Assembly (NCBI GenBank): GCA_945787805.1
Contig: CALZID010000007.1
Location: forward strand, 31,012 to 95,011
Origin: an uncultured Clostridia bacterium
GTDB taxonomy: Bacteria > Bacillota > Clostridia > Oscillospirales > Acutalibacteraceae
Direction of reading: 5' to 3'
DNA: 64,000 bases
Shown: positions 1 to 64,000 of the stretch, one piece after another
Numbering within the stretch: position 1 is the first letter of the stretch
Layout: every line of letters begins with the position of its first letter
The notes under the pieces: model-generated
Seen by the model: only the letters and a program-made list of their open reading frames with translations
Told to the model about the DNA's origin: nothing
Databases searched by the model: none
Made by a program: the position numbers and the translations under genes

Positions 1-894
1 GATTTTCCCGAAGATACTCTTGTAAAAACCGTATCATATAAGGAACTCGAAAAGTATAACAATAACGAAAAAGTTGCGGCAATTGCAGGTTCTCGTGCAA
101 TGGCTATTAAGTGTGCGGATATGAATTTACCGTCGCTTAAACTTTTTCAACTCACAAGTGCGGGTTTTGACGGTGTGCCTTGTGAAAAGTACGCAGAAAA
201 AAATATTGCGGTTGCAAACGCAGGTAAGGTTTATTCCGCACCTATTGCCGAAACAGTGGTTTTCGGAATTCTTCAAACAGCGAAGAAGCTTCGCAGAAAT
301 CCCAATAACAGAAGATTTAAGATTTACCGTCATTATAATTTGATAACCGAACTCAGCGGAAAAAAAGTTCTTATTATGGGTGCGGGTAATATCGGTACTG
401 CGGTTGCCGACAGACTGGGCGGCTTTGATATGATTATCGACGGATATGACCCCTATTGCTCTGAAAAACCGCAGTATTCAAAAATGCTTCGTAATCGTGA
501 AGACCTTAAAAAGGCACTCAAAGATTATGACTACATAGTTTCAACATTACCCGATAATGACGAAACAAGAAGCTCAATAAATAAAGAGTTGTTTGACAGT
601 ATGAAAAAGTCGGCGGTCATTATAAATGTGGGCAGAAAAGCGGTTTTCAACGAAACCGATTTTTATAACGCACTTAAATCGAAGAAAATCGGCGGTGCGG
701 TGCTTGATATGTTTGAAAAAATACCGAATCCGCTGACAAATAAATTCCGCAGACTTAAAAATGTTGTTGTTCTTCCGGGCGTATCCGCAATATCAAAAGA
801 AGTCAATGAAAGGCTTAAAGACTATATGTACAAAAACATAATTGCTTCTCTTAATAACGAAGCGGTTTCAAATGTGATAAATGGAGTGAAATAA
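1..894 (+). CDS. D-2-hydroxyacid dehydrogenase-like protein, 5' truncated by window edge
   Basis: The frame is open from base 1 and the first in-window ATG is at 100, so the true start lies upstream. The visible 297 residues match the NAD-binding and C-terminal part of the D-isomer-specific 2-hydroxyacid dehydrogenase family: the Rossmann motif GAGNIGTAVADRL, then INVGRKAVF with the conserved Arg, then VLDMFEKIPNP with the conserved Glu. The family normally ends with a catalytic His in a context like TPHIAG. Here the matching stretch reads LPGVSAIS, so the His is replaced by Gly (codon at 778-780). The next gene starts on the base after the stop, which points to one operon with the polysaccharide locus. 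The substrate cannot be told, and loss of the His makes ordinary dehydrogenase activity doubtful. Confidence 0.8.
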   Translation, partial: DFPEDTLVKTVSYKELEKYNNNEKVAAIAGSRAMAIKCADMNLPSLKLFQLTSAGFDGVPCEKYAEKNIAVANAGKVYSAPIAETVVFGILQTAKKLRRNPNNRRFKIYRHYNLITELSGKKVLIMGAGNIGTAVADRLGGFDMIIDGYDPYCSEKPQYSKMLRNREDLKKALKDYDYIVSTLPDNDETRSSINKELFDSMKKSAVIINVGRKAVFNETDFYNALKSKKIGGAVLDMFEKIPNPLTNKFRRLKNVVVLPGVSAISKEVNERLKDYMYKNIIASLNNEAVSNVINGVK

Positions 895-1854
895 ATGTTT
901 TTCAGCGTAGTTGTACCCGTATATAATGTTGAAAAGTATCTTTGTGAATGTGTTGACAGTATATTGTCACAAACCTTTACGGATTTTGAACTTATTCTTG
1001 TTGATGACGGCAGTAAAGATTCAAGCGGAGAAATCTGCGACGAATATGCACAAAAAGACAGCAGAGTTAAGGTTATTCATAAAGAAAATGGCGGACAATC
1101 TACTGCAAGAAATACAGGCATAAAAGCCGCTAACGGTCAATATGCTATTTTCATTGACAGTGACGATTTATATTGTGATAATCATTTTTTTGAAGATATA
1201 AAAAACATATCAACAGATAATCCGGATATAATTGTTTTTCGTTATTGTAAATATTATGAAGACGGAAAAACAGATGATTGCGGAATAAGTCTTGATGACC
1301 TTGATAGCGGTAATAAAACAGATTTTCTTCGTGAATTGGTTCGCCGTGACGCATTCTTTTGTTCTTGCTGGTCCAAATGTACCCGTATGAGTATTCTAAA
1401 AGATAATAATATTGAGTTTGATACAAATCTTTCTTGTGAAGATATGGATTGGTACTATAATGTTGTGTCAAAAGCAGAAAAATTTGAAGTGATTGATAAA
1501 CCTTATGTTTATTACCGTCAGCGTGAAAATTCAGTAACATCATCTTTCAAAAAGAAAAGCATTACTGACTACATATATACAATAAACAAATGGAGCGATG
1601 AATTTAAGAGTATTGAGAATGAAAGTGAAAAGGAAGTAATGCTTTCATCACTTGCAAAACTATATTGTAATTTGATTATTTCATATTCAAGACATTCAAA
1701 AGAACTAAAAGATTGCAAGAATGAGATTTTTTCGTTTAAGTGGATTTTGAATTATGACCTTAATCCGAGAACAAAGATTATCAGTAAATTTGCAAAAATA
1801 TTCGGTCTTAGCATAACTTGTACATTACTTAAAATTCTTGAAAAGGTAAGGTGA
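895..1854 (+). CDS. Family 2 (GT-A) glycosyltransferase
   Basis: A 319-residue cytoplasmic glycosyltransferase of the GT2 fold that should transfer a sugar from a nucleotide donor during repeat-unit assembly. The N-terminus shows the classic pattern: FSVVVPVYNVEKYL, then LILVDDGSKDSSG, then NGGQSTARNTGIKAA, then the metal-binding DSDD at IFIDSDDLY. A later ED-type motif (SCEDMDWYY) could hold the catalytic base. The ATG follows the upstream stop directly and the TGA overlaps the next GTG start, so it is translationally coupled on both sides. Donor and acceptor sugars cannot be read from sequence. Confidence 0.93.
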   Translation: MFFSVVVPVYNVEKYLCECVDSILSQTFTDFELILVDDGSKDSSGEICDEYAQKDSRVKVIHKENGGQSTARNTGIKAANGQYAIFIDSDDLYCDNHFFEDIKNISTDNPDIIVFRYCKYYEDGKTDDCGISLDDLDSGNKTDFLRELVRRDAFFCSCWSKCTRMSILKDNNIEFDTNLSCEDMDWYYNVVSKAEKFEVIDKPYVYYRQRENSVTSSFKKKSITDYIYTINKWSDEFKSIENESEKEVMLSSLAKLYCNLIISYSRHSKELKDCKNEIFSFKWILNYDLNPRTKIISKFAKIFGLSITCTLLKILEKVR

Positions 1855-3143
1855 GCCACTTGGAATATCCAAAGGTGCTTGTTGTGGGTATTAACCCATG
1901 GATTGATAACACGGGAATAAATACACTCATCAATTTCTTTGATGGGTGGGATAAAAGTTCATTAGCTCACATTTACACAAGAGCAAAATTGCCAAACACT
2001 CATATTTGTGATAAATTTTTCAGAATTTCAGAGCCAAAGGTTATGAAAAGCGTTATTAAACGAAATATAAAAACAGGCGATGAAGTTCAAAATACTCTTG
2101 AAACCGCAACAGAATCTGTACAAGAAAATCAAATTTACGGTAAGAAACACAGTGAACTTATGACTCTTGCAAGAGAATTTGTATGGCTTTTAGGTAAATG
2201 GAGAACAAAAGAACTTGATAAATTCCTTGACGATTTTGATGCAGACGTGCTTTTCTTCCCAGTTTATTCAACAGTATATATGAACAGGTTGCAAAATTAT
2301 ATAAGAAGATATACTAAAAAGCCTGTCGTTCTTTATGTGTCCGATGACAATTATTCATATAAATCAATCGCAAAAACGCCAATCTCATTTTTTTCAAGAT
2401 TTTGGCTCAGAACACAAGAAAAGAAGCTTTTTAAGAGTGCGTCAAAAATAATGGTTATTTCACCGAAACAGAAAGAAGAATATGATAATCTATTCGGTAC
2501 AAACAGCGTTATTATGACAAAGGGTATTGACTATTCCCAAGTGACTTTTGAAGAAAAGCCCTTGAATAATCCAATCAAAATGGTATATACGGGAAAACTC
2601 ATTATAGGCAGAGGTATATCCCTTGCAAAAATTGCAGAGGCTATGGGAGATATAAACAAAGACAAAACAAAAATCGAACTTGATATATATACAACCGATA
2701 CCCTGACTCCGCAGCAAGAAAAAGAACTTAACCGCAACGGTTGCTCTGTCAAAGGTGCTTTGAAGCTTGACGAAGTTCAGAAAGTCCAGAAAGAAGCGGA
2801 TATTCTGGTGTTTGTTGAAAGCCTTGAAAACAAATTCAAATATACCGCAAGACTTTCATTCTCAACAAAAATTACAGATTACCTTAAAAACGGAAAATGT
2901 ATTTTTGCCATAGGCGACAAAGAAATTGCTCCCATTGATTACTTTAACCGTTATGACTCTGCAATTACCGCAACAAGTTATGAAGAAATCGGCGAAAAAC
3001 TTAAAATGCTTGTCGAAAATCCCGAAATTATTTCCGAATACAGCAGAAAAGCTTTTGAGTGTGGCAAAGAAAATCATAATAAAGAAAAAATGAATGAAAT
3101 AATGCTTAATACTATGAAAAGAGCAGCCGGAGAAAAAATATGA
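1851..3143 (+). CDS. GT-B (family 4-like) glycosyltransferase
   Basis: A 430-residue protein starting with GTG inside a GTGA overlap with the preceding gene; a TTG at 1861 is an alternative start. The N-terminal half is divergent. The C-terminal half has GT4-like features: KMVYTGKLIIGRGISLAKI as the donor-domain entry, a long Rossmann-like segment, and a terminal EYSRKAFECGKENHNKEKM helix. I infer a membrane-associated transferase acting on the lipid-linked repeat unit. It overlaps the next gene by four bases (ATGA). Family assignment is good; the reaction is unknown. Confidence 0.8.
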   Translation: MSHLEYPKVLVVGINPWIDNTGINTLINFFDGWDKSSLAHIYTRAKLPNTHICDKFFRISEPKVMKSVIKRNIKTGDEVQNTLETATESVQENQIYGKKHSELMTLAREFVWLLGKWRTKELDKFLDDFDADVLFFPVYSTVYMNRLQNYIRRYTKKPVVLYVSDDNYSYKSIAKTPISFFSRFWLRTQEKKLFKSASKIMVISPKQKEEYDNLFGTNSVIMTKGIDYSQVTFEEKPLNNPIKMVYTGKLIIGRGISLAKIAEAMGDINKDKTKIELDIYTTDTLTPQQEKELNRNGCSVKGALKLDEVQKVQKEADILVFVESLENKFKYTARLSFSTKITDYLKNGKCIFAIGDKEIAPIDYFNRYDSAITATSYEEIGEKLKMLVENPEIISEYSRKAFECGKENHNKEKMNEIMLNTMKRAAGEKI

Positions 3144-4201
3144 ACACACAAAAACTGACAAGAAAAAATTACTGGTCGTTGGATGTTGCAAAGTTTTTTT
3201 GCGCAATACTGATAATATCGGCTCATTTTGCATCGGAATGGGGTAATTTTCCCACAATTATTGATTATGCCTTTTCTCTTTATGTTATAGCAGTGCCCTT
3301 CTTTTTCTGTTGCAGCGGATTTTTGTTTTTCAAAAAACTGAATGCATTACAGGCAAAAGAAGAAAAGAAAAAATATTTCATTCAATATGAAAAAAGAATA
3401 TGGATAATGTACGGACTTTGGTCAGCGGTATATTTTATTCATGTGGTATATGGTTGGGTTACAAAAGGTTTTAGTTTTATGAAACTTCTGCGATATCTTC
3501 ACATGGCAGTTGTAATACAAACCTATTCAACAATATGGTTTTTACCTGCGTTGGCAATAGGAATTGCAGTTACATATTTTCTTGTAACAAAATTTTCTAA
3601 AAGGCAAATTATAGTGATTTCTACATTGTTATACATATTTGGTATGTTGGGATATACATATTATTTTGTTGTGGAAAACACACCAATTGGGGGTTTCTAT
3701 GACATTTATCTCATAGCATTTAAGACAACACGAAACGGTATTTTCAATGCAGTACCATTTATCTTTATGGGATATATAATTGCATTAAAAGATGAAATAA
3801 TCCCATCAATCAAAGGCTTCTTTAAATATGCAATTCCCGCAGGCATTTCACTTGTTTTGCTGATTGCAGAGGCGTTTGTTCTTAAATTAAAGTTTAATGT
3901 TACGGGAATGGACATCGGAATTTTCATCGTACCGTTTACTTATTTCTTTATAATGGCAGTTATGCATATTGACCTGAAAGAAAATAAAGCGTGGCTCTGG
4001 TGCAGAAAACTAAGTCTTTTAATTTTTGTAACACAAAGACTCTTCTTATCAATGCTTCCAGAATTTTTTCCGAGCATATTTGAGAAAATCTATGCAAACA
4101 GTTATATAGGACTTGTGGCTGTTATTGGTATGACAATCGCATTTTCGGTGATATTTGTACTGTTAAGTAATAAAGTTAAGTTTCTAAAAAAGATGATGTG
4201 A
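3140..4201 (+). CDS. Acyltransferase family 3 integral membrane protein
   Basis: A 353-residue polytopic membrane protein with about ten hydrophobic segments. The opening KNYWSLDVAKFFCAILIIS is typical of acyltransferase-3 (OafA/WecH-like) proteins, where an early Arg/His pair in helix 1 and 2 is used for acyl transfer. Here SAHFASEW supplies the His. Such enzymes add acetyl or other acyl groups to extracytoplasmic polysaccharide or lipid-linked sugars. It starts in an ATGA overlap with the previous gene and is followed by a strong AGGAGG site for the next one. Modification of this locus's polysaccharide is the natural inference. Confidence 0.85.
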   Translation: MNTQKLTRKNYWSLDVAKFFCAILIISAHFASEWGNFPTIIDYAFSLYVIAVPFFFCCSGFLFFKKLNALQAKEEKKKYFIQYEKRIWIMYGLWSAVYFIHVVYGWVTKGFSFMKLLRYLHMAVVIQTYSTIWFLPALAIGIAVTYFLVTKFSKRQIIVISTLLYIFGMLGYTYYFVVENTPIGGFYDIYLIAFKTTRNGIFNAVPFIFMGYIIALKDEIIPSIKGFFKYAIPAGISLVLLIAEAFVLKLKFNVTGMDIGIFIVPFTYFFIMAVMHIDLKENKAWLWCRKLSLLIFVTQRLFLSMLPEFFPSIFEKIYANSYIGLVAVIGMTIAFSVIFVLLSNKVKFLKKMM

Positions 4202-4223
4202 TTTTTGAAAAGGAGGTTTGAAT

Positions 4224-6650
4224 ATGAAAATATTGCAGATAAACGCAGTATACGGCGTGGGCAGTACCGGTGTAATAGTTGAAGATTTGCATAATCTGTC
4301 TTTGTCAAAGGGAATAGACTCTTATGTTGCATATTCAACCTCACCGAAAAATCATGATGAAATTGTCAACGGCTATAAAATCGGAAATGTTTTAAGTAAA
4401 AAACTTCACGCAGTGCTTTGCAGGGTTAGCGGAAAGCAAGGTTATTTCTCGCGATATGATACGAAAAAACTGATAAATCACATTGAAAAAATTAATCCGG
4501 ATATTATTCATCTGCACAATCTTCACAGTAACTATATTAATGTCAATATGTTGCTTCATTATATTGCAGAAAAAAATATCGCAACCGTGATTACGCTTCA
4601 CGACTGTTGGTTCTATACAGGGGGATGTTTCTATTATGAAAATGCCGACTGTAAAGGTTGGATGAAAAATTGCGGTAACTGTCCGAAGCGTTATCTTGAA
4701 ATTCCCGCTTTCATTAAAGACGGTTCTGCCGATATTCTGGCCGACAGAAAAAAATATGTGGGCGATATAAAAAATCTCACTCTTGTGGGCGTTTCAAACT
4801 GGATTGCCGATGAAGCAAGACAATCTTTCTTAAAGGATAAAAACATAGTTACAATATATAACGGAATTGACACAGAGTGGTTTTCATATACTCCGTCAGA
4901 TTTCCGTGAAAGATATAATTTACAGAATAAATTTGTAATATTGGGCGCTGCAAATAAATGGCTTAAACCCGAAAACAGCGAAACTCTTGAATATTTTTCA
5001 AAAAATCTTCCCGAAGATTGTGCACTGGTGATAATCGGGTGTGTAAAAGACGACAAAGACAGGCTTCCCCGGAATGTTGTGGCAATAGATTATGTCAGTG
5101 ACCGTGATGAACTCAGAAAAATATATTCTGCATGTGATGTTTTTGCAAACTGCACCAGAGAAGACACATTGTCGCTGATAAATATCGAACCTCAGTCCTG
5201 CGGAACTCCGTCAGTGACTTATGACAATACAGGGGTAAAAGAAACGGTTGACAATAAATGCGGATTTTCAGTTCCTACGGGGGATTACAAACTGTTCTTT
5301 GAAACAATTATGAAAATCAAAGAAAAGGGCAAGTCCGCCTTTTCCGCCGACTGCTCAAAATGGGCAAGAGCAAAGTTCGACCGTGATGAAAATTACGAAC
5401 AGTATATTGAATTATATAATGAGATTATCAGAAAGAAAAAAGATAATAAGAAAGTAATGCATATCAACGCAGTTTACGGCGTAGGCAGTACAGGTGTAAT
5501 AGTTGAAGATTTGCACAATTTGGCACTGTCAAAAGGCATTGACTCCTATGTTTCATATTCCACTTCACCTATTAGTGCCGAAAAAATTACAAACGGTTAT
5601 AAAATCGGTTCGCTTATCAGCAAAAAACTTCACGCAGTACTTTGCAGAATCAACGGAAAACAAGGCTATTTTTCACAATTCGACACAAAAAAACTGATAA
5701 AACACATCGACAAAATTAAGCCCGACATAGTTCATCTTCATAATTTACATAGTAATTATATTCATCTGAATATGTTGTTGGACTATTTAGATAGGAAAAA
5801 TATAAAAACAATTATCACCTTGCATGATTGTTGGTTTTATACCGGCGGTTGTTTTCATTATACAGCCGACAATTGTTCAAAGTGGTTGGAAAAATGCGGT
5901 AACTGTCCCAAAAAAAATGGAGATACACCGGCATATTTCAAAGATAATTCTGCCAAGATTCTTAGCGACAGAAAAAAATACTTTGGCAAAATAAAAGATT
6001 TAACTGTGGTGGGTGTGTCAGATTGGATTGTGGAAGAATCACAGCGAACATTTCTCAGTAACAGAAAAAAATGTACAATTTATAATGGTGTGGATACAAA
6101 ATTCTTTGTCAATACACCGTCGGATTTTCGTAAAAAACATAATTTAGAGAATAGATTTGTTATTCTCGCTGCTGCAAACAAGTGGCTTAAACCTATAAAT
6201 AAAAAGACTTTTGATTATGTAACAAAAAATCTTCCGGAAGATTCGGTTATTGTAATGATTGGTTGTAACGAGTCACAAAAATCGCAATTACCGTCAAATG
6301 TGATTCCCCTTGATTATATAAGCAGCCGTGATGAGCTCCGCAAGGTTTATTCCGCTTGCGATGTGTTTGCAAACTGCACAAGAGAAGAGTCAATGTCACT
6401 TATAAATGTTGAAACACAATCTTGCGGAACACCTACTATCACTTATGAAAATACAGGGGCAAAAGAAACAGTTGACGGTAAATGCGGCTTTTCGGTTGAA
6501 AATGGTGATGAAGTAAAGTTCTTAGAAACCATTCTTAAGGTTAAAGGAATAGGCAAAGAGAATTTGTCTGATGCTTGTCGCAAATGGGTTGAAGAAAATT
6601 TTGACCGTGATAAAAACTACGAAAAATATATTGATTTATATCGTGAATGA
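4224..6650 (+). CDS. Tandem-duplicated fused glycosyltransferase (two GT4 copies in one chain)
   Basis: The start is taken as the ATG at 4224 because AGGAGG lies at 4211-4216; an in-frame TTG at 4218 is less likely. The 808 residues are two complete GT4-type units laid head to tail with an offset of 408 residues (1224 bases). INAVYGVGSTGVIVEDLHNL appears at residue 6 and again near 414. ITLHDCWFYTGGCF, the GNCPK cysteines, TIYNG and FANCTRE all recur at the same spacing. The usual GT4 EX7E motif is intact in unit 2 (Glu at residue 722), while unit 1 has Asp at the first position (residue 314). The linker is a short Lys-rich stretch without a stop. Either unit could be the working enzyme, or both could add similar sugars in sequence. 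Confidence 0.9.
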   Translation: MKILQINAVYGVGSTGVIVEDLHNLSLSKGIDSYVAYSTSPKNHDEIVNGYKIGNVLSKKLHAVLCRVSGKQGYFSRYDTKKLINHIEKINPDIIHLHNLHSNYINVNMLLHYIAEKNIATVITLHDCWFYTGGCFYYENADCKGWMKNCGNCPKRYLEIPAFIKDGSADILADRKKYVGDIKNLTLVGVSNWIADEARQSFLKDKNIVTIYNGIDTEWFSYTPSDFRERYNLQNKFVILGAANKWLKPENSETLEYFSKNLPEDCALVIIGCVKDDKDRLPRNVVAIDYVSDRDELRKIYSACDVFANCTREDTLSLINIEPQSCGTPSVTYDNTGVKETVDNKCGFSVPTGDYKLFFETIMKIKEKGKSAFSADCSKWARAKFDRDENYEQYIELYNEIIRKKKDNKKVMHINAVYGVGSTGVIVEDLHNLALSKGIDSYVSYSTSPISAEKITNGYKIGSLISKKLHAVLCRINGKQGYFSQFDTKKLIKHIDKIKPDIVHLHNLHSNYIHLNMLLDYLDRKNIKTIITLHDCWFYTGGCFHYTADNCSKWLEKCGNCPKKNGDTPAYFKDNSAKILSDRKKYFGKIKDLTVVGVSDWIVEESQRTFLSNRKKCTIYNGVDTKFFVNTPSDFRKKHNLENRFVILAAANKWLKPINKKTFDYVTKNLPEDSVIVMIGCNESQKSQLPSNVIPLDYISSRDELRKVYSACDVFANCTREESMSLINVETQSCGTPTITYENTGAKETVDGKCGFSVENGDEVKFLETILKVKGIGKENLSDACRKWVEENFDRDKNYEKYIDLYRE

Positions 6651-6662
6651 GGTATTCATAAG

Positions 6663-7877
6663 ATGTTAAAAAGAAATCAAACAACAATTACATCATATAT
6701 TGAAATCGGTATAATAATGTTGTTTTCGCTTTATTGTATTTTACCGTCTGCTAATAACTCAATAAACTTTATGCTGATTTTGATGTTTGTTGCAGTGTAT
6801 ATAGCATACATCTTTTTTAAAAATTTTGAAGGTGCAAAAGTAATAATGGCTTTTGTTGCTGTTATTGCGTTGTTGGCGTTGATAAAAACATTATTGACAG
6901 ATACACAAACAATTACCGGCGGTGTAAAGATTAAACAGTTTTTCTCATTGTTCTACCAATATATTTTTATGTTTATCCCGCTATTCCTTTTTTGGCGTAT
7001 AAAAAATACAGCAAGTCACAGACAACAAAAGTTTATTCTTCTTTTCGTTTCTGCAATAATAGCTTATGTTATTTTTCAAACTATGCAAGAAGTAACGATT
7101 AACCCCAATGCAATGAGAAGTTGGGCAGAATTTGAAGAACTTGCAAAAGAAAATGTTGCTAACTATTATTTTGTATATGCAATTCCGATTATAATTGTTG
7201 CTATAACTACGGTGTTTAGAAAACTTAATATTATCTTAAAGATTTTAGCAATAGCTGCAATTTTAATTTTGATGAATTTCTTATTAAAAGCGCAATATAC
7301 TTTGGCTTTGCTTATTACCGTAATAGGAATAATAATTCAACTTTATTGCTCTATTAAAAATCAAATTTTTAAGATAATTTTTGTTTTTATAACAATTTTG
7401 ACCATGTTCTTTTTGCCTTATTTGTTATTATTCTTTTCAGAAACTGTAGAGTCAACTCAAATATCGTTGAGATTATATGAATTATATGTATTTTTTAGTT
7501 CAGGTGATACAAGCGGATACAACTTGAACGGAAGATTGACTTTATACGAAAAAAGCATTATAGCTTTCCTTAAAAGTCCTATTTGGGGTAACAGATATTT
7601 GGATTTCAATGGTCACGCAACATTTTTGGTTGAGTTGGCTGAAACAGGGCTTTTAGGCTCTATTCCATTCTTGTATCTTGTTATTTCGGCATATAACAAA
7701 GCAAAAGGATTGTTAGGTGAAAATGCAAAAAGAATATTTTATGCATTTTTCTGTTGGGTGTGTATGGGACTTACAAATCCTATTCACAGTTCCCTTCCCG
7801 TTGCCTTTGCCATGTGGTTTATCGCACCCTTGGCAATAGAAGTTTTCTATAGTAATAAAGGAGATGTTAGACGATGA
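6663..7877 (+). CDS. O-antigen ligase/polymerase family membrane protein (Wzy-like)
   Basis: A 404-residue protein with roughly eleven hydrophobic helices and one larger extracytoplasmic loop. Near the C-terminus the motif GHATFLVELAETGLLG matches the Wzy_C signature (H-x2-hydrophobic-E-x-G-L-x-G) of O-antigen polymerases and ligases. In this locus the likely job is polymerising lipid-linked repeat units outside the membrane. It overlaps the following gene by four bases. A second polymerase-type protein of another family (EpsG) lies at 11408, so the two may serve different chains or one may be redundant. Confidence 0.82.
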   Translation: MLKRNQTTITSYIEIGIIMLFSLYCILPSANNSINFMLILMFVAVYIAYIFFKNFEGAKVIMAFVAVIALLALIKTLLTDTQTITGGVKIKQFFSLFYQYIFMFIPLFLFWRIKNTASHRQQKFILLFVSAIIAYVIFQTMQEVTINPNAMRSWAEFEELAKENVANYYFVYAIPIIIVAITTVFRKLNIILKILAIAAILILMNFLLKAQYTLALLITVIGIIIQLYCSIKNQIFKIIFVFITILTMFFLPYLLLFFSETVESTQISLRLYELYVFFSSGDTSGYNLNGRLTLYEKSIIAFLKSPIWGNRYLDFNGHATFLVELAETGLLGSIPFLYLVISAYNKAKGLLGENAKRIFYAFFCWVCMGLTNPIHSSLPVAFAMWFIAPLAIEVFYSNKGDVRR

Positions 7878-8866
7878 AAAAAGAATGGAAAATTGATGTT
7901 CCGGTTTTACTTATTTTTTTTGCAAGACCCGATACTCTTGAAAAAGTGTTTGCATCAATTAAAGAAGCAAGACCCAGTAAATTGCTTTTGTGGCAAGACG
8001 GCCCAAGAGAGAACAGACCGGATGATATCGAAAATATAGAGAAATGCCGTAAAATTGTTGAAGATATTGATTGGGATTGTGAAGTACATAAAGTGTATAA
8101 CGAGAAAAACTTTGGATGTGACCCTTCAACTTTTTATGCAGACAGATGGGCGTTTTCAATAGTAGATAAGTGCATAGTTTTAGAAGATGACCAAATGCCG
8201 TCTCAATCTTATTTTAGATATTGCAAAGAATTGTTGGACAAATATGAAAATGATACAAGAATAAGCCATATTTGCGGATATAACACATTTGCTAACGCAG
8301 AGTGGTGTGAAGATGATTATTTGTTTGCTCATACAGGTACAGGTGCATGGGCAAGTTGGCGTCGTGTTGCTGAGAATTGGGATTCCGAATATACATTTTT
8401 AGAAAAAGAAAGTGCTATGTATAACTTAGAAGAGCAATATGGTAAAAAGAGCAATATGTGGGTAAATTATGCTACTCGACACAAAAAAACAGGAAAAGCT
8501 CATTGGGAATCAATTGTTGGTATGAATGCTCATTTGCAGTCACAATTTGTAATCATACCAAAGAGAAACTTAGTAAAAAATCTTGGCATAAGCGAAAATG
8601 CCACTCATGCAAGTGTATCAGATTTAGATTTGATACCTAAAAAAGACCGTATGATTTATTTGAATGATGCACAGGAAATAGAATTTCCCTTAAAGCATCC
8701 TAAATATGTTTTGCTTGATGATAAGTATGATAAAATGAGAGAAAAAGAGAATAATCCAACCAATTTGAATAAATTCTTAAAAAAGGTGGAGTTTGCCTTT
8801 TATTTGTTAAAGAATGGTAGAATTTCACATATTAGCAAAACAATAGAAAAGAAACTTTATAAGTAA
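7874..8866 (+). CDS. GT-A glycosyltransferase of the HlpA-like type
   Basis: A 330-residue protein starting at an ATGA overlap, preceded by AAAGGAG. It opens with VPVLLIFFARPDTLEKVF and LLLWQDGPRENR. The metal-binding motif is ED-D-containing: CIVLEDDQMPSQSYF. The later HTGTGAWASWRR resembles the acceptor loop of this group, which has been annotated as hemolysin-activation or sugar-transferase proteins in polysaccharide loci. Cytoplasmic, one domain, no signal peptide. Donor and linkage are unknown. Confidence 0.8.
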   Translation: MKKEWKIDVPVLLIFFARPDTLEKVFASIKEARPSKLLLWQDGPRENRPDDIENIEKCRKIVEDIDWDCEVHKVYNEKNFGCDPSTFYADRWAFSIVDKCIVLEDDQMPSQSYFRYCKELLDKYENDTRISHICGYNTFANAEWCEDDYLFAHTGTGAWASWRRVAENWDSEYTFLEKESAMYNLEEQYGKKSNMWVNYATRHKKTGKAHWESIVGMNAHLQSQFVIIPKRNLVKNLGISENATHASVSDLDLIPKKDRMIYLNDAQEIEFPLKHPKYVLLDDKYDKMREKENNPTNLNKFLKKVEFAFYLLKNGRISHISKTIEKKLYK

Positions 8867-8915
8867 ATATTATGAACTGTAACATAAATAATAAGCTTTG
8901 AGAGGAATAACATTT

Positions 8916-9830
8916 ATGAAAATGGATTTTTGGGAGCGAGTAATGCTCATAGAAGGTGTTAGAATTCCTGTTTTAGGTGGAATTCTTTATCGTATGCTCT
9001 GTAAAAAGGCACGAAAAGATGTTGAAAAGATAAATATAAAAGATTTGAGCTTGAACAAAGAGCCAAGAGAGACAGAATTAGTGTTTACTTTGACATCTTT
9101 TCCCGACAGAATAGACACTGTTCAATATACATTGAGAACACTTTTTAATCAAAGCATGAAACCCGACAGAGTGATTTTGTGGCTAGCAGAAGAAGAGTTC
9201 CAAGGTGTTGAATTGCCACAAAGTATTAAAGATTTTCAAAGTATTGGGCTTGAAGTAAGATACTGCGAAAATATGTTTGGACACAAGCGATATTATAAAT
9301 TATTACCTGAGCAAAAAGAAAATGAATTGATAGTGATGTTTGACGATGATATTCTTTTTCAAAAGTACACAGTTGAGCGTTTGTATGATAAATGGGAAAA
9401 ATATCCTGACTGTATTGTTTGCGAGCGAGGTCAAGTTATGACATTTACAGATAATAAAGTTATGAACCCTGGTCGATGGTCATCTACAAGTGCAATAGGC
9501 GTTAATGACCCGTCATTTAGAATTTTAGCATCACCGGGCGGAGCTTGCTTATTGCCTTATAATGCTTTGTATAAAGACGCAACAAATACCGCAATAATTA
9601 ATGAAATTGCACTTAAAACAGGTGATATTTGGTTAATGTTTATGGCGGTGGCTAATGATACAAAAATTATTCGTTCACACAAAAATCATAGAACCTTTAT
9701 TCAATATGAAGATAAACAAACCGTGCAATTGGGTCACGAAGCAATTTACCAAGGTCGTTATGAAAAGACATTTGCGGAACTATCTAAAAAATATCCACAT
9801 GCATACGAAAATATGATGTCTGAATTTTAA
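8916..9830 (+). CDS. GT-A glycosyltransferase, GT2-like
   Basis: The ATG at 8916 is chosen because AGAGGA lies just before it; an in-frame TTG at 8898 has no site. The 304-residue product carries VFTLTSFPDRIDTVQYTLRT, a sequence typical of a small family of capsule transferases, then FNQSMKPDRVILWLAEEEF and the metal-binding DDD in LIVMFDDDILFQK. A late GDIWLMFMAVAND segment probably forms the acceptor side. It is separated from the preceding gene by 49 bases and from the flippase by 23, so it is still within the same transcription unit by spacing. Confidence 0.8.
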   Translation: MKMDFWERVMLIEGVRIPVLGGILYRMLCKKARKDVEKINIKDLSLNKEPRETELVFTLTSFPDRIDTVQYTLRTLFNQSMKPDRVILWLAEEEFQGVELPQSIKDFQSIGLEVRYCENMFGHKRYYKLLPEQKENELIVMFDDDILFQKYTVERLYDKWEKYPDCIVCERGQVMTFTDNKVMNPGRWSSTSAIGVNDPSFRILASPGGACLLPYNALYKDATNTAIINEIALKTGDIWLMFMAVANDTKIIRSHKNHRTFIQYEDKQTVQLGHEAIYQGRYEKTFAELSKKYPHAYENMMSEF

Positions 9831-9853
9831 TTAAAGAAAAAAAGGTGTAATAT

Positions 9854-11389
9854 TTGAACAGTTCAAAACAAATTAAATTAGGTGCTATGCTGTCTTATTT
9901 CACGATAGCTTTTAATATTGTTGCAGGTCTTATATATACCCCGTGGATGATATCACAAATAGGTCAGATCAATTATGGCCTTTATACGCTTGCTACATCA
10001 CTCATTACAATTTTTGTTATGGATTTCGGTATGAGTGCAGCTGTAACCCGATTCGTGGCAAAGTATAATGCCGCTGGGGAACAGGAAAGCATAAACAATT
10101 TTCTTGGAATCGTTTATAAGTTGTATCTGTTAATCGATGCTTTAATATTAACGGTTCTCGTTATTGTATATTTCTTTATTGATACATTATATTCTCAATT
10201 AACACTTGAAGAAATTGAAATATTCAAAGTTCTATATATAATTGTTGGACTTTTCAGCATTATTTCTTTTCCTTTTACAAACCTTAATGGTATACTTAAT
10301 GCTTATGAAAAATTTATACAGTTAAAGTTCTGCGATCTATTTAATAAAGCATCTACAATAGTCGCAGTTGTCGTTTTGCTACTATTGGGATATGGTATTT
10401 ATGCCTTAGTTCTTGTAAACGCCATTGCAGGTCTAATTACTATTTTGTTAAAGTTAATTATAATCAGAAAGCAAACACCAACTCGGGTGAATTTCAAATT
10501 CTTTAACAAATCAATATTAAAAGAAATTTTCGGTTTCTCAATGTGGACAACCGTCGGCAGTTTGGCACAACGTTTGATTTTTAACATTACGCCCTCAATT
10601 ATTGCGGTCGTGTCAATAACCGGTTCTGTGGGAGTTGCAATATTCGGTCTGGCATCAACAATCGAAGGATATGTTTATATGGTTGCTACGGCTATAAACG
10701 GAATGTTTATGGCAAGAATTTCAAAAATGATTCATGACGGCAAAAAAGATACTGATTTGTTGCCGTTAATGACAAAAATAGGAAGAATTCAGTGCATGAT
10801 TGTTGGACTGATAATAGTTGGCTTCATAAGTGTTGGGAAATCGTTTATAATTTATGTTTGGAATAAGCTCGATTTTGCAGAGAGTTATCTTTGTGCGGTA
10901 TTTTTGATAATCCCAAGTTTTTTCTACTTGCCTATGCAAATTGCAAATACAACGCTTATTGTTGAGAATAAAGTGAAATTACAGGCTTATGTTTTTGTAA
11001 TTATGGGTGTGTTGAACATTTTCTGCTCCTTTGTGTTATCAAAATATTTTGGAGCGTTGGGAGCGTCCATTTCAATCTTTATCGCATATATGGTACGAAC
11101 TGTTCTTATGGCAATAATCTACAAAAAAGTGCTCCACATTGATATGAAAACTTTTTGCAAAGAAACATTCTTTAAAATATCACCGTATCTTATACTGTCA
11201 ATAGCAGCGGGATATCTTGCTGAAAAATATAATCCCATTGCACCGGGCGTAATAAGATTCGGAATAAACGGCTTGATTGTTATTGCGGTTTTCGCAGTGT
11301 TAATGCTGTTATTCTTTATGAATAAATATGAAAAAAATCTTATATTTGGAATTCTCAAAAAATTCAAAACTTTGATAATTAAAAAATAA
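9854..11389 (+). CDS. Polysaccharide flippase (Wzx/MOP superfamily), first of two
   Basis: A TTG-initiated 511-residue membrane protein with about fourteen predicted helices, the usual size for Wzx. The N-terminus (LSYFTIAFNIVAGLIYTPWM, then GLYTLATSLITIFVMDFGM) is the standard polysaccharide biosynthesis protein entry, and the C-terminal half repeats the pattern. It should move undecaprenyl-linked repeat units across the membrane. A second flippase of the same family lies at 13631. The two share the general fold but are clearly diverged, so they look like separate acquisitions rather than a recent duplication. Confidence 0.9.
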   Translation: MNSSKQIKLGAMLSYFTIAFNIVAGLIYTPWMISQIGQINYGLYTLATSLITIFVMDFGMSAAVTRFVAKYNAAGEQESINNFLGIVYKLYLLIDALILTVLVIVYFFIDTLYSQLTLEEIEIFKVLYIIVGLFSIISFPFTNLNGILNAYEKFIQLKFCDLFNKASTIVAVVVLLLLGYGIYALVLVNAIAGLITILLKLIIIRKQTPTRVNFKFFNKSILKEIFGFSMWTTVGSLAQRLIFNITPSIIAVVSITGSVGVAIFGLASTIEGYVYMVATAINGMFMARISKMIHDGKKDTDLLPLMTKIGRIQCMIVGLIIVGFISVGKSFIIYVWNKLDFAESYLCAVFLIIPSFFYLPMQIANTTLIVENKVKLQAYVFVIMGVLNIFCSFVLSKYFGALGASISIFIAYMVRTVLMAIIYKKVLHIDMKTFCKETFFKISPYLILSIAAGYLAEKYNPIAPGVIRFGINGLIVIAVFAVLMLLFFMNKYEKNLIFGILKKFKTLIIKK

Positions 11390-11407
11390 CTTAAAAGGAA
11401 TGCAAGT

Positions 11408-12481
11408 ATGATAATGTATCTCATATTGGCAATGTTTCCGGTTATAATAACCCCCGTTGTCAACTCAGCTTACAAATCATCAATAAACAAAAACGATAGA
11501 GCAAAAAGAACATTTTTGCTCTGTTGCGGCGTGTTCCTTTTTATTATGATTGCCTTCCGAAGTCAATATGTCGGAGCAGGTGACTCACAGCGTTATTTCA
11601 TTAACTGGCTATATTTACAGGATTTACCAAGAACAGCCCTGCCGGATTATTTACATAACAGTGAAATGGAACAAGGCTATTTGTTCTCGGTTTGGGTACT
11701 TTCCCACATCTTTAAGAGCCCACAATACTTGTTTGTTGTTACCGGTGTGTTATTTGCAGTCTCGGTTTGCATATTCATTTATAAAAACTCAGATGACCCT
11801 TGTATAAGCTTTGTAATGTTTATCTGTCTCGGTCTTTATACCTTTATGGTTCAAGGTTTAAGACAGGCAATAGCTATGAGCATTTGCTTGTTCGCCTATG
11901 AATATGTCAAGCGTAAAAAGCCTGTTAGATTTATTCTGTTAGTGCTTTTTGCAACACTGTTCCATCGTTCTGCAATACTGTTTTTGGTGGCATTCTTAAT
12001 TAACTTTATAGGCTTTAACTGGTATTCCTTCGTTTTAGTAGCAGCAGGCAGTGGAGCATATATTGCAGCATCAGACGGAATTGCAAGCTTTGCTAATAAT
12101 ATGCTTAATGAGGAATACACAGAGGTTGCCTCAGGCGGTGGCTATATAGCCTTAGCAATTTATGTTTTATTGTTAGGCTTGTCATTGTTCTTTGCAAAGA
12201 AAAACAAAAATAACAGAGATTACATTTTAGCCTTCTTTATGACATATATAGGTCTTATGGCCTTCGTTTTGAGATATCGTGAATTCGCTATAGCAGATAG
12301 AGTGAGCTTCTATTTTATGTTTGGCCAAATGATTCTACTGCCGAAAATCATCGCTAATTTCAGTAAGAAGACAAGAGCTGTTGTAAGTGTCATTATATGT
12401 TTGCTTTGCATAGTATTGTTTATTTACAGATTGTCTTCAAGCGACCTTATCCCATTTAAATTCTTTTGGCAGTATTATTGA
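11408..12481 (+). CDS. EpsG family membrane protein (putative polymerase)
   Basis: A 357-residue polytopic protein with the EpsG family opening: a short hydrophobic helix, a basic loop, then FLFIMIAFRSQYVGAGDSQR with the conserved R-x6-GxDxxxY-like segment here as GAGDSQRYF. GLRQAIAMSICLFAYEYVK is also characteristic. Family members are thought to polymerise exopolysaccharide units. The start at 11408 follows AAAAGGAATGC; a second ATG at 11414 is possible. It sits between flippase one and a GT4 gene, which suggests that this pair plus flippase two forms a second assembly module. Confidence 0.83.
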   Translation: MIMYLILAMFPVIITPVVNSAYKSSINKNDRAKRTFLLCCGVFLFIMIAFRSQYVGAGDSQRYFINWLYLQDLPRTALPDYLHNSEMEQGYLFSVWVLSHIFKSPQYLFVVTGVLFAVSVCIFIYKNSDDPCISFVMFICLGLYTFMVQGLRQAIAMSICLFAYEYVKRKKPVRFILLVLFATLFHRSAILFLVAFLINFIGFNWYSFVLVAAGSGAYIAASDGIASFANNMLNEEYTEVASGGGYIALAIYVLLLGLSLFFAKKNKNNRDYILAFFMTYIGLMAFVLRYREFAIADRVSFYFMFGQMILLPKIIANFSKKTRAVVSVIICLLCIVLFIYRLSSSDLIPFKFFWQYY

Positions 12482-12495
12482 TATGGGAGGTCAAA

Positions 12496-13620
12496 ATGAA
12501 ATATTTAGCGTTTTATGATATTGAAAAAAACGAGGCTGAAAATAGAGATTTAACAATGTCTGTTGTCACAAAGCTTAATTATATTTTTAATTGCATAGAC
12601 AGGAACAACATTGATTGCGAAATAATATCAATCAGTGGCACCTTGAACTCAAAGCCCGTAAAAGCAAAAAAAATTAAAATTTCTGATAATATTACTTTAG
12701 AGCTTCCATTTAGTTTGGGCAGAAAAAATAGATTTGTTCGAATTCTTGACCGTTGGCAAATAAAGCTTAAAGCCTTTGCGAAGCTTCTTAAAATCAAGAA
12801 GAACGACACATTAGTGGTTTATCACACCATGTCTGTGGTGCGTCTTGTTTCATTAGCAAAGAAAATCAAAGATTTCAAGCTCATCATTGAGGTTGAAGAG
12901 ATTTATGGCGATGTTTGGAATAGGGCAGAGGTAAAAAAAAGAGAGCTCAAATATTTCCGGCTTGCCGACAAATATATTTTCTCCACAGAGCTTCTTAACG
13001 AGAAAATAAACACAGAGGATAAGCCATATGTCACAATAAATGGTACATATGGTGTTGAAAAAGAAAGATACACAAAATTTAATGATAATAAAATTCACAT
13101 TGTCTATGCCGGCATTTTAGAGCCACAAAAGGGTTGTCTTGATGCAGTTAGAGCTGCTGAATTTCTTGACGAAAGCTATGTAATTCACATTTTAGGCTAT
13201 GGCAGAGACAGTCATAAAAATGAGCTTGAAAGAGCAATAAATGAGGTTAATTCAAAAAGCAATTGTCAGGTGATTTTCGAGGGCACAAGAACAGGGGAGA
13301 AATATATAGAGTTTCTTCAAAGCTGTCATATTGGCTTGAGTCCTCAGTTGACCAATGCAGGATTTAATGAAATTTCATTTCCTTCAAAGGTGCTTTCATA
13401 TTTATCAAATGGCTTAAGAGTAGTTTCAATTGGAATTACCTCATTAAGAATGTCTAAGGTCGGTGGCCTGCTTTTCTTCTATGAAGAAAACTCACCAAAG
13501 GCGATTGCGAATACTATTAAGAGCATTGACCTTAATGATAATTATGACAGCAGAGAAAAAATAAAGGAATTAGATATTGAATTTACTAAAGATATACTTG
13601 ATTTAATTAAACTTAAGTAA
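12496..13620 (+). CDS. Family 4 (GT-B) glycosyltransferase
   Basis: The start at 12496 is chosen because GGGAGG precedes it by seven bases and upstream in-frame codons overlap the EpsG-family gene. The 374-residue product has a weak N-terminal domain and a clear GT4 donor domain: IHIVYAGILEPQKGCLDAVRAA, then VIHILGYGRD, then an acceptor-side FNEISFPSKVLSYLSNGLR where the usual EX7E is replaced by a shorter acidic motif. It is followed after ten bases by the second flippase. Sugar specificity is unknown. Confidence 0.87.
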   Translation: MKYLAFYDIEKNEAENRDLTMSVVTKLNYIFNCIDRNNIDCEIISISGTLNSKPVKAKKIKISDNITLELPFSLGRKNRFVRILDRWQIKLKAFAKLLKIKKNDTLVVYHTMSVVRLVSLAKKIKDFKLIIEVEEIYGDVWNRAEVKKRELKYFRLADKYIFSTELLNEKINTEDKPYVTINGTYGVEKERYTKFNDNKIHIVYAGILEPQKGCLDAVRAAEFLDESYVIHILGYGRDSHKNELERAINEVNSKSNCQVIFEGTRTGEKYIEFLQSCHIGLSPQLTNAGFNEISFPSKVLSYLSNGLRVVSIGITSLRMSKVGGLLFFYEENSPKAIANTIKSIDLNDNYDSREKIKELDIEFTKDILDLIKLK

Positions 13621-13630
13621 GTGGAGCAGA

Positions 13631-15160
13631 ATGAAGAGAAAGATTGGCGTAATAATGTCCGGGGCGTTGATGATATTTGAAATGTTGTCAACATTACTTT
13701 ATACCCCATATTTAATAAGGAGCTTAGGACAAAGTGAATATGGAATCTATACCCTGGTGCTTTCAGTGTCAGCTTATCTTGTGCTGTTAGACTTGGGCGT
13801 AGGAAACTCAATTGTCAGATATGTTTCAAAATATAGAGCAACCGGTGAAAACGATGAGCAACGCAGATTTTTGGGCGTTGCAAACATCTATTATTCAATT
13901 ATTGCTCTTGTAGTATTATTCTTGGGCACAATAATAATACTGGCACTTCCAAATGTCTTTTCAAAGGGCTTGTCGGCAGTTGAGATTGTTCAAGCCAAAA
14001 AGCTGATGGCTCTAACTGTTGTAAATATAGCTGTTACACTTGGCACATCTCCTTACATGCACATTTTAACTGCATATGAAAAGTTCTTCTTATCAAAGGG
14101 AATTTCAATTGTTCAAATACTAATTCGCACAATCGTTTGCGTAGTATTGCTCTATTTTGGCTTCGGCAGTTTTGGTGTAGTTGCAGTGAATTTGCTTCTC
14201 AACATAATAATGAGAGCATTTGTTATTGCCTATGTGTCATTTAAAATGAAGCTTTTACCAAGCTTTAAAAACATTAAAATGAGTTTTATTTCAGGCATCA
14301 TTTCTTATTCTGTTTGGATTTTAGTTCAAATGGTGGCAACACAAATAAACCATATGGCAGACCAAGTCTTGATTGGGATTTTTGCCGTGTCCTCATCGAC
14401 AATATTGGGAATTTATGGTGTCGGTGCTCAAATTAATCAATATTTTCAAAGCGTTGCTACAGCATTTACGGGCATATTGATGCCAGGTGTTGTAAAGCTT
14501 GTTGAAAAGGATGGCAGACCGGAGGTGCTGCAAAAAGAGATGGAAAAAATCGGCAGAATAGTCTTCATTGTAACAGGACTAATCTGGTCAGTATTCTTAG
14601 TTTGTGGTCAACAGTTTGTAAACCTTTGGGCAGGCGAGGAGAATAGCAAGGCATATATTGTCGCACTTCTTCTAATTTCTCCACATGTTTTCATAATGTC
14701 ACAGAGTATTGGTACACAAATTTTGTGGGCGAAGGAAAAGCATAAATTCCAAGCAATCTTAAAATTCATTATCGTTGCGTTAAATGTTGTATTGACAATT
14801 GTCCTAATAAAGAAATGGGACGCACTTTTGGGCGCAAGTGTCGGCACAATGATTTCACTTTTCTTGGGCGATGTTTTAGTAATGCAAATTGTCTTCAAAA
14901 AGGATATAGGCATTAAGCTCTTGTCATATTATAAGAACACATTTATTAAAGGCATTTTACCTTCAATAATTCTAATGCTTGCTATAGGCTTTACAGTGAG
15001 TAGTTTTCTTCCAATAGGTTGTTGGCTGGGCTTTGTAATCAATGCCATAATAATGGTTTTAGTATATGGCATTTGCCTATTGCTTTTCGGAATGAATAAA
15101 GCAGAAAAGGAAATGCTAAAAAGCATTACCATATATGCACTAAAGAGTAAGTCTAAATAA
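13631..15160 (+). CDS. Polysaccharide flippase (Wzx/MOP superfamily), second of two
   Basis: A 509-residue protein with about fourteen membrane helices. It opens KIGVIMSGALMIFEMLSTLLYTPYLIR and has GIYTLVLSVSAYLVLLDLGVGNSIVRYVSKY, the family's cytoplasmic motif. Its length and topology match Wzx. It is the last gene of the long run of glycosyltransferases before the capEFG promoter at 15164, so it ends the first transcript by position, though no terminator is visible between. It could move a different repeat unit from that handled by the flippase at 9854. Confidence 0.9.
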   Translation: MKRKIGVIMSGALMIFEMLSTLLYTPYLIRSLGQSEYGIYTLVLSVSAYLVLLDLGVGNSIVRYVSKYRATGENDEQRRFLGVANIYYSIIALVVLFLGTIIILALPNVFSKGLSAVEIVQAKKLMALTVVNIAVTLGTSPYMHILTAYEKFFLSKGISIVQILIRTIVCVVLLYFGFGSFGVVAVNLLLNIIMRAFVIAYVSFKMKLLPSFKNIKMSFISGIISYSVWILVQMVATQINHMADQVLIGIFAVSSSTILGIYGVGAQINQYFQSVATAFTGILMPGVVKLVEKDGRPEVLQKEMEKIGRIVFIVTGLIWSVFLVCGQQFVNLWAGEENSKAYIVALLLISPHVFIMSQSIGTQILWAKEKHKFQAILKFIIVALNVVLTIVLIKKWDALLGASVGTMISLFLGDVLVMQIVFKKDIGIKLLSYYKNTFIKGILPSIILMLAIGFTVSSFLPIGCWLGFVINAIIMVLVYGICLLLFGMNKAEKEMLKSITIYALKSKSK

Positions 15161-15163
15161 ATA

Positions 15164-15192
15164 TTGATTAAAAAGCATAAAAATGCTATAAT
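15164..15192 (+). promoter_or_regulatory. Sigma-A-type promoter of capEFG
   Basis: TTGATT at 15164-15169 and TATAAT at 15187-15192 are separated by exactly 17 bases. The predicted start lies about 35 bases before the capE ATG, which has AAGGGGC just upstream. This suggests that nucleotide-sugar supply can be transcribed apart from the transferase genes. Confidence 0.6.
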
Positions 15193-15233
15193 AAACTGAT
15201 ATATTCAAAACAACAAATTAAGGGGCAATAAAA

Positions 15234-16277
15234 ATGAGTATTTTTGAAAGCAAAACTCTTATGATTACAGGCGGTACCGGTTCATTCGGTAACACTGTTC
15301 TTAAAAGATTTTTAACAACCGATATCGGTGAAATCCGTGTTTTCTCCCGCGATGAGAAAAAACAGGACGATATGCGTCACGAATTTCAGCAGATGTATCC
15401 GGAATATGCCGATAAACTCAAATTCTATATCGGTGATGTCCGTGATTTGCAGTCAGTAAAGAATGCAATGCACGGAGTTGACTATATATTCCACGCAGCA
15501 GCATTAAAGCAAGTTCCGTCCTGCGAGTTTTTCCCTGTTGAAGCAGTAAAGACCAATGTGCTCGGAACAGATAATGTTCTCACAGCGGCTATTGAAGAAG
15601 GCGTAAAATGTGTAATTTGCCTTTCAACAGACAAAGCGGCGTATCCTGTAAATGCAATGGGTACTTCAAAGGCTATGATGGAAAAGGTTGTAGTTGCAAA
15701 GAGCAGAACAGTCAGCCCCGACAGAACAAAAATTTGCTGTACCCGCTATGGTAATGTTCTTTGCTCACGCGGCTCTGTTGTTCCCCTTTGGATTGACCAG
15801 ATTAGAGCAGGAAAACCCATTACCGTAACCGCTCCCGATATGACAAGATTTGTAATGAGCCTTGAAGAAGCGGTTGATTTGGTTCTTTTTGCCTTTGAAA
15901 ACGGCGAAAGCGGTGACATTCTCGTTCAGAAAGCACCTGCTTGTACCATTGAAGTATTGGCAAAAGCGGTTACTGAACTTTTCTCACCTGAAACAGAAAT
16001 TCAGGTTATCGGTATTCGTCACGGCGAGAAAATGTATGAAACACTTCTCACAAACGAAGAATGTGCAAACGCCATTGATATGGGCGACTTCTACCGTGTG
16101 CCTGCCGATAAACGCGGACTGAACTATGATAAGTATTTCAGCAACGGTGATACAGAAAGAAACACTCTTACCGAGTTCAACTCAAACAATACAACTCTTA
16201 TGACTGTTGCAGAAGTTAAAGAGAAGCTTCTTACACTTCCGTATATTCAGATGGAACTTGAAAACTGGGAGAAATAA
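15234..16277 (+). CDS. capE: CapE-type UDP-GlcNAc 4,6-dehydratase/epimerase
   Basis: A 347-residue short-chain dehydrogenase/reductase. The family reaction converts UDP-GlcNAc to a 4-keto-6-deoxy sugar with epimerisation, the first step to UDP-N-acetyl-L-fucosamine. GGTGSFGN near residue 12 binds the cofactor. FSRDEKKQDDMRHEF is the CapE/FlaA1 signature. In the catalytic segment, LSTDKAAYPVNAMGTSKAMM, the Tyr of the YxxxK motif is Met (MGTSK), as known for CapE. The two genes that follow supply the remaining steps, so the pathway is complete here. The enzyme is cytoplasmic. Confidence 0.93.
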   Translation: MSIFESKTLMITGGTGSFGNTVLKRFLTTDIGEIRVFSRDEKKQDDMRHEFQQMYPEYADKLKFYIGDVRDLQSVKNAMHGVDYIFHAAALKQVPSCEFFPVEAVKTNVLGTDNVLTAAIEEGVKCVICLSTDKAAYPVNAMGTSKAMMEKVVVAKSRTVSPDRTKICCTRYGNVLCSRGSVVPLWIDQIRAGKPITVTAPDMTRFVMSLEEAVDLVLFAFENGESGDILVQKAPACTIEVLAKAVTELFSPETEIQVIGIRHGEKMYETLLTNEECANAIDMGDFYRVPADKRGLNYDKYFSNGDTERNTLTEFNSNNTTLMTVAEVKEKLLTLPYIQMELENWEK

Positions 16278-16278
16278 T

Positions 16279-17424
16279 ATGAAAATCCTTATTACCGGTG
16301 CAAAGGGCTTTGTGGGTAAAAATCTTGTTGCAACTCTCAAAACAATCAAAGATGGCAAGAATAAGACCACCAAATTACCTATGGACCTTGAAATTTGCGA
16401 ATTTGATATTGATACGGAAAAATCACTTTTAGACGAATACTGCAACGGCTGTGATTTTGTTGTGAATTTGGCCGGAGTCAACCGACCGCAGAATACAGAA
16501 GAATTTATGCAAGGTAACTTTGGCTTTGCGTCAGAGCTTCTTGATACGCTTAAAAAGTATAATAATACTTGCCCCGTATTGCTTTCTTCATCAACTCAGG
16601 CAAGTCTTGATAATCCTTACGGACAAAGTAAAAAGGCAGGGGAAGACCTGTTCTTTAACTACGGAAAAGAAATAGGTGCAAAGGTGCTTGTTTACCGTTA
16701 CCCCAATGTATTCGGTAAATGGTGCAGACCTAATTACAACAGTGCTGTTGCGACATTCTGTAACAATATTGCAAATGATTTGCCTATTACGGTCAATGAC
16801 CGCGGTCACCAAATGACGCTTGTTTATGTTGACGATGTTGTTGAAGAAATTATCAATGCTATGTGCGGCAACGAAACAAAAGACGGCGATTTCTGCAAAG
16901 TACCCGTTGAGCATAAAATCACATTGGGTGAAATTGTGGACTTGATTTATTCATTTAAAGAGAGTCGTGAAAACAAAATGGTGCCCGATATGACAGAGGG
17001 CAGTTTTTCAAAGAAACTTTACAGCACATATCTCTCATATTTGCCCAAGGACAAGTTTTCATATCCTTTAAAAATGAGTGTTGATGACAGGGGCTCGTTT
17101 ACGGAAATTCTCAGAACCGTGAATAATGGACAGTTTTCCGTCAATATCTCAAAACCGGGTATTACAAAAGGTCAGCATTGGCATCACACAAAGAACGAAA
17201 AATTCCTTGTCGTCAGCGGTAAGGGTGTAATCCGTTTCCGTGATATAAACAGTGACGAAGTGCTTGAATACTTCGTTTCGGGCGAAAAATTAGAAGTTGT
17301 TGATATTCCTACGGGTTATACGCACAATATTGAAAATCTCGGCGACACGGATATGGTTACATTTATGTGGTGTAATGAGTGCTTTGACCCTGAAAAGCCC
17401 GATACATTTTTCTTGGAGGTCTAA
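16279..17424 (+). CDS. capF: CapF-type bifunctional epimerase/reductase
   Basis: The ATG at 16279 lies one base after the capE stop. The 381-residue protein has two domains as in CapF: an N-terminal NAD(P)-binding SDR domain (ILITGAKGFVGKNL, SQTQASLDNPYGQSK-like catalytic region with PYGQSKKAGE, residues about 1-240) and a C-terminal cupin (KGQHWHHTKNEKFLVVSGKG, residues about 270-381) whose His cluster binds zinc. In CapF the cupin epimerises C3 and the SDR domain reduces C4 to give UDP-N-acetyl-6-deoxy-L-talosamine. Order and neighbours fit this role fully. Confidence 0.93.
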   Translation: MKILITGAKGFVGKNLVATLKTIKDGKNKTTKLPMDLEICEFDIDTEKSLLDEYCNGCDFVVNLAGVNRPQNTEEFMQGNFGFASELLDTLKKYNNTCPVLLSSSTQASLDNPYGQSKKAGEDLFFNYGKEIGAKVLVYRYPNVFGKWCRPNYNSAVATFCNNIANDLPITVNDRGHQMTLVYVDDVVEEIINAMCGNETKDGDFCKVPVEHKITLGEIVDLIYSFKESRENKMVPDMTEGSFSKKLYSTYLSYLPKDKFSYPLKMSVDDRGSFTEILRTVNNGQFSVNISKPGITKGQHWHHTKNEKFLVVSGKGVIRFRDINSDEVLEYFVSGEKLEVVDIPTGYTHNIENLGDTDMVTFMWCNECFDPEKPDTFFLEV

Positions 17425-17426
17425 AA

Positions 17427-18605
17427 ATGAAATTAGATTATTCAGATATTAAATTTAAAGATAACGGTAAGTTAAAGCTTTTGATTATTGTGGGTACTCG
17501 TCCCGAAATCATTCGTCTTGCCGCTGTTATAAATAAGTGCCGAGAATACTTTGATTGTATTCTTGCACACACAGGTCAGAATTACGACTATAACCTTAAC
17601 GGTGTATTTTTTAAGGACTTAAAGCTTAAAGACCCCGATGTTTATATGGACGCAGTGGGTGATGACCTTGGCGCAACAGTCGGCAACATTATTAACTGTT
17701 CATATAAGCTGATGGCAGAAATCAAGCCGGATGCAATGCTTATTTTGGGTGATACAAACTCCTGCCTTTCAGCAATTCCCGCAAAAAGACTTCATATTCC
17801 CATATTTCACATGGAAGCAGGAAATAGATGTAAAGACGAGTGTCTGCCCGAAGAAACAAACAGAAGAATTGTTGACATTATTTCCGATGTTAATCTTGCA
17901 TATTCAGAGCATGCAAGAAAATATCTTCACGAATGCGGTCTGCCGAAAGAAAGAGTATATGTAACAGGCTCACCAATGGCAGAAGTGCTTCGCAGTAATC
18001 TTCAAGAAATAGAAGCGTCAAATATTCATTCTAAATTAGGCCTTGAAAAAGGCAGATATATTCTTCTTTCCGCACACAGAGAAGAGAATATTGACACAGA
18101 AAAGAATTTCTTGTCGCTCTTCAATGCAATCAATAAAATGGCAGAAAAATATGATATGCCAATTCTGTATTCTTGCCACCCGAGAAGCAAGAAAAGACTT
18201 GAAACAAGCGGATTTAAACTTGACAAAAGAGTTATTAAGCATGAGCCGCTGGGCTTCCACGATTACAATTGCTTGCAGATGAATGCCTTTGCAGTTGTTT
18301 CCGACAGCGGAACATTGCCCGAAGAAAGCTCATTCTTCACATCAATAGGCAAATCATTCCCGGCAGTTTGTATCCGTACATCAACGGAGCGTCCCGAAGC
18401 GCTTGATAAGGCTTGTTTTGTTCTTGCAGGTATTGATGAAAAATCACTTCTTCAAGCAGTGGACACAGCAGTCAGTATGAATTTGAACGGCGACTTGGGA
18501 ATTCCCGTGCCCGATTATGTTGACGAAATTGTATCAAATAAGGTTGTCAAGCTCATTCAGTCATATACCGGTGTAGTTGACAAAATGGTTTGGAGAAAAT
18601 ATTGA
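17427..18605 (+). CDS. capG: CapG-type UDP-N-acetyl-6-deoxy-L-talosamine 2-epimerase
   Basis: A 392-residue member of the UDP-GlcNAc 2-epimerase (WecB) family: LIIVGTRPEIIRLAAV at the N-terminus, the catalytic-site region DTNSCLSAIPAKR and FHMEAGNRCKDECLPEETNR, SAHREENID, and VVSDSGTLPEESSF near the C-terminus. Following capE and capF, the natural role is the last step, giving UDP-N-acetyl-L-fucosamine for the transferases of this locus. It starts two bases after the capF stop and is followed by a strong terminator. A plain WecB role is less likely given the gene order. Confidence 0.92.
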   Translation: MKLDYSDIKFKDNGKLKLLIIVGTRPEIIRLAAVINKCREYFDCILAHTGQNYDYNLNGVFFKDLKLKDPDVYMDAVGDDLGATVGNIINCSYKLMAEIKPDAMLILGDTNSCLSAIPAKRLHIPIFHMEAGNRCKDECLPEETNRRIVDIISDVNLAYSEHARKYLHECGLPKERVYVTGSPMAEVLRSNLQEIEASNIHSKLGLEKGRYILLSAHREENIDTEKNFLSLFNAINKMAEKYDMPILYSCHPRSKKRLETSGFKLDKRVIKHEPLGFHDYNCLQMNAFAVVSDSGTLPEESSFFTSIGKSFPAVCIRTSTERPEALDKACFVLAGIDEKSLLQAVDTAVSMNLNGDLGIPVPDYVDEIVSNKVVKLIQSYTGVVDKMVWRKY

Positions 18606-18618
18606 TATAAACAAAATA

Positions 18619-18667
18619 AAAAGTGAGTAATTCAAATTCTAAGAATTACTCACTTTTCGGCTTTTTT
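18619..18667 (+). terminator. Intrinsic terminator after capG
   Basis: A perfect 15-base-pair stem (18619-18633 with 18643-18657, core AAAAGTGAGTAATTC) closes the polysaccharide locus. A T-run at 18662-18667 directly abuts the repeat element that starts at 18668. Confidence 0.85.
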
Positions 18668-18908
18668 GGGGTTAGGAAAAAATGCGTAGAATGGACAAAC
18701 TGAGCGATAACAAGGCTTTTGCCTTGTTATCGGTTACCCGACGGCGTACAAAGGTACGCCGAGAGGCGAAGTTTGTTCATAGCATAAAACATTATTTTTT
18801 ATCTGTTTTTTGATTTTTATTATGTTTATTTGATTTAATGCTGTTTTGGGGTATTAAAAAACCTTTATATATGGAGTTTTATGCGGTCTACACTTTTTTT
18901 ACAACCCC
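18668..18908. repeat. Structured 241-base dispersed repeat, copy 1
   Basis: Nearly identical to 56986-57225: the first 142 bases differ at one position, a 31-32 base middle part is diverged, and the last 67 bases differ at two positions. It begins GGGGTTAGG and ends ACAACCCC; the ends form an imperfect terminal inverted repeat of about 22 bases. Inside is a branched fold: an 11-pair outer stem (18691-18701 with 18770-18780, one G-T pair) encloses a perfect 11-pair hairpin with TTTT loop (18706-18731) and a perfect 8-pair hairpin with AAAG loop (18742-18761). It looks like a small non-autonomous mobile element or structured RNA gene. A short frame inside it is not kept at its C-terminal end between copies. 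Confidence 0.85.
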
Positions 18909-18918
18909 TTTTTTATAA

Positions 18919-19581
18919 TCATTTTCTTTTTTTGCCCAATAATCTGTCCAGTACATAGAGCAGATACCCCATTGCTATGTAAATAACGGATAGCACAAGA
19001 ATTATCAATACGCCCTTTCCCGTGCCCAACAAATCAAAATCCATAAAAGGGTAGGGGTAGCGACTCGAAGTACCGCCGAAACCGCTGAACATAAGTGGGC
19101 TTGTTTCCGCCCGAATAACCGCAAAAATAAGATACGCAATGGGTATTAAAGTCCATACCAGAGGGTCAAAGCTTTTAAAATTGCCTTTGGGTGTAAGCAG
19201 AAGATAATCGAAAAATACCATTAAAGGTACCACGGTGTGAACAAGCCGGTTAGATATTATAAGCATGGGCGAAAAATATCCGCTAGCTTCCATATTTCCC
19301 GACAAAAGCAGATGATATGCAATTCCGGTAAGGGCGATGCACATAACTATTGCGCCTTTTACCACCGCTTTTTCCGATTTTGGGCGCATAATCGCAAGAT
19401 AAGAAAAATACAAAAAACATATAAAATTTGAAATCATTGTGTAATAGCAGGAAAGCATAATAAGATTATCTTTGCTTCCTGTTTGCGATATTGCGGCATA
19501 CTGTAATATAATTCCTGCCTCACAAAGAACAAGAAAAACAAATCTGTAAATTGATTTGAATATGTTGTTTTTAATATACAA
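18919..19581 (-). CDS. Pr6Pr family membrane protein
   Basis: A 220-residue protein with six clear hydrophobic helices. The pattern SNRLVHTVVPLMVFFDYLLL followed by YPYPFMDFDLLG matches the Pr6Pr family (related to eukaryotic FAR-17a/AIG1-like membrane proteins), of unknown biochemical role in bacteria. It is a single gene, convergent with repeat copy 1, and divergent from the methyltransferase at 19871 across 289 bases. A good Shine-Dalgarno, GGAGG on the minus strand, lies just before the start. Confidence 0.75.
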   Translation of the reverse strand: MYIKNNIFKSIYRFVFLVLCEAGIILQYAAISQTGSKDNLIMLSCYYTMISNFICFLYFSYLAIMRPKSEKAVVKGAIVMCIALTGIAYHLLLSGNMEASGYFSPMLIISNRLVHTVVPLMVFFDYLLLTPKGNFKSFDPLVWTLIPIAYLIFAVIRAETSPLMFSGFGGTSSRYPYPFMDFDLLGTGKGVLIILVLSVIYIAMGYLLYVLDRLLGKKRK

Positions 19582-19870
19582 GGGTAAATCCTCCTTTATT
19601 CTTTAAATTCATCCACAGAGCAAAATAATATAGTCATAGGCTATATCTGTTTAAAAAATCACACCATCCCAAAAATGTATCAAAGCCTTTGATTACCTTA
19701 ACAATTTTACCATATTATGATTTTACAGTAAATAAAAAAATGCCGTTTTTAAACGACATTTGAAAAAATTTTTTCTCTTTTTCTGCTCTCATATTACCAC
19801 AAAACGGCGAAAAAGTCAAGTCTTGAAGTTTTTCGGATTTTGAGGTATTAAGAATTATGAGGTGATTTTT
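19582..19870. other. Divergent intergenic region
   Basis: This 289-base spacer separates two divergent genes. It is AT-rich and contains one short inverted repeat around 19741-19760 (GCCGTTT with AAACGaC). No clear promoter with both elements and no operator could be fixed by eye. Confidence 0.4.
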
Positions 19871-20773
19871 ATGGATAAAAAAGAAAGTATGACTGCTCTC
19901 ACATCTCTATTTGCGCGTGCATGGCATAACGAGAAGTATGCGGTGCGTGTGATGGAAGACAGCGTGTCACGAAAACTTATGAGGGACGAAGAATATGAAG
20001 GTATGTGCCATCACATGGCTCAGGGCATTTCATTTTTTAACCCGCAGTTTGTGGGCACACCCAAAGAGGCTTTGGCGTATATTGCCGCAGAATACCTTTG
20101 CCCGTCCGTGCTTTCTCGCGGTGCTTTCAGCGAAGAATCACTCTGTAATGGGGTGAAATTCGGCGCAGAGCAATACCTGATTTTAGGAGCAGGGTATGAT
20201 ACCTTTGCTTACCGTCAGCCGCCCTATGCAGAGAGTCTGAAAATTTTCGAGCTTGACCGTGAAAATATGATACGGGATAAAAAAGCACGACTTGACCGTG
20301 CCGGGATAATACCCGCCGAAAATGTTTGGCATATATCTGCGGATTTAACTGAAAAAGGCTGGGAAAAATCCCTTTTACAAAATCCCGATTTCAATGGCAG
20401 TGCTAATACCTTTTGTAGCCTTTTGGGACTTGTATATTATCTTTCGACTGCGGATTTTGTTCATTTGCTTTGCACATTAAGGAATTTTCTTTGCGAGGGC
20501 AGTACGCTTGTTTTTGATTATCCGAATAAAAATACGGATTTACGCGCTGAAAAGCAGTCATTACTTGCCCGTGGCGCAGATGAGCCTATGTACGGGCGCT
20601 ACAACGAAAAAGAAATTATACATCTGCTTTCCGACTGCGGATTTCGTGTTTATGAGCATTTAACACCGCAGGAAACCACATCACGATTTTTCAATTTGTA
20701 TAACCGTGCAAATCCGCAAAATATACTTACTGCTTTTGAGAATACAAGTCTTTGTCTTGCTGTTCGCAAATAG
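19871..20773 (+). CDS. LCM-family class I SAM-dependent methyltransferase
   Basis: Start taken at ATG 19871 because GAGGTG lies six bases before it; a GTG at 19862 is in frame but overlaps that site. The 300-residue protein carries YLILGAGYDTFAYR as the SAM-binding motif, then KIFELDRENM with the acidic residue that binds the ribose, both typical of the leucine carboxyl methyltransferase family (PF04072). Bacterial members are mostly O-methyltransferases for secondary metabolites or unknown acceptors. No linked biosynthetic genes are present, so the substrate is unknown. Confidence 0.85.
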   Translation: MDKKESMTALTSLFARAWHNEKYAVRVMEDSVSRKLMRDEEYEGMCHHMAQGISFFNPQFVGTPKEALAYIAAEYLCPSVLSRGAFSEESLCNGVKFGAEQYLILGAGYDTFAYRQPPYAESLKIFELDRENMIRDKKARLDRAGIIPAENVWHISADLTEKGWEKSLLQNPDFNGSANTFCSLLGLVYYLSTADFVHLLCTLRNFLCEGSTLVFDYPNKNTDLRAEKQSLLARGADEPMYGRYNEKEIIHLLSDCGFRVYEHLTPQETTSRFFNLYNRANPQNILTAFENTSLCLAVRK

Positions 20774-20811
20774 AATTAAAGTGTAAAATTATCTTATATG
20801 TAATCAATATG

Positions 20812-20832
20812 AAAACTGTAACACAGTTTTTG
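20812..20832 (+). terminator. Probable terminator of the methyltransferase gene
   Basis: A 7-pair stem AAAACTG (20812-20818) with CAGTTTT (20824-20830) ends in a T-run. It is short, so efficiency is uncertain. Confidence 0.5.
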
Positions 20833-20851
20833 TGAAATACACAACATTCGT

Positions 20852-20888
20852 CTTTTAAAAAATATGAGCAGTAGATTATCTGCTGCTC
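20852..20888 (-). terminator. Terminator of the S26-like/nucleotidyltransferase operon
   Basis: An inverted repeat (20866-20876 with 20878-20888) overlaps the end of the minus-strand gene. On the minus strand it is followed by six Ts. Confidence 0.6.
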
Positions 20889-21346
20889 ACTTTTCTTTTT
20901 ATTGCTCTTATTTTACTTTGCAACAACACTATGGGTTTCCTGTACGGTAGATTTTTTAACTGCCTGTTGCAGTATTTCATATATTTTTCATCGTCCGTGG
21001 AAAATACTTTACCGTCAACTTTTAATTTAACAACAACGCCTATAATATTGTTATCCGTTATGCCGTGTTCTTTAACCCATTGATTGTCACCGCAAAGGAT
21101 ATATCCCTTATCATTTGTTCCCACAACTCTGTGCAGAACAAAATGTCCGTCATCCCGTCTGTAAAAGATGATGTCATTTATTTTTACTTCGTTTGCAGAA
21201 GAAATAACAACCGAATCTCTGCCTTGAACCAACAGCGGTAACATACTTGTTCCCGTAACGGGGATTTCAACAGTACCGCCTTGCTCTAATTTTTCTTTTA
21301 TTATGGGATAAAGCTCTTCAAGGCTGATTTTTTTTATCTCGCTCAT
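20876..21346 (-). CDS. Soluble S26-type signal-peptidase-like protein
   Basis: A 156-residue protein with the S24/S26 peptidase core but no membrane helix. GTSMLP holds the expected nucleophile Ser34. The second catalytic position falls in FVLHRVVG, so it is His72 as in the archaeal/SipW branch rather than Lys. GDNQ (Asp87) follows in the usual place. Absence of a membrane anchor argues against ordinary preprotein processing. It overlaps the upstream nucleotidyltransferase gene by four bases, so the two products are made together. Similar soluble S26 proteins occur with peptide-modification genes, but no precursor peptide was found here. Confidence 0.82.
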   Translation of the reverse strand: MSEIKKISLEELYPIIKEKLEQGGTVEIPVTGTSMLPLLVQGRDSVVISSANEVKINDIIFYRRDDGHFVLHRVVGTNDKGYILCGDNQWVKEHGITDNNIIGVVVKLKVDGKVFSTDDEKYMKYCNRQLKNLPYRKPIVLLQSKIRAIKRKVSSR

Positions 21347-22578
21347 TTTTCATCCTCATAAATTTCTAATTTTTTATATAATTCTTTTCTTTTGTTCGCT
21401 TCGGGCACCAATGATGACAAAGTCGGCCGTTCACCCTTTAATACTTTCAAATAGTATCTGACAGTAAACAGAACATAGGCAAAGGGCAATAAAATTTTCC
21501 ACTTTTTAAGCCAAGGCCAATGCAGTTTAACCGCTGAATCAAGTCTGCTTAAAACTACTGCAAATGTAGATTTTTTAACACCGTCTTTACCATTTTCAGA
21601 AACAATCCAACCGCTTCTGTGATACTGCTCGTCTTTATTGCCGAAATTACCGCTTTGAAGAACATCACAAATAATTTCTTCACAGACCGATTCTTCCGAA
21701 AGGGGCAAAGCATCAGGCATATCAATACCCATATATCTGTGGCAAACCGATGCCATAACACTTGCATATCTTAAAAGTCCTAATTCATTTAAGAAAGGAA
21801 TAAATGATTTATCCCAAAAGTCCATATTTGCAGTCTTATTTACATATGCGCCCCAGTCACACAAATGACGAAGCCCCAAGCCCTCAGACGACATGTGGTG
21901 AAGCATGTGAAGAAGAATAATAATTCCGTGGAAAAGGTGGGAGGGTGCTGTGAAAGAATTTTCATCAATCACCGTTATTTTAGTATCATCAAGTATATCG
22001 GTAATAAATGATTTGACAAATTCACCCTTGTCACCGCTTGGAATACCCGGAATTTCATAGTGCATTTCAATTGCACCTTGCTTTTTTGTCATTGTGAGAT
22101 GACGCTCATGGGATTCCATACCGTGAATTGAATAACCTAAGTCATTTTGAAGAGTCTTTGCAATTTCATCAGTTTTATGGTTTTCAACAAGAAAATCAAC
22201 ATCACCCAGCATTCTCATATCAGGGTTTTCATAATATGATGCAGACGCAAGTCCTTTGAGAATAATATATTTATAGTTGTTTTTATCCAAGAAATCGGTA
22301 AGCTCATTCTGACAATTCATAACAGACAAATTATTTGTAATAACCTTGCTGCTATGAACCAACCATTTGCCATATATTTCTTTCGGAATAGTGTTTTGAT
22401 AGAGCGAAATAGCACCTGAAGCAAAAAGCACAACAGTTTGTTTTACGCTTTCTTTATAAACATTTTCCCAGTTAATATCTTCTTGTTTTTCATTCTCTTG
22501 TAAAAACTCAACATTTTTACCAAATGAAGTCTTTGCAATAAGAGAAAGTAAAACTCTGTTATCAAGACTAATGCTCAT
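21343..22578 (-). CDS. Uncharacterised nucleotidyltransferase family protein (PF14907-like)
   Basis: A 411-residue protein. YKYIILKGLASASYYENPDM leads into MLGDVDFLV, where Asp126 and Asp128 form the DxD metal site of nucleotidyltransferase-fold enzymes, as in the NTP_transf_5 group. The rest is helical, with a Trp- and His-rich middle (HGIIILLHMLHHMS) and no membrane segment. Substrate and product are unknown. The stop overlaps the start of the S26-like gene by four bases. In other Firmicutes members of this family sit in polysaccharide or peptide-modification loci, so a link to the nearby surface locus is possible but not shown. Confidence 0.8.
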   Translation of the reverse strand: MSISLDNRVLLSLIAKTSFGKNVEFLQENEKQEDINWENVYKESVKQTVVLFASGAISLYQNTIPKEIYGKWLVHSSKVITNNLSVMNCQNELTDFLDKNNYKYIILKGLASASYYENPDMRMLGDVDFLVENHKTDEIAKTLQNDLGYSIHGMESHERHLTMTKKQGAIEMHYEIPGIPSGDKGEFVKSFITDILDDTKITVIDENSFTAPSHLFHGIIILLHMLHHMSSEGLGLRHLCDWGAYVNKTANMDFWDKSFIPFLNELGLLRYASVMASVCHRYMGIDMPDALPLSEESVCEEIICDVLQSGNFGNKDEQYHRSGWIVSENGKDGVKKSTFAVVLSRLDSAVKLHWPWLKKWKILLPFAYVLFTVRYYLKVLKGERPTLSSLVPEANKRKELYKKLEIYEDEK

Positions 22579-22653
22579 CTGTGCTTTTTCCTTTCTTAAA
22601 TCCTGAATATATTATAATAAAACATATATATAAAGTCAATAAAACATAAGGCT

Positions 22654-23514
22654 TTATACCTTTTTCAGCGAATTATATGCATTAAAAATTGCCGCTGAAA
22701 TAATTATGAAATATCCCGCAAAACTCAATAAATCGGGTAGCTCATTAAATACAATGATACTTAAAATAGTTGTAAATATAATCTGTGAATAATCATAGAC
22801 CGAAATCTCTTTTGCGGGTGCTTTTGAATAAGCCGCTGTGATGAAAAATTGTCCCCCGCCGGCAGAAAGTCCCGCTAAAATCAAATAAACCCATTGTAAC
22901 GGTGTCATCGGCGAAAAGTTAAATATGATTGACGGCAATGTGACAATACAAGAGAACAACGAAAAGTAGAATATAATCAAAGGGCCTTTAAAATTGTTTT
23001 GCGACAGTTTTCTGACATAAGTATATGCAAGGCCCGCACCCAAACCGCCTATAAAGCCTAAAAAGGCAGGTAATGCATCAAAGGAAAATGAAGGTCTCAT
23101 AACGAATAAAGCACCGATAAAAGCCAATGTGACCGCAAAAATCTGTTTAAAATTAGCCTTTTCTTTTAATATGAAAATAGAAAAAATTACCGCAAAGAAT
23201 GGGGAAAGCTTGTTGAGCATTGACGCGTCGGCAACATTCATATTGCTGACTGCATAAAAATTGCAAAGAATACCCACAGTTCCCGCGGCGGCACGAATAA
23301 ACAGATAACCTATGTTTTTGCCCTTTGGCAATTCCCAAATATGTTGTTTTGTAATTATTGCAGATGCAAAAATAAGTGCTACTGCATTTCTGAAAAAACT
23401 CTTTTGCATTATGGGCAAATCACCTGAAAGCTTTACAAAAACGCCCATAAGTGCAAAGAAAAAGGCAGAAGTGATAATATATATAATTCCTTTAATCTTG
23501 TCGTTTTTAAACAT
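22654..23514 (-). CDS. DMT superfamily (EamA) transporter
   Basis: A 286-residue protein with ten hydrophobic helices in two five-helix repeats, the EamA architecture. GIIYIITSAFFFALMGVFVK opens the first repeat, and the second begins near PLQWVYLILAGLSAGGGQF. Members export amino acids, purines or other metabolites. No substrate marker is present. It is alone between the nucleotidyltransferase gene and uraA. Confidence 0.88.
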   Translation of the reverse strand: MFKNDKIKGIIYIITSAFFFALMGVFVKLSGDLPIMQKSFFRNAVALIFASAIITKQHIWELPKGKNIGYLFIRAAAGTVGILCNFYAVSNMNVADASMLNKLSPFFAVIFSIFILKEKANFKQIFAVTLAFIGALFVMRPSFSFDALPAFLGFIGGLGAGLAYTYVRKLSQNNFKGPLIIFYFSLFSCIVTLPSIIFNFSPMTPLQWVYLILAGLSAGGGQFFITAAYSKAPAKEISVYDYSQIIFTTILSIIVFNELPDLLSFAGYFIIISAAIFNAYNSLKKV

Positions 23515-23541
23515 TCAAGGTCACCTTATGTATTTTATCAC

Positions 23542-23577
23542 AAAAAAATCCCCGTAGCAATAAACTACGGGGAAAAT
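23542..23577 (-). terminator. Terminator of uraA
   Basis: CCCCGTAG (23550-23557) pairs with CTACGGGG (23565-23572). On the minus strand the stem is followed by seven Ts. Confidence 0.85.
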
Positions 23578-23592
23578 ACTAAATAATACAAT

Positions 23593-25008
23593 TTATTCAG
23601 CTGTTTCTTCTTTTTCAAGGCGTTTTGAATTTTGTCCTGCTGCGAAGTTTACGCCTGTATCTTTTGGTTCATCCTCTGTGAAAGTGTAATCTTTACCGGG
23701 AAGAATAGCATTGAGAATGATACCGGCAAGAGAAGCACAAGCAAGAGCAGAAAGAGAAATTGTAACACTCTTAATTGAGAATGAAATACCGCCTGTAAGA
23801 CCGAGTGCTGTAACAAGAATAATTGCAGCAACGATAAGGTTACGGCTCTTTGTAAAGTCAACCTTTGATTCAACAACATTGCGGACACCGATAGCAGAAA
23901 TCATACCGTAGAGAACGAATGAAATACCGCCGATGATTGCAGTGGGAAGTGAGTTGATAACTGCTGCAAATTTCGGTGAGAATGAAAGCACAACTGCAAA
24001 GCATGCTGCAAGTCTGATAACTTTTGGGTCATAGACCTTTGAAAGAGCAAGAACACCTGTGTTTTCGCCGTATGTTGTGTTAGCGGGAGCACCTAAAAGA
24101 GATGCGATTGTTGTTGCCAGACCGTCACCTGTAAGTGTTCTGTGAAGACCCGGGTCCTTGATGAAGTTTTTGCCCACAGTAGCACCGATAGCAGAAACAT
24201 CACCGATGTGTTCCATCATAGTAGCAAGAGCAATTGGCATAATGCCTATGATTGCGCTGATAATAAGGCTTGTGTTTGACCAGTCAACACCGAGAACAGT
24301 TGCTTCTTTGTGGATGGGAAGACCAATCCAAGCAGCTTCTTTAACTGCGCTGAAATCAATAGCCCAACCTTCAACACCGCCGATGTTACCTACAACAATC
24401 GCAACGGCATAAGCGCCGATAACGCCGAGAAGAATAGGAATGATTTTTGCCATACCCTTGCCCCAAATGTTGAAAATAACAACGATTGCAAGAGCAATGA
24501 GAGCGAGAGGCCAGTTAGTAGCACAGTTTGTAACTGCGGAGCCTGAAAGACCGAGACCGATAGCGATAATGATGGGACCGGTAACAACGGGCGGGAAGAA
24601 TTTCATAACTTTCTTAACGCCGACAAGCTTGATAATTCCTGCAAGCACAAGATAAACAAGACCTGCGGCAGCAACACCTAAACAAGCGTAAGGAAGTAAT
24701 TCTTTGTTGGGAATATCACCGTTTTCACCAAGCTTCGGAGCAACAGCTGCATAACCGCCAAGGAAAGCAAATGATGAACCGAGAAAAGCAGGTACTTTAA
24801 ATTTTGTGATTACATGGAATAAGAGAGTACCGAGACCTGCCATGAGAAGTGTTGTTGCAACATCAAGACCGGTAAGAAGCGGAACAAGAACAGTTGCGCC
24901 AAACATTGCGAACATGTGCTGAAAGCCGAGAACAACCATTTTGGGAATACCTAATTCACGAGCGTCATAAAGGCCTGTTTCGGGAACAGCTTTTTTTGTT
25001 TTTGCCAT
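23593..25008 (-). CDS. uraA: Uracil permease, NCS2 family
   Basis: A 471-residue nucleobase permease with fourteen helices. LGFQHMFAMFGATVLVPLLT is the helix-1 motif of the UraA branch. The substrate-binding Glu of helix 8 is in MMEHIGDVSAIG, and the helix-10 motif reads TTYGENTGVLALSKVY, again UraA-like and unlike xanthine permeases. It should import uracil with protons. It is a single gene with a good Shine-Dalgarno (CGGAGG on the minus strand). No PyrR attenuator was seen; a separate inverted repeat upstream is listed. Confidence 0.92.
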   Translation of the reverse strand: MAKTKKAVPETGLYDARELGIPKMVVLGFQHMFAMFGATVLVPLLTGLDVATTLLMAGLGTLLFHVITKFKVPAFLGSSFAFLGGYAAVAPKLGENGDIPNKELLPYACLGVAAAGLVYLVLAGIIKLVGVKKVMKFFPPVVTGPIIIAIGLGLSGSAVTNCATNWPLALIALAIVVIFNIWGKGMAKIIPILLGVIGAYAVAIVVGNIGGVEGWAIDFSAVKEAAWIGLPIHKEATVLGVDWSNTSLIISAIIGIMPIALATMMEHIGDVSAIGATVGKNFIKDPGLHRTLTGDGLATTIASLLGAPANTTYGENTGVLALSKVYDPKVIRLAACFAVVLSFSPKFAAVINSLPTAIIGGISFVLYGMISAIGVRNVVESKVDFTKSRNLIVAAIILVTALGLTGGISFSIKSVTISLSALACASLAGIILNAILPGKDYTFTEDEPKDTGVNFAAGQNSKRLEKEETAE

Positions 25009-25087
25009 TTTAACATCCTCCGTTTTTTATATTTGATTTTTAATCTTAATAATAATACCACTACATAGACGACTTGTAAAGTGGAGT

Positions 25088-25124
25088 TTTGACAAAAAAC
25101 TACAAAATATTGATTTTTGTCAAA
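25088..25124. promoter_or_regulatory. Inverted repeat upstream of uraA
   Basis: TTTGACAAAAA at 25088-25098 and its exact complement TTTTTGTCAAA at 25114-25124 flank a 15-base spacer, about 80 bases before the uraA start. On the minus strand the TTGACA within it could also act as a -35 element. Operator function is inferred from symmetry and position only. Confidence 0.4.
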
Positions 25125-25155
25125 TTATACAAATTACAAGTAAAATATTTATAAA

Positions 25156-25187
25156 AAAAGGCAATCCAAAGCGGATTGCCTTTTTTT
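25156..25187 (-). terminator. Terminator of metY
   Basis: GGCAATCC (25160-25167) pairs with GGATTGCC (25173-25180), extended by A/T pairs. It lies directly after the metY stop and works on the minus strand. Confidence 0.85.
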
Positions 25188-26457
25188 ATATTTTTGCAAG
25201 AGCCTGTTCGATATCAGCGATAATATCTTCAACATTTTCGATACCGACAGAAAATCTGATAAGGTCAGGTGAAACACCGCATTCAACAAGCTCACTGTCA
25301 CTTAACTGTCTGTGAGTTGATGAAGCAGGGTGAAGAACGCAGGTTCTGGCATCTGCAACATGAGTGACAACTGCGGCAAGTTCAAGTGAATTCATAAACT
25401 TTTCTGCGGCTTCTCTGCCACCCTTAACGCCGAATGAAACAACACCGCAAGTGCCCTTCGGCATATATTTCTGCACAAGGTCATAATACTTGTTGCCGGG
25501 TAAAGCGGGATAATTCACCCATGAAATCTTATCGTTGGCTTCAAGATATTTTGCAACTGCAAGAGCATTACTGCAATGTCTTTCAACACGAAGATGAAGA
25601 GTTTCAAGGCCCACATTGAGATAGAATGAATTTTGCGGAGCAGGAGTTGAGCCGTAGTCACGAAGAAGCTGTGCTACAATTTTTGTAACATAGCCTGCTT
25701 TGCCGAAATCCTTTGTATAAACAGCACCGTGATAGCTTTCGTCGGGCTTTGTAAGGCCGGGGAATTTATCGTTTTGCTCCCAGTCAAAGTTACCGCTGTC
25801 AATGACGGCACCGCCGATGATATTTGCGTGACCTTCCATATATTTTGTTGTTGAATGTGTAACGATATCTGCGCCCCATTCAAAAGGACGGCAGTTAATA
25901 GGTGTGGGGAATGTGTTGTCGATAATAAGCGGAACACCGTTTTTGTGCGCAATCTTAGCAAACTTTTCAATGTCGAGAATGTCAAGGGATGGGTTTGAGA
26001 TTGTTTCACCGAAAAGCGCCTTTGTATTGGGTTTAAAAGCGGCTTGAATTTCTTCTTCGCTTGCATTCGGGTCAACGAAGGTAACATCAATGCCTAATTT
26101 TCTCATTGTAACATTGAAAAGGTTGAATGTACCGCCATAGATAGTTGCCGCAGAAACAAAGTGGTCACCCGCACCCATAATGTTAATGAGTGAGAAAAAG
26201 TTAGCGGCCTGACCTGATGAAGTGAGCACACCTGCAACACCGCCTTCAAGCATTGTGATTTTTTGCGCAACCATATCGCTTGTGGGGTTTGCAAGACGGG
26301 TGTACATATATCCTGGCTCAAGGTCAAAAAGCTTAGCCATTGCTTCACTTGTATCGTATTTGAAAGTAGTGCTCTGAGTAATGGGCAGAACTCTCGGCTC
26401 ACCGTTTTTCGGCCTGTATGCACCCTGAACGCAATTTGTTTCTATTTTATAACTCAT
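25186..26457 (-). CDS. metY: O-acetylhomoserine sulfhydrylase family enzyme
   Basis: A 423-residue PLP enzyme of the Cys/Met metabolism family, close to the usual length for MetY. The cofactor Lys is Lys205 in VTHSTTKYMEGHANIIGG. Other landmarks are YMYTRLANPTSD and LTSSGQAANFF. The reaction makes homocysteine from O-acetylhomoserine and sulfide. It is four bases downstream of the ApgM-type gene, so the two are cotranscribed, which ties that enzyme to homoserine metabolism. Confidence 0.93.
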   Translation of the reverse strand: MSYKIETNCVQGAYRPKNGEPRVLPITQSTTFKYDTSEAMAKLFDLEPGYMYTRLANPTSDMVAQKITMLEGGVAGVLTSSGQAANFFSLINIMGAGDHFVSAATIYGGTFNLFNVTMRKLGIDVTFVDPNASEEEIQAAFKPNTKALFGETISNPSLDILDIEKFAKIAHKNGVPLIIDNTFPTPINCRPFEWGADIVTHSTTKYMEGHANIIGGAVIDSGNFDWEQNDKFPGLTKPDESYHGAVYTKDFGKAGYVTKIVAQLLRDYGSTPAPQNSFYLNVGLETLHLRVERHCSNALAVAKYLEANDKISWVNYPALPGNKYYDLVQKYMPKGTCGVVSFGVKGGREAAEKFMNSLELAAVVTHVADARTCVLHPASSTHRQLSDSELVECGVSPDLIRFSVGIENVEDIIADIEQALAKI

Positions 26458-26461
26458 TTAA

Positions 26462-27670
26462 TCAGTCCTCCAAAAATTTTTTCATAAGCCGAACACCGCT
26501 GTCAATAAACAGACCTGTTGCTTTTGCGGTTTCTTCATTGACAGTATCAACACCCTTGACTTCTTTGTTCTTGTGATAAATCATAAACGGAACCGGGTCA
26601 GAAGCGTGCGTCGCCGTGACAATGGGCGTTGGGTGGTCGGGAAGAATCATAATTTTGTAATCGTCGTAATCTTTAAGTCCGTCTAATACAATTGGGAGCA
26701 CTTGCTCGTCAATTATTTCAATTGCACGGATTTTATTTTCCGCTTCCCGTCTGTGACCGCATTCGTCGGGAGCTTCAATATGAATATAGGCGTAATCGCA
26801 GCCGTTTTTAAGAGCCTTTACTGCGGCTTCTGCCTTGCCCACAAAGTTGGTATCTATGTAACCTGTAGCACCCTTCACATCGGGAGTTTCCATTTTAGCG
26901 CACTTGCCGATACCTTTAAGCAGGTCAACCGCTGAAATTACAGCGCCCTTTATTCCGTACAGTTCTTCAAAAGGTGATAGTGCGGGCTTTTTGCCTTCGC
27001 CCCAAAGCCAAATTGAATTTGCAGGACGCTTGCCGTTTTTAATTCTTTCAATATTTACAGGGTGGTCTTTTAATAAATCATAGCTCTCTTTCATCATACG
27101 AATAAGGTCGGTTGCATTTTCGCTTGTTGAAAGATATTCGCCTATAACTCTGCCCGAAATATCGTGCGGGGGAGTCATATTGCCTAAATCGGTTGTGCCG
27201 TTGTTCCAAACAAGGCAGTGACGGTAACTGACGCCGCTGTAAAATTTATAAATATCATTGCCGAAATGTTCTTGTACGGTTGCAATAATCTTTTCGGCCT
27301 CTTCGGTTGAAATATCGTCAGCACAATAGTCAACCATAGTTTTGTCAGCATAATTTTCTTCGTCAGAGAGAGTTACAACATTACAACGAAGTGTAACATC
27401 GGTGTCTTTTAAGTCCACACCGATACTTGCGGCCTCCAACGGACTTCTGCCGGTGTAATAAATTGACGGGTCAAAGCCCATAACGCTCATATTGGCAACA
27501 TCACTGCCCGGCTTCATTCCGTCAGGAACGGTTTTTACAAGACCAACAGTGCCTTTTTGTGCAAGAGAGTCAAAATTCGGCTTTTTTGCCAGCATCATAG
27601 GTGTCTTGCCGTCAAATTGCGGAACAGGATAGTCCGCCATTCCGTCGTATAAAACAACAACATATTTCAT
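26462..27670 (-). CDS. ApgM-type phosphoglycerate mutase / proposed homoserine kinase
   Basis: A 402-residue alkaline-phosphatase-fold protein. YDGMADYP holds the first metal Asp, and PGSDVANMSVMGFDP carries the phospho-accepting Ser62. DECGHRREAENK and DHPTPI with THASDPVPF give further metal ligands. By sequence it belongs to the archaeal-type cofactor-independent phosphoglycerate mutases. A bacterial branch of this family has been proposed to be a homoserine kinase because of its gene neighbours. Here it directly precedes metY, which fits that idea. Both activities remain possible. Confidence 0.85.
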   Translation of the reverse strand: MKYVVVLYDGMADYPVPQFDGKTPMMLAKKPNFDSLAQKGTVGLVKTVPDGMKPGSDVANMSVMGFDPSIYYTGRSPLEAASIGVDLKDTDVTLRCNVVTLSDEENYADKTMVDYCADDISTEEAEKIIATVQEHFGNDIYKFYSGVSYRHCLVWNNGTTDLGNMTPPHDISGRVIGEYLSTSENATDLIRMMKESYDLLKDHPVNIERIKNGKRPANSIWLWGEGKKPALSPFEELYGIKGAVISAVDLLKGIGKCAKMETPDVKGATGYIDTNFVGKAEAAVKALKNGCDYAYIHIEAPDECGHRREAENKIRAIEIIDEQVLPIVLDGLKDYDDYKIMILPDHPTPIVTATHASDPVPFMIYHKNKEVKGVDTVNEETAKATGLFIDSGVRLMKKFLED

Positions 27671-27732
27671 ATATAACGCCTCCGAAATATGATAATAGAA
27701 TCGGACATTTAATTTATGCCCGATTCCGATTA

Positions 27733-28590
27733 TTATTCTTCAATATCAGTTTGTTCTTCTTGTGCTTCAGCCGGTTCTTCTTCAAGAACTTCGGTTTTAG
27801 CAGATTCTTCGATTACTTCCGGGGTTTGAATATCACTGACTTCATTTTTTATATAAGAAGGAGCAACCGCCGGTTCATATTCATTTGTCTCTGCTTCTTC
27901 CTGAACCGGTACAATGCCGAATTCTTCGGGTCTTGCAATGCCTGTCACAATTGCGTTGTGCTTTAAGTTTTCATAATACATAGCAGTTGTGCATGAAATA
28001 TAAGGTGAAACATAAAGAAGTGCAATGCCGAAGGTAATACCGACAAGCATATACCAAAGAATGAATGAGAGCCCCATAATAAACAGTTGACCTTTGAATC
28101 CCTTGGTCATTCGGCCGCTGAGGTCTTTTGCCTGCTTATAGTCGAGATTAGGATTGTCGTGAATAATTTGACCGACGAAGAAATATTCAAATTCTTTGAT
28201 GATGCCGGGAATAATAAACAACAAAGTCCAAAGGAAAATACTTAAATTTGTCATAAAGCCTACCGCAAAGTATTTTCCGTAATTGTCAATACCTTCTTTG
28301 TAAATACTCTTCCATTCCGGATTAAAACCGCGAAGATGGTTGAGAAAATAACCTGCAATAGCAAATGTGAACGGAATAAACAACAGTGAAATCAGCGGTC
28401 CGCCAACAGAAGTGTTGAAAGATAAATTGTCGTTATTGCCGATGCGCACTACAAATGACACACCGCTTGAAACAGCACCTTGTAAAATGAATAAGGGTAA
28501 ACACGCAAGCGCCATCTTAAGCCATCTTTTATCTTGACCGATAAAGCTTCTGGCTTCTGCTTTAATAAGTTTTCTATTTAGTATTTCCAT
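27733..28590 (-). CDS. DUF975 family membrane protein
   Basis: A 285-residue protein beginning with a short basic segment (LNRKLIKAEARSFI) followed by about six membrane helices. The arrangement, including LLFIIPGIIKEFEYFFVGQI and DLSGRMTKGFKGQLF, matches the DUF975 family of Firmicutes. The last roughly 45 residues are an acidic Glu-rich tail without hydrophobic content. The function is unknown. It has its own Shine-Dalgarno and is 62 bases from the apgM-like gene. Confidence 0.82.
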   Translation of the reverse strand: MEILNRKLIKAEARSFIGQDKRWLKMALACLPLFILQGAVSSGVSFVVRIGNNDNLSFNTSVGGPLISLLFIPFTFAIAGYFLNHLRGFNPEWKSIYKEGIDNYGKYFAVGFMTNLSIFLWTLLFIIPGIIKEFEYFFVGQIIHDNPNLDYKQAKDLSGRMTKGFKGQLFIMGLSFILWYMLVGITFGIALLYVSPYISCTTAMYYENLKHNAIVTGIARPEEFGIVPVQEEAETNEYEPAVAPSYIKNEVSDIQTPEVIEESAKTEVLEEEPAEAQEEQTDIEE

Positions 28591-28669
28591 ATAAAACCCT
28601 CCTTTTTATATTGATTACATTTTATCACAATGATATATCAATTTCAACATTTTTATATACAATATGTAT

Positions 28670-29392
28670 TTATTCTTCTATTCCCCAATTGCTGATATTA
28701 CCCCTTTGCATTCCGCCGACAATTTTTTGACGGAGAGCCGGGTATTTCTTTTCTAATTCCGCAAGTAAAATTTTGGTGTCTTCTCTGTTGGTTTTTTCAT
28801 CAGCGGGACACTCGCTTTTCACAATTGGCACATTCTCTTTGTTTGCAACTCTTGTAATATCGGTTTCATAAGCGAAAATCATGGGTCTAATCATATATAA
28901 ATCTTTTCTTGAAAGATATGAAACAGGTGAAAAACACTCTGCCCTGCCGTTGCCGAACAAATTCATAATAAAGGTTTCGGCGGCGTCGTCTAAATGATGC
29001 CCCAACGCTATCTTGTTGCACCCCAATTCTTTTGCGGTGTCGTGCAAAAGTCCCCGACGCATTCTCGCACATAAACTGCAAGGATTACTCTCTTTTCGTT
29101 CTTCAAAGATTATGTGATAAAGCTCTGTTCTCTTAATGCAATATTCAATATTATTGTCGTCGCAGATTTTTTGAATTTCAGAGTAATCGGCATTTTTGCC
29201 GTGAAATACGGGGTCAAGAGTAATTGCGCAAAGGTCGAATTTTTTGGGGTAAAAAATCTTTAAGTTAATTAGACACAAAAGCATAACAACGCTGTCTTTT
29301 CCGCCTGAAATACAAACGGCGATTTTGTCGCCGTCTTCAATCATATTGTATTTATCAACTGCCGCTCTCACAAGACTTAATAATTTCTGCAT
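28670..29392 (-). CDS. TtcA-like PP-loop ATPase, tRNA thiolation family
   Basis: A 240-residue N-type ATP pyrophosphatase. The PP-loop is CISGGKDSVVML near residue 28. A CxxC pair lies in NPCSLCARMRRG, and another conserved Cys occurs in KSECPADEK. ALGHHLDDAAETFIMNLF is the TtcA/TilS-group signature. TtcA 2-thiolates cytidine 32 of tRNA using an iron-sulfur cluster held by these Cys residues. It is a single gene facing away from rplM. A relative with another tRNA substrate cannot be excluded. Confidence 0.82.
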   Translation of the reverse strand: MQKLLSLVRAAVDKYNMIEDGDKIAVCISGGKDSVVMLLCLINLKIFYPKKFDLCAITLDPVFHGKNADYSEIQKICDDNNIEYCIKRTELYHIIFEERKESNPCSLCARMRRGLLHDTAKELGCNKIALGHHLDDAAETFIMNLFGNGRAECFSPVSYLSRKDLYMIRPMIFAYETDITRVANKENVPIVKSECPADEKTNREDTKILLAELEKKYPALRQKIVGGMQRGNISNWGIEE

Positions 29393-29410
29393 ATTTACCT
29401 CGCAATTGTA

Positions 29411-29447
29411 AGACGGGGGCTTGCTCCCGCCGTTGTCGTTTCATACA
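29411..29447. repeat. Short GGGGGCTTGCTC repeat, copy 1
   Basis: GCGGGAGCAAGCCCCC-type hairpin sequence ending TTTCATAC. It matches 30750-30787 over most of its length, so two copies flank the rplM-rpsI operon. Confidence 0.6.
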
Positions 29448-29583
29448 ACATTTTATCTTAAAATCCGTTGAAAGTAAACAAATATTTTCAAAAATAATTA
29501 AAGAGTAAAATATATGAAAAAGCGAGAAAATTAAAGAAATAAAGAGTATTTCATTTACTACATTAAATTTTATAAAAAATGTG

Positions 29584-29612
29584 TTGACTTTTTTAATTCC
29601 CTTTGTTATAAT
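29584..29612 (+). promoter_or_regulatory. Sigma-A promoter of rplM-rpsI
   Basis: TTGACT at 29584-29589 and TATAAT at 29607-29612 with a 17-base spacer. The leader of about 35 bases ends in CGGAGG before the rplM ATG, too short for a long L13 leader structure. Confidence 0.8.
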
Positions 29613-29654
29613 TTTCGAGCAATGAAAAAACAAATTATACGGAGGTAAAGTTCT

Positions 29655-30083
29655 ATGTCAACTTATATGCCAAAAAAGGGCGATATTACCCGTAACTGGT
29701 ATGTGCTTGACGCAGCAGGCAAAACTCTCGGTAGCGTAGCTGCTGAAGCTGCTGTTCTTCTCAGAGGTAAGCACAAGCCAACATTCACTCCTCACGCTGA
29801 CTGCGGTGACCATGTAATCATCATCAACGCTGAGAAAGTTGTTCTTACAGGTAACAAGCTTGAACAGAAAATGTATTATCATCACACAGGTTATGTCGGT
29901 AACATGAAAGAAGTTAAGTATAAGACTCTTATGCAAACAAAGCCGGAGTTCGCAGTTACAAAAGCTGTTAAGGGTATGATTCCCGATACAGTAATCGGCC
30001 GTGAAGCTCTTACTCGTCTTCGTGTATATCGCGGTGCAGAGCACAAGCATGCTGCTCAGAAACCTGAAATAAGAGAATTCTAA
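29655..30083 (+). CDS. rplM: 50S ribosomal protein L13
   Basis: A 142-residue protein of normal L13 length. It shows WYVLDAAGKTLGSVAAEAA, LLRGKHKPTFTPHADCGD and VIINAEKVVLTGNKLEQKMYY, all L13 landmarks, with GMIPDTVIGREALTRLRVYRG near the C-terminus. It belongs to the large ribosomal subunit and is an early assembly protein. rpsI follows after 20 bases with its own AAAGGGAGG site, the usual L13-S9 operon. Confidence 0.98.
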   Translation: MSTYMPKKGDITRNWYVLDAAGKTLGSVAAEAAVLLRGKHKPTFTPHADCGDHVIIINAEKVVLTGNKLEQKMYYHHTGYVGNMKEVKYKTLMQTKPEFAVTKAVKGMIPDTVIGREALTRLRVYRGAEHKHAAQKPEIREF

Positions 30084-30103
30084 GAAAGGGAGGCTAAATA
30101 GTT

Positions 30104-30502
30104 ATGTACGAAACAAATCCATATTTCTACGGTACAGGTAGAAGAAAAAAATCTGTAGCTCGTGTTCGTGTTTATGCAGGTACAGGTAAAATCACAATCA
30201 ATGACAGAGATATCGACGATTATTTCGGTCTTGAAACACTTAAACTCATCGTTCGTCAGCCTCTTGCTCTTACAGGAACAGCTGATAAATTCGATATCGT
30301 TTGCCGTGTAGGCGGCGGCGGTGTTACAGGTCAGGCAGGTGCTATCCGTCACGGTCTTTCCCGTGCTCTTCTTCAATATGACGAAAATCTTCGTCCCGAG
30401 CTTAAGAAGGCAGGTTTCTTAACAAGAGACCCAAGAATGAAAGAAAGAAAGAAATACGGTCTCAAAGGCGCTCGTCGTGCACCTCAGTTCTCAAAGAGAT
30501 AA
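30104..30502 (+). CDS. rpsI: 30S ribosomal protein S9
   Basis: A 132-residue S9. [20 protein letters not shown] opens the protein, [20 protein letters not shown] is the core, and the C-terminal tail ends [16 protein letters not shown], whose last Lys-Arg reaches the P-site tRNA. The final 18 bases of the gene are repeated exactly at 30661-30678, beyond the terminator. Confidence 0.98.
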
Positions 30503-30522
30503 TTTCACCATTTCAAAATTTT

Positions 30523-30552
30523 CAGCACTCACGAAAGTGGGTGCTGATTTTT
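30523..30552 (+). terminator. First terminator after rpsI
   Basis: CAGCACTCAC (30523-30532), loop GAAA, GTGGGTGCTG (30537-30546) with one G-T pair, then a T-run. Confidence 0.8.
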
Positions 30553-30699
30553 ACTTCCTATATTTAAAGATTATCCCTTTTCGGCCTTCGGGCACCTCGG
30601 CAAAGCACTCGGTGCTCTTCGCTAAAAACAGTCCACCGGACTGTTTTCTGAACGCTCAGACAGTTCTCAAAGAGATAAAAGACAATATTTTGCATTTTC

Positions 30700-30732
30700 C
30701 AACACTCACCAATTCGGTGGGTGTTGTTTTTT
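30700..30732 (+). terminator. Second, duplicated terminator after rpsI
   Basis: CAACACTCACC (30700-30710) pairs with GGTGGGTGTTG (30716-30726), then six Ts. It is a diverged copy of the terminator at 30523. Confidence 0.8.
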
Positions 30733-30749
30733 GTAAAATTTAAAACGGT

Positions 30750-30787
30750 AGGGCGGGGGCTTGCTCACGCCGTAATCCACTTCATAC
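30750..30787. repeat. Short GGGGGCTTGCTC repeat, copy 2
   Basis: Same unit as at 29411-29447, in the same orientation and also ending TTCATAC. It lies on the other side of the rplM-rpsI operon. Confidence 0.6.
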
Positions 30788-30905
30788 TTTTCAACAAAAA
30801 ACAACATATATAAATATATAACACCGAAAAATTGCAATTAAAAACAATTCATTGCCTTTTGTCAATTGACTATATATACTTTATTTGATAAAATCATTAG
30901 CGGTG

Positions 30906-31628
30906 ATGATTTTGGAAAAGCAAAATACATATAGAGCCGCATTCAAAGCGGCATTTCCGCACACGATACCCGTGCTTACAGGCTATTTATTTATAGGTAT
31001 TGCATTCGGGGTAATGTTTGCGGATAAAGGTTACAATTTTATATGGGCGGGGGTAATGTCCCTGCTTGTTTATGCAGGCTCGGGGCAATATCTTGCGGTG
31101 AATTTCTTTGACCCGTCAGTGAGCTTGTTGCAGGTTGTATTTTTAACATTTATGGTAAATATCCGCCATATTTTTTACGGACTTTCACTTTTAGACAAAT
31201 TCAAGGTATCGGGCAAGAAAAAGCCATATATGATATTTTCGCTTACGGACGAAACATATTCTCTGTACTTTCTCACAAAAACTCCGCCAAATGTTGACGA
31301 GGGTAAATTCCTTTTTGCCATAGCACTGCTTGACCAGTCTTATTGGATTTTGGGTTCGATTATCGGCGCGGTTGCGGGAACACTCATTCCTTTTGACTCA
31401 ACCGGCATTGATTTTGCTATGACGGCGCTGTTTATAGTAATATTCGTTGAACAGTGGCTTGAAAAGAAAAACAGATTTCCGGCAGTTGTGGGTGTGGTTA
31501 CAACAATAATCAGTCTATTGGTTTTCGGTCGGGAGAATTTTGTTCTGCCGGCAATGATTGCCATTATGACAGTTCTTCTCGGCAAAAACAGAATGGACAA
31601 TAAAAAGGGGGCAAAAGATAATGAATAA
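30906..31628 (+). CDS. azlC: AzlC family branched-chain amino acid exporter subunit
   Basis: A roughly 240-residue membrane protein. AAFPHTIPVLTGYLFIGIAFG is the AzlC opening and FMVNIRHIFYGLSL its central motif. AzlC works with the small AzlD subunit to export branched-chain amino acids. The start is uncertain: ATG 30906 is chosen, but TTG 30912 and an upstream TTG at 30885 are also in frame and none has a strong ribosome site. The 3' end overlaps azlD by eight bases. Confidence 0.9.
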   Translation: MILEKQNTYRAAFKAAFPHTIPVLTGYLFIGIAFGVMFADKGYNFIWAGVMSLLVYAGSGQYLAVNFFDPSVSLLQVVFLTFMVNIRHIFYGLSLLDKFKVSGKKKPYMIFSLTDETYSLYFLTKTPPNVDEGKFLFAIALLDQSYWILGSIIGAVAGTLIPFDSTGIDFAMTALFIVIFVEQWLEKKNRFPAVVGVVTTIISLLVFGRENFVLPAMIAIMTVLLGKNRMDNKKGAKDNE

Positions 31629-31965
31629 TCTCCCTGTATCCTTTCAACATTCAGTAATTATAATAGTATTGGTAGCCGTAACAACATTCGCAACAAGAGT
31701 AATTCCGTTTATACTTTTCCCGTCAGGAAAAAAAGTGCCTAAAACAGTTGAACAACTGGGCAAGGTGCTGCCGCCTGCGGTTATTGGTATGCTCGTGATA
31801 TACTGCTTAAAATCGGTTAGCCCGTTAACATATCCTTTCGGACTTCCCGAGCTTATTGCGGGGCTTTTAGTAGTTATTCTTCATGTACTTAAAAGAAATA
31901 ATCTTTTAAGCATCGGCGTGGGCACGGTTGTGTATATGGTACTTGTGCAAACCGTATTCGCATAA
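31621..31965 (+). CDS. azlD: AzlD family branched-chain amino acid exporter subunit
   Basis: A 114-residue protein with about four helices, normal for AzlD. TFATRVIPFILFPSGKKVP is the family motif (TxxxRxxPF). It overlaps azlC and is followed by a terminator, so the pair is a two-gene operon. No AzlB or Lrp-type regulator gene is adjacent. Confidence 0.92.
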   Translation: MNNLPVSFQHSVIIIVLVAVTTFATRVIPFILFPSGKKVPKTVEQLGKVLPPAVIGMLVIYCLKSVSPLTYPFGLPELIAGLLVVILHVLKRNNLLSIGVGTVVYMVLVQTVFA

Positions 31966-31981
31966 ATAATTTCTTAAAAAT

Positions 31982-32008
31982 GACGGAGAGATTTTTCCGT
32001 CTTTTTTT
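31982..32008 (+). terminator. Terminator of azlCD
   Basis: GACGGA (31982-31987) pairs with TCCGTC (31996-32001), followed by seven Ts. Confidence 0.75.
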
Positions 32009-32306
32009 ATGCTGAAAATTCATTTAAAAATACCATATATATAATAGTATATGAAAATAACGAAAAATCTAGGCATATTTTCCAAAAATTATCATAAAAT
32101 ATGGACAAACAGATAACAAAACTATAACGGATTTTGTAATAATTTTGTAATAATTTATTGTTTTTTTAAAAATCTCACAAAAAATATTACAAGTGGTAGC
32201 GGAAAAAGCACAATATATTGTGGAAAAGCAAAGCTTTTTGGAATATTCAGTCAAAAATTGACTTCTGTTTTTGAACAAATTGCACAAAAAACATTTTCAA
32301 AAAAAT
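32009..32306. other. AT-rich intergenic stretch
   Basis: About 300 bases of very AT-rich sequence before the promoter at 32307. It includes the direct repeat TTTTGTAATAA (twice around 32134-32155). No frame with coding character or ribosome site was found. Confidence 0.5.
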
Positions 32307-32335
32307 TTGACTTTTTGACACGGTATGAATATAAT
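32307..32335 (+). promoter_or_regulatory. Promoter of the G5/3D gene
   Basis: TTGACT (32307-32312) and TATAAT (32330-32335) with 17 bases between them. The start would fall near 32342, which leaves a leader of about 120 bases that coincides with the structured region listed next. Confidence 0.7.
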
Positions 32336-32341
32336 GTCAAA

Positions 32342-32460
32342 AGTCACAAAGCGAGAATAACGGTTGTGCGTTAAGCAAGCCTTAAATGTGCTTTTCAAAG
32401 CTATGTTTGGGGTGAGCACTTTGCCATAAGCAAAGGTTGACACAGCTTATTAAAGGAGCA
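32342..32460 (+). ncRNA. Structured 5' leader, candidate riboswitch
   Basis: Several nested stems are visible: TTAAG with CTTAA near 32371-32385, GCTTT with AAAGC near 32390-32401, a perfect hairpin CTTTGC (32419-32424) with GCAAAG (32430-32435), and an outer pairing of 32398-32406 with 32440-32448 (one mismatch). The outer stem holds TTTGGGGTGAGC and GTTGACACAGCTT. These words partly recall the c-di-AMP (ydaO) riboswitch, which often controls cell-wall hydrolases of this type. The match is loose, so the class is unproven. Confidence 0.4.
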
Positions 32461-32465
32461 GAATG

Positions 32466-33716
32466 ATGATAAAAGAAATCATTGAGCGTGCGAAAGCAAC
32501 TCGTTTAACTTTCCGAGTAGTTGCACTTATAATGGCTTTAGTCATTCTTTGTGCGGGAACTGTTTTCGCAGCCAGCAGTGAGTCATATATAGTTGACATC
32601 TATGAAGGCTCACAAATCACAAGAACAGAGACATCTTTAAAAGATGCCTATGAAGTTGTGAAAGAAGCAAAAATTGAATTGTCAGACGACGACAAACTCT
32701 TACTTGATAATTTTACGGCAGGGGAACAAAGCGAAATCGTAATCTGCCGAGCAAGTAATGTTAAGTTTGTTATGCCTGACGGAAATACTTTGGAAACTGT
32801 TTTTGCAGGAACTGTTGAAAAACTTATCGAGAGCCAAGGCGTTGTGCTTTCTGATAATCTTGTTTCAAGCGTTAATGTAAATGCTGTTGTGACGAACAAT
32901 ATGGAGGTCAGAATTCTTAATAATTATGACCTTACAATCAATGTTGACGGTGAAACAAGACAAGTAAAATCAACTGCTAAAACTGTGGGTGATTTACTTA
33001 TTGAGCAGGGCATAGTTCTTGACAGCGACGATGAAGTTGAACCGACAGTCGAAACAGAGCTTTCTCACAATCTTACGATTGATGTTCTCAGAGTTGAATA
33101 TGTAACAAGAGAGACAACAGAAAAAATTGCATTCTCAAATAAAACAGTTAAATCTTCAGCTATGGCAAAAGGAACATCAAAAATCACAACAAAGGGTGTA
33201 GACGGCACTAAAACAGTCGTTTATAAAGATAAGATTGTTAACGGTGAAGTTGCAGGCACTTCTTTTGTGAGTGAAACCGTTACACAAAATCCGATAGCTC
33301 AGGTTACAACAGTGGGAACAGCCGTTAAGAGCACGGGTAACAGTAAAATCGAAAAGAACGGCAATCCTATTTCAGAGTTGACTCTTCCGTCAAAATACAA
33401 TATAGGTGCAAATAACATCCCTACTGAGTATAAATCCAAAATTACCGGCAGGGCAGCGGCTTACTGTCAGCCGGGCGGAAAAACAGCAACGGGTAAAGCC
33501 GTAATGCCGGGCAGAATAGCGGTTAATCCGGAACAGATTCCTTACGGAACTGAAATGTGGATTGTATCAAATGACGGTATCGTTTACGGTTATGCAGTGG
33601 CTGAAGATACCGGCGGATTTGTTAAAAAAGGATATTACACAGTTGACCTTTATATGAACAGCACAAGTCAATGCCGTCAATGGGGCGACCGTGGAGTTAC
33701 AATCTATATTCTCTAA
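32466..33716 (+). CDS. Membrane-anchored G5/3D-domain cell-wall protein (RpfB/YabE-like)
   Basis: The second ATG (32466) is preferred since AGGAG at 32454-32458 is then seven bases away. Residues about 15-37 form a signal anchor (VVALIMALVILCAGTVFA). Next come ubiquitin-like DUF348 repeats (residues about 40-200), then a G5 domain (about 215-290), then a 3D domain at the C-terminus (AAAYCQPGGKTATG to the end). The 3D domain normally has three Asp residues; AEDTGG and TVDLYM keep two, but the first position reads VNP in place of VDP. Related proteins cut or remodel peptidoglycan during growth or spore outgrowth. A structured leader precedes it. Confidence 0.88.
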   Translation: MIKEIIERAKATRLTFRVVALIMALVILCAGTVFAASSESYIVDIYEGSQITRTETSLKDAYEVVKEAKIELSDDDKLLLDNFTAGEQSEIVICRASNVKFVMPDGNTLETVFAGTVEKLIESQGVVLSDNLVSSVNVNAVVTNNMEVRILNNYDLTINVDGETRQVKSTAKTVGDLLIEQGIVLDSDDEVEPTVETELSHNLTIDVLRVEYVTRETTEKIAFSNKTVKSSAMAKGTSKITTKGVDGTKTVVYKDKIVNGEVAGTSFVSETVTQNPIAQVTTVGTAVKSTGNSKIEKNGNPISELTLPSKYNIGANNIPTEYKSKITGRAAAYCQPGGKTATGKAVMPGRIAVNPEQIPYGTEMWIVSNDGIVYGYAVAEDTGGFVKKGYYTVDLYMNSTSQCRQWGDRGVTIYIL

Positions 33717-33723
33717 TCAAATC

Positions 33724-33751
33724 GAGAGAGCAGAAATGCTCTCTTTTTTTT
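33724..33751 (+). terminator. Terminator of the G5/3D gene
   Basis: AGAGAGC (33725-33731) pairs with GCTCTCT around loop AGAAAT, followed by an eight-base T-run. Confidence 0.85.
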
Positions 33752-33810
33752 GTTGCTCTGAAACTCTATTTGTGGTATCATTATTTTATAAAAATTTGTG
33801 GAGTGATTGA

Positions 33811-35340
33811 ATGCGAGTCTTAACGGTTGAAAACACAAGAAAAGTTGAACAAATCGCAAATGAGAATGGCATTTCATATCTTCAGCTTATGGAGAATGCG
33901 GGCTCATATTGCGCAAGAATTATCCGCCAAACCTTTGACAATACCAACAAACGAAATGTGCTTATTGTGTGCGGTAAGGGTAAAAACGGCGGCGACGGTT
34001 TGGTTATTGCACGAAAGCTTTCGGAATACGGATATAACCCCACAGTGATGATGACCATGGGACTTCCCGCAGACGAAGAATCATCTGAAATGCTTTCAAG
34101 AATAAGAGCGTTGGGAATTACGGTTGTATATTATGATGACACAACCGATAAGTATTTTGATAATGCGCAGATTATTGTTGACTGTATTTTCGGTGTGGGC
34201 TTCAAAGGTGAGCCCAATGAAACGGTTTCAGAGCTTTTTGAAAAAATCAATTCCGCATCGGCATCGGTTATCAGTATTGATGTGCCCAGCGGATTAGAAG
34301 GCAATAGCGGAAAACTCACATCATCACATGTAAAAGCGGATATGACTATTGCAGTGTTGGTTTTAAAGCCCGTTCATGTTTTAAAGCCGTCAATTGAAAG
34401 CTGCGGAAAAGTTGTTGTAGCGCCGATTGGTATTCCCGAAAAGTGCTTTGAGCAAGTGGAAAATACACTTTTTACCGTCAGCGAAGATGAGGTTAAAGCA
34501 TTCTTTAAAGAGCGTGATTATGACAGTCATAAAGGCACATTCGGTACGGTGCTTGTTGTTGGCGGAAGTTACGAAATGCCCAATGCGGTGTATTTTGCGT
34601 CACAGGGGGCGGTGAACAGCGGCGCAGGGCTTGTTAAAGCGGCATTCCCCGCAGTGTCTTACAGCGCAATTGCCCCCAAGACTTATGAGCAGATTTTAGT
34701 GCCTCTTGAAAGCAATAAAAAAGGCAGAATATCACAAAACGCAATCAGACGGCTTGAAACAGAGCTTTTAAAATGCTCATGTGTGCTTGTAGGGTGCGGA
34801 ATGGGTAACGATGAAGATACAAAAGCGGTTGTTGAATATATAATTTGCAATTCAAAAGTGCCAATAATTCTTGATGCAGACGGAATAAATTGTCTAAAAA
34901 ATAATATAGATATAATAGACAGTGCCCATGCACCCGTTATTTTGACTCCCCACCCGAAAGAAATGTCTCGCATTGCAGGTGTCGGCGTCGAAAGTATTCA
35001 AGAAAACCGTGGCGCTGTGGTAAAAAGCTTTACAAGAGCGCATAAATCAATTCTTGTGCTTAAAGGTGCGTCAACTCTTGTGGGCAGCAGTGAATATGAA
35101 GATATTTATGTGAACAACACGGGCAATCCCGGAATGGCAACCGGTGGCTCGGGGGATGTGCTTGGCGGAATAATTGCGTCATTCATAGCGCAGGGTGTTG
35201 ACCCCTTTAAAAGTGCTATCGCAGGTGTAAAAATACACGGTACTGTTGGCGATAAGGTGACGGAAAAATACTCGATGATGGGCAATATACCCACATTGAT
35301 GCTTGCCGAGTTGCCGAAGATACTCTCTAAATTTGAATAA
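33811..35340 (+). CDS. nnr: Bifunctional NAD(P)H-hydrate epimerase/dehydratase
   Basis: A 509-residue fusion that repairs hydrated NAD(P)H. The N-terminal YjeF-type epimerase domain covers residues about 1-215 (VCGKGKNGGDGLVIARKLSE; DCIFGVGFKGEP; SIDVPSGLEGNSG). The C-terminal ADP- or ATP-dependent dehydratase domain covers about 225-505 (GTVLVVGGSYEMP; ILTPHPKEMSRI; NPGMATGGSGDVLGGI with the catalytic Asp). Length is normal. It leads a short operon with a lipoprotein and mazF, close to the acpS-nnr-alr-mazEF order of other Firmicutes but missing alr. Confidence 0.95.
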   Translation: MRVLTVENTRKVEQIANENGISYLQLMENAGSYCARIIRQTFDNTNKRNVLIVCGKGKNGGDGLVIARKLSEYGYNPTVMMTMGLPADEESSEMLSRIRALGITVVYYDDTTDKYFDNAQIIVDCIFGVGFKGEPNETVSELFEKINSASASVISIDVPSGLEGNSGKLTSSHVKADMTIAVLVLKPVHVLKPSIESCGKVVVAPIGIPEKCFEQVENTLFTVSEDEVKAFFKERDYDSHKGTFGTVLVVGGSYEMPNAVYFASQGAVNSGAGLVKAAFPAVSYSAIAPKTYEQILVPLESNKKGRISQNAIRRLETELLKCSCVLVGCGMGNDEDTKAVVEYIICNSKVPIILDADGINCLKNNIDIIDSAHAPVILTPHPKEMSRIAGVGVESIQENRGAVVKSFTRAHKSILVLKGASTLVGSSEYEDIYVNNTGNPGMATGGSGDVLGGIIASFIAQGVDPFKSAIAGVKIHGTVGDKVTEKYSMMGNIPTLMLAELPKILSKFE

Positions 35341-35352
35341 GGGTAGAAAAAT

Positions 35353-35874
35353 ATGAAAAAAGTCCTTTGCATTTTATTGTGCATTCTTCTGCTTGGCGGA
35401 TGCGGGACATTTAAAATAAAGGATGTTGAAAAAGAGCCGCTGAATATCAGTGGCTTTAATACTTTGGTGAAAACCGAAATCAATAATACGGAAATCAGCG
35501 GTAATGCGAAATATGTGCTGTCCGACGGGCTGTATTTTGATTTTATTAAGCCTGAAACCGTGAGCGGTGCAAAAATCGTTTGCCGTAACGGTGAATATCA
35601 GGTTGATTTTAATTCTTTGTCAGTAACTCTTGCGGGGGATAAGCTGCCCTTTAATATGATTTGCAGAGCTTTGGAAACCTGTATTAACAATGTGCAGGGC
35701 ACAACGCCCGAAAAAGAAGAAAACACAAATCAACTTATTTATACTTATAACGCTGAAAATCATTTGTGTAAGCTATATACAGATGCCGACACGAAGCATT
35801 TCATAAAGCTGACCGTCGACGGCGCCGATGCTCTGCTTTTTGAAAATTTTCAGTATGTGGGACAAACCGAATAA
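35353..35874 (+). CDS. Small lipoprotein, possibly LolA/GerS-like
   Basis: A 173-residue protein with a lipoprotein signal: MKKVLCILLCILLLGGCG, lipobox LGGC. The mature part is a beta-rich sequence of alternating polar and hydrophobic residues (SGNAKYVLSDGLYFDFIKPE, then GEYQVDFNSLSVTLAGD), which suggests a LolA-like half-barrel. In several Firmicutes a LolA-like lipoprotein sits between acpS/nnr and alr-mazEF, so position supports this fold, but no diagnostic motif is present. It starts 12 bases after nnr. Confidence 0.7.
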   Translation: MKKVLCILLCILLLGGCGTFKIKDVEKEPLNISGFNTLVKTEINNTEISGNAKYVLSDGLYFDFIKPETVSGAKIVCRNGEYQVDFNSLSVTLAGDKLPFNMICRALETCINNVQGTTPEKEENTNQLIYTYNAENHLCKLYTDADTKHFIKLTVDGADALLFENFQYVGQTE

Positions 35875-35969
35875 TTTTGTCATAATATGTATTACTCCCA
35901 TTTTTTTGCTGTGAATGTTTATTTGAAACAATAAATGGCAAAAATAAAAGTAAAGGAGTGATACAGAAA

Positions 35970-36314
35970 ATGAATGTTAAAAGAGGGGACATATATTACG
36001 CAGATTTAAGTCCTGTTGTAGGCTCGGAGCAAGGGGGAGTAAGACCGGTACTTATAGTTCAGAATGATGTCGGCAATAAATACAGCCCGACTGTAATAGC
36101 GGCGGCAATTACAAGCCAACAAGAAAAATCGCGGCTGCCAACCCATATAAGCGTAAACGGTAACGCTTGCGGACTCAGTAAGGATTCGGTAGTGCTTTTA
36201 GAACAGGTGAGAACAATAGATAAACAGCGGCTTAAAGAGAGAATGGGTAATTTGTCAACTACTGATATGAATAAAATAAATAAAGCGTTAACAGTAAGCT
36301 TTGGACTTATATAA
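35970..36314 (+). CDS. mazF: MazF/PemK family mRNA interferase, no antitoxin gene visible
   Basis: The ATG at 35970 is used because AAAGGAG at 35952-35958 precedes it; a GTG at 35958 overlaps that site. The 114-residue product is close to Bacillus NdoA: VKRGDIYYADLSPVVGSEQGG, RPVLIVQNDVGN, then VIAAAITSQ and LPTHI. The conserved Arg of RPV and Thr/Ser of ITSQ, used in RNA cleavage, are present. The usual small antitoxin gene directly upstream is missing: only 95 bases separate it from the lipoprotein gene and they hold no suitable frame. Confidence 0.92.
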   Translation: MNVKRGDIYYADLSPVVGSEQGGVRPVLIVQNDVGNKYSPTVIAAAITSQQEKSRLPTHISVNGNACGLSKDSVVLLEQVRTIDKQRLKERMGNLSTTDMNKINKALTVSFGLI

Positions 36315-36326
36315 TTAAATGTGAGA

Positions 36327-36359
36327 CATCTCATCAAATTTATGATGGGATGTTTTTTA
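36327..36359 (+). terminator. Terminator of mazF
   Basis: ACATCTCATC (36327-36336) pairs with GATGGGATGT (36345-36354, one G-T pair), then a T-run. Confidence 0.75.
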
Positions 36360-36420
36360 TCGGACTATTTTGACGAAAATATAAATAATATTAAAAAAAT
36401 ATGAATTTTTAATAAAGTAC

Positions 36421-36449
36421 TTGACCTTTTGGAAAAAAGTGGCTAAAAT
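36421..36449 (+). promoter_or_regulatory. Promoter of groESL
   Basis: TTGACC (36421-36426) and TAAAAT (36444-36449) with 17 bases between, directly before the CIRCE operator. Confidence 0.7.
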
Positions 36450-36453
36450 ATAA

Positions 36454-36480
36454 TTAGCACTCACGAAGCGAGAGTGCTAA
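36454..36480 (+). promoter_or_regulatory. CIRCE operator (HrcA site)
   Basis: TTAGCACTC (36454-36462), nine bases, GAGTGCTAA (36472-36480): a perfect match to the CIRCE consensus. It sits at the expected transcription start of groESL, so heat-shock control by HrcA is expected. hrcA itself is not in the window. Confidence 0.95.
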
Positions 36481-36511
36481 AACACAATTTATTATTCTTT
36501 TACGGAGGTAA

Positions 36512-38455
<1,944 letters not shown>

Positions 38456-38469
38456 TTCCAAAACAAAAA

Positions 38470-38502
38470 CAAAAAAGCCGACTCGTTTGAGCCGGCTTTT
38501 TT
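38470..38502 (+). terminator. Terminator of groESL
   Basis: GCCGACTC (38477-38484) pairs with GAGCCGGC (38489-38496) with one mismatch, flanked by A- and T-runs. Confidence 0.85.
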
Positions 38503-38660
38503 ATGCCTTTCCAATGCATAAAGTGTTATAAAGTACAACACCAATCCCTAAAAGTCTTTCGACCTTGTTTAATACTATACTATTTTTTGCTGAATAAATC
38601 AATTGATTAAAGTACCAAAGTTTCTCCGCTTACTTTGTGTATTATGTCAATATACAAAAG

Positions 38661-38696
38661 AAAAAACGGACACTCAAAGGAATGTCCGTTCATTTT
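38661..38696 (-). terminator. Terminator of rpmB
   Basis: AACGGACA (38665-38672) pairs with TGTCCGTT (38683-38690). On the minus strand the stem is followed by a T-run. Confidence 0.75.
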
Positions 38697-38709
38697 CTTT
38701 AGTTTGGAA

Positions 38710-38898
38710 TTAAACTGCTCTTTCAACCTTGCCTGAACGAAGGCAACGAGTGCAAGCATAAACTCTCTTAGGAGAGCCGTTTACAATTGCCTTAACTCTT
38801 TTAACATTCGGTTTCCATGTTCTGTTTGAACGTCTGTGTGAGTGAGAAACCTTAATACCGAAAGCAACGTCTTTGCCACAATATTCACATTTTGCCAT
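38710..38898 (-). CDS. rpmB: 50S ribosomal protein L28
   Basis: A 62-residue L28 with start at 38898, where AAGGAGGTGCC on the minus strand precedes the ATG; a longer frame upstream is not coding. CEYCGKD and ACTRCLRSG give four Cys residues, so this is the zinc-binding form. HSHRRSNRTWKPNV is the family core. A promoter with TTGCAA (38976-38981) and a TATAAT complement at 38953-38958, 17 bases apart, reads leftward into it, back to back with the recA promoter. Confidence 0.96.
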   Translation of the reverse strand: MAKCEYCGKDVAFGIKVSHSHRRSNRTWKPNVKRVKAIVNGSPKRVYACTRCLRSGKVERAV

Positions 38899-39023
38899 TT
38901 CAAAGGCACCTCCTTGTGTACGGGGATAAATAATCAAATTACAACAAGAGACATTATAACAGTTACTTTCGCAAATTGCAAGTGTTTTTGTAAAAATTAT
39001 TTTGAATAAATATAAAAAAATAC

Positions 39024-39052
39024 TTGCAATTACGAAATAAATAATATATAAT
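39024..39052 (+). promoter_or_regulatory. Promoter of recA
   Basis: TTGCAA (39024-39029) and TATAAT (39047-39052), 17-base spacer, reading into recA. Confidence 0.75.
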
Positions 39053-39061
39053 ACACTTAAA

Positions 39062-39075
39062 CGAACATTTGTACG
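39062..39075 (+). promoter_or_regulatory. LexA-box-like operator of recA
   Basis: CGAACATTTGTACG resembles the Firmicutes SOS box (GAAC, four bases, GTTC) with one change in the right half (GTAC). It lies ten bases past the -10 element and before the ribosome site, the usual place for LexA control. Confidence 0.6.
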
Positions 39076-39092
39076 ATTGAGAGGAACAAAAA

Positions 39093-40193
39093 ATGGCTGA
39101 TAAGAAAAAAGCTCTTGAAACCGCATTATTACAAATAGAGAAGAATTACGGTAAAGGCGCAGTTATGCGTTTGGGCGAAAGCGGCGCATTAAATGTCGAA
39201 GCAATTCCAACAGGTTCAATTTCACTTGATACTGCAACCGGCATCGGCGGTTTGCCCCGCGGCAGAATTGTTGAAATTTACGGACCTGAGTCTTCGGGTA
39301 AAACAACTCTCGCATTGCAAGTTGTTGCAGAAGCACAAAAAATGGGGGGCGAAGCCGCATTCATTGATGCTGAACACGCTCTCGACCCTGAATATGCACA
39401 GAACCTGGGCGTTGATGTTAATTCATTGCTTGTTTCACAGCCCGATAACGGTGAACAGGCTCTCGAAATCGCAGAAGCACTTGCCCGTTCAGGCGCTCTT
39501 GATGTTATTATTGTTGACTCTGTTGCGGCACTTGTTCCCCGTGCGGAAATTGAAGGCGATATGGGCGATAGCCATGTGGGACTTCATGCCCGTCTTATGT
39601 CACAGGCGCTTAGAAAACTTGCAGGCGTAATCAATAAATCAAACACAGTTGTTATTTTCATCAATCAGCTTCGTGAAAAGGTTGGCGTGGTTTACGGCAA
39701 CCCCGAAGTTACAACGGGCGGTCGTGCGCTTAAATTCTATGCGTCAATCAGAATTGATGTCCGCAGAGTTGAACAGCTTAAAGGACCCGGCAATGAATTT
39801 ATCGGTTCAAGAACAAGGGCAAAAATTGTTAAAAACAAGGTTGCCCCGCCGTTCAAAGAAGCAGAATTTGATATTATGTACGGTGAAGGTATCTCCAAAA
39901 TCGGCGAAATTGTTGACCTTGGCGTTAAATTCGATATACTTAAAAAGAGCGGTGCATGGTTCTATGACGGTGAAGAGCGTCTCGGCCAGGGCAGAGAAAA
40001 TGTTAAAATTCTCTTAAAACAGCAACCCGAGCTTGCAAATGAAATCGAAGAAAAAATTCGTGTAAAAATGAAAGAAATGGTTGATACCAAAAAGAACGGT
40101 GCGCCTATCACTCAACCCGAGCTCGTGAAAGTTCCCACAACAAAGGCGGCAGCGAGAGCTACTCTTGATATCGCTGTGGACGATGACGAATAA
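39093..40193 (+). CDS. recA: Recombinase RecA
   Basis: A 366-residue RecA. The Walker A is [10 protein letters not shown], Walker B is [10 protein letters not shown], and the DNA-binding loop region includes [16 protein letters not shown] and [21 protein letters not shown]. The acidic C-terminal tail ends AVDDDE. It drives strand exchange and LexA cleavage. The stop overlaps the recX start by one base, giving the common recA-recX operon. Confidence 0.98.
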
Positions 40194-40819
40194 TGAAATT
40201 ATCTGTAAAGCAAGGCAAGTCACAAAAAATTCATATCTATATTGATGATGAATACCGTGCAACTGTTGACAGCGATTATTGGTATTCGGAAAAATACAGA
40301 AATTTAAAAGAAATAGATGAAAGAGAACTGACTGAGTTATTAGACTCGGTCAGTTTTCGTCGTGCTTATAACAAAGGTCTTGATTTTCTTTCCCGCCGTC
40401 CCTACGGCACAAATGAGCTTATTAAAAAGCTATGCGAAAAAGGGCACGAAAAAGAAGCGGCTCAAAAAGCATGTGAAAGGCTTTTGGAATTAGGGCTTTT
40501 AAATGATGAAGAATACGCTAAAACGCTCTCAAATGATTTGCTTCACAGAAAAAATTACGGTATAAAACGAATAAAACAAGAACTTATTTTTCGTGGAATC
40601 GACCGTGAAATTGCAGAAAATGTCGTTGAGAGTCTTGACAATAACCCACAAAAAAGTATTATATTATTAGTTAAAAAGAAATATTCGAACAAAATTAACG
40701 ATGAAAAGGGCAGAAAGCGGACGGTTGACGCTCTTTTAAGATTGGGATATTCTTATTCCGATATTAAAACTGCCCTTAATACAATTTCTGAATTTGACGG
40801 AGAAGATTTTTATGAGTAA
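40193..40819 (+). CDS. recX: Recombination regulator RecX
   Basis: A 208-residue RecX with the family's repeated three-helix units: RRAYNKGLDFLSRRPYG, then GLLNDEEYAKTLSNDLLHRK, then YGIKRIKQELIFRGID and later IKTALNTI. An N-terminal beta extension (KLSVKQGKSQKIHIYIDDEY) is normal in Firmicutes. It modulates RecA filaments. It starts on the last base of the recA stop and overlaps rimO. Confidence 0.92.
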   Translation: MKLSVKQGKSQKIHIYIDDEYRATVDSDYWYSEKYRNLKEIDERELTELLDSVSFRRAYNKGLDFLSRRPYGTNELIKKLCEKGHEKEAAQKACERLLELGLLNDEEYAKTLSNDLLHRKNYGIKRIKQELIFRGIDREIAENVVESLDNNPQKSIILLVKKKYSNKINDEKGRKRTVDALLRLGYSYSDIKTALNTISEFDGEDFYE

Positions 40820-42137
40820 AAAAATCGGTATGATTTCATTGGGTTGCCCCAAAAATCAGGTTGACGCTGAAATAATGCTTGCAAAGCTTAAAGACGGTGG
40901 GTTTCAAATTGTCAATGACCCCCTTGATGCAGACTTGATTATTGTCAATACTTGCGGATTTATCGAAGATGCAAAAAAAGAATCAATTGAAAATATTCTC
41001 GATATGGTTTCATATAAAGAAGATTTTCCGGGACTTAAAGTGCTGGTAACAGGCTGCCTTTCAGAGCGTTATCGGTCCGAGATATTTGATGAAATTCCCG
41101 AAGTTGACGGCGTTATCGGTATCGGCGCAAATGAAGATATTTGCGAAATATGCAATAAAATCCTTGACGGTGAAAAAGCAGAGAGCTTTCCGCCGAAAGA
41201 AAGCCTTAAAATTGAAGGCGAGAGAATTCTCACAACCCCATCCTACTGGGCATATCTTAAAATTGCCGAGGGTTGCTCAAACAACTGTACCTACTGTGCA
41301 ATTCCGTCAATTCGCGGGCCTTTCAGAAGCAGACCCAGTGAGAGCATTATTTCCGAAGCAAAAGAGCTGGCGGATAAAGGCGTTAAAGAACTTGTGATTG
41401 TGGCTCAGGATACAACCCGTTACGGTGAAGATTTATACGGCAAAAAAGCTCTTGTGCCGCTTCTTAAAGCACTTTCAACCATTGACGGTATAAAGTGGAT
41501 TCGTCTTTTATATCTCTATCCCGAAAGAGTTGACGACGCACTGATTGACGAAATTGCAAGCAATGAAAAAATAGTGAAATATATGGATATTCCGCTTCAG
41601 CATTGCAGTGAAAATGTGCTTAAAAGAATGAACCGTCACGGTGACCGAAAATCACTTACGGAGCTTTTGAATAAAATTCGTGAGAGAATAGACGGCGTTA
41701 CAATCCGCACAACATTTATTGCGGGCTTCCCCGGTGAAACCGAAGAAGAGTTTAATGAGCTTTGTGACTTCATTGAAGAAATGCGATTTGAAAGAATGGG
41801 CTGTTTTGCTTATTCTGAAGAAGAGAATACACCTGCCGCAAAGCTTGACGGAATGATGGATTTTGAAATTCGTGCAGACCGTGCCGATATTATCAATGAA
41901 AGACAAAATGTAATTCTTGACGAGTTGAATGAAAGTCTTGTCGGCAAAACCCTTGAAACTATTGTTGAAGGCTATGACGCTTACAGTGATTCATATTACG
42001 GCAGAACAACTATGGACGCTCCTGAAATCGACACAATGATATATTTCACTTGCGGATACGAGCTGGATGACGGCGATATAATCGAGGTTGAAGTGATGAA
42101 TGTTGTTGACGGTGAATTAACAGGAGAAGTTGTATGA
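40812..42137 (+). CDS. rimO: Ribosomal protein S12 methylthiotransferase
   Basis: Start at ATG 40812, with ACGGAGAAG seven bases upstream, overlapping recX by eight bases. The 441-residue protein has the three domains of the family: the N-terminal MTTase domain (MISLGCPKNQVDAE, with Cys residues in NTCGF and GCLSERY), the radical-SAM domain with CxxxCxxC in GCSNNCTYCAIP, and a C-terminal TRAM domain. SLGCPKNQVD is the RimO form, and the segment RLLYLYPERV also fits RimO. It methylthiolates Asp of protein S12. Confidence 0.95.
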   Translation: MSKKIGMISLGCPKNQVDAEIMLAKLKDGGFQIVNDPLDADLIIVNTCGFIEDAKKESIENILDMVSYKEDFPGLKVLVTGCLSERYRSEIFDEIPEVDGVIGIGANEDICEICNKILDGEKAESFPPKESLKIEGERILTTPSYWAYLKIAEGCSNNCTYCAIPSIRGPFRSRPSESIISEAKELADKGVKELVIVAQDTTRYGEDLYGKKALVPLLKALSTIDGIKWIRLLYLYPERVDDALIDEIASNEKIVKYMDIPLQHCSENVLKRMNRHGDRKSLTELLNKIRERIDGVTIRTTFIAGFPGETEEEFNELCDFIEEMRFERMGCFAYSEEENTPAAKLDGMMDFEIRADRADIINERQNVILDELNESLVGKTLETIVEGYDAYSDSYYGRTTMDAPEIDTMIYFTCGYELDDGDIIEVEVMNVVDGELTGEVV

Positions 42138-42745
42138 AATTAAATGTACCGAATATACTTACAATAGCAAGATTTATTATCACACCCATATTTCTTGCAA
42201 TAATTTTAATGGGAAGTCTGCCCCACAGATTTATAATTGCTTGCATTGTTTTTTCTATCGGCGCAATTACCGACGCTGTTGACGGTCACCTTGCAAGAAA
42301 GAACAATCAAATAACAAATTTCGGCAAGTTTTTAGACCCCATTGCAGATAAAGTCCTTACAACTGCTGCACTTCTTGCATTTATGGATATGGGGCTTTGC
42401 AATATCTGGATTGTTATGATTGTACTTGTGCGGGAATTTATAATCGCATCAATGAGAATGATTGCCGCGTCCAACGGTGTTGTGATTCCCGCAAATATTT
42501 GGGGAAAAATCAAAACAGTCAGTCAGATGACATTTACAATAGTAATTATGCTTTTAGGTGAACTGTATTACGAAGTGTTTAAGGTGCAGCTCTCTGTTGC
42601 TGACGGCTACACGGAAATCATAGAAAAGCTTCCCGACCTTGCGCTGATTTCAAACGGACTTTTGTGGATTACAGCAGTTCTTACGGTTATTTCCGGTGTG
42701 ATTTACATCAAAGACAGCGTGAAAGTAATTGATTTCACAAAATAA
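42134..42745 (+). CDS. pgsA: CDP-diacylglycerol-glycerol-3-phosphate 3-phosphatidyltransferase
   Basis: A 203-residue membrane enzyme that makes phosphatidylglycerol phosphate. The CDP-alcohol phosphotransferase motif is complete: DAVDGHLAR, then after eight residues GKFLDPIADK with both Asp residues. NVPNILTIARFIITP is the usual opening. Its ATG overlaps the rimO stop by four bases. The rimO-pgsA order is common in Clostridia. Confidence 0.95.
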   Translation: MKLNVPNILTIARFIITPIFLAIILMGSLPHRFIIACIVFSIGAITDAVDGHLARKNNQITNFGKFLDPIADKVLTTAALLAFMDMGLCNIWIVMIVLVREFIIASMRMIAASNGVVIPANIWGKIKTVSQMTFTIVIMLLGELYYEVFKVQLSVADGYTEIIEKLPDLALISNGLLWITAVLTVISGVIYIKDSVKVIDFTK

Positions 42746-42789
42746 TTGCATTTTGTAAACTTATGTGATAAAATACATATACTGTTTAT

Positions 42790-43021
42790 GAATATATGAA
42801 AGACTGTGACCGAAAAGAGTAGCAAAATTCTTTTTTATCAGAGATAACGGGCCGTCGGCTGAAAGCCCGTTTTAAAAAACTTTTGTGAAGTGCGTTCGTG
42901 AGTCGGTGTGGGGAAATACACACCCGTTAACTGCGTTAAAGTAATTGAGTTATAAATGCGAAGTGGAACCGCGATTATTCGCCTTCGTCTGTATTTTTAC
43001 AGATGAAGGCGTTTTCTGTTT
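42790..43021 (+). promoter_or_regulatory. T-box riboswitch of cysE-cysS, Cys-specific
   Basis: The T-box core AAGTGGAACCGCG lies at 42961-42973. The terminator that competes with it is CGCCTTC...GAAGGCG at 42980-43012 with the T-run at 43013. Stem I features precede it, including GAGATAACGGGCC and GCTGAAAGCCC. A TGC triplet at 42891-42893, in the context GAAGTGCGTT, is the probable specifier, matching Cys and both downstream genes. Uncharged tRNA-Cys should favour read-through. Confidence 0.92.
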
Positions 43022-43035
43022 TTGGAGGAATATTT

Positions 43036-43686
43036 TTGTTTGAACGACTTATTGAAGACATAAAAACAGTCAAAGAGAGAGACCCTGCCGCAACAAGTAT
43101 TCTCGAAATACTGTTTTTGTATCCGGGGCTGAAAGCCATTAGAATGTATCGAGTGGCAAATTGGTTTTACCGTCATAAAATGAGATTTATAGCCCGTGCA
43201 ATTTCACAAAGCGCCGTGAAAAAGACAAATATTGAAATTCACCCGGGAGCTACAATCGGCAGAAGATTTTTTATTGACCACGGAACAGGCGTGGTAATCG
43301 GCGAAACCACCGAAATCGGTGACGACGTTACAATTTATCAGGGAGTTACTCTGGGCGGTACGGGTAAAGACACAGGTAAGCGCCACCCGACAATCGGCAA
43401 CGGTGTTATGATTGGCTCGGGAGCTAAGGTCTTAGGTCCCTTTAAGGTGGGGGATAACTCAAATATAGCATCGGGTGCGGTGGTCCTTGACGAAATACCT
43501 GAGAATTCAACTGCTGTGGGCGTGCCTGCAAGAGTTATTAAGAGAAACGGAAAACGGGTTGACAATCTTGACCAGGTGCATATTCCCGACCCTGTTTCTC
43601 AGGAATTCTGCAAACTGAATGCAAAAATTGACAGACTTGAAAAAGAGTTAGCAAAATATAAAGAAAAGGAAGCAAAAGGTGAGTAA
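43036..43686 (+). CDS. cysE: Serine O-acetyltransferase
   Basis: Start at TTG 43036, seven bases after GGAGG (43024-43028); an ATG at 43003 lies inside the T-box terminator and is rejected. The 216-residue protein has an N-terminal helical part (ERDPAATSILEILFLYPGLKA) and a left-handed beta-helix of hexapeptide repeats (IHPGATIGRRFFIDHGTGVV, catalytic His and Asp present). It makes O-acetylserine for cysteine. Position behind a Cys T-box and before cysS confirms the role. Confidence 0.95.
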   Translation: MFERLIEDIKTVKERDPAATSILEILFLYPGLKAIRMYRVANWFYRHKMRFIARAISQSAVKKTNIEIHPGATIGRRFFIDHGTGVVIGETTEIGDDVTIYQGVTLGGTGKDTGKRHPTIGNGVMIGSGAKVLGPFKVGDNSNIASGAVVLDEIPENSTAVGVPARVIKRNGKRVDNLDQVHIPDPVSQEFCKLNAKIDRLEKELAKYKEKEAKGE

Positions 43687-43687
43687 T

Positions 43688-45088
43688 ATGAAAATTTTTA
43701 ACACTCTCACAAGACGAAAAGAAGAGCTGAAAACAATAACTCCGAACGAGTTAAAGGTTTATGCTTGCGGACCTACCGTATATAATTTTATCCATATCGG
43801 CAATGCCCGTCCTCTCTGTGTGTTTGACACATTCAGAAGATATATGGAATACCGTGGCTACAAAGTGAATTTTGTACAAAACTTTACTGACATTGACGAC
43901 AAAATCATCCGTCGTGCCAATGAAGAAGGAACTGACTATAAAACGGTTTCGGAAAAATATATCAAAGAGTTTTGGACTGATGCAAAGGGCATGAATGTGC
44001 GCGAAGCAACCGTTCACCCGAAAGCTACCGAAAATATTGACGAGATTATAAGTATTGTCAGCACACTCATTGAAAAAGGCTATGCTTATGCCGCCGATAA
44101 CGGAGATGTTTATTTCAGCCCTAAAAAATTCAGCGAATACGGCAAGCTCTCACATCAGCCCCTTGAAGACCTTGAAGCAGGCGCAAGAATAAATGTTGAA
44201 GAAGTTAAGAGAGAGCCTATGGATTTCGCTCTTTGGAAGAGTGCAAAGCCCGGCGAACCCTATTGGGAGTCACCCTGGGGGCACGGCAGACCCGGTTGGC
44301 ATATTGAATGTTCGGCAATGGTAAGAAGATATTTAGGCGAAACGATTGATATTCACTGTGGCGGTCAGGACCTTGTTTTTCCGCACCATGAAAACGAAAT
44401 CGCACAGAGCGAATGCTGCAACGGTGCACCCTTTGCAAATTATTGGATGCATAACGGATTTATCAGTGTTGACAATGTGAAAATGTCGAAGTCATTGGGC
44501 AATTTCTTTACAGTTCGTGATGTTGCCGAACAATACGGCTATGAGCCCATCAGATACTTCCTTATTTCTTCTCATTACAGAAGTCCGATAAATTACAGCG
44601 TGGATATTATCGAGCAGTGCAAAGCATCCCTTGTCCGTCTTTATAACTGCCGTGAAAGTCTTGATTTTGCCATGAAAAATGCCGTGGCGGAATTACCCGC
44701 AAATGCAGACGAAATCAAAGCTGCTCTTAACTCTCGCCGTGACCAGTTTATTAAGGCTATGGACGATGACCTTAACACAGCGGATGCTATTTCAGCGGTA
44801 TTTGAGCTTGTAAAAGATATTAACACAACCGTAATTACAGATGCGCCGTCAAAAGAGCTTGTTGAAACCGCAACGACTCTCTTTGATGAGCTGACGGGAG
44901 TTTTAGGCCTTGTCTATAACAGAAAGACCGAAAGCCTTGACGACGAAATCGAAAAGCTTATCGAAGCCCGCACTCAGGCCCGCAAAGAAAGAAACTGGGC
45001 AGAGGCAGACAGAATTCGTGACGAGCTTAAATCACAGGGTATCGTTCTTGAAGATACACCTCAGGGTGTTAAATGGCACAGAGAATAA
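43688..45088 (+). CDS. cysS: Cysteinyl-tRNA synthetase
   Basis: ATG 43688 is preferred over GTG 43679, since AAAGGTGAG overlaps the latter. The 466-residue class Ia enzyme shows [15 protein letters not shown] (HIGH-type motif), the zinc ligands in CGPTV, ECSAM and HHENE, and KMSKSLGNF. The C-terminal DALR-like helix and a basic tail complete it. It shares the T-box with cysE. Its stop codon abuts that of the convergent lipoprotein gene with no base between. Confidence 0.97.
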
Positions 45089-45571
45089 TTATATTCTGTC
45101 ACAGAAAAGTGTAACGGAATATCTGTTGCATACAACCGTATATTTATATTTGCCGACAGTGATTATCCGATTATTGTCGGCAAATTCTATTTTATCGGCA
45201 GTAATATTACAGTTTTCCAATATCGAGTTTTGGCTTTCAAAATCATTTCCGGTAAAGATACTGCACATTTTAGAGAATAAAGCTACATATTCGGCTGTGT
45301 TTTGAGAATCGGTAAAAAGCACGGAAATTCCTTTTATGTTATTGTCATTGTCGAGCGAAAGACAGATGAGATAGTTATCACTTTCATAAAATAAATTATT
45401 ATTCTCTTTTTCGTCAATTCCAAGAATAAAGTCACCCGTATTCAGGTTATAATCAAATTGACTGTTCATTCTGCCGACAAATTGTTCAATACCGAATTTA
45501 CTCTCTTTTGAACATCCGCAAAAGAAAACAAGCATAAAAGATATAATAGCCGCAAAAAATTTTTTATACAT
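45089..45571 (-). CDS. Putative lipoprotein of unknown function
   Basis: About 160 residues if the start is taken at 45571 (MYKKFFAAIISFMLVFFCGC), which gives a short signal with lipobox-like FCGC. The mature part begins SKESKFGIEQFVGRMNSQFDY and ends TVVCNRYSVTLFCDRI. A paired Cys pattern near the end may form a disulfide. No family was recognised. The gene is convergent with cysS and divergent from the efflux adaptor gene. Confidence 0.65.
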   Translation of the reverse strand: MYKKFFAAIISFMLVFFCGCSKESKFGIEQFVGRMNSQFDYNLNTGDFILGIDEKENNNLFYESDNYLICLSLDNDNNIKGISVLFTDSQNTAEYVALFSKMCSIFTGNDFESQNSILENCNITADKIEFADNNRIITVGKYKYTVVCNRYSVTLFCDRI

Positions 45572-45700
45572 TTTAATCACCAAGAAAATATATGTATGCA
45601 TAAAATATAAGTTTACAATTTTTTTACAAATTACATATTGGAAATTTCAGTAATTTGTAGTAAAATATCTTAATAATTAAATTATGAAAGCGTGGTTTCT

Positions 45701-47272
45701 TTGCTTAAAAGTTTTAAAAAGAAAAGTACAAAGGCTAAAATAGGCATTATTTCATTCGTCGTGTTTATGGTAATTTTGGTTTCCTATGTGCTTTATTCAA
45801 ATTTCAAGCCGGAGCCTCCCGCAGAATATGAAATGGTAAAAGCGGCTTACGGAACAATTGTGGATTCACTTGATGTTGTGGGAACGGTTGAATCAGGCGT
45901 TACCGAAAACTTGGTTGCAATCGAAGGCGCAACAGTTGAAGAAGTGCTTGTAAAGGTCGGCGACAGAGTCAATAAAGGCGATAAGCTTGCAACATTCAAT
46001 GTAGCGGGCGCTTCTCACTATGTTGACAGTGCAAAGAAAGAATATGACAAAGCGTTAAAAGACTATAACGATGCAAAAACTTCAGCGGACAGTAACGCTA
46101 AAAGAAAAGTTGAGCTTGCAAGTGAAATTGATAAGAAAAATGCCCAAATCACTGCAAAGAAAAATGAAATAGCACAACTTGAAAAAGAGCTTGAGAACAG
46201 TGAGCCTGTTACAGAAATGCAAAGTATTCCCCAAGAGCAAATTGACTCTATTGTGGCTCAGATGACAGAAAACGGCGCCACACAAGAAGAAATTGATGCG
46301 TTCATTGCGTCGGCATCAAATGTACAAGTGCCTGTTGTATCAAGCGATACATCAAAATCAGATGCGTTAATGCAAAAGAACCTTGAATTAGCACAGCTTA
46401 ATTCCGAGCTTTCAACATTACAGGCAGAAAATGCGGTAGTGAGCGCATCGGGTAACAGCGACTCAATGCTTGAAGCACTTAAAAAGGTTGCCGATACAAA
46501 AGAAATCACATATAAGAATATAAAGTCAATTTATGATTCAATGAAAAACGGTTGGTATGCCGAAAATGACGGTATAATTACAGTTGTAAATATCACTGCG
46601 GGCGAAAAATTTGTTCCGACAGCTTCAAATAATTCGTCTTCACTTGACATTTCTGCATTGTTGGGTTCATCGGGTATTGACGCCAACACAACAGATATGA
46701 TTAACTCATTGTTGGGCAATTCCGAAACAACACCGACGGGAACGGGTATTACAGTTGAAAGCTATAACGATATGATTGTTTCCGTAACCGTGGGCAAATC
46801 GGACCTTCTTAAAGTTAAGGTGGGTATGGAAGCCGTGGTTACAAGCCTTGACAGTCAATATGAAGGCGAAGTTATCTATGTGGGCGCAACTGCCGTTGAA
46901 TCAAACGGAATTAACTTAGGCTCGCTTATGGGTGCGGGCTCAGGCGCAAACGGTGCAGAAGTAAAGATTAAGATTAAAAATCCCGATGAAAAAGTAGTAA
47001 TCGGATTTGATGTTGATATTAAAATCAAACTTGAAACAATTGAAAATGTTCTCAAAGTACCCGTGGAATGTGTAATGTATGAAAACGGAAAATACAGTGT
47101 ATTTGTATATGACAGCGAAGAGAAAGTCGCAGTTAAGCGCGAAGTAATAAAGGGTACTCTTGATGATGTAAGCTATGAGATAATTGACGGACTGGGAGAA
47201 AATGAAATAATACTCAAAAGTCCCGACCCGAAAATGGAAGACGGCACAAAAGTCAAAGAGAAGGCTTCATAA
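45701..47272 (+). CDS. HlyD/MacA-type efflux periplasmic-adaptor-like protein
   Basis: Start taken at TTG 45701, after AAAGCGTGG; GTG 45692 is also in frame. The product of about 523 residues has one N-terminal helix (IGIISFVVFMVILVSYVLYS), a split biotinyl-lipoyl domain (GTVESGVTENLVAIEGATVE and GMEAVVTSLDSQYEGEV), and a long coiled-coil hairpin in between, rich in Lys, Glu and Gln. It should couple a MacB-like permease across the wall. The permease gene follows after 14 bases. Confidence 0.88.
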   Translation: MLKSFKKKSTKAKIGIISFVVFMVILVSYVLYSNFKPEPPAEYEMVKAAYGTIVDSLDVVGTVESGVTENLVAIEGATVEEVLVKVGDRVNKGDKLATFNVAGASHYVDSAKKEYDKALKDYNDAKTSADSNAKRKVELASEIDKKNAQITAKKNEIAQLEKELENSEPVTEMQSIPQEQIDSIVAQMTENGATQEEIDAFIASASNVQVPVVSSDTSKSDALMQKNLELAQLNSELSTLQAENAVVSASGNSDSMLEALKKVADTKEITYKNIKSIYDSMKNGWYAENDGIITVVNITAGEKFVPTASNNSSSLDISALLGSSGIDANTTDMINSLLGNSETTPTGTGITVESYNDMIVSVTVGKSDLLKVKVGMEAVVTSLDSQYEGEVIYVGATAVESNGINLGSLMGAGSGANGAEVKIKIKNPDEKVVIGFDVDIKIKLETIENVLKVPVECVMYENGKYSVFVYDSEEKVAVKREVIKGTLDDVSYEIIDGLGENEIILKSPDPKMEDGTKVKEKAS

Positions 47273-47286
47273 GCGGGGTGTGAACT

Positions 47287-48534
47287 TTGAATATTAAAGA
47301 AAACATAAGAATTGCCGTTTTCAGCATAAGAACAAACCTGTTGCGTTCATTACTCACAATGCTCGGCATTATAATCGGCGTTGCTTCTGTTATTTCAATT
47401 GTAACGGTGGGTAACGGCGGCCGTGATTATATTGTGGGTATGATTAGAGAGATGGGTAACAGTGCAATATCTTTAACCGTCAACACCAAAACCGCATCGG
47501 ATGACGATTATTTTACCGATGCTGATGTTCTGGCAGTTAAAAAACTTGACGGTGTTCAATATGCCTCTATGCAGACTATGGCAATGTGCCAAATGACTGC
47601 AAACGATATGACCGGCTTTTTAATGGGTATCGGCGGTAATACCGATATGCAGAATATTATGCAAACACCTTGCATTTACGGCAGATTTTATACTCAGGAA
47701 GAATATGAAGAAGGCAAAAATGTAGGTGTTATTGATGTGGGCAGCGCATTGCAGGTGTTCGGCAGAAAAGATGTTGTCGGCGAATACATCTATTGCACAT
47801 CAAATGATTTGACCTTCTCCATCAAAATTGTCGGTGTTGTCGATATTATGTCAAGTATGAATCTCGATACCGAAGATATGATGGAAACAATGTCTGCGTC
47901 AATGGGTGGAATGCAGATGATGAGCTGTATGGTTGTTATGCCCGCATCGGTGGTATCAAACATCAACGGTCAGAGTCAGAGCAGATATGAAGTTATTAAC
48001 ATAACCGCAGTTGATGAAAGTCAGTTAGACGGTATCGGTGCCGCTGCCGTAAACTATATCCGTTCACTGCACGATAATTTTGATGAGGATTGCTACACAG
48101 TAACAAATATGGCAACATATATTGATTTGCTTGATACTGTTATCAATGTGTTCACAATATTTATTGCGGCAGTCAGTGCAATTTCCCTTGTTGTCGGCGG
48201 TATCGGCGTTATGAATATTATGTTGGTATCAATTACCGAGCGTACCCGTGAAATCGGTATCAGAAAAGCCTTGGGTGCAAAAACAGGAACAATTATGTTC
48301 CAGTTTTTAACAGAGTCAATTATCCTTTGTTTGATAGGCGGTATAATCGGCTTGCTGTTAGGTGTGGCAGTTGCGGCGCTGGTGTCCTATATTATGCAGG
48401 TGCCTTTGACGGTTGAACCTGCAACAGTTGCTCTTGCAGTCGGTTTCTCATCGGCTATCGGTATAATTTTCGGTGTTTATCCCGCAAGAAGAGCGGCAAA
48501 AATGCCACCCATTGAAGCACTTCGCAGAGATTAA
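47287..48534 (+). CDS. MacB-like ABC transporter permease (FtsX domain)
   Basis: A TTG-initiated 415-residue protein. One helix near residue 20 (LRSLLTMLGIIIGVASVISI) is followed by a large extracellular MacB_PCD domain and three C-terminal helices with the FtsX signature (TERTREIGIRKALGAK). It works with the adaptor before it to export substrates or signal across the envelope. The separate ATPase gene that usually lies between or beside them is absent: the next genes on both sides are unrelated. The Met-rich stretches in the ectodomain (MMETMSASMGGMQMM) are unusual. Confidence 0.9.
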   Translation: MNIKENIRIAVFSIRTNLLRSLLTMLGIIIGVASVISIVTVGNGGRDYIVGMIREMGNSAISLTVNTKTASDDDYFTDADVLAVKKLDGVQYASMQTMAMCQMTANDMTGFLMGIGGNTDMQNIMQTPCIYGRFYTQEEYEEGKNVGVIDVGSALQVFGRKDVVGEYIYCTSNDLTFSIKIVGVVDIMSSMNLDTEDMMETMSASMGGMQMMSCMVVMPASVVSNINGQSQSRYEVINITAVDESQLDGIGAAAVNYIRSLHDNFDEDCYTVTNMATYIDLLDTVINVFTIFIAAVSAISLVVGGIGVMNIMLVSITERTREIGIRKALGAKTGTIMFQFLTESIILCLIGGIIGLLLGVAVAALVSYIMQVPLTVEPATVALAVGFSSAIGIIFGVYPARRAAKMPPIEALRRD

Positions 48535-48563
48535 ATATATTTGAATTATTTCCTTCAGAATTT

Positions 48564-48600
48564 ACAGTGTATATGCAGATGTATATACACTGTATTTTTT
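48564..48600 (+). terminator. Terminator after the permease gene
   Basis: A perfect 11-pair stem, ACAGTGTATAT (48564-48574) with ATATACACTGT (48583-48593), then a T-run. Confidence 0.85.
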
Positions 48601-48857
48601 TACAAATTTATACTTGTAAAGTAAATTGCTTTACAAAAATGTTTAAAAGTATGGGTGAAAACCCTTGAAATGTCAAAGTTTTAAACATTTTCAACAGAGT
48701 TTTCAACAATTTCAAAGTTGAAATCAATGTTAAAAATAGTCCAAACAAAAAGAGTATAGTTTAAATTTAACTGTATATTTTATTGATTTGCAGCAAAAAA
48801 ATGCAGGATTTTATTCTTTTCCGCTATTTTCATTTCACTTCTTTTTAGTTCGTGAAA
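48601..48857. other. AT-rich upstream region of spo0A
   Basis: About 260 bases with no frame of coding character. It contains several TTTCAAC-type words and the short inverted pair TTTCAAAGTTGAAA near 48710-48724. Confidence 0.4.
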
Positions 48858-48864
48858 TGTCGAA
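48858..48864 (+). promoter_or_regulatory. Candidate 0A box
   Basis: TGTCGAA, the Spo0A-binding core, lies 30 bases before the -35 element of spo0A. Autoregulation is known for spo0A in other Firmicutes; a single 7-base match could be chance. Confidence 0.4.
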
Positions 48865-48893
48865 AACTTTTTGAATATTTTTTTGAAAATCTA

Positions 48894-48927
48894 TTGCCAT
48901 ATTTTACCATTTATGGTAAAATATGGC
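48894..48927 (+). promoter_or_regulatory. spo0A promoter inside a perfect palindrome
   Basis: TTGCCA (48894-48899) and TAAAAT (48917-48922) are 17 bases apart. GCCATATTTTACCAT (48896-48910) and its exact complement (48913-48927) meet across two bases. The dyad therefore covers the promoter from the -35 to just past the -10, as expected for a repressor operator. No T-run follows, so it is not a terminator. Confidence 0.7.
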
Positions 48928-48974
48928 AGAAATAAGAAATCGAAATGATTTTAAATAAAATGGAGGTCTCAAAA

Positions 48975-49736
48975 ATGAGCAAAAATTTAAAGGTGTTATT
49001 AACGGGGGAAGGCAGTGAGTTCGGTAAGAACTGTGCAAATGTGTTGAGAACTTATGGTTGTGATGTTATCTTAATTCAAAAAGACGGAAAAGCATTGCTC
49101 TCACGGGTTGAAAGCAGTGATGCAGATGTGGTGGTAATGGATGCTTTTATGTCAAATTTAGATGCTCTCGGTGTAATAAATGAGTTGAAAACGAAAGAAG
49201 CAAAACCGCTTATTATGGTAATGTCAAGCACGGACAATCCGAGATTTGAGCAAGAGATTTTGTCGGCAGGTGCAGACTATTATTTTTTGAAACCCTTTGA
49301 TGTTCAAATGCTGGCTCAAAGAATAAATCAATTGACAGGGTGGTCAAAAGCGCAAGGCGATGTGAGTAAATTACAAGATACTACCGATTTGCAAGTGACA
49401 GTCAGCGAAATTATGCATCAAATCGGGGTTCCCGCACATATAAAAGGATATCAGTATTTAAGAGAGGCAATTGTACTTTCAATCAATGACCGCGAAATGA
49501 TGAGCTCCGTCACAAAGGTGCTTTATCCCACAGTCGCAAAAATGTATTCAACAACATCGTCCCGTGTTGAACGGGCAATCCGTCACGCCATAGAAGTTGC
49601 GTGGGATAGGGGAGATGTTGATGTTTTGTCATCATATTTTGGATATACCATTCAAAATACCCGCGGAAAGCCGACAAATTCTGAGTTTATAGCAATGATT
49701 AGTGATAAGCTTCGTCTGCGTATGAAGATTTCTTGA
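48975..49736 (+). CDS. spo0A: Spo0A-type sporulation response regulator, unusual receiver
   Basis: ATG 48975 follows GGAGG (48962-48966); upstream in-frame starts have no site. The 253-residue protein has an N-terminal receiver (residues about 5-120) and the Spo0A DNA-binding domain (about 140-250). The latter is strongly kept: [20 protein letters not shown], then [17 protein letters not shown] (recognition helix) and [18 protein letters not shown]. The receiver keeps Asp56 in VVMDAF and Lys106 in FLKPF, but the acidic pair after strand 1, ADD in other Spo0A, reads TGE (Thr10, Gly11, Glu12). Phosphorylation may be weak or altered. Confidence 0.93.
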
Positions 49737-49765
49737 CAAACATTTCATTTAGTGCTATCATCATA

Positions 49766-49893
49766 TTACTTCGTGAGGGAGTAGTCGGCGCAATTTTGTG
49801 CGGTAAGTCAACATACTGACCTTTCGGTCTGGTTTACCTTAAATGACAAGACTCATGTATGACTGTTTTTTCGTGTCATACTGAGTCTTTTTT
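49766..49893 (+). promoter_or_regulatory. yybP-ykoY manganese riboswitch with terminator
   Basis: Key parts of the class are present: GTGAGGGAGTAGTCGG, then GTCAACATACTGACC with its hairpin partner GGTCTGG, then TTACCTTAAATGACAAG. A terminator follows, GACTCATGTATGAC (49850-49863) with GTCATACTGAGTC (49875-49887) and a T-run. It controls mntP directly downstream, the known regulon of this riboswitch: Mn(II) binding should relieve termination. Confidence 0.92.
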
Positions 49894-49913
49894 TATTATA
49901 TAAGGAGAGTTTT

Positions 49914-50486
49914 ATGGCAGAATTATTTGTTATCGCAATAGGTCTTGCTATGGACGCTTTTGCAGTTTCAATTTGCAAGGGACTTAATATGAGAAAGCTT
50001 GACCTTAAACAAACGGGACTTATCGCTCTTTTCTTCGGTGGCTTTCAAGCAGGCATGCCGTTGATTGGCTGGTTTATCGGCTCCCGTTTTGCTCAGTATA
50101 TTGAGAGCGTTGACCATTGGGTTGCCTTTGTTTTACTTGCTGTTATCGGCGGAAAAATGATTTATGAATCCTTTGAAAAAGAAGAAGAGCAAGACAACTG
50201 TTCGTCAAATCTTAATTTAAAAGAACTGACGGCGCTTGCAATAGCAACAAGCATTGATGCCTTGGCTGTGGGCGTTGCATTCGCACTGACTTACGAGAGA
50301 AATAAAGTATTTATTGCGGTTGCGTTGATTGGTATAATCACAGCCGCACTTTCGGCAATCGGCGTGTTTATCGGCCATAAATTCGGTGCGAAGTATAAAA
50401 ATAAAGCAGAATTGGCAGGGGGGTTGGTCCTTGTGCTTATGGGAATAAAATTTTTGTTTGAAGGTCTTGGAATAATCGGTGGATAA
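49914..50486 (+). CDS. mntP: Manganese efflux pump
   Basis: A 190-residue, six-helix membrane protein. Two related halves each hold the family motif: LAMDAFAVSICKGL near the start and SIDALAVGVAFAL in the middle, whose Asp residues line the path for Mn(II). LIGWFIGSRF follows the first half. GGAGAG lies seven bases before the ATG. The riboswitch upstream confirms Mn(II) control. The next gene overlaps or nearly abuts it, so the two may be cotranscribed. Confidence 0.96.
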   Translation: MAELFVIAIGLAMDAFAVSICKGLNMRKLDLKQTGLIALFFGGFQAGMPLIGWFIGSRFAQYIESVDHWVAFVLLAVIGGKMIYESFEKEEEQDNCSSNLNLKELTALAIATSIDALAVGVAFALTYERNKVFIAVALIGIITAALSAIGVFIGHKFGAKYKNKAELAGGLVLVLMGIKFLFEGLGIIGG

Positions 50487-50487
50487 T

Positions 50488-51177
50488 ATGATTAAAACTT
50501 TACTGTGGGATATTGACGGAACACTTTTAAACTTTGAAAAATCAGAAAAATATGCAATAAAAAAATGCTTTGAGATTTTCTCTGTCGGCGAATGTACCGA
50601 TGAAATGGTAGCTCGCTATTCACTAATCAACAGAAAGTATTGGGAAATGCTCGAACGGGGTGAAATAACAAAGCCTCAAGTGCTCAGAATGAGATTTGAA
50701 GAGTTTTTTATAACAGAACGCATTGCTTTTGACCGTGTTGATGATTTTAATCGGGAATATCAGGTAAGATTAGGTGACAAGGTGTTTTTCAGTGATAATG
50801 CATTAGAAACCGTCACTTCTCTTAAAGGTAAAGTCAGACAATATGCGGTTACAAACGGCACGGCTGTGGCTCAAAGCCGAAAGCTCACTCGTTCGGGACT
50901 TATCAAAATTTTTGATGATGTATTTATTTCGGATGAAATCGGATATGAAAAACCTACTGTGGAATTTTTCGACGCCGTGCAAAGAAAAACCGGTCCGTTT
51001 AAAAGAGATGAAGTAATGATTATCGGTGATTCTCTGACAAGCGATATGCAAGGGGGCAACAATGCAGATATTATCTGTTGTTGGTATAATCCTTTAAATC
51101 TTGAAAATAAAAACAAATTGAAAATTGATTATGAAATTAAAGATATCGGAGAAATACCGAACATATTAAAAAATTAG
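50488..51177 (+). CDS. YjjG-like HAD phosphatase
   Basis: Start at ATG 50488, one base after the mntP stop. The 229-residue protein is a HAD hydrolase with a helical C1 cap: KTLLWDIDGTLLNFEKSE (nucleophile and acid Asp), AVTNGTAVAQSRKL (motif II), ISDEIGYEKPTVEFF (Lys of motif III) and MIIGDSLTSDMQGG (motif IV). Sequence and size match the YjjG group of non-canonical pyrimidine nucleotidases. Other HAD phosphatases of the same cap type are possible. Confidence 0.88.
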   Translation: MIKTLLWDIDGTLLNFEKSEKYAIKKCFEIFSVGECTDEMVARYSLINRKYWEMLERGEITKPQVLRMRFEEFFITERIAFDRVDDFNREYQVRLGDKVFFSDNALETVTSLKGKVRQYAVTNGTAVAQSRKLTRSGLIKIFDDVFISDEIGYEKPTVEFFDAVQRKTGPFKRDEVMIIGDSLTSDMQGGNNADIICCWYNPLNLENKNKLKIDYEIKDIGEIPNILKN

Positions 51178-51305
51178 GGATTGTTTACAATAAACAGTCC
51201 CATTTTTTGTATAGTTTTACTTGGAATAAAAGGCAAAATGTGATTGTTTAATTGTTAAATATATGTTAAAATATTATAAATATTTTAGAAAAAGGAGAGT
51301 GAACA

Positions 51306-53057
51306 ATGAGCATACTTAATAAAGTTAAAGATTTCGGCACCGAAATCAAAACTCATTGGAATACTCCGGCAGAGGGTAAATATGTTCCTTACAAGGAATA
51401 CAAGGATGTAATTATCGGTGTCGGCGCAAACTATACCGGTTCAAAAGTACTTGAGTATATCGGCTTCTGGTCAAGCTGCTTTCTCATTATGTACCACTAT
51501 AAGTTACCGTATCTGACATTCTCGGTTATCGGTCTGTTAAATATGCCACTTGGCTATATTTCAGCACTTATCTGGTGGTATGTCTGTGACAACTTGGGCT
51601 TCTTGCCGAAAAAAGCAGAGAAAAAGGTCTATGTGGCATACGGCCTTATGGCACTGTTTGGCATATCAACACTTATCTTTGACTATTCAAGACTCTTTAA
51701 CCAATCAGGCTGGTTTATTACAACACTTAACAGTTTTGAAGGTATGAGCGCTACGGCGTGCTTTAAAACTTTCGGTACCCATTTCCTTTATACAGGTTGG
51801 GTCGGTGCCCGTAATATTTTCTGGCGCAAAAAGCTTATTCCGAAATACGGCAGATACAAATATGGCCTTTACTGTGATGTTATTCCGAAATGCGTAATGG
51901 TTATACTCATCGGTTGGCTTCCTGTTTATAATATCGCCGATGTTGCAACAAGAGTTTGGGTTGCAAACCTTCTTTTTGCTACATATAATGTATTCGGCTT
52001 CGGCAATGTTCTTGAAGAATGTTCAAAGAGAATCAGTCCTAACCTTCAAGAAAGAATTCTTGTCCGCAGCTATCCTGTAAAGATTTCTCATATTTTCAAT
52101 TCAATTCTTGCAATTATTCTTCCCGTATTTGTCGGTATGCTCCGTTACGAGTGGGCGGACATTAACTTCTACAGATGGATTATTCCGGCAACATTCTGTA
52201 TTTCAGCAGCATGCACAATGTTCCTTGCAGGCAGAATTAAAGAAAGAATTCCGCAGCCGCCCATTGAAAAGAAAGTTCAAATTAAGTTCTGGGACGGTAT
52301 GCTCGGTGTTTTAAGAAACAAATACTTGCTTATCAATACAGTAGTCGGACTTATTGATGCATTGGGTAACGGTATGCTTCCGTTTGCAACAATTCTTTAT
52401 TTCTATACATTCAGACTCAGCGGTTTGCCTTATTCATTGTTGGTAGCACTTATTTCATTTGCGGGAACTCCGCCCGATTTGTTGTCCCCTTATTTCCTTA
52501 AGAAATTTTCATATAAGCAGATTATGATTTTCTATCAGTTAAGCCGTGCAATAGGTAACGCCATTATCGCCGTTGCAATGTGGACGCTTGGTGATAACTT
52601 GGCACTTTGCGGCACAATCTGTGTTGTAGTTCTCTTCTTTATGGAAATGACAAAAACTGTTCCGACAACTGCAAGCCACGATATGAATGTTCGTATCGCC
52701 GACTATCAGATGTATTTGTCAGGCGAAAGACTCGAAAGCTTTGCAGGTATTTTCGGCTGGTTTACAGGACCCATTACAACATTTGTAGGTCTTATTATTC
52801 CTATATTCCTGCTTAAATACGGATTTAACAGTAACTGGGAAATTCTCTTCTTCGACGGTTCAAGAAGAAATATCGTTGTTGTACCTATTATAGTTGATAC
52901 AATCGGATTCTTCCTTATGTCAATTCCGTATTTTTTCTGGGATTATGATAACAGAAAACAGAATTTGGTTATGGAAGTGCTTAAACGCCGTGCAGAGGTT
53001 ACAGAAAAGAAAGCGGAAGAAGAAGGCGTTTCTGTATCCGGCGGTTATATAGGTTAA
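51306..53057 (+). CDS. MFS transporter, GPH/MFS_2-like
   Basis: A 583-residue membrane protein with about twelve helices, larger than usual for the family because of an N-terminal extension (TPAEGKYVPYKEYKDVIIGVG) and a C-terminal charged tail. RYKYGLYCDVIPKCVMVILIG and GLPYSLLVALISFAGTPPDL are notable. The overall pattern is like the glycoside-pentoside-hexuronide cation symporters, but the diagnostic motifs are weak, so the substrate is unknown. The LRR protein gene starts 14 bases after it. Confidence 0.78.
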   Translation: MSILNKVKDFGTEIKTHWNTPAEGKYVPYKEYKDVIIGVGANYTGSKVLEYIGFWSSCFLIMYHYKLPYLTFSVIGLLNMPLGYISALIWWYVCDNLGFLPKKAEKKVYVAYGLMALFGISTLIFDYSRLFNQSGWFITTLNSFEGMSATACFKTFGTHFLYTGWVGARNIFWRKKLIPKYGRYKYGLYCDVIPKCVMVILIGWLPVYNIADVATRVWVANLLFATYNVFGFGNVLEECSKRISPNLQERILVRSYPVKISHIFNSILAIILPVFVGMLRYEWADINFYRWIIPATFCISAACTMFLAGRIKERIPQPPIEKKVQIKFWDGMLGVLRNKYLLINTVVGLIDALGNGMLPFATILYFYTFRLSGLPYSLLVALISFAGTPPDLLSPYFLKKFSYKQIMIFYQLSRAIGNAIIAVAMWTLGDNLALCGTICVVVLFFMEMTKTVPTTASHDMNVRIADYQMYLSGERLESFAGIFGWFTGPITTFVGLIIPIFLLKYGFNSNWEILFFDGSRRNIVVVPIIVDTIGFFLMSIPYFFWDYDNRKQNLVMEVLKRRAEVTEKKAEEEGVSVSGGYIG

Positions 53058-53071
53058 CGGGGGTGAGTTGT

Positions 53072-54298
53072 ATGAGTAAGAAAGAAAAGAAAAAGATTAC
53101 TAATGACTGGGGCACCGATGTTCACTTAGACATACCCGAAGACGAAATATGGACCTATCAGGTTCCCGGTTTAGCAGCTCCGCACATTAACAAGCCATAT
53201 AAATATTACACCTTAAAAAAGGTTTTATTCGTTATCACAATTGTTATTGCTGTTTCACTTTCTATATTTTTCAGCGTTTTGGCGCTTCAGAACGATACAT
53301 TTAAATATGAAGAAACAGACAACGGAATTCAATTCTCAAAATTCAGTAATACAGGCTATCTTTATGAACTTGAAATTGACTATGTTTCTGATATTGAATA
53401 TATTCCCGGCAACAATGACCCCGCAACTAATTTTAAAGTTGTTAAAGACGAAACAAAACCGATTACTTCCATAAGACAGTTTACTCTAAACTGTGACGAT
53501 AAAGTAAAAACAGTTTATATCGGTGCAAATGTTACGGATATTGACCCTAAGGCATTTTATTCATGCTGGGCATTACAAAACATTGAGGTTGACGAGAATA
53601 ACCCGAACTACTGCGATGTTGACGGTGTTCTCTATAATAAAGATAAAACAGAGCTTCTCTGCTATCCTTGTGACCACGATGAATATCTCAGACAAAAATA
53701 CGGTTATGAAAAGGAGCTTTACAGAGATGAAGTTACTCCTGAATATGAGAGAGATATTCAAACCTATGTGGTTCCGTCAACAGTTAAAAAGCTTAGCGAA
53801 ATGTGCTTAAACTATGCAAACCTCAGAGTGATTTATCTCCCTGAAGGTCTCGAAACAATTGAAACGCTTGCAGTTTTCAAGCTTCATGAAAGAGTTGACC
53901 AATGGAGCACAAGCCCGTCGCTTCAAAATATTTATACATATAAATCAAGCGATGTGACAGATACACATTTCACAACAAAAGAAGCACTCGGAGAAGTTTA
54001 TCTTTCTCTTCCGGACGGTTTAAAATTTATCGGTTCTGACGCTTTCAGCTATAATCAGAACTTGCAATATGTTTATATTCCGTCAAGTGTTACTTATATC
54101 GGTCACCACGCTTTCTGGGACGCTTGTTATAAAGAAGACGGCGAAATTAAGGGCGTTAATGTTATGAATGTTGCATGTGACGAAGAAACATTCGCAACTT
54201 TAACAGTCGGTGACGATTGGCTGCCTAAATACGACAAAGGTTTTTTCAAAAAAGCAGTTGATATGAACTATTCGGCAGCAAGAGAAGCAGTTAAATAA
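53072..54298 (+). CDS. Membrane-anchored leucine-rich-repeat (BspA-like) protein
   Basis: ATG 53072 follows GGGGGTGAG. The 408-residue protein has a cytoplasmic N-terminus of about 45 residues, one helix (KVLFVITIVIAVSLSIFFSV, about 47-66), and an outer part with LRR_5/BspA-type repeats: VYIGANVTDIDPKAFYSCWA, LPEGLETIETLAVF, SVTYIGHHAFWD. The repeats are interrupted by long non-repeat loops. The domain should lie outside the membrane and bind a ligand or partner. Tight linkage to the transporter suggests that the two work together. Confidence 0.85.
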   Translation: MSKKEKKKITNDWGTDVHLDIPEDEIWTYQVPGLAAPHINKPYKYYTLKKVLFVITIVIAVSLSIFFSVLALQNDTFKYEETDNGIQFSKFSNTGYLYELEIDYVSDIEYIPGNNDPATNFKVVKDETKPITSIRQFTLNCDDKVKTVYIGANVTDIDPKAFYSCWALQNIEVDENNPNYCDVDGVLYNKDKTELLCYPCDHDEYLRQKYGYEKELYRDEVTPEYERDIQTYVVPSTVKKLSEMCLNYANLRVIYLPEGLETIETLAVFKLHERVDQWSTSPSLQNIYTYKSSDVTDTHFTTKEALGEVYLSLPDGLKFIGSDAFSYNQNLQYVYIPSSVTYIGHHAFWDACYKEDGEIKGVNVMNVACDEETFATLTVGDDWLPKYDKGFFKKAVDMNYSAAREAVK

Positions 54299-54316
54299 AA
54301 CATAATAAAACTAATT

Positions 54317-54359
54317 AAAACCATCCGTTCATTCATTATTCAACGGGTGGTTTTATCTT
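54317..54359 (+). terminator. Terminator of the MFS-LRR operon
   Basis: AAAACCATCCGTT (54317-54329) pairs with AACGGGTGGTTTT (54342-54354), one G-T pair, then a T-rich stretch. Confidence 0.8.
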
Positions 54360-54461
54360 TTTATTGAATAAATAACAGCTGATAAACTTGAAAAAACATC
54401 CTTTTAATCTGTATTTCAATTTTTAATTGTGGCATATTAACAAAAAATATTTATAAAGTTG

Positions 54462-54490
54462 TTGACAATTTGACACAAATATTTTATAAT
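54462..54490 (+). promoter_or_regulatory. Promoter of the DUF6514 gene
   Basis: TTGACA (54462-54467) and TATAAT (54485-54490), exactly 17 bases apart, an ideal sigma-A promoter. The -35 region, GTTGACAATTTGACACA, recurs imperfectly at 54503-54519 (GTTGACAAAATGACACA). Confidence 0.8.
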
Positions 54491-54548
54491 AAGCCTATAA
54501 AAGTTGACAAAATGACACATATATAAACTGATAATAAAGGGTAGTTAT

Positions 54549-54770
54549 ATGTATTACAAAGTTTTCAAACATCAAACCGTAATTGAAAATACAAATATAG
54601 AAAGCTATGGCATCGAAGTGTATGAAAACAGGGCTTTGGTGTGAAAACTTTTCGATGTTTCAACAGATTACGGCGCTTTGTCAAGGCTTGTTGACTCTCT
54701 CAATGAAAATAAAATTGAGAGTATTCATTTAGATTCAATATTAGAAGATTTCTATTTAGATAATGTGTAG
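54549..54770 (+). pseudogene. DUF6514-like small protein with an internal stop
   Basis: ATG 54549 follows AAAGGGTAG. The frame reads 31 codons (SYGIEVYENRALV), then TGA at 54642-54644, then continues KLFDVSTDYGALSRLVDSL and SIHLDSILEDFYLDNV to TAG at 54768. The joined 73 residues match the short clostridial DUF6514 family in length and in the YGIEVYE, DVSTD and HLDSILEDF landmarks. TGA is a normal stop in this genome (for example 1852-1854), so the gene looks nonsense-mutated. A sequencing error or recoding cannot be excluded. Confidence 0.7.
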
Positions 54771-54837
54771 TGTTATTGCTTTTAAAAGGAAATTATGATA
54801 TTATCTAAAAAACAAAAAAAGTTTATGAGATGATGTT

Positions 54838-55584
54838 ATGTATAATTTCTTTGTTGACGGCGACAGCAGAAAAGATAATTGCTATTTTATTACCGGCAGC
54901 GACTTTAACCATATTAAAAATGTTTTGAGAATGCGTGAGGGCGATACATTTCTTGTCAGTGATAACGGTATCAGCAGTCTTTGCGAAATCAAGAGCTTTG
55001 ATAATGAAGCGGTAGTGGCAAAAATATTAGAAGAAAACTATCAGAATACAGAATTGCCCATTAAAATATACCTTTTTCAAGGACTTCCCAAAAGCGACAA
55101 AATGGAATTGATTATCCAAAAATGCGTTGAACTGGGCGTATATGAAATTATCCCCGTGCAAATGAACCGTTGTGTAGTAAAAATCGAAGAAAAGAAAAAG
55201 CAATCAAAGGTTTCCCGTTGGCAAGCAATTTCCGAAAGCGCCGCAAAACAGAGCAAGAGAACGATTATACCTAAAATATCAGATGTCTTATCATATAAAC
55301 AAGCGCTGGCAAAAGCCGAAGAGCTTGATTTATTGTTAGTACCCTATGAAAGTAAAAACGGAATGGCAGACACAATTTCTGCATTGAAAGAAATAAAAGA
55401 AAATATGTCCATAGGTGTTTTTATCGGTCCCGAAGGCGGATTTGACGAAAGTGAAATTGAAAGCGCAAAAGATATAAACGGAAAAATTATATCTCTCGGC
55501 AAGAGAATTCTGCGCACAGAAACTGCCGCAATGACCGCCGTGTCGATGTGTATGCTTTATGCAGAAATGAATTTGAGTGAATAA
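54838..55584 (+). CDS. rsmE: 16S rRNA m3U1498 methyltransferase
   Basis: A 248-residue SPOUT methyltransferase. The N-terminal PUA-like part (HIKNVLRMREGDTFLVSDNG) binds RNA. The C-terminal knot has YLFQGLPKSDKMELIIQK, VIPVQMNRCVVK, then the SAM-binding FIGPEGGFDESEIE and SLGKRILRTETAA. Length and motifs are standard. The stop TAA overlaps the region of the next gene's start, so the two RNA methyltransferases are coexpressed. Confidence 0.95.
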   Translation: MYNFFVDGDSRKDNCYFITGSDFNHIKNVLRMREGDTFLVSDNGISSLCEIKSFDNEAVVAKILEENYQNTELPIKIYLFQGLPKSDKMELIIQKCVELGVYEIIPVQMNRCVVKIEEKKKQSKVSRWQAISESAAKQSKRTIIPKISDVLSYKQALAKAEELDLLLVPYESKNGMADTISALKEIKENMSIGVFIGPEGGFDESEIESAKDINGKIISLGKRILRTETAAMTAVSMCMLYAEMNLSE

Positions 55585-55585
55585 A

Positions 55586-56938
55586 ATGAAACAATTACCC
55601 ATAGAATTTGAAAACAGAATGAGAACTCTTTTGGGCGACGAATTTGAAGCTTTCAAGAGCTCATTGAATGAGCCGCCTATAAGAGCATTCCGTGTGAATA
55701 CAGACAAAATTTCATTAGAAGATTTTACAAAAATCAATCCCTTTAAGAGTGAAAAAATTCCCTATGTTGAAAATGGTTTTTATTTTGATTTTGACGGAAT
55801 AGGCAATCACCCATATCACCATGCGGGAATGATTTATGTGCAGGAGCCTGCCGCAATGGTACCAGTTGAGAGTATTGAAATAAATCCTGATTGGAAAGTG
55901 CTTGACTTGTGTGCCGCACCCGGCGGCAAGAGCAGTCAAATCAAAAATAAATTGGGTGAAAACGGAGTTTTAGTATCAAATGAGATTGTTCCGTCAAGAT
56001 GCAAAATTTTAACGGGTAATATTGAGCGAATGGGTTTTAAAAATACGGTAACAACCTGTATGCACCCGCAAAAACTCGCTAAGGAATATGAAAACACCTT
56101 TGATATGATAATGGTTGACGCACCTTGCTCGGGTGAAGGAATGTTCAGAAAAGAAGAGATTGCCATTGATGAGTGGTCCCTCGAGAATGTGAAAATGTGC
56201 GCCGAAAGACAAGGGGAAATTCTCGATTGTGCCGTGAAAATGCTTAGAAGCGGTGGGTATATCGTCTATTCAACCTGTACTTTTTCTCTCGAAGAAAACG
56301 AAATGACGGTTGATAATTTCTTAATGCGTCATACTGATTTTGAAATTTGCCCTGCAACCGAAAGGGTGAGAGAAAATACTGCCGACGGAATTTATTTTGA
56401 CGGTTGCAAATGTGAAAACATAAATTATGCTCACCGTTGCTATCCGCATAAGACAAAGGGAGAAGGTCAATTTGTTGCAGTTTTAAAGCATAAAGGTGAC
56501 TGCTTTGACTATTCTTCCGTTATACAAAGCACCGAAAAACTTGATAAAGTGTTAATTGATTTTCTAAATGATACACTCACAAACTATGATGAAAACAAAG
56601 TGAAGCTTTATAACGGTAACCCCGTTTATTTCACACCGAATTTTGCGGTGCGAAAGGGCTCGGCATTCTCTTGCGGAGTGACAATAGGCGAAATAAGAAA
56701 AAATTATATTCAACCCCATCATCAGTTTTTTATGGCAATGGGTAAAGATTTTAAACGGAAAATCGAGCTTTCTGCCACAAGCGCTGAAATCAAAAAATAT
56801 CTTCATGGCGAAGAATTTGAAACAGATTGCTCAAACGGCTGGGCGTCCGTTTTAGTTGACGGTTGCACCGTCGGGGGAGTAAAAGTTTCAAACGGCAAGG
56901 CAAAAAATCACTATCCGAAAGGACTCAGAACAAAATAA
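55586..56938 (+). CDS. NOL1/NOP2/Sun-type rRNA m5C methyltransferase (RsmF-like)
   Basis: ATG 55586 begins one base after the rsmE stop; GTG 55577 is an in-frame alternative. The 450-residue protein has the SAM site VLDLCAAPGGKSSQI, the catalytic Cys pair in VDAPCSGEGMFRKEE and YSTCTFSLEENE, and a C-terminal extension that resembles the RsmF/YebU group. It methylates cytosine C5 in rRNA. The exact position is not readable from sequence. Confidence 0.92.
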   Translation: MKQLPIEFENRMRTLLGDEFEAFKSSLNEPPIRAFRVNTDKISLEDFTKINPFKSEKIPYVENGFYFDFDGIGNHPYHHAGMIYVQEPAAMVPVESIEINPDWKVLDLCAAPGGKSSQIKNKLGENGVLVSNEIVPSRCKILTGNIERMGFKNTVTTCMHPQKLAKEYENTFDMIMVDAPCSGEGMFRKEEIAIDEWSLENVKMCAERQGEILDCAVKMLRSGGYIVYSTCTFSLEENEMTVDNFLMRHTDFEICPATERVRENTADGIYFDGCKCENINYAHRCYPHKTKGEGQFVAVLKHKGDCFDYSSVIQSTEKLDKVLIDFLNDTLTNYDENKVKLYNGNPVYFTPNFAVRKGSAFSCGVTIGEIRKNYIQPHHQFFMAMGKDFKRKIELSATSAEIKKYLHGEEFETDCSNGWASVLVDGCTVGGVKVSNGKAKNHYPKGLRTK

Positions 56939-56940
56939 AA

Positions 56941-56985
56941 CAGGGGCTGTAAAAAAACTTTTGTTTTTTTACAGCCCCTGTTTTT
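56941..56985 (+). terminator. Terminator of the rRNA methyltransferase operon
   Basis: A perfect 18-pair stem: CAGGGGCTGTAAAAAAAC (56941-56958) with 56963-56980, then five Ts that abut repeat copy 2. Confidence 0.9.
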
Positions 56986-57225
56986 GGGGTTAGGAAAAAA
57001 TGCGTAGAATGGACAAACTGAGCGATAACAAGGCTTTTGCCTTGTTATCGGTTACCCGACGGCGTACAAAGGTACGCCGAGCGGCGAAGTTTGTTCATAG
57101 CATAAAACATTATTTTTTATCTGTTTTGTTTTTTTATTACTCTTATGTGATTAAACATTGTTTTGGGGTATTAAAAAACCTTTATATATTGGGTTTTATG
57201 CGGTCTACACTTTTTTTACAACCCC
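56986..57225. repeat. Structured 240-base dispersed repeat, copy 2
   Basis: Same element as 18668-18908 in the same orientation. Shared blocks are 56986-57127 and 57159-57225. All stems of the branched fold are unchanged. The single substitution in the first block falls in an unpaired stretch between the second hairpin and the outer stem, which fits selection on the fold. It follows directly on a terminator T-run, as copy 1 does. Confidence 0.85.
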
Positions 57226-57228
57226 CTT

Positions 57229-57579
57229 TTATTGCTTCCATTCTATGAATTTATAAGCTTCAAGTGCGCAGAAATACTGTGCAAGCCGCTCATAAAGCGG
57301 TTCAGCCTTATCGCCGAAATGTTCTTTAACAAGTTTTCCGATTTGATAAATATTCCTTTGTCCGTCAATTAAAGGCCAGATAAAGCTGCCCGTTTCGTCA
57401 AGGTGAATGTAACTGAATTTTGGCTTTTTGAGAATCAACTGAAACGCTTTGTTGATAAAACCCTTGTTTTCGATTTCAATAATTATTTCACCGTTGCCGT
57501 TTTTTGACCAGTTGAGTTTTTCTCTTTGCACAGGGATTTTATCAAGATAATTATCTGCGTATATTTTTTTATTCATCAA
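57229..57579 (-). CDS. PqqD-like protein
   Basis: A 116-residue protein whose C-terminal 85 residues match the PqqD/RRE fold pattern: PKFSYIHLDETGSFIWPLID, then RNIYQIGKLVKEHFG, then EPLYERLAQYFCALEAYKFI. PqqD-type domains bind precursor peptides of modified-peptide pathways, but no radical-SAM or precursor gene is nearby. Its start overlaps the end of the OPT transporter gene, so translation is coupled. ATG at 57576 is an alternative start. Its role here is unknown. Confidence 0.8.
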   Translation of the reverse strand: MMNKKIYADNYLDKIPVQREKLNWSKNGNGEIIIEIENKGFINKAFQLILKKPKFSYIHLDETGSFIWPLIDGQRNIYQIGKLVKEHFGDKAEPLYERLAQYFCALEAYKFIEWKQ

Positions 57580-59479
57580 TATTCACACGCTTTTTCCAAA
57601 GAGAAAATTTAAGAACCGTGAGAATAATAATTTCAAACAGAACAATTCCGCCGATAATCATAACGGGATTAGGAATAAAGCCGCTAAGGTCAATAAACTC
57701 ACCAAGACCTGCAACCGCAAGAATTGCAAGAAAAATACCGATAAGACCTTCACCCGCAATCATACCCGAACAGAAGAGAATACCGTCATTGATAATTCTC
57801 TTTTTCTCATCTTCATTTCTTTTGGTTTTCTCCATAACAAGACGAATAACACCGCCAATCATAATACAAGCATTAAGTTGAATGGGCAGATAAACGCCGA
57901 TAGCAAAGGGAAGAACGGGAATACCGATAAGTTCAACTGCAATGGCGATACAAACACCGATAAGAACAAGTCCCCAGGGCAGATTGCCGCCCATAACACC
58001 CTCTATGATAAGCTTCATAAGAGTTGCTTGCGGTGCGCCAAGCTCATTAGAGCCGAATCCCCAAGCAGAGTCAAGAATATAAAGTGTTCCGCCGATTGCA
58101 AGGGCAGAAGCCGCAACGCCCACAACTTCGCCGATTTGTTGTTTCTTAGGTGTAGCGCCGAGAATATAACCTGTTTTAAGGTCTTGTGATGTGTCACCGG
58201 CAATAGCGGTAACAATACAGATAATCGAGCCTATGGCAATGGCGCTTACCATACCCGAAACTCCGTTTGAACCCGTTATTTTAAGAAGAAGTGTAGCAAT
58301 TAAAAGCGTAGCAATAGTCATACCCGAAACAGGGTTGTTACTGCTGCCCACAAGCCCAACCATTCTCGAAGATACCGTCGCAAAGAAGAAACCGAATATA
58401 ACAACAATAAATGCGCCTAAAAGTGAAACGGGAATTGCGGGAATAAGCCAAACAAGAAGAGTGAGAATAAGAATTGCAATAATCACAATTTTGAAATTCA
58501 TATCCCGAGCGGTTCTTTCATTTGATATAGCGCCCCTACCCGAAATGCTCTTCATTGCATCTGCAAATGTTTTAGCAATAAGCGGCAATGACTTAATAAG
58601 ACTCATTATGCCGCCTGCCGCAAGAGCACCCGCACCGATATATCTTATATATGAACTCCAAACAGCGCTCGCACCGCCGCTTTCAAACATTTCACCGATT
58701 GGTGCAGTACCGGGATAAAGCACAATTTCAGAGCCGAAAAGCACAATTAAGGGGATAATAACCATCCAGCTTAAAAGACCGCCGGCAAACATATAAGATG
58801 ATATTCTCGGTCCGCAAATATAGCCGACGCTCATAACGGCGGGGTAAATCTGTGTACCGATTTCACCGGCATATCCTTTAAATCGAAGTGAGATTTCCCC
58901 TGATACCACTTTAAGTCCGTCAATAATAAACTTAAAAAGCGCCGCAAATCCCATACCGGCGAAAACCGTGCCCGCATTTGCTCCGCCTTTTTCACCCGCA
59001 AGAAGAACTTCTGCACAAGCAGTGCCTTCGGGATAGGGGAGAATGCCGTGCTCTTTAACAATTAACGCATTACGCAGTGGTACCATAAAGAAAACACCCA
59101 ACAAACCGCCGAGAAGTGCGATAAGAGTAATCTCTGTCATACTCGGCTTTTCCGTTTTGCCTTCGGCAGCCCAAAGGAAAAGTGCGGGGAGAGTAAAAAT
59201 AGCACCCGCCGCAACCGATTCACCCGCAGAGCCGATTGTTTGCACAATATTGCTTTCAAGAATTGAATTTTTGCGCATAATAATGCGAATTACTCCCATT
59301 GCGATAACAGCCGCAGGAATTGAAGCTGAAACCGTCATACCCACTCTAAGCCCCAAGTAAGCATTTGCCGCACCGAATACAACCGCAAGAAGAATACCCA
59401 TAGTGACAGACGCAACTGTTATTTCAGGCGTAATTTTACTTGCGGGGATATAGGGTACAAATTCTTTTTTGTTATCCAT
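57569..59479 (-). CDS. OPT family oligopeptide transporter
   Basis: A 636-residue membrane protein with about fifteen helices, the normal size for bacterial OPT. PEITVASVTMGILLAVVFGAANAYLG opens it; GTACAEVLLAGEKGG and SNNPVSGMTIATLLI are family landmarks. Members import oligopeptides or metal chelates. The gene lies 36 bases after pepD and overlaps the PqqD-like gene, which suggests uptake and cleavage of peptides as one process. Confidence 0.93.
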   Translation of the reverse strand: MDNKKEFVPYIPASKITPEITVASVTMGILLAVVFGAANAYLGLRVGMTVSASIPAAVIAMGVIRIIMRKNSILESNIVQTIGSAGESVAAGAIFTLPALFLWAAEGKTEKPSMTEITLIALLGGLLGVFFMVPLRNALIVKEHGILPYPEGTACAEVLLAGEKGGANAGTVFAGMGFAALFKFIIDGLKVVSGEISLRFKGYAGEIGTQIYPAVMSVGYICGPRISSYMFAGGLLSWMVIIPLIVLFGSEIVLYPGTAPIGEMFESGGASAVWSSYIRYIGAGALAAGGIMSLIKSLPLIAKTFADAMKSISGRGAISNERTARDMNFKIVIIAILILTLLVWLIPAIPVSLLGAFIVVIFGFFFATVSSRMVGLVGSSNNPVSGMTIATLLIATLLLKITGSNGVSGMVSAIAIGSIICIVTAIAGDTSQDLKTGYILGATPKKQQIGEVVGVAASALAIGGTLYILDSAWGFGSNELGAPQATLMKLIIEGVMGGNLPWGLVLIGVCIAIAVELIGIPVLPFAIGVYLPIQLNACIMIGGVIRLVMEKTKRNEDEKKRIINDGILFCSGMIAGEGLIGIFLAILAVAGLGEFIDLSGFIPNPVMIIGGIVLFEIIILTVLKFSLWKKRVNIDE

Positions 59480-59515
59480 ATATACTCCAATCTTTTAAGG
59501 TTTAACAAGCAATAG

Positions 59516-60958
59516 TCATTTGCAATTTTCTAAAAGAGAAATAAGCACATTATAAATTTTTTCTACCGAAGAAATGCAAAGCTTTTCATTTACGGTATGC
59601 ACATCGTAAAGTGCGGGACCGACAGCGATGCAGTCAAGCTCCTTAATCGCAGAAGTAAATATTCCGCATTCAAGCCCTGCGTGAATTGCTTCAACCTTCG
59701 GCTCAAATCCGCAGTGCTTTTTATATACTTCTTTGTAAAGTGCCTGAAGTTTTGAATTTTCTTTGAATTCCCATGGGGGATAATGCCCCGATGTATAGAT
59801 TTTACAGGGAACAGCCCCAAAGAATGTCTTTAACTTTTCTTCAAGAAAGCGAAGTGCAGACTTTTTGTTACTGCGAAGTGTAAAAAGCAAGGTCATTTTG
59901 TCACTTTCGGTATTGAGCATACCCAAATTGAGAGAAGTTTCAACAAGTCCCTTGATTTCTGCACTCATTTCAACAATTCCGTTAGGCAAACAAAGTAATG
60001 TAAAAATAATATTGTCACGGATTTCAGGGTGCAAAATATCGTATTCCGCTTTTTCACCAATTTCAATTATAGGCGAGAAACTCTTTTCACGCTCAGCCAT
60101 TTCTTTTTTGAGAATATCAAGATACATTTCTGCATTTTTTGTGAAAGTGTCCGCATTATTCACACAAAGCTCCATTTTGCAAAGGTTGGGTATAGCATTA
60201 CCCTTGTCGCCCCCATTGATTGCAATAATATCAAACTCCGAAATAGCGAACATGTGATTTAAAAATCTGCCTGCCAGAACATCTGCATTTACTCGGCCTT
60301 TGTCAATTTCCATACCCGAGTGTCCGCCTTGAAGACCTTTGAGAGTTACCGTAACCTTTGTTCCCGATTTTTTAACACGGTTAAGCGAAATAACCGCCTT
60401 GAAGTCACTGCCGCCGGCACATGATACGGTGACGGTATCATCTTCTTCTGCGTCAAGGTTAATCATTTTCTTGGCAGTTAATATACCGGTGTCAAGCTTT
60501 TCCGCACCAATCATACCGATTTCTTCGTCGGTTGTAAAAACCGCTTGAATTTCAGGGTGGGAAAGGCTGTCACTTTCAAGAACTGCCAAAATCATAGCAA
60601 CCGCAATTCCGTTGTCAGCACCCAATGTGGTATTTTTAGCCTTAACAAAATCACCGTCAATATACAAATTGAGTCCGTCATTCATAAAATCAATATCGGA
60701 GTTTTCTGTCTTTTGACAGACCATATCAAGATGACCTTGCAAAATAACGGGCTCACTTTTTTCATAGCCCGCAGTAGCCGGTTTAAATATAATCACATTG
60801 TTTGCATCATCACGAATGAATTTTAATGAATGTTTTTCCGCAAATTTTACGCAATACTTAGAGATAGCGTCCATATTTCCGGAGCCGTGGGGAATGTTGC
60901 AAATTTCTTCAAAATATTTAAACACATTTGATGGATTTAAATTATAAAGTTTTGTCAT
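59516..60958 (-). CDS. pepD: Xaa-His-type dipeptidase, M20 family
   Basis: Start at 60958, where GGAGGAAG on the minus strand precedes the ATG. The 480-residue protein has the M20C landmarks: HGSGNMDAISKYC, the metal ligands VILQGHLDMVCQK (His, Asp) and NTTLGADNGIAV, FTTDEEIGMIGA (catalytic Glu), and ECGIFTSAI plus VGPALYDVHTVNE at the C-terminus. It cleaves dipeptides such as aminoacyl-histidine in the cytoplasm. It is first in the operon with OPT and PqqD. Confidence 0.93.
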   Translation of the reverse strand: MTKLYNLNPSNVFKYFEEICNIPHGSGNMDAISKYCVKFAEKHSLKFIRDDANNVIIFKPATAGYEKSEPVILQGHLDMVCQKTENSDIDFMNDGLNLYIDGDFVKAKNTTLGADNGIAVAMILAVLESDSLSHPEIQAVFTTDEEIGMIGAEKLDTGILTAKKMINLDAEEDDTVTVSCAGGSDFKAVISLNRVKKSGTKVTVTLKGLQGGHSGMEIDKGRVNADVLAGRFLNHMFAISEFDIIAINGGDKGNAIPNLCKMELCVNNADTFTKNAEMYLDILKKEMAEREKSFSPIIEIGEKAEYDILHPEIRDNIIFTLLCLPNGIVEMSAEIKGLVETSLNLGMLNTESDKMTLLFTLRSNKKSALRFLEEKLKTFFGAVPCKIYTSGHYPPWEFKENSKLQALYKEVYKKHCGFEPKVEAIHAGLECGIFTSAIKELDCIAVGPALYDVHTVNEKLCISSVEKIYNVLISLLENCK

Positions 60959-61082
60959 ATTTCTTCCTCCGTCATTTTTGATAATATATATTTTATCATA
61001 ATGTGATTCGCAACACAATAAAAGTTGATGTTTTGGCAAGATTTACATATCCGTATTTTTAAAATATGTACGGAAAAAAGTG

Positions 61083-61111
61083 TTGATTAAACTTTGCCTG
61101 AATATTATAAT
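61083..61111 (+). promoter_or_regulatory. Promoter of the GH36 gene
   Basis: TTGATT (61083-61088) and TATAAT (61106-61111), 17-base spacer, then ACGGAG before the ATG at 61141. Confidence 0.75.
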
Positions 61112-61140
61112 GTAACTATAATTTTGAACGGAGAAAAAAT

Positions 61141-62975
61141 ATGAATTTCGGATTTCAATTAAAGCTTCGCGGTGATGATTTCAACGGGCATTTCACAAAC
61201 GGTTTATCAATGGCAAACAGTCAAAGCGTCAAAAGATGTAAAAAAACATTTGAAGACAGCGATAAAACTGTTTTTGAAACAGAAGAATACAAGTTAACTG
61301 CTTATCACATACAAAAAGATGATGTTTATGAATGTTATTCCGTATTTGAAAACACTTCAAATCACGACTTAACTCTTGATATGTTAGCGTCGTTTTGTAT
61401 TGAAAGCATTGACGCTGATGTCATTCACAGAGCAACATCTTTTTGGAGTGCAGAAGGCAAATTGTTATCACAAAAATTAGTTGATATAAATATGGAAAAA
61501 TCCTGGAGCGGTCACGGAACAAGAGTTGAAAAATTCGGGCAAATCGGCTCAATGCCTGTTCGCAAGTGGTTCCGTTCATTGCTCTTGAAAATTCAAAGGC
61601 AAATGAATTTGTCGGTGTTCAGCTCTATTGTGCGTCCAGCTGGCAAATTGAACTTTTCAGAAACAATGACCCTTTAACACTTGCAGGCGGACTTGCAGAC
61701 TATGACTACGGTCATTGGTGCAAAATAATTGGGGTGGGTGAGAACTTTGTTTCACCCAAGGCAGTTGTTGCAATTGGAAATTCACTTAATGATGTGTGCG
61801 ATAAACTTGTGAAAGCACAAAATCCAAAAATTTCAAACATTGATATGGATATGCCTGTAATATTCAATGAATATTGCACAACTTGGGGAAATCCCACAAA
61901 AGAAAATATCGAAAAAATCGCAAAGAAAATAAGCCACAGCGGCATAAAATATCTTGTAATTGACAGCGGCTGGTATAAAAAACCGGAAGATGATTGGTGG
62001 GCAACCATCGGCGATTGGAATGAAAGCCGTGAACTTTTTCCCAACGGAATTAAAGAAATTTGCGACTTAATAAAATCATACGGTTTAATTCCGGGAATTT
62101 GGTTTGAATTTGAAAAGGTTGCCCGGCTTTCAGAGGTTTATAATAAAACAGAACATTTACTTCACAGAGACGGTGTGCCAATTTCGGTTGACGGTCAACG
62201 GTTTCTTGATATGCGAGATGAATGGAGCATTGACTACTTAACCGAAAAGGTGATTGATTTTCTCCGTGATAACGGCTTCGGCTACATAAAAATAGATTAT
62301 AACGACACTATCGGCGTTGGTTGTGACGGAGCGGAAAGTCTCGGTGAAGGACTTAGACAGACAGTTTTAGGAACGCAAAAATTCTTCAAAAAGATTAGTG
62401 ACGAATTGCCCGATTTAGTTATCGAAAACTGTTCAAGCGGCGGCCATAGATTAGAACCGTCAATGATGGAACTCGCTTCTCAGGCAAGCTTTTCAGATGC
62501 CCACGAGTGCATAAGCATTCCGTTGATTGCCGCAAATGTTCAAAGATTTATTCGTCCCGAGCAGAGCCAAATCTGGGCTGTTTTACGCTCAAAAGACGAT
62601 ATTCACAGAATAAATTACAGTTTAATTGCGGGATTTTTAGGCAGACTCTGTCTCAGCGGAGAAATTTTTGATTTAAAGGATGAGTATTGGGATAATGTGC
62701 TCAATGCCATAAGCTTTTATGACAAAATCAAGGATATAATTAAAAACGGTAAAACAACGATTATTGAAAACTCAGCAAGAGATTATAATAATCCAACGGG
62801 TTATCAGGCAGTTTTGAGAGAATATGATAATAAAGCGTTGCTCATTGTTCACACCTTCAAAGACGGTGCAAACCCACCGATAGAAAAATATCTTAATAAT
62901 CGGAATATTGCAGATGCCTTCGGAAGTGAACTTAACAGCGATTACAGAGCCAAAGCATTTTTGCTTGAAAAATAA
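61141..62975 (+). pseudogene. GH36 alpha-galactosidase with a one-base frameshift
   Basis: Two frames join into one protein. The first runs from ATG 61141 to about 61572 (to MPVRKWF); the second continues from there (PFIALENSKANEFVGVQLY) to 62975. The shift fits loss of one C in the run at 61572-61573. The joined product of about 611 residues has the GH36 TIM-barrel signs: YLVIDSGWYKKPEDDWW, then YIKIDYND (nucleophile Asp), then ENCSSGGHRLEPSM and QASFSDAHE (acid/base Asp). The catalytic part is intact but lies after the break. If real, the shift removes activity; an assembly error is possible. Confidence 0.85.
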
Positions 62976-62989
62976 TATATCTTTTAATG

Positions 62990-63031
62990 AAAAAATCCGA
63001 ATGTCACCTAATGGCGAAATTCGGGTTTTTT
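62990..63031 (+). terminator. Terminator of the GH36 gene
   Basis: CCGAAT (62997-63002) with ATTCGG (63019-63024) forms the core of a stem extended by A/T pairs, followed by a T-run. Confidence 0.7.
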
Positions 63032-63086
63032 GTATCTGCTCCGCAAATAACGAAGCAAATAAAAAAATTTTTTTTGAAGAATTGTC

Positions 63087-63117
63087 TTGACTCTAACGCT
63101 GCGTGATAGTATATACT
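63087..63117 (+). promoter_or_regulatory. MerR-type promoter with 19-base spacer
   Basis: TTGACT (63087-63092) and TATACT (63112-63117) are 19 bases apart. The spacer holds the imperfect dyad ACTCTAACGC/GCGTGATAGT. Long spacers with a central dyad are the hallmark of MerR-activated promoters, so the regulator downstream likely controls itself. Confidence 0.75.
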
Positions 63118-63143
63118 GTAATCAACGGATAGGAGAAATGAGT

Positions 63144-63851
63144 ATGAAAACAGTTAAACAAGTTAGCAGATTAACAGGTGTCAGCGTGCGCACTCTTCAT
63201 TACTATGATGAAATAGATTTGCTGAAACCTACAAGAATTACAGATGCAGGTTACAGACTGTATGACGATACGGCTCTGGAACGATTGCACAGTATACTGC
63301 TTTTTCGTGAACTGCAATTTTCGTTAAAAGAAATCAAGGCTATTTTAGACAGTCCGGACTTTGATGTGAAAACTGCATTAAATGAGCAGATTGAACTGCT
63401 TGAATTGCAGAAAAAACGCCTTGATAAAATCATCGGCTCCGCCCGTGAAATATTAAACAAAGGAGTGAATAATATGAGCTTTTCATCATTTGATACAACA
63501 GAAATTAAGAAGTATCGCACCGAAGCCAAGAAAAAATGGGGACAGACCGATGCTTATAAGGAATATGAGCAAAAGCATACGGAGTCACCCGAAAAAACCG
63601 ATGAATTTATGCAGATTTTCGCAGAAATAGGAAAGGTGAGGCATCTTTCTCCCGACTGCGAAGAAGCACAAAATCTCATAAAAAAGCTTCAGAATTTCAT
63701 CACAGATAATTACTATACATGTACGGATGAAATTTTGAAAAGCTTAGGCGAAATGTATGTCAGTGACGAACGCTTTAAAAGCAATATTGACAACGCAGGC
63801 GGTGTAGGCACTGCCGAATTCACCGCAAAAGCGATTAGTTGTATTAAGTAA
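63144..63851 (+). CDS. MerR family regulator with TipAS domain
   Basis: ATG 63144 is eight bases after AGGAG (63131-63135); ATG 63138 is too close. The 235-residue protein has an N-terminal winged helix (KTVKQVSRLTGVSVRTLHYY, then DEIDLLKPTRITDAGYRLY), a coiled coil (residues about 75-115), and a C-terminal TipAS ligand domain (WGQTDAYKEYEQK, then YVSDERFKSNIDN). TipAS domains bind thiopeptide-like drugs or other aromatic compounds. The likely target is its own promoter. A drug-efflux target gene is not in the window. Confidence 0.9.
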   Translation: MKTVKQVSRLTGVSVRTLHYYDEIDLLKPTRITDAGYRLYDDTALERLHSILLFRELQFSLKEIKAILDSPDFDVKTALNEQIELLELQKKRLDKIIGSAREILNKGVNNMSFSSFDTTEIKKYRTEAKKKWGQTDAYKEYEQKHTESPEKTDEFMQIFAEIGKVRHLSPDCEEAQNLIKKLQNFITDNYYTCTDEILKSLGEMYVSDERFKSNIDNAGGVGTAEFTAKAISCIK

Positions 63852-63879
63852 TAAAGCAAAAGCAAGATGCATAGAAAAA

Positions 63880-63910
63880 GCCTTGAAACCACGCAGTTTC
63901 AAGGCTTTTC
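63880..63910 (+). terminator. Terminator of the MerR gene
   Basis: GCCTTGAAAC (63880-63889) pairs perfectly with GTTTCAAGGC (63896-63905), then four Ts. Confidence 0.8.
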
Positions 63911-64000
63911 GTATGGCAGGGGCAGAAGGACTTGTTCTCGCCTGTCGGCTCGGTCGGTGCTTCTAAACACCTGCGGTGTTTAGAGGTGTCCACCGGACAC
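63911..64000. repeat. Hairpin-rich repeat at the right edge, continuing outside
   Basis: It holds two perfect hairpins: TCTAAACACC with GGTGTTTAGA around TGC, and GTGTCC with GGACAC around ACC. The second shares GTCCACCGGAC with the insert near 30630-30650. It probably belongs to the same palindromic repeat family. Confidence 0.5.

Follow-up and report, generated by a model that had tools for sequence, protein, structure and literature searches.

In this study, we describe a strongly folded repeat that is present twice in the 64-kb stretch of DNA analyzed here (the window), at 18668-18908 (copy 1, 241 nt) and at 56986-57225 (copy 2, 240 nt), both on the + strand and both located between convergent genes. 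Copy 1 lies between an open reading frame (ORF) on the + strand at 17427-18605 and an ORF on the − strand at 18919-19581, the stop codon of which is 10 nt from the right end of the repeat. Copy 2 lies between an ORF at 55577-56938 (+ strand) and an ORF at 57229-57579 (− strand), with the stop codon only 3 nt from the right end. The two-copy element claimed by the sequence-only reading is real, and its boundaries are exact to the base. In agreement with that reading, the first 142 bases of the copies differ by a single mismatch at position 97 (A/C), which falls within a linker, the last 67 bases differ by two mismatches, the middle segment has diverged between both, and the terminal sequences GGGGTT (left end) and AACCCC (right end) are present and paired in the predicted fold. 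The left end of copy 2 is abutted by a companion hairpin, H0 (AAAACAGGGGCTGTAAAAAAAC..GTTTTTTTACAGCCCCTGTTTT; 56937-56984, + strand), which is the sole H0-type hairpin in the window, whereas copy 1 has on its left side a terminator-like hairpin unrelated to H0 (18619-18657, + strand). Elsewhere in the window, a T-box leader (RF00230) at 42797-42989 is the sole Rfam match at the gathering score, and a 300-nt direct repeat of 78% identity (4221-4520 and 5445-5744) is contained within one long ORF (4218-6650).

The + strand of copy 1 can be divided into a conserved 5' domain, a variable middle and a 3' end. The outer stem, drawn from the fold and from the complementarity of the left and right ends, pairs 18684-18690 with 18887-18893. 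It is followed by stem P2 (18693-18701, partner 18770-18778), hairpin H1 with a TTTT loop (18705-18732), hairpin H2 with an AAAG loop (18743-18760) and stem P4 (18782-18790, partner 18876-18884), which closes the variable middle (18791-18875). The right end, TTTTTTTACAACCCC (18894-18908), is almost identical to the 3' arm of H0. Copy 1 has a predicted folding energy of −83.6 kcal/mol on the + strand, compared to −52.0 ± 4.2 for shuffled sequences, none of which was as low in 200 trials. A chance repeat was ruled out by this stability together with the 21 near-full-length copies found in the genome. In a covariation alignment of the 5' domain, made of 19 sequences from the window's own genome (G000) and genomes G008, G009, G031 and G045, the three-helix structure pairs in 96.0% of the alignment cells, and both partners have changed in 12 of its 26 pairs, giving a covariation score that was reached by none of 500 shuffles. 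The changes on both sides fall in 7/9 pairs of P2, in 4/9 modelled pairs of H1, which is absent from some relatives, and in 1/8 pairs of the strongly conserved H2. Shifting the pairing partners abolished the covariation signal, and further pair types showed no excess over shuffles (194/500 shuffles reached the count). Covariation had been suggested as a check on the branched fold, and it was found. The ends also belong together. When each left end was matched to its own downstream region in 92 elements, from which tandem repeats and locus ends had been removed by hand, the mean match was 23.2 versus 18.3 for the left ends of other elements; the maximum over 2000 permutations of the left ends was 19.3, and the own left end was the best or tied in 19/92 elements. 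This permutation of own versus swapped ends was used as the control because the right ends had been assigned through their complementarity to the left ends.

The − strand of copy 1 is also stable (−76.0 vs. −37.3 for its shuffles), and for the whole copy it is the − strand that stands further from its own shuffles (z of −9.6 vs. −7.5 for the + strand). The conserved fold, nonetheless, belongs to the given (+) strand, which is the strand antisense to the gene at the right end. Among 97 aligned relatives (96 distinct rows used), there were 148 G-U cells versus 16 A-C cells, with two columns contributing 98 of the 148 G-U cells, and the core was more stable on the + strand in 83/87 sequences with RNA parameters and in 85/87 with DNA parameters. 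In our reading, the motif CUGAGCC/GGCGAAG with its tandem G-A mismatches also fits the + strand better. The evidence on the fold is equally compatible with action as RNA and as single-stranded DNA.

The search of the whole genome that had been proposed for this element was productive. A BLAST search of G000 (1.84 Mb, 98% complete) with copy 1 found 21 near-full-length copies of 89-100% identity, in addition to incomplete copies, several of them running up to the end of a contig. The 20 copies that were aligned are 220-241 nt long, non-coding and interspersed, and their variable columns are concentrated in the middle (47/86, compared to 11/123 in the 5' domain and 6/33 in the 3' end). Among 58 relatives searched, of which 35 genomes belong to the same genus, alignment over nearly the whole copy was found in only G008 (91%) and G031 (76%). 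G005 has fragments only, G006 and G009 have divergent relatives of the repeat, and the remaining matches within the genus are short and lie largely in the AT-rich middle. G045, which belongs to another family, has matches at no fewer than 13 places, which was the number of candidates scored. Truncated or collapsed copies also occur. In G005, two loci (L077 and L078) retain little more than the initial 36 nt or so of the left end, flanked by an H0-like hairpin in front and another hairpin behind, and a 60-nt mini form in G000 (L024, C8:37504-37573) starts from the internal TTTTGGGGTATT, keeps the right end and lies directly behind H0.

It seems that the folded domain is only part of what is repeated in this genome. 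H0 precedes the left end in 23 of the 24 G000 copies examined, copy 1 being the single exception. The H0 core, CTGTAAAAA..TTTTTACAG, occurs 32 times in G000, 30 times in G045, five times in G031, twice each in G008 and G768, and a single time in each of G005 and G014. It was absent from G009, which has a divergent relative of the repeat, and from the copy-rich genomes G470 and G734, and in carriers poor in H0 the copies often come after hairpins of other sequence. Since the core is missing in some carriers, H0 as defined here is not universal. We considered whether the flanking hairpin is a generic host terminator, and this was dropped for G000, where the core is repeated 32 times and is found in none of 11 same-genus genomes that lack a near-complete copy of the domain. 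Twenty-four of the 32 cores in G000 adjoin a full or partial domain and eight are solitary; each solitary H0 has the end of an inward ORF on both sides, at 58 nt or less on one side and 17 nt or less on the other. The outer base pairs of H0 differ between copies, often with compensating changes, and the core is constant. The 3' arm of H0 closely matches the right end of the element in sequence, so that the domain is flanked by direct repeats. In keeping with this arrangement, an H0-like hairpin followed by the right end alone was found as a remnant at three places, the 5' arm of H0 is fused to the right end at one place, and the arms of two further solitary hairpins resemble the right end. The element as first drawn, without H0, may be incomplete.

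The placement of the copies follows the right end. In G000, the right-hand ORF points at the element in 18/19 copies, 13 of which have the stop codon of this ORF at a distance of 0-11 nt. In a wider set, the right neighbor is directed inward in 98/111 cases. Of 77 cases with an inward gene, 60 have the right end within −12 to +15 nt of its stop codon, where 14.7 would be expected from a uniform position. The preference holds when there is room to spare, as the right end was at the stop codon in 25/34 cases with a left gap of 100 nt or more, versus 2.1 expected. The left end was 15 nt or less from an inward stop codon in only 2/56 cases. These placement counts come from 89 of 121 rows, after dropping those lacking a right end or a neighbor on either side, with mechanical ORFs taken as neighbors and with related and tandem copies counted separately. 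The intergenic location of the copies can be explained by selection against gene-disrupting insertions, but the closeness of the right end to the stop codon, seen even where space is ample, cannot; it calls for either a preferred insertion site or some role at that position. On the other side, all 24 G000 copies examined with a fixed left-end string have a hairpin before the left end in one orientation, and T makes up 51% of the last ten bases before the left end versus 28% in control windows. In the wider set, a hairpin lies directly left of the left end in 59/117 copies versus 65/508 random windows; part of the copies with no adjoining hairpin come after another copy. Reading outward from the gene, the stop codon usually comes first, then the element in reverse complement and then the hairpin. 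A/T runs flank the copies on both sides, and a constant target-site duplication beyond these runs was not seen.

Unoccupied sites, which had been suggested as a check on mobility, were found in relatives for two copies. At the site of a copy in G621, the element is replaced in genomes G484 and G581 by a short hairpin of unrelated sequence that retains the T run and is followed by a conserved stretch downstream; the matched flanks are 78-88% identical, the small upstream gene has its homologue in G484, and G581 lacks this gene as well as the element. At the site of a copy in G484, both neighbor genes are present in G641 and G536 with a short hairpin in place of the element, G581 likewise has both neighbor genes but a different hairpin, and G621 has a hairpin of the G581 type with decayed copies of the domain beyond it. 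Native hairpins vary among the relatives at both sites, so that H0 and the domain may have arrived either together or separately. When unoccupied sites were sought for the two copies of the window, the gene order was not kept in relatives.

The repeat extends well beyond the genus. A covariance model built on the 5' domain gave hits within the order in 32/394 genomes (18/168 genera) and within the class in 56/391 genomes (33/223 genera); both scans included the window's genome and scored up to nine candidates per genome, and the copy numbers are lower bounds. A deep search with the model found 22 copies in G000, 46 in G470, 12 in G734 and 17 in G768. A pattern scan of named genomes, which favors members having H1, returned at least 111 stretches, and the matches listed are nearly all from Clostridia, Oscillospiraceae or Ruminococcus metagenome-assembled genomes; among the 80 of 111 stretches listed, many genomes have a host gut site in their names. 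Members of the family vary in their middle segment and in whether they have H1. The shortest are about 120 nt long, lack stem P4 and in some cases stand in tandem, and G470 has tandem arrays with a period of about 240 nt. Right ends, sought mainly in the 220-350 nt next to the 5' domain, were located for 107 of 121 hits and give element lengths of 143-303 nt. More distant end matches were marginal. There were at least six longer readings of 360-481 nt (L118, L140, L147, L151 and two of L182), some of which are the ends of neighboring copies, and no longer gene-bearing version was recognized with right ends sought mostly in the 220-350 nt range. No fitting family was found in Rfam at the gathering score for the window or for 20 relative loci, any further matches being weak and sub-threshold, in agreement with the earlier statement that no named family fits. 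Phage and plasmid records had no match to the repeat by BLAST, IMG/VR had no match to one exact pattern of it, and nothing recognizable as the repeat was found among openly licensed PubMed Central papers.

Taken together, these findings bear out the proposal of the sequence-only reading that this is either a MITE-like non-autonomous mobile element or a multicopy structured RNA, given the copies, the covariation, the unoccupied sites and the lack of an Rfam family. That reading was to be given up if no further copies and no compensatory changes were found, or if a known family matched; further copies and covariation are present, and there is no match to a known family at the Rfam gathering score. 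The mobile-repeat half of the proposal is well supported, on the basis of distribution and sites rather than of observed movement. We favor, with a probability of roughly 0.7, a non-autonomous mobile repeat of gut Clostridia that enters behind stop codons, is amplified in trans and is joined to H0 in G000. What was observed directly is the copy number, the patchy spread, the site, the orientation, the fold, the association with H0 and the two pairs of occupied and unoccupied sites. Carriage by many sampled species in some families would also be expected from vertical inheritance.

The unit that moves would be the folded domain of about 120-300 nt, in G000 usually joined to the terminator-like H0. 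It would insert into the short stretch past a stop codon, mainly antisense to the gene, which would be left intact, and H0 at the new site could act as the terminator of that gene. Amplification in trans would depend on an enzyme located outside the element, which probably recognizes either one strand in its folded form or the end sequences, which are alike. The near-identical stretches in the right end and in H0 may lead to deletion of the domain and to tandem amplification; one sequence fits the product of such a domain deletion. It is also conceivable, and in our judgment unlikely, that the element travels as a folded single strand of DNA or RNA with its own terminator, replacing native terminators past stop codons through an enzyme that reads the fold as integron integrase reads attC, which would make it a new kind of mobile element.

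The same closeness to stop codons, together with the strong structure of both strands, could be read as a sign that the repeat serves the host as a 3' untranslated or antisense RNA element that tunes the termination of translation, mRNA decay or convergent transcription, with its spread being secondary. Repetitive extragenic palindromes (REPs) located no more than 15 nt from a stop codon have been reported to stall ribosomes (PMC12306157). However, most of the sampled genomes of the genus lack a near-complete copy, the conserved fold belongs to the strand antisense to the gene, and truncated or collapsed copies exist, so that we regard a host-serving role as improbable. The REP comparison also raises the question of mobilization by Y1 (RAYT) transposases, for which the five Y1_Tnp matches in G000 (C3:99118, C2:114260, C6:91486, C6:68439 and C3:4446) might speak, being the most among 40 genomes, with three of them above the curated cut-off. 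Yet PF01797 (Y1) was found in 8/20 carriers and in 8/20 other genomes, which shows no association, and 12 of the 20 carriers had no match. Among the copy-rich genomes, G362, G242, G094, G124, G162 and G141 had no Y1 match, and the 320-nt flanks of the five G000 genes contain no element ends and only one stray CTGTAAAAA, which makes a REP-type element very doubtful here. Some of these Y1/RAYT-like genes in G000 adjoin GC-rich short repeats of another kind.

In G000, the copies follow terminator-like hairpins in one orientation, as group IIC introns do (PMC4424553), and this could suggest a retroelement in which a structured RNA is placed after terminators by a reverse transcriptase. Nevertheless, the 98% complete G000 has no match to PF00078, and the retron arrangement of a reverse transcriptase beside the RNA gene was thus not found there. 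PF00078 was present in 7/20 carriers and 6/20 other genomes, which indicates no association, no Rfam group II intron match was found in the window or in 20 relative loci, and it is the right end rather than the left that tracks stop codons, making this origin highly improbable. A further system to be weighed is that of integrons, in which the integrase reads the folded bottom strand of attC sites located just behind stop codons. A recombinase working in this manner just past stop codons would account for a conserved fold antisense to the gene and beside its stop codon and for a sequence that changes while the structure stays, and the lack of both the element and the preceding small gene in G581 at the G621 site is what gain or loss of a gene-plus-site unit predicts. 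At the G484 site, however, the neighbor gene is present in all four relatives, including those lacking the element there, and no attC core sites were recognized in the element. The likeness to attC is one of strand and placement only, and we consider such a system hardly probable.

Judged by descriptions of placement and paired ends, the nearest known kind would be, as our best reading, the BOX, RUP and SPRITE repeats of Streptococcus pneumoniae. These are described as small repeats taken as non-autonomous and enriched between convergent genes, with SPRITE looking terminator-like and BOX and RUP having paired ends (PMC3049150; PMC10969869). They share with the Clostridia repeat a small and strongly folded form, enrichment between convergent genes, clustering and insertion into one another. 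The Clostridia repeat, in contrast, has a covarying branched core, lies mainly antisense at stop codons, is joined in G000 to a terminator-like hairpin with right-end-like arms and is present across many families of Clostridia. REP and BIME elements, the subject of PMC12306157, PMC2817692 and PMC3733652, are palindromes of 20-40 bp linked to RAYT genes, and one report places 446 of 4,072 predicted REPs of Escherichia coli within 15 nt of a stop codon, compared to 260/496 in an earlier count (PMC12306157). They are likewise extragenic, palindromic and multicopy, and some of them lie no farther than 15 nt from a stop codon, whereas the Clostridia repeat is branched, about 240 nt long and not associated with Y1, and only H0 taken alone approximates the size of a REP. 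Group IIC introns, which are located after intrinsic terminators (PMC4424553), resemble the repeat in that position; they need a ribozyme and a reverse transcriptase, and there is neither an Rfam intron match for the repeat nor a reverse transcriptase match in G000. The Caulobacter intergenic repeats (CIR) have a conserved two-armed RNA fold and in some cases paired ends (PMC2229807), a likeness that extends to the repeat as compared by fold description alone. In common with MITEs, the repeat is short, non-coding, interspersed and multicopy, and it has terminal inverted repeats, GGGGTT/AACCCC plus longer imperfect pairing, with its own ends matching better than swapped ones.

A repeat with a conserved branched fold is thus carried by about one in seven of the sampled genomes of the class, with no fitting Rfam family at the loci tested. 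It alters the 3' ends of ordinary genes, accompanies terminator-like hairpins and coincides with the ends of contigs. Because the conserved fold belongs to the antisense strand relative to the gene, the repeat is a test case for structure-directed mobility, and a pathway that inserts elements precisely after stop codons would be useful to know. A second short repeat was noted during this work, a hairpin of about 70 nt (ACAACAAGGTTC...CCCG..CGC/GCG..CGGG...TTCTTAT) that is present in G015, G045 and G536 (loci L220, L064 and L341) and that, at L064, lies inside one element copy, within its middle segment.
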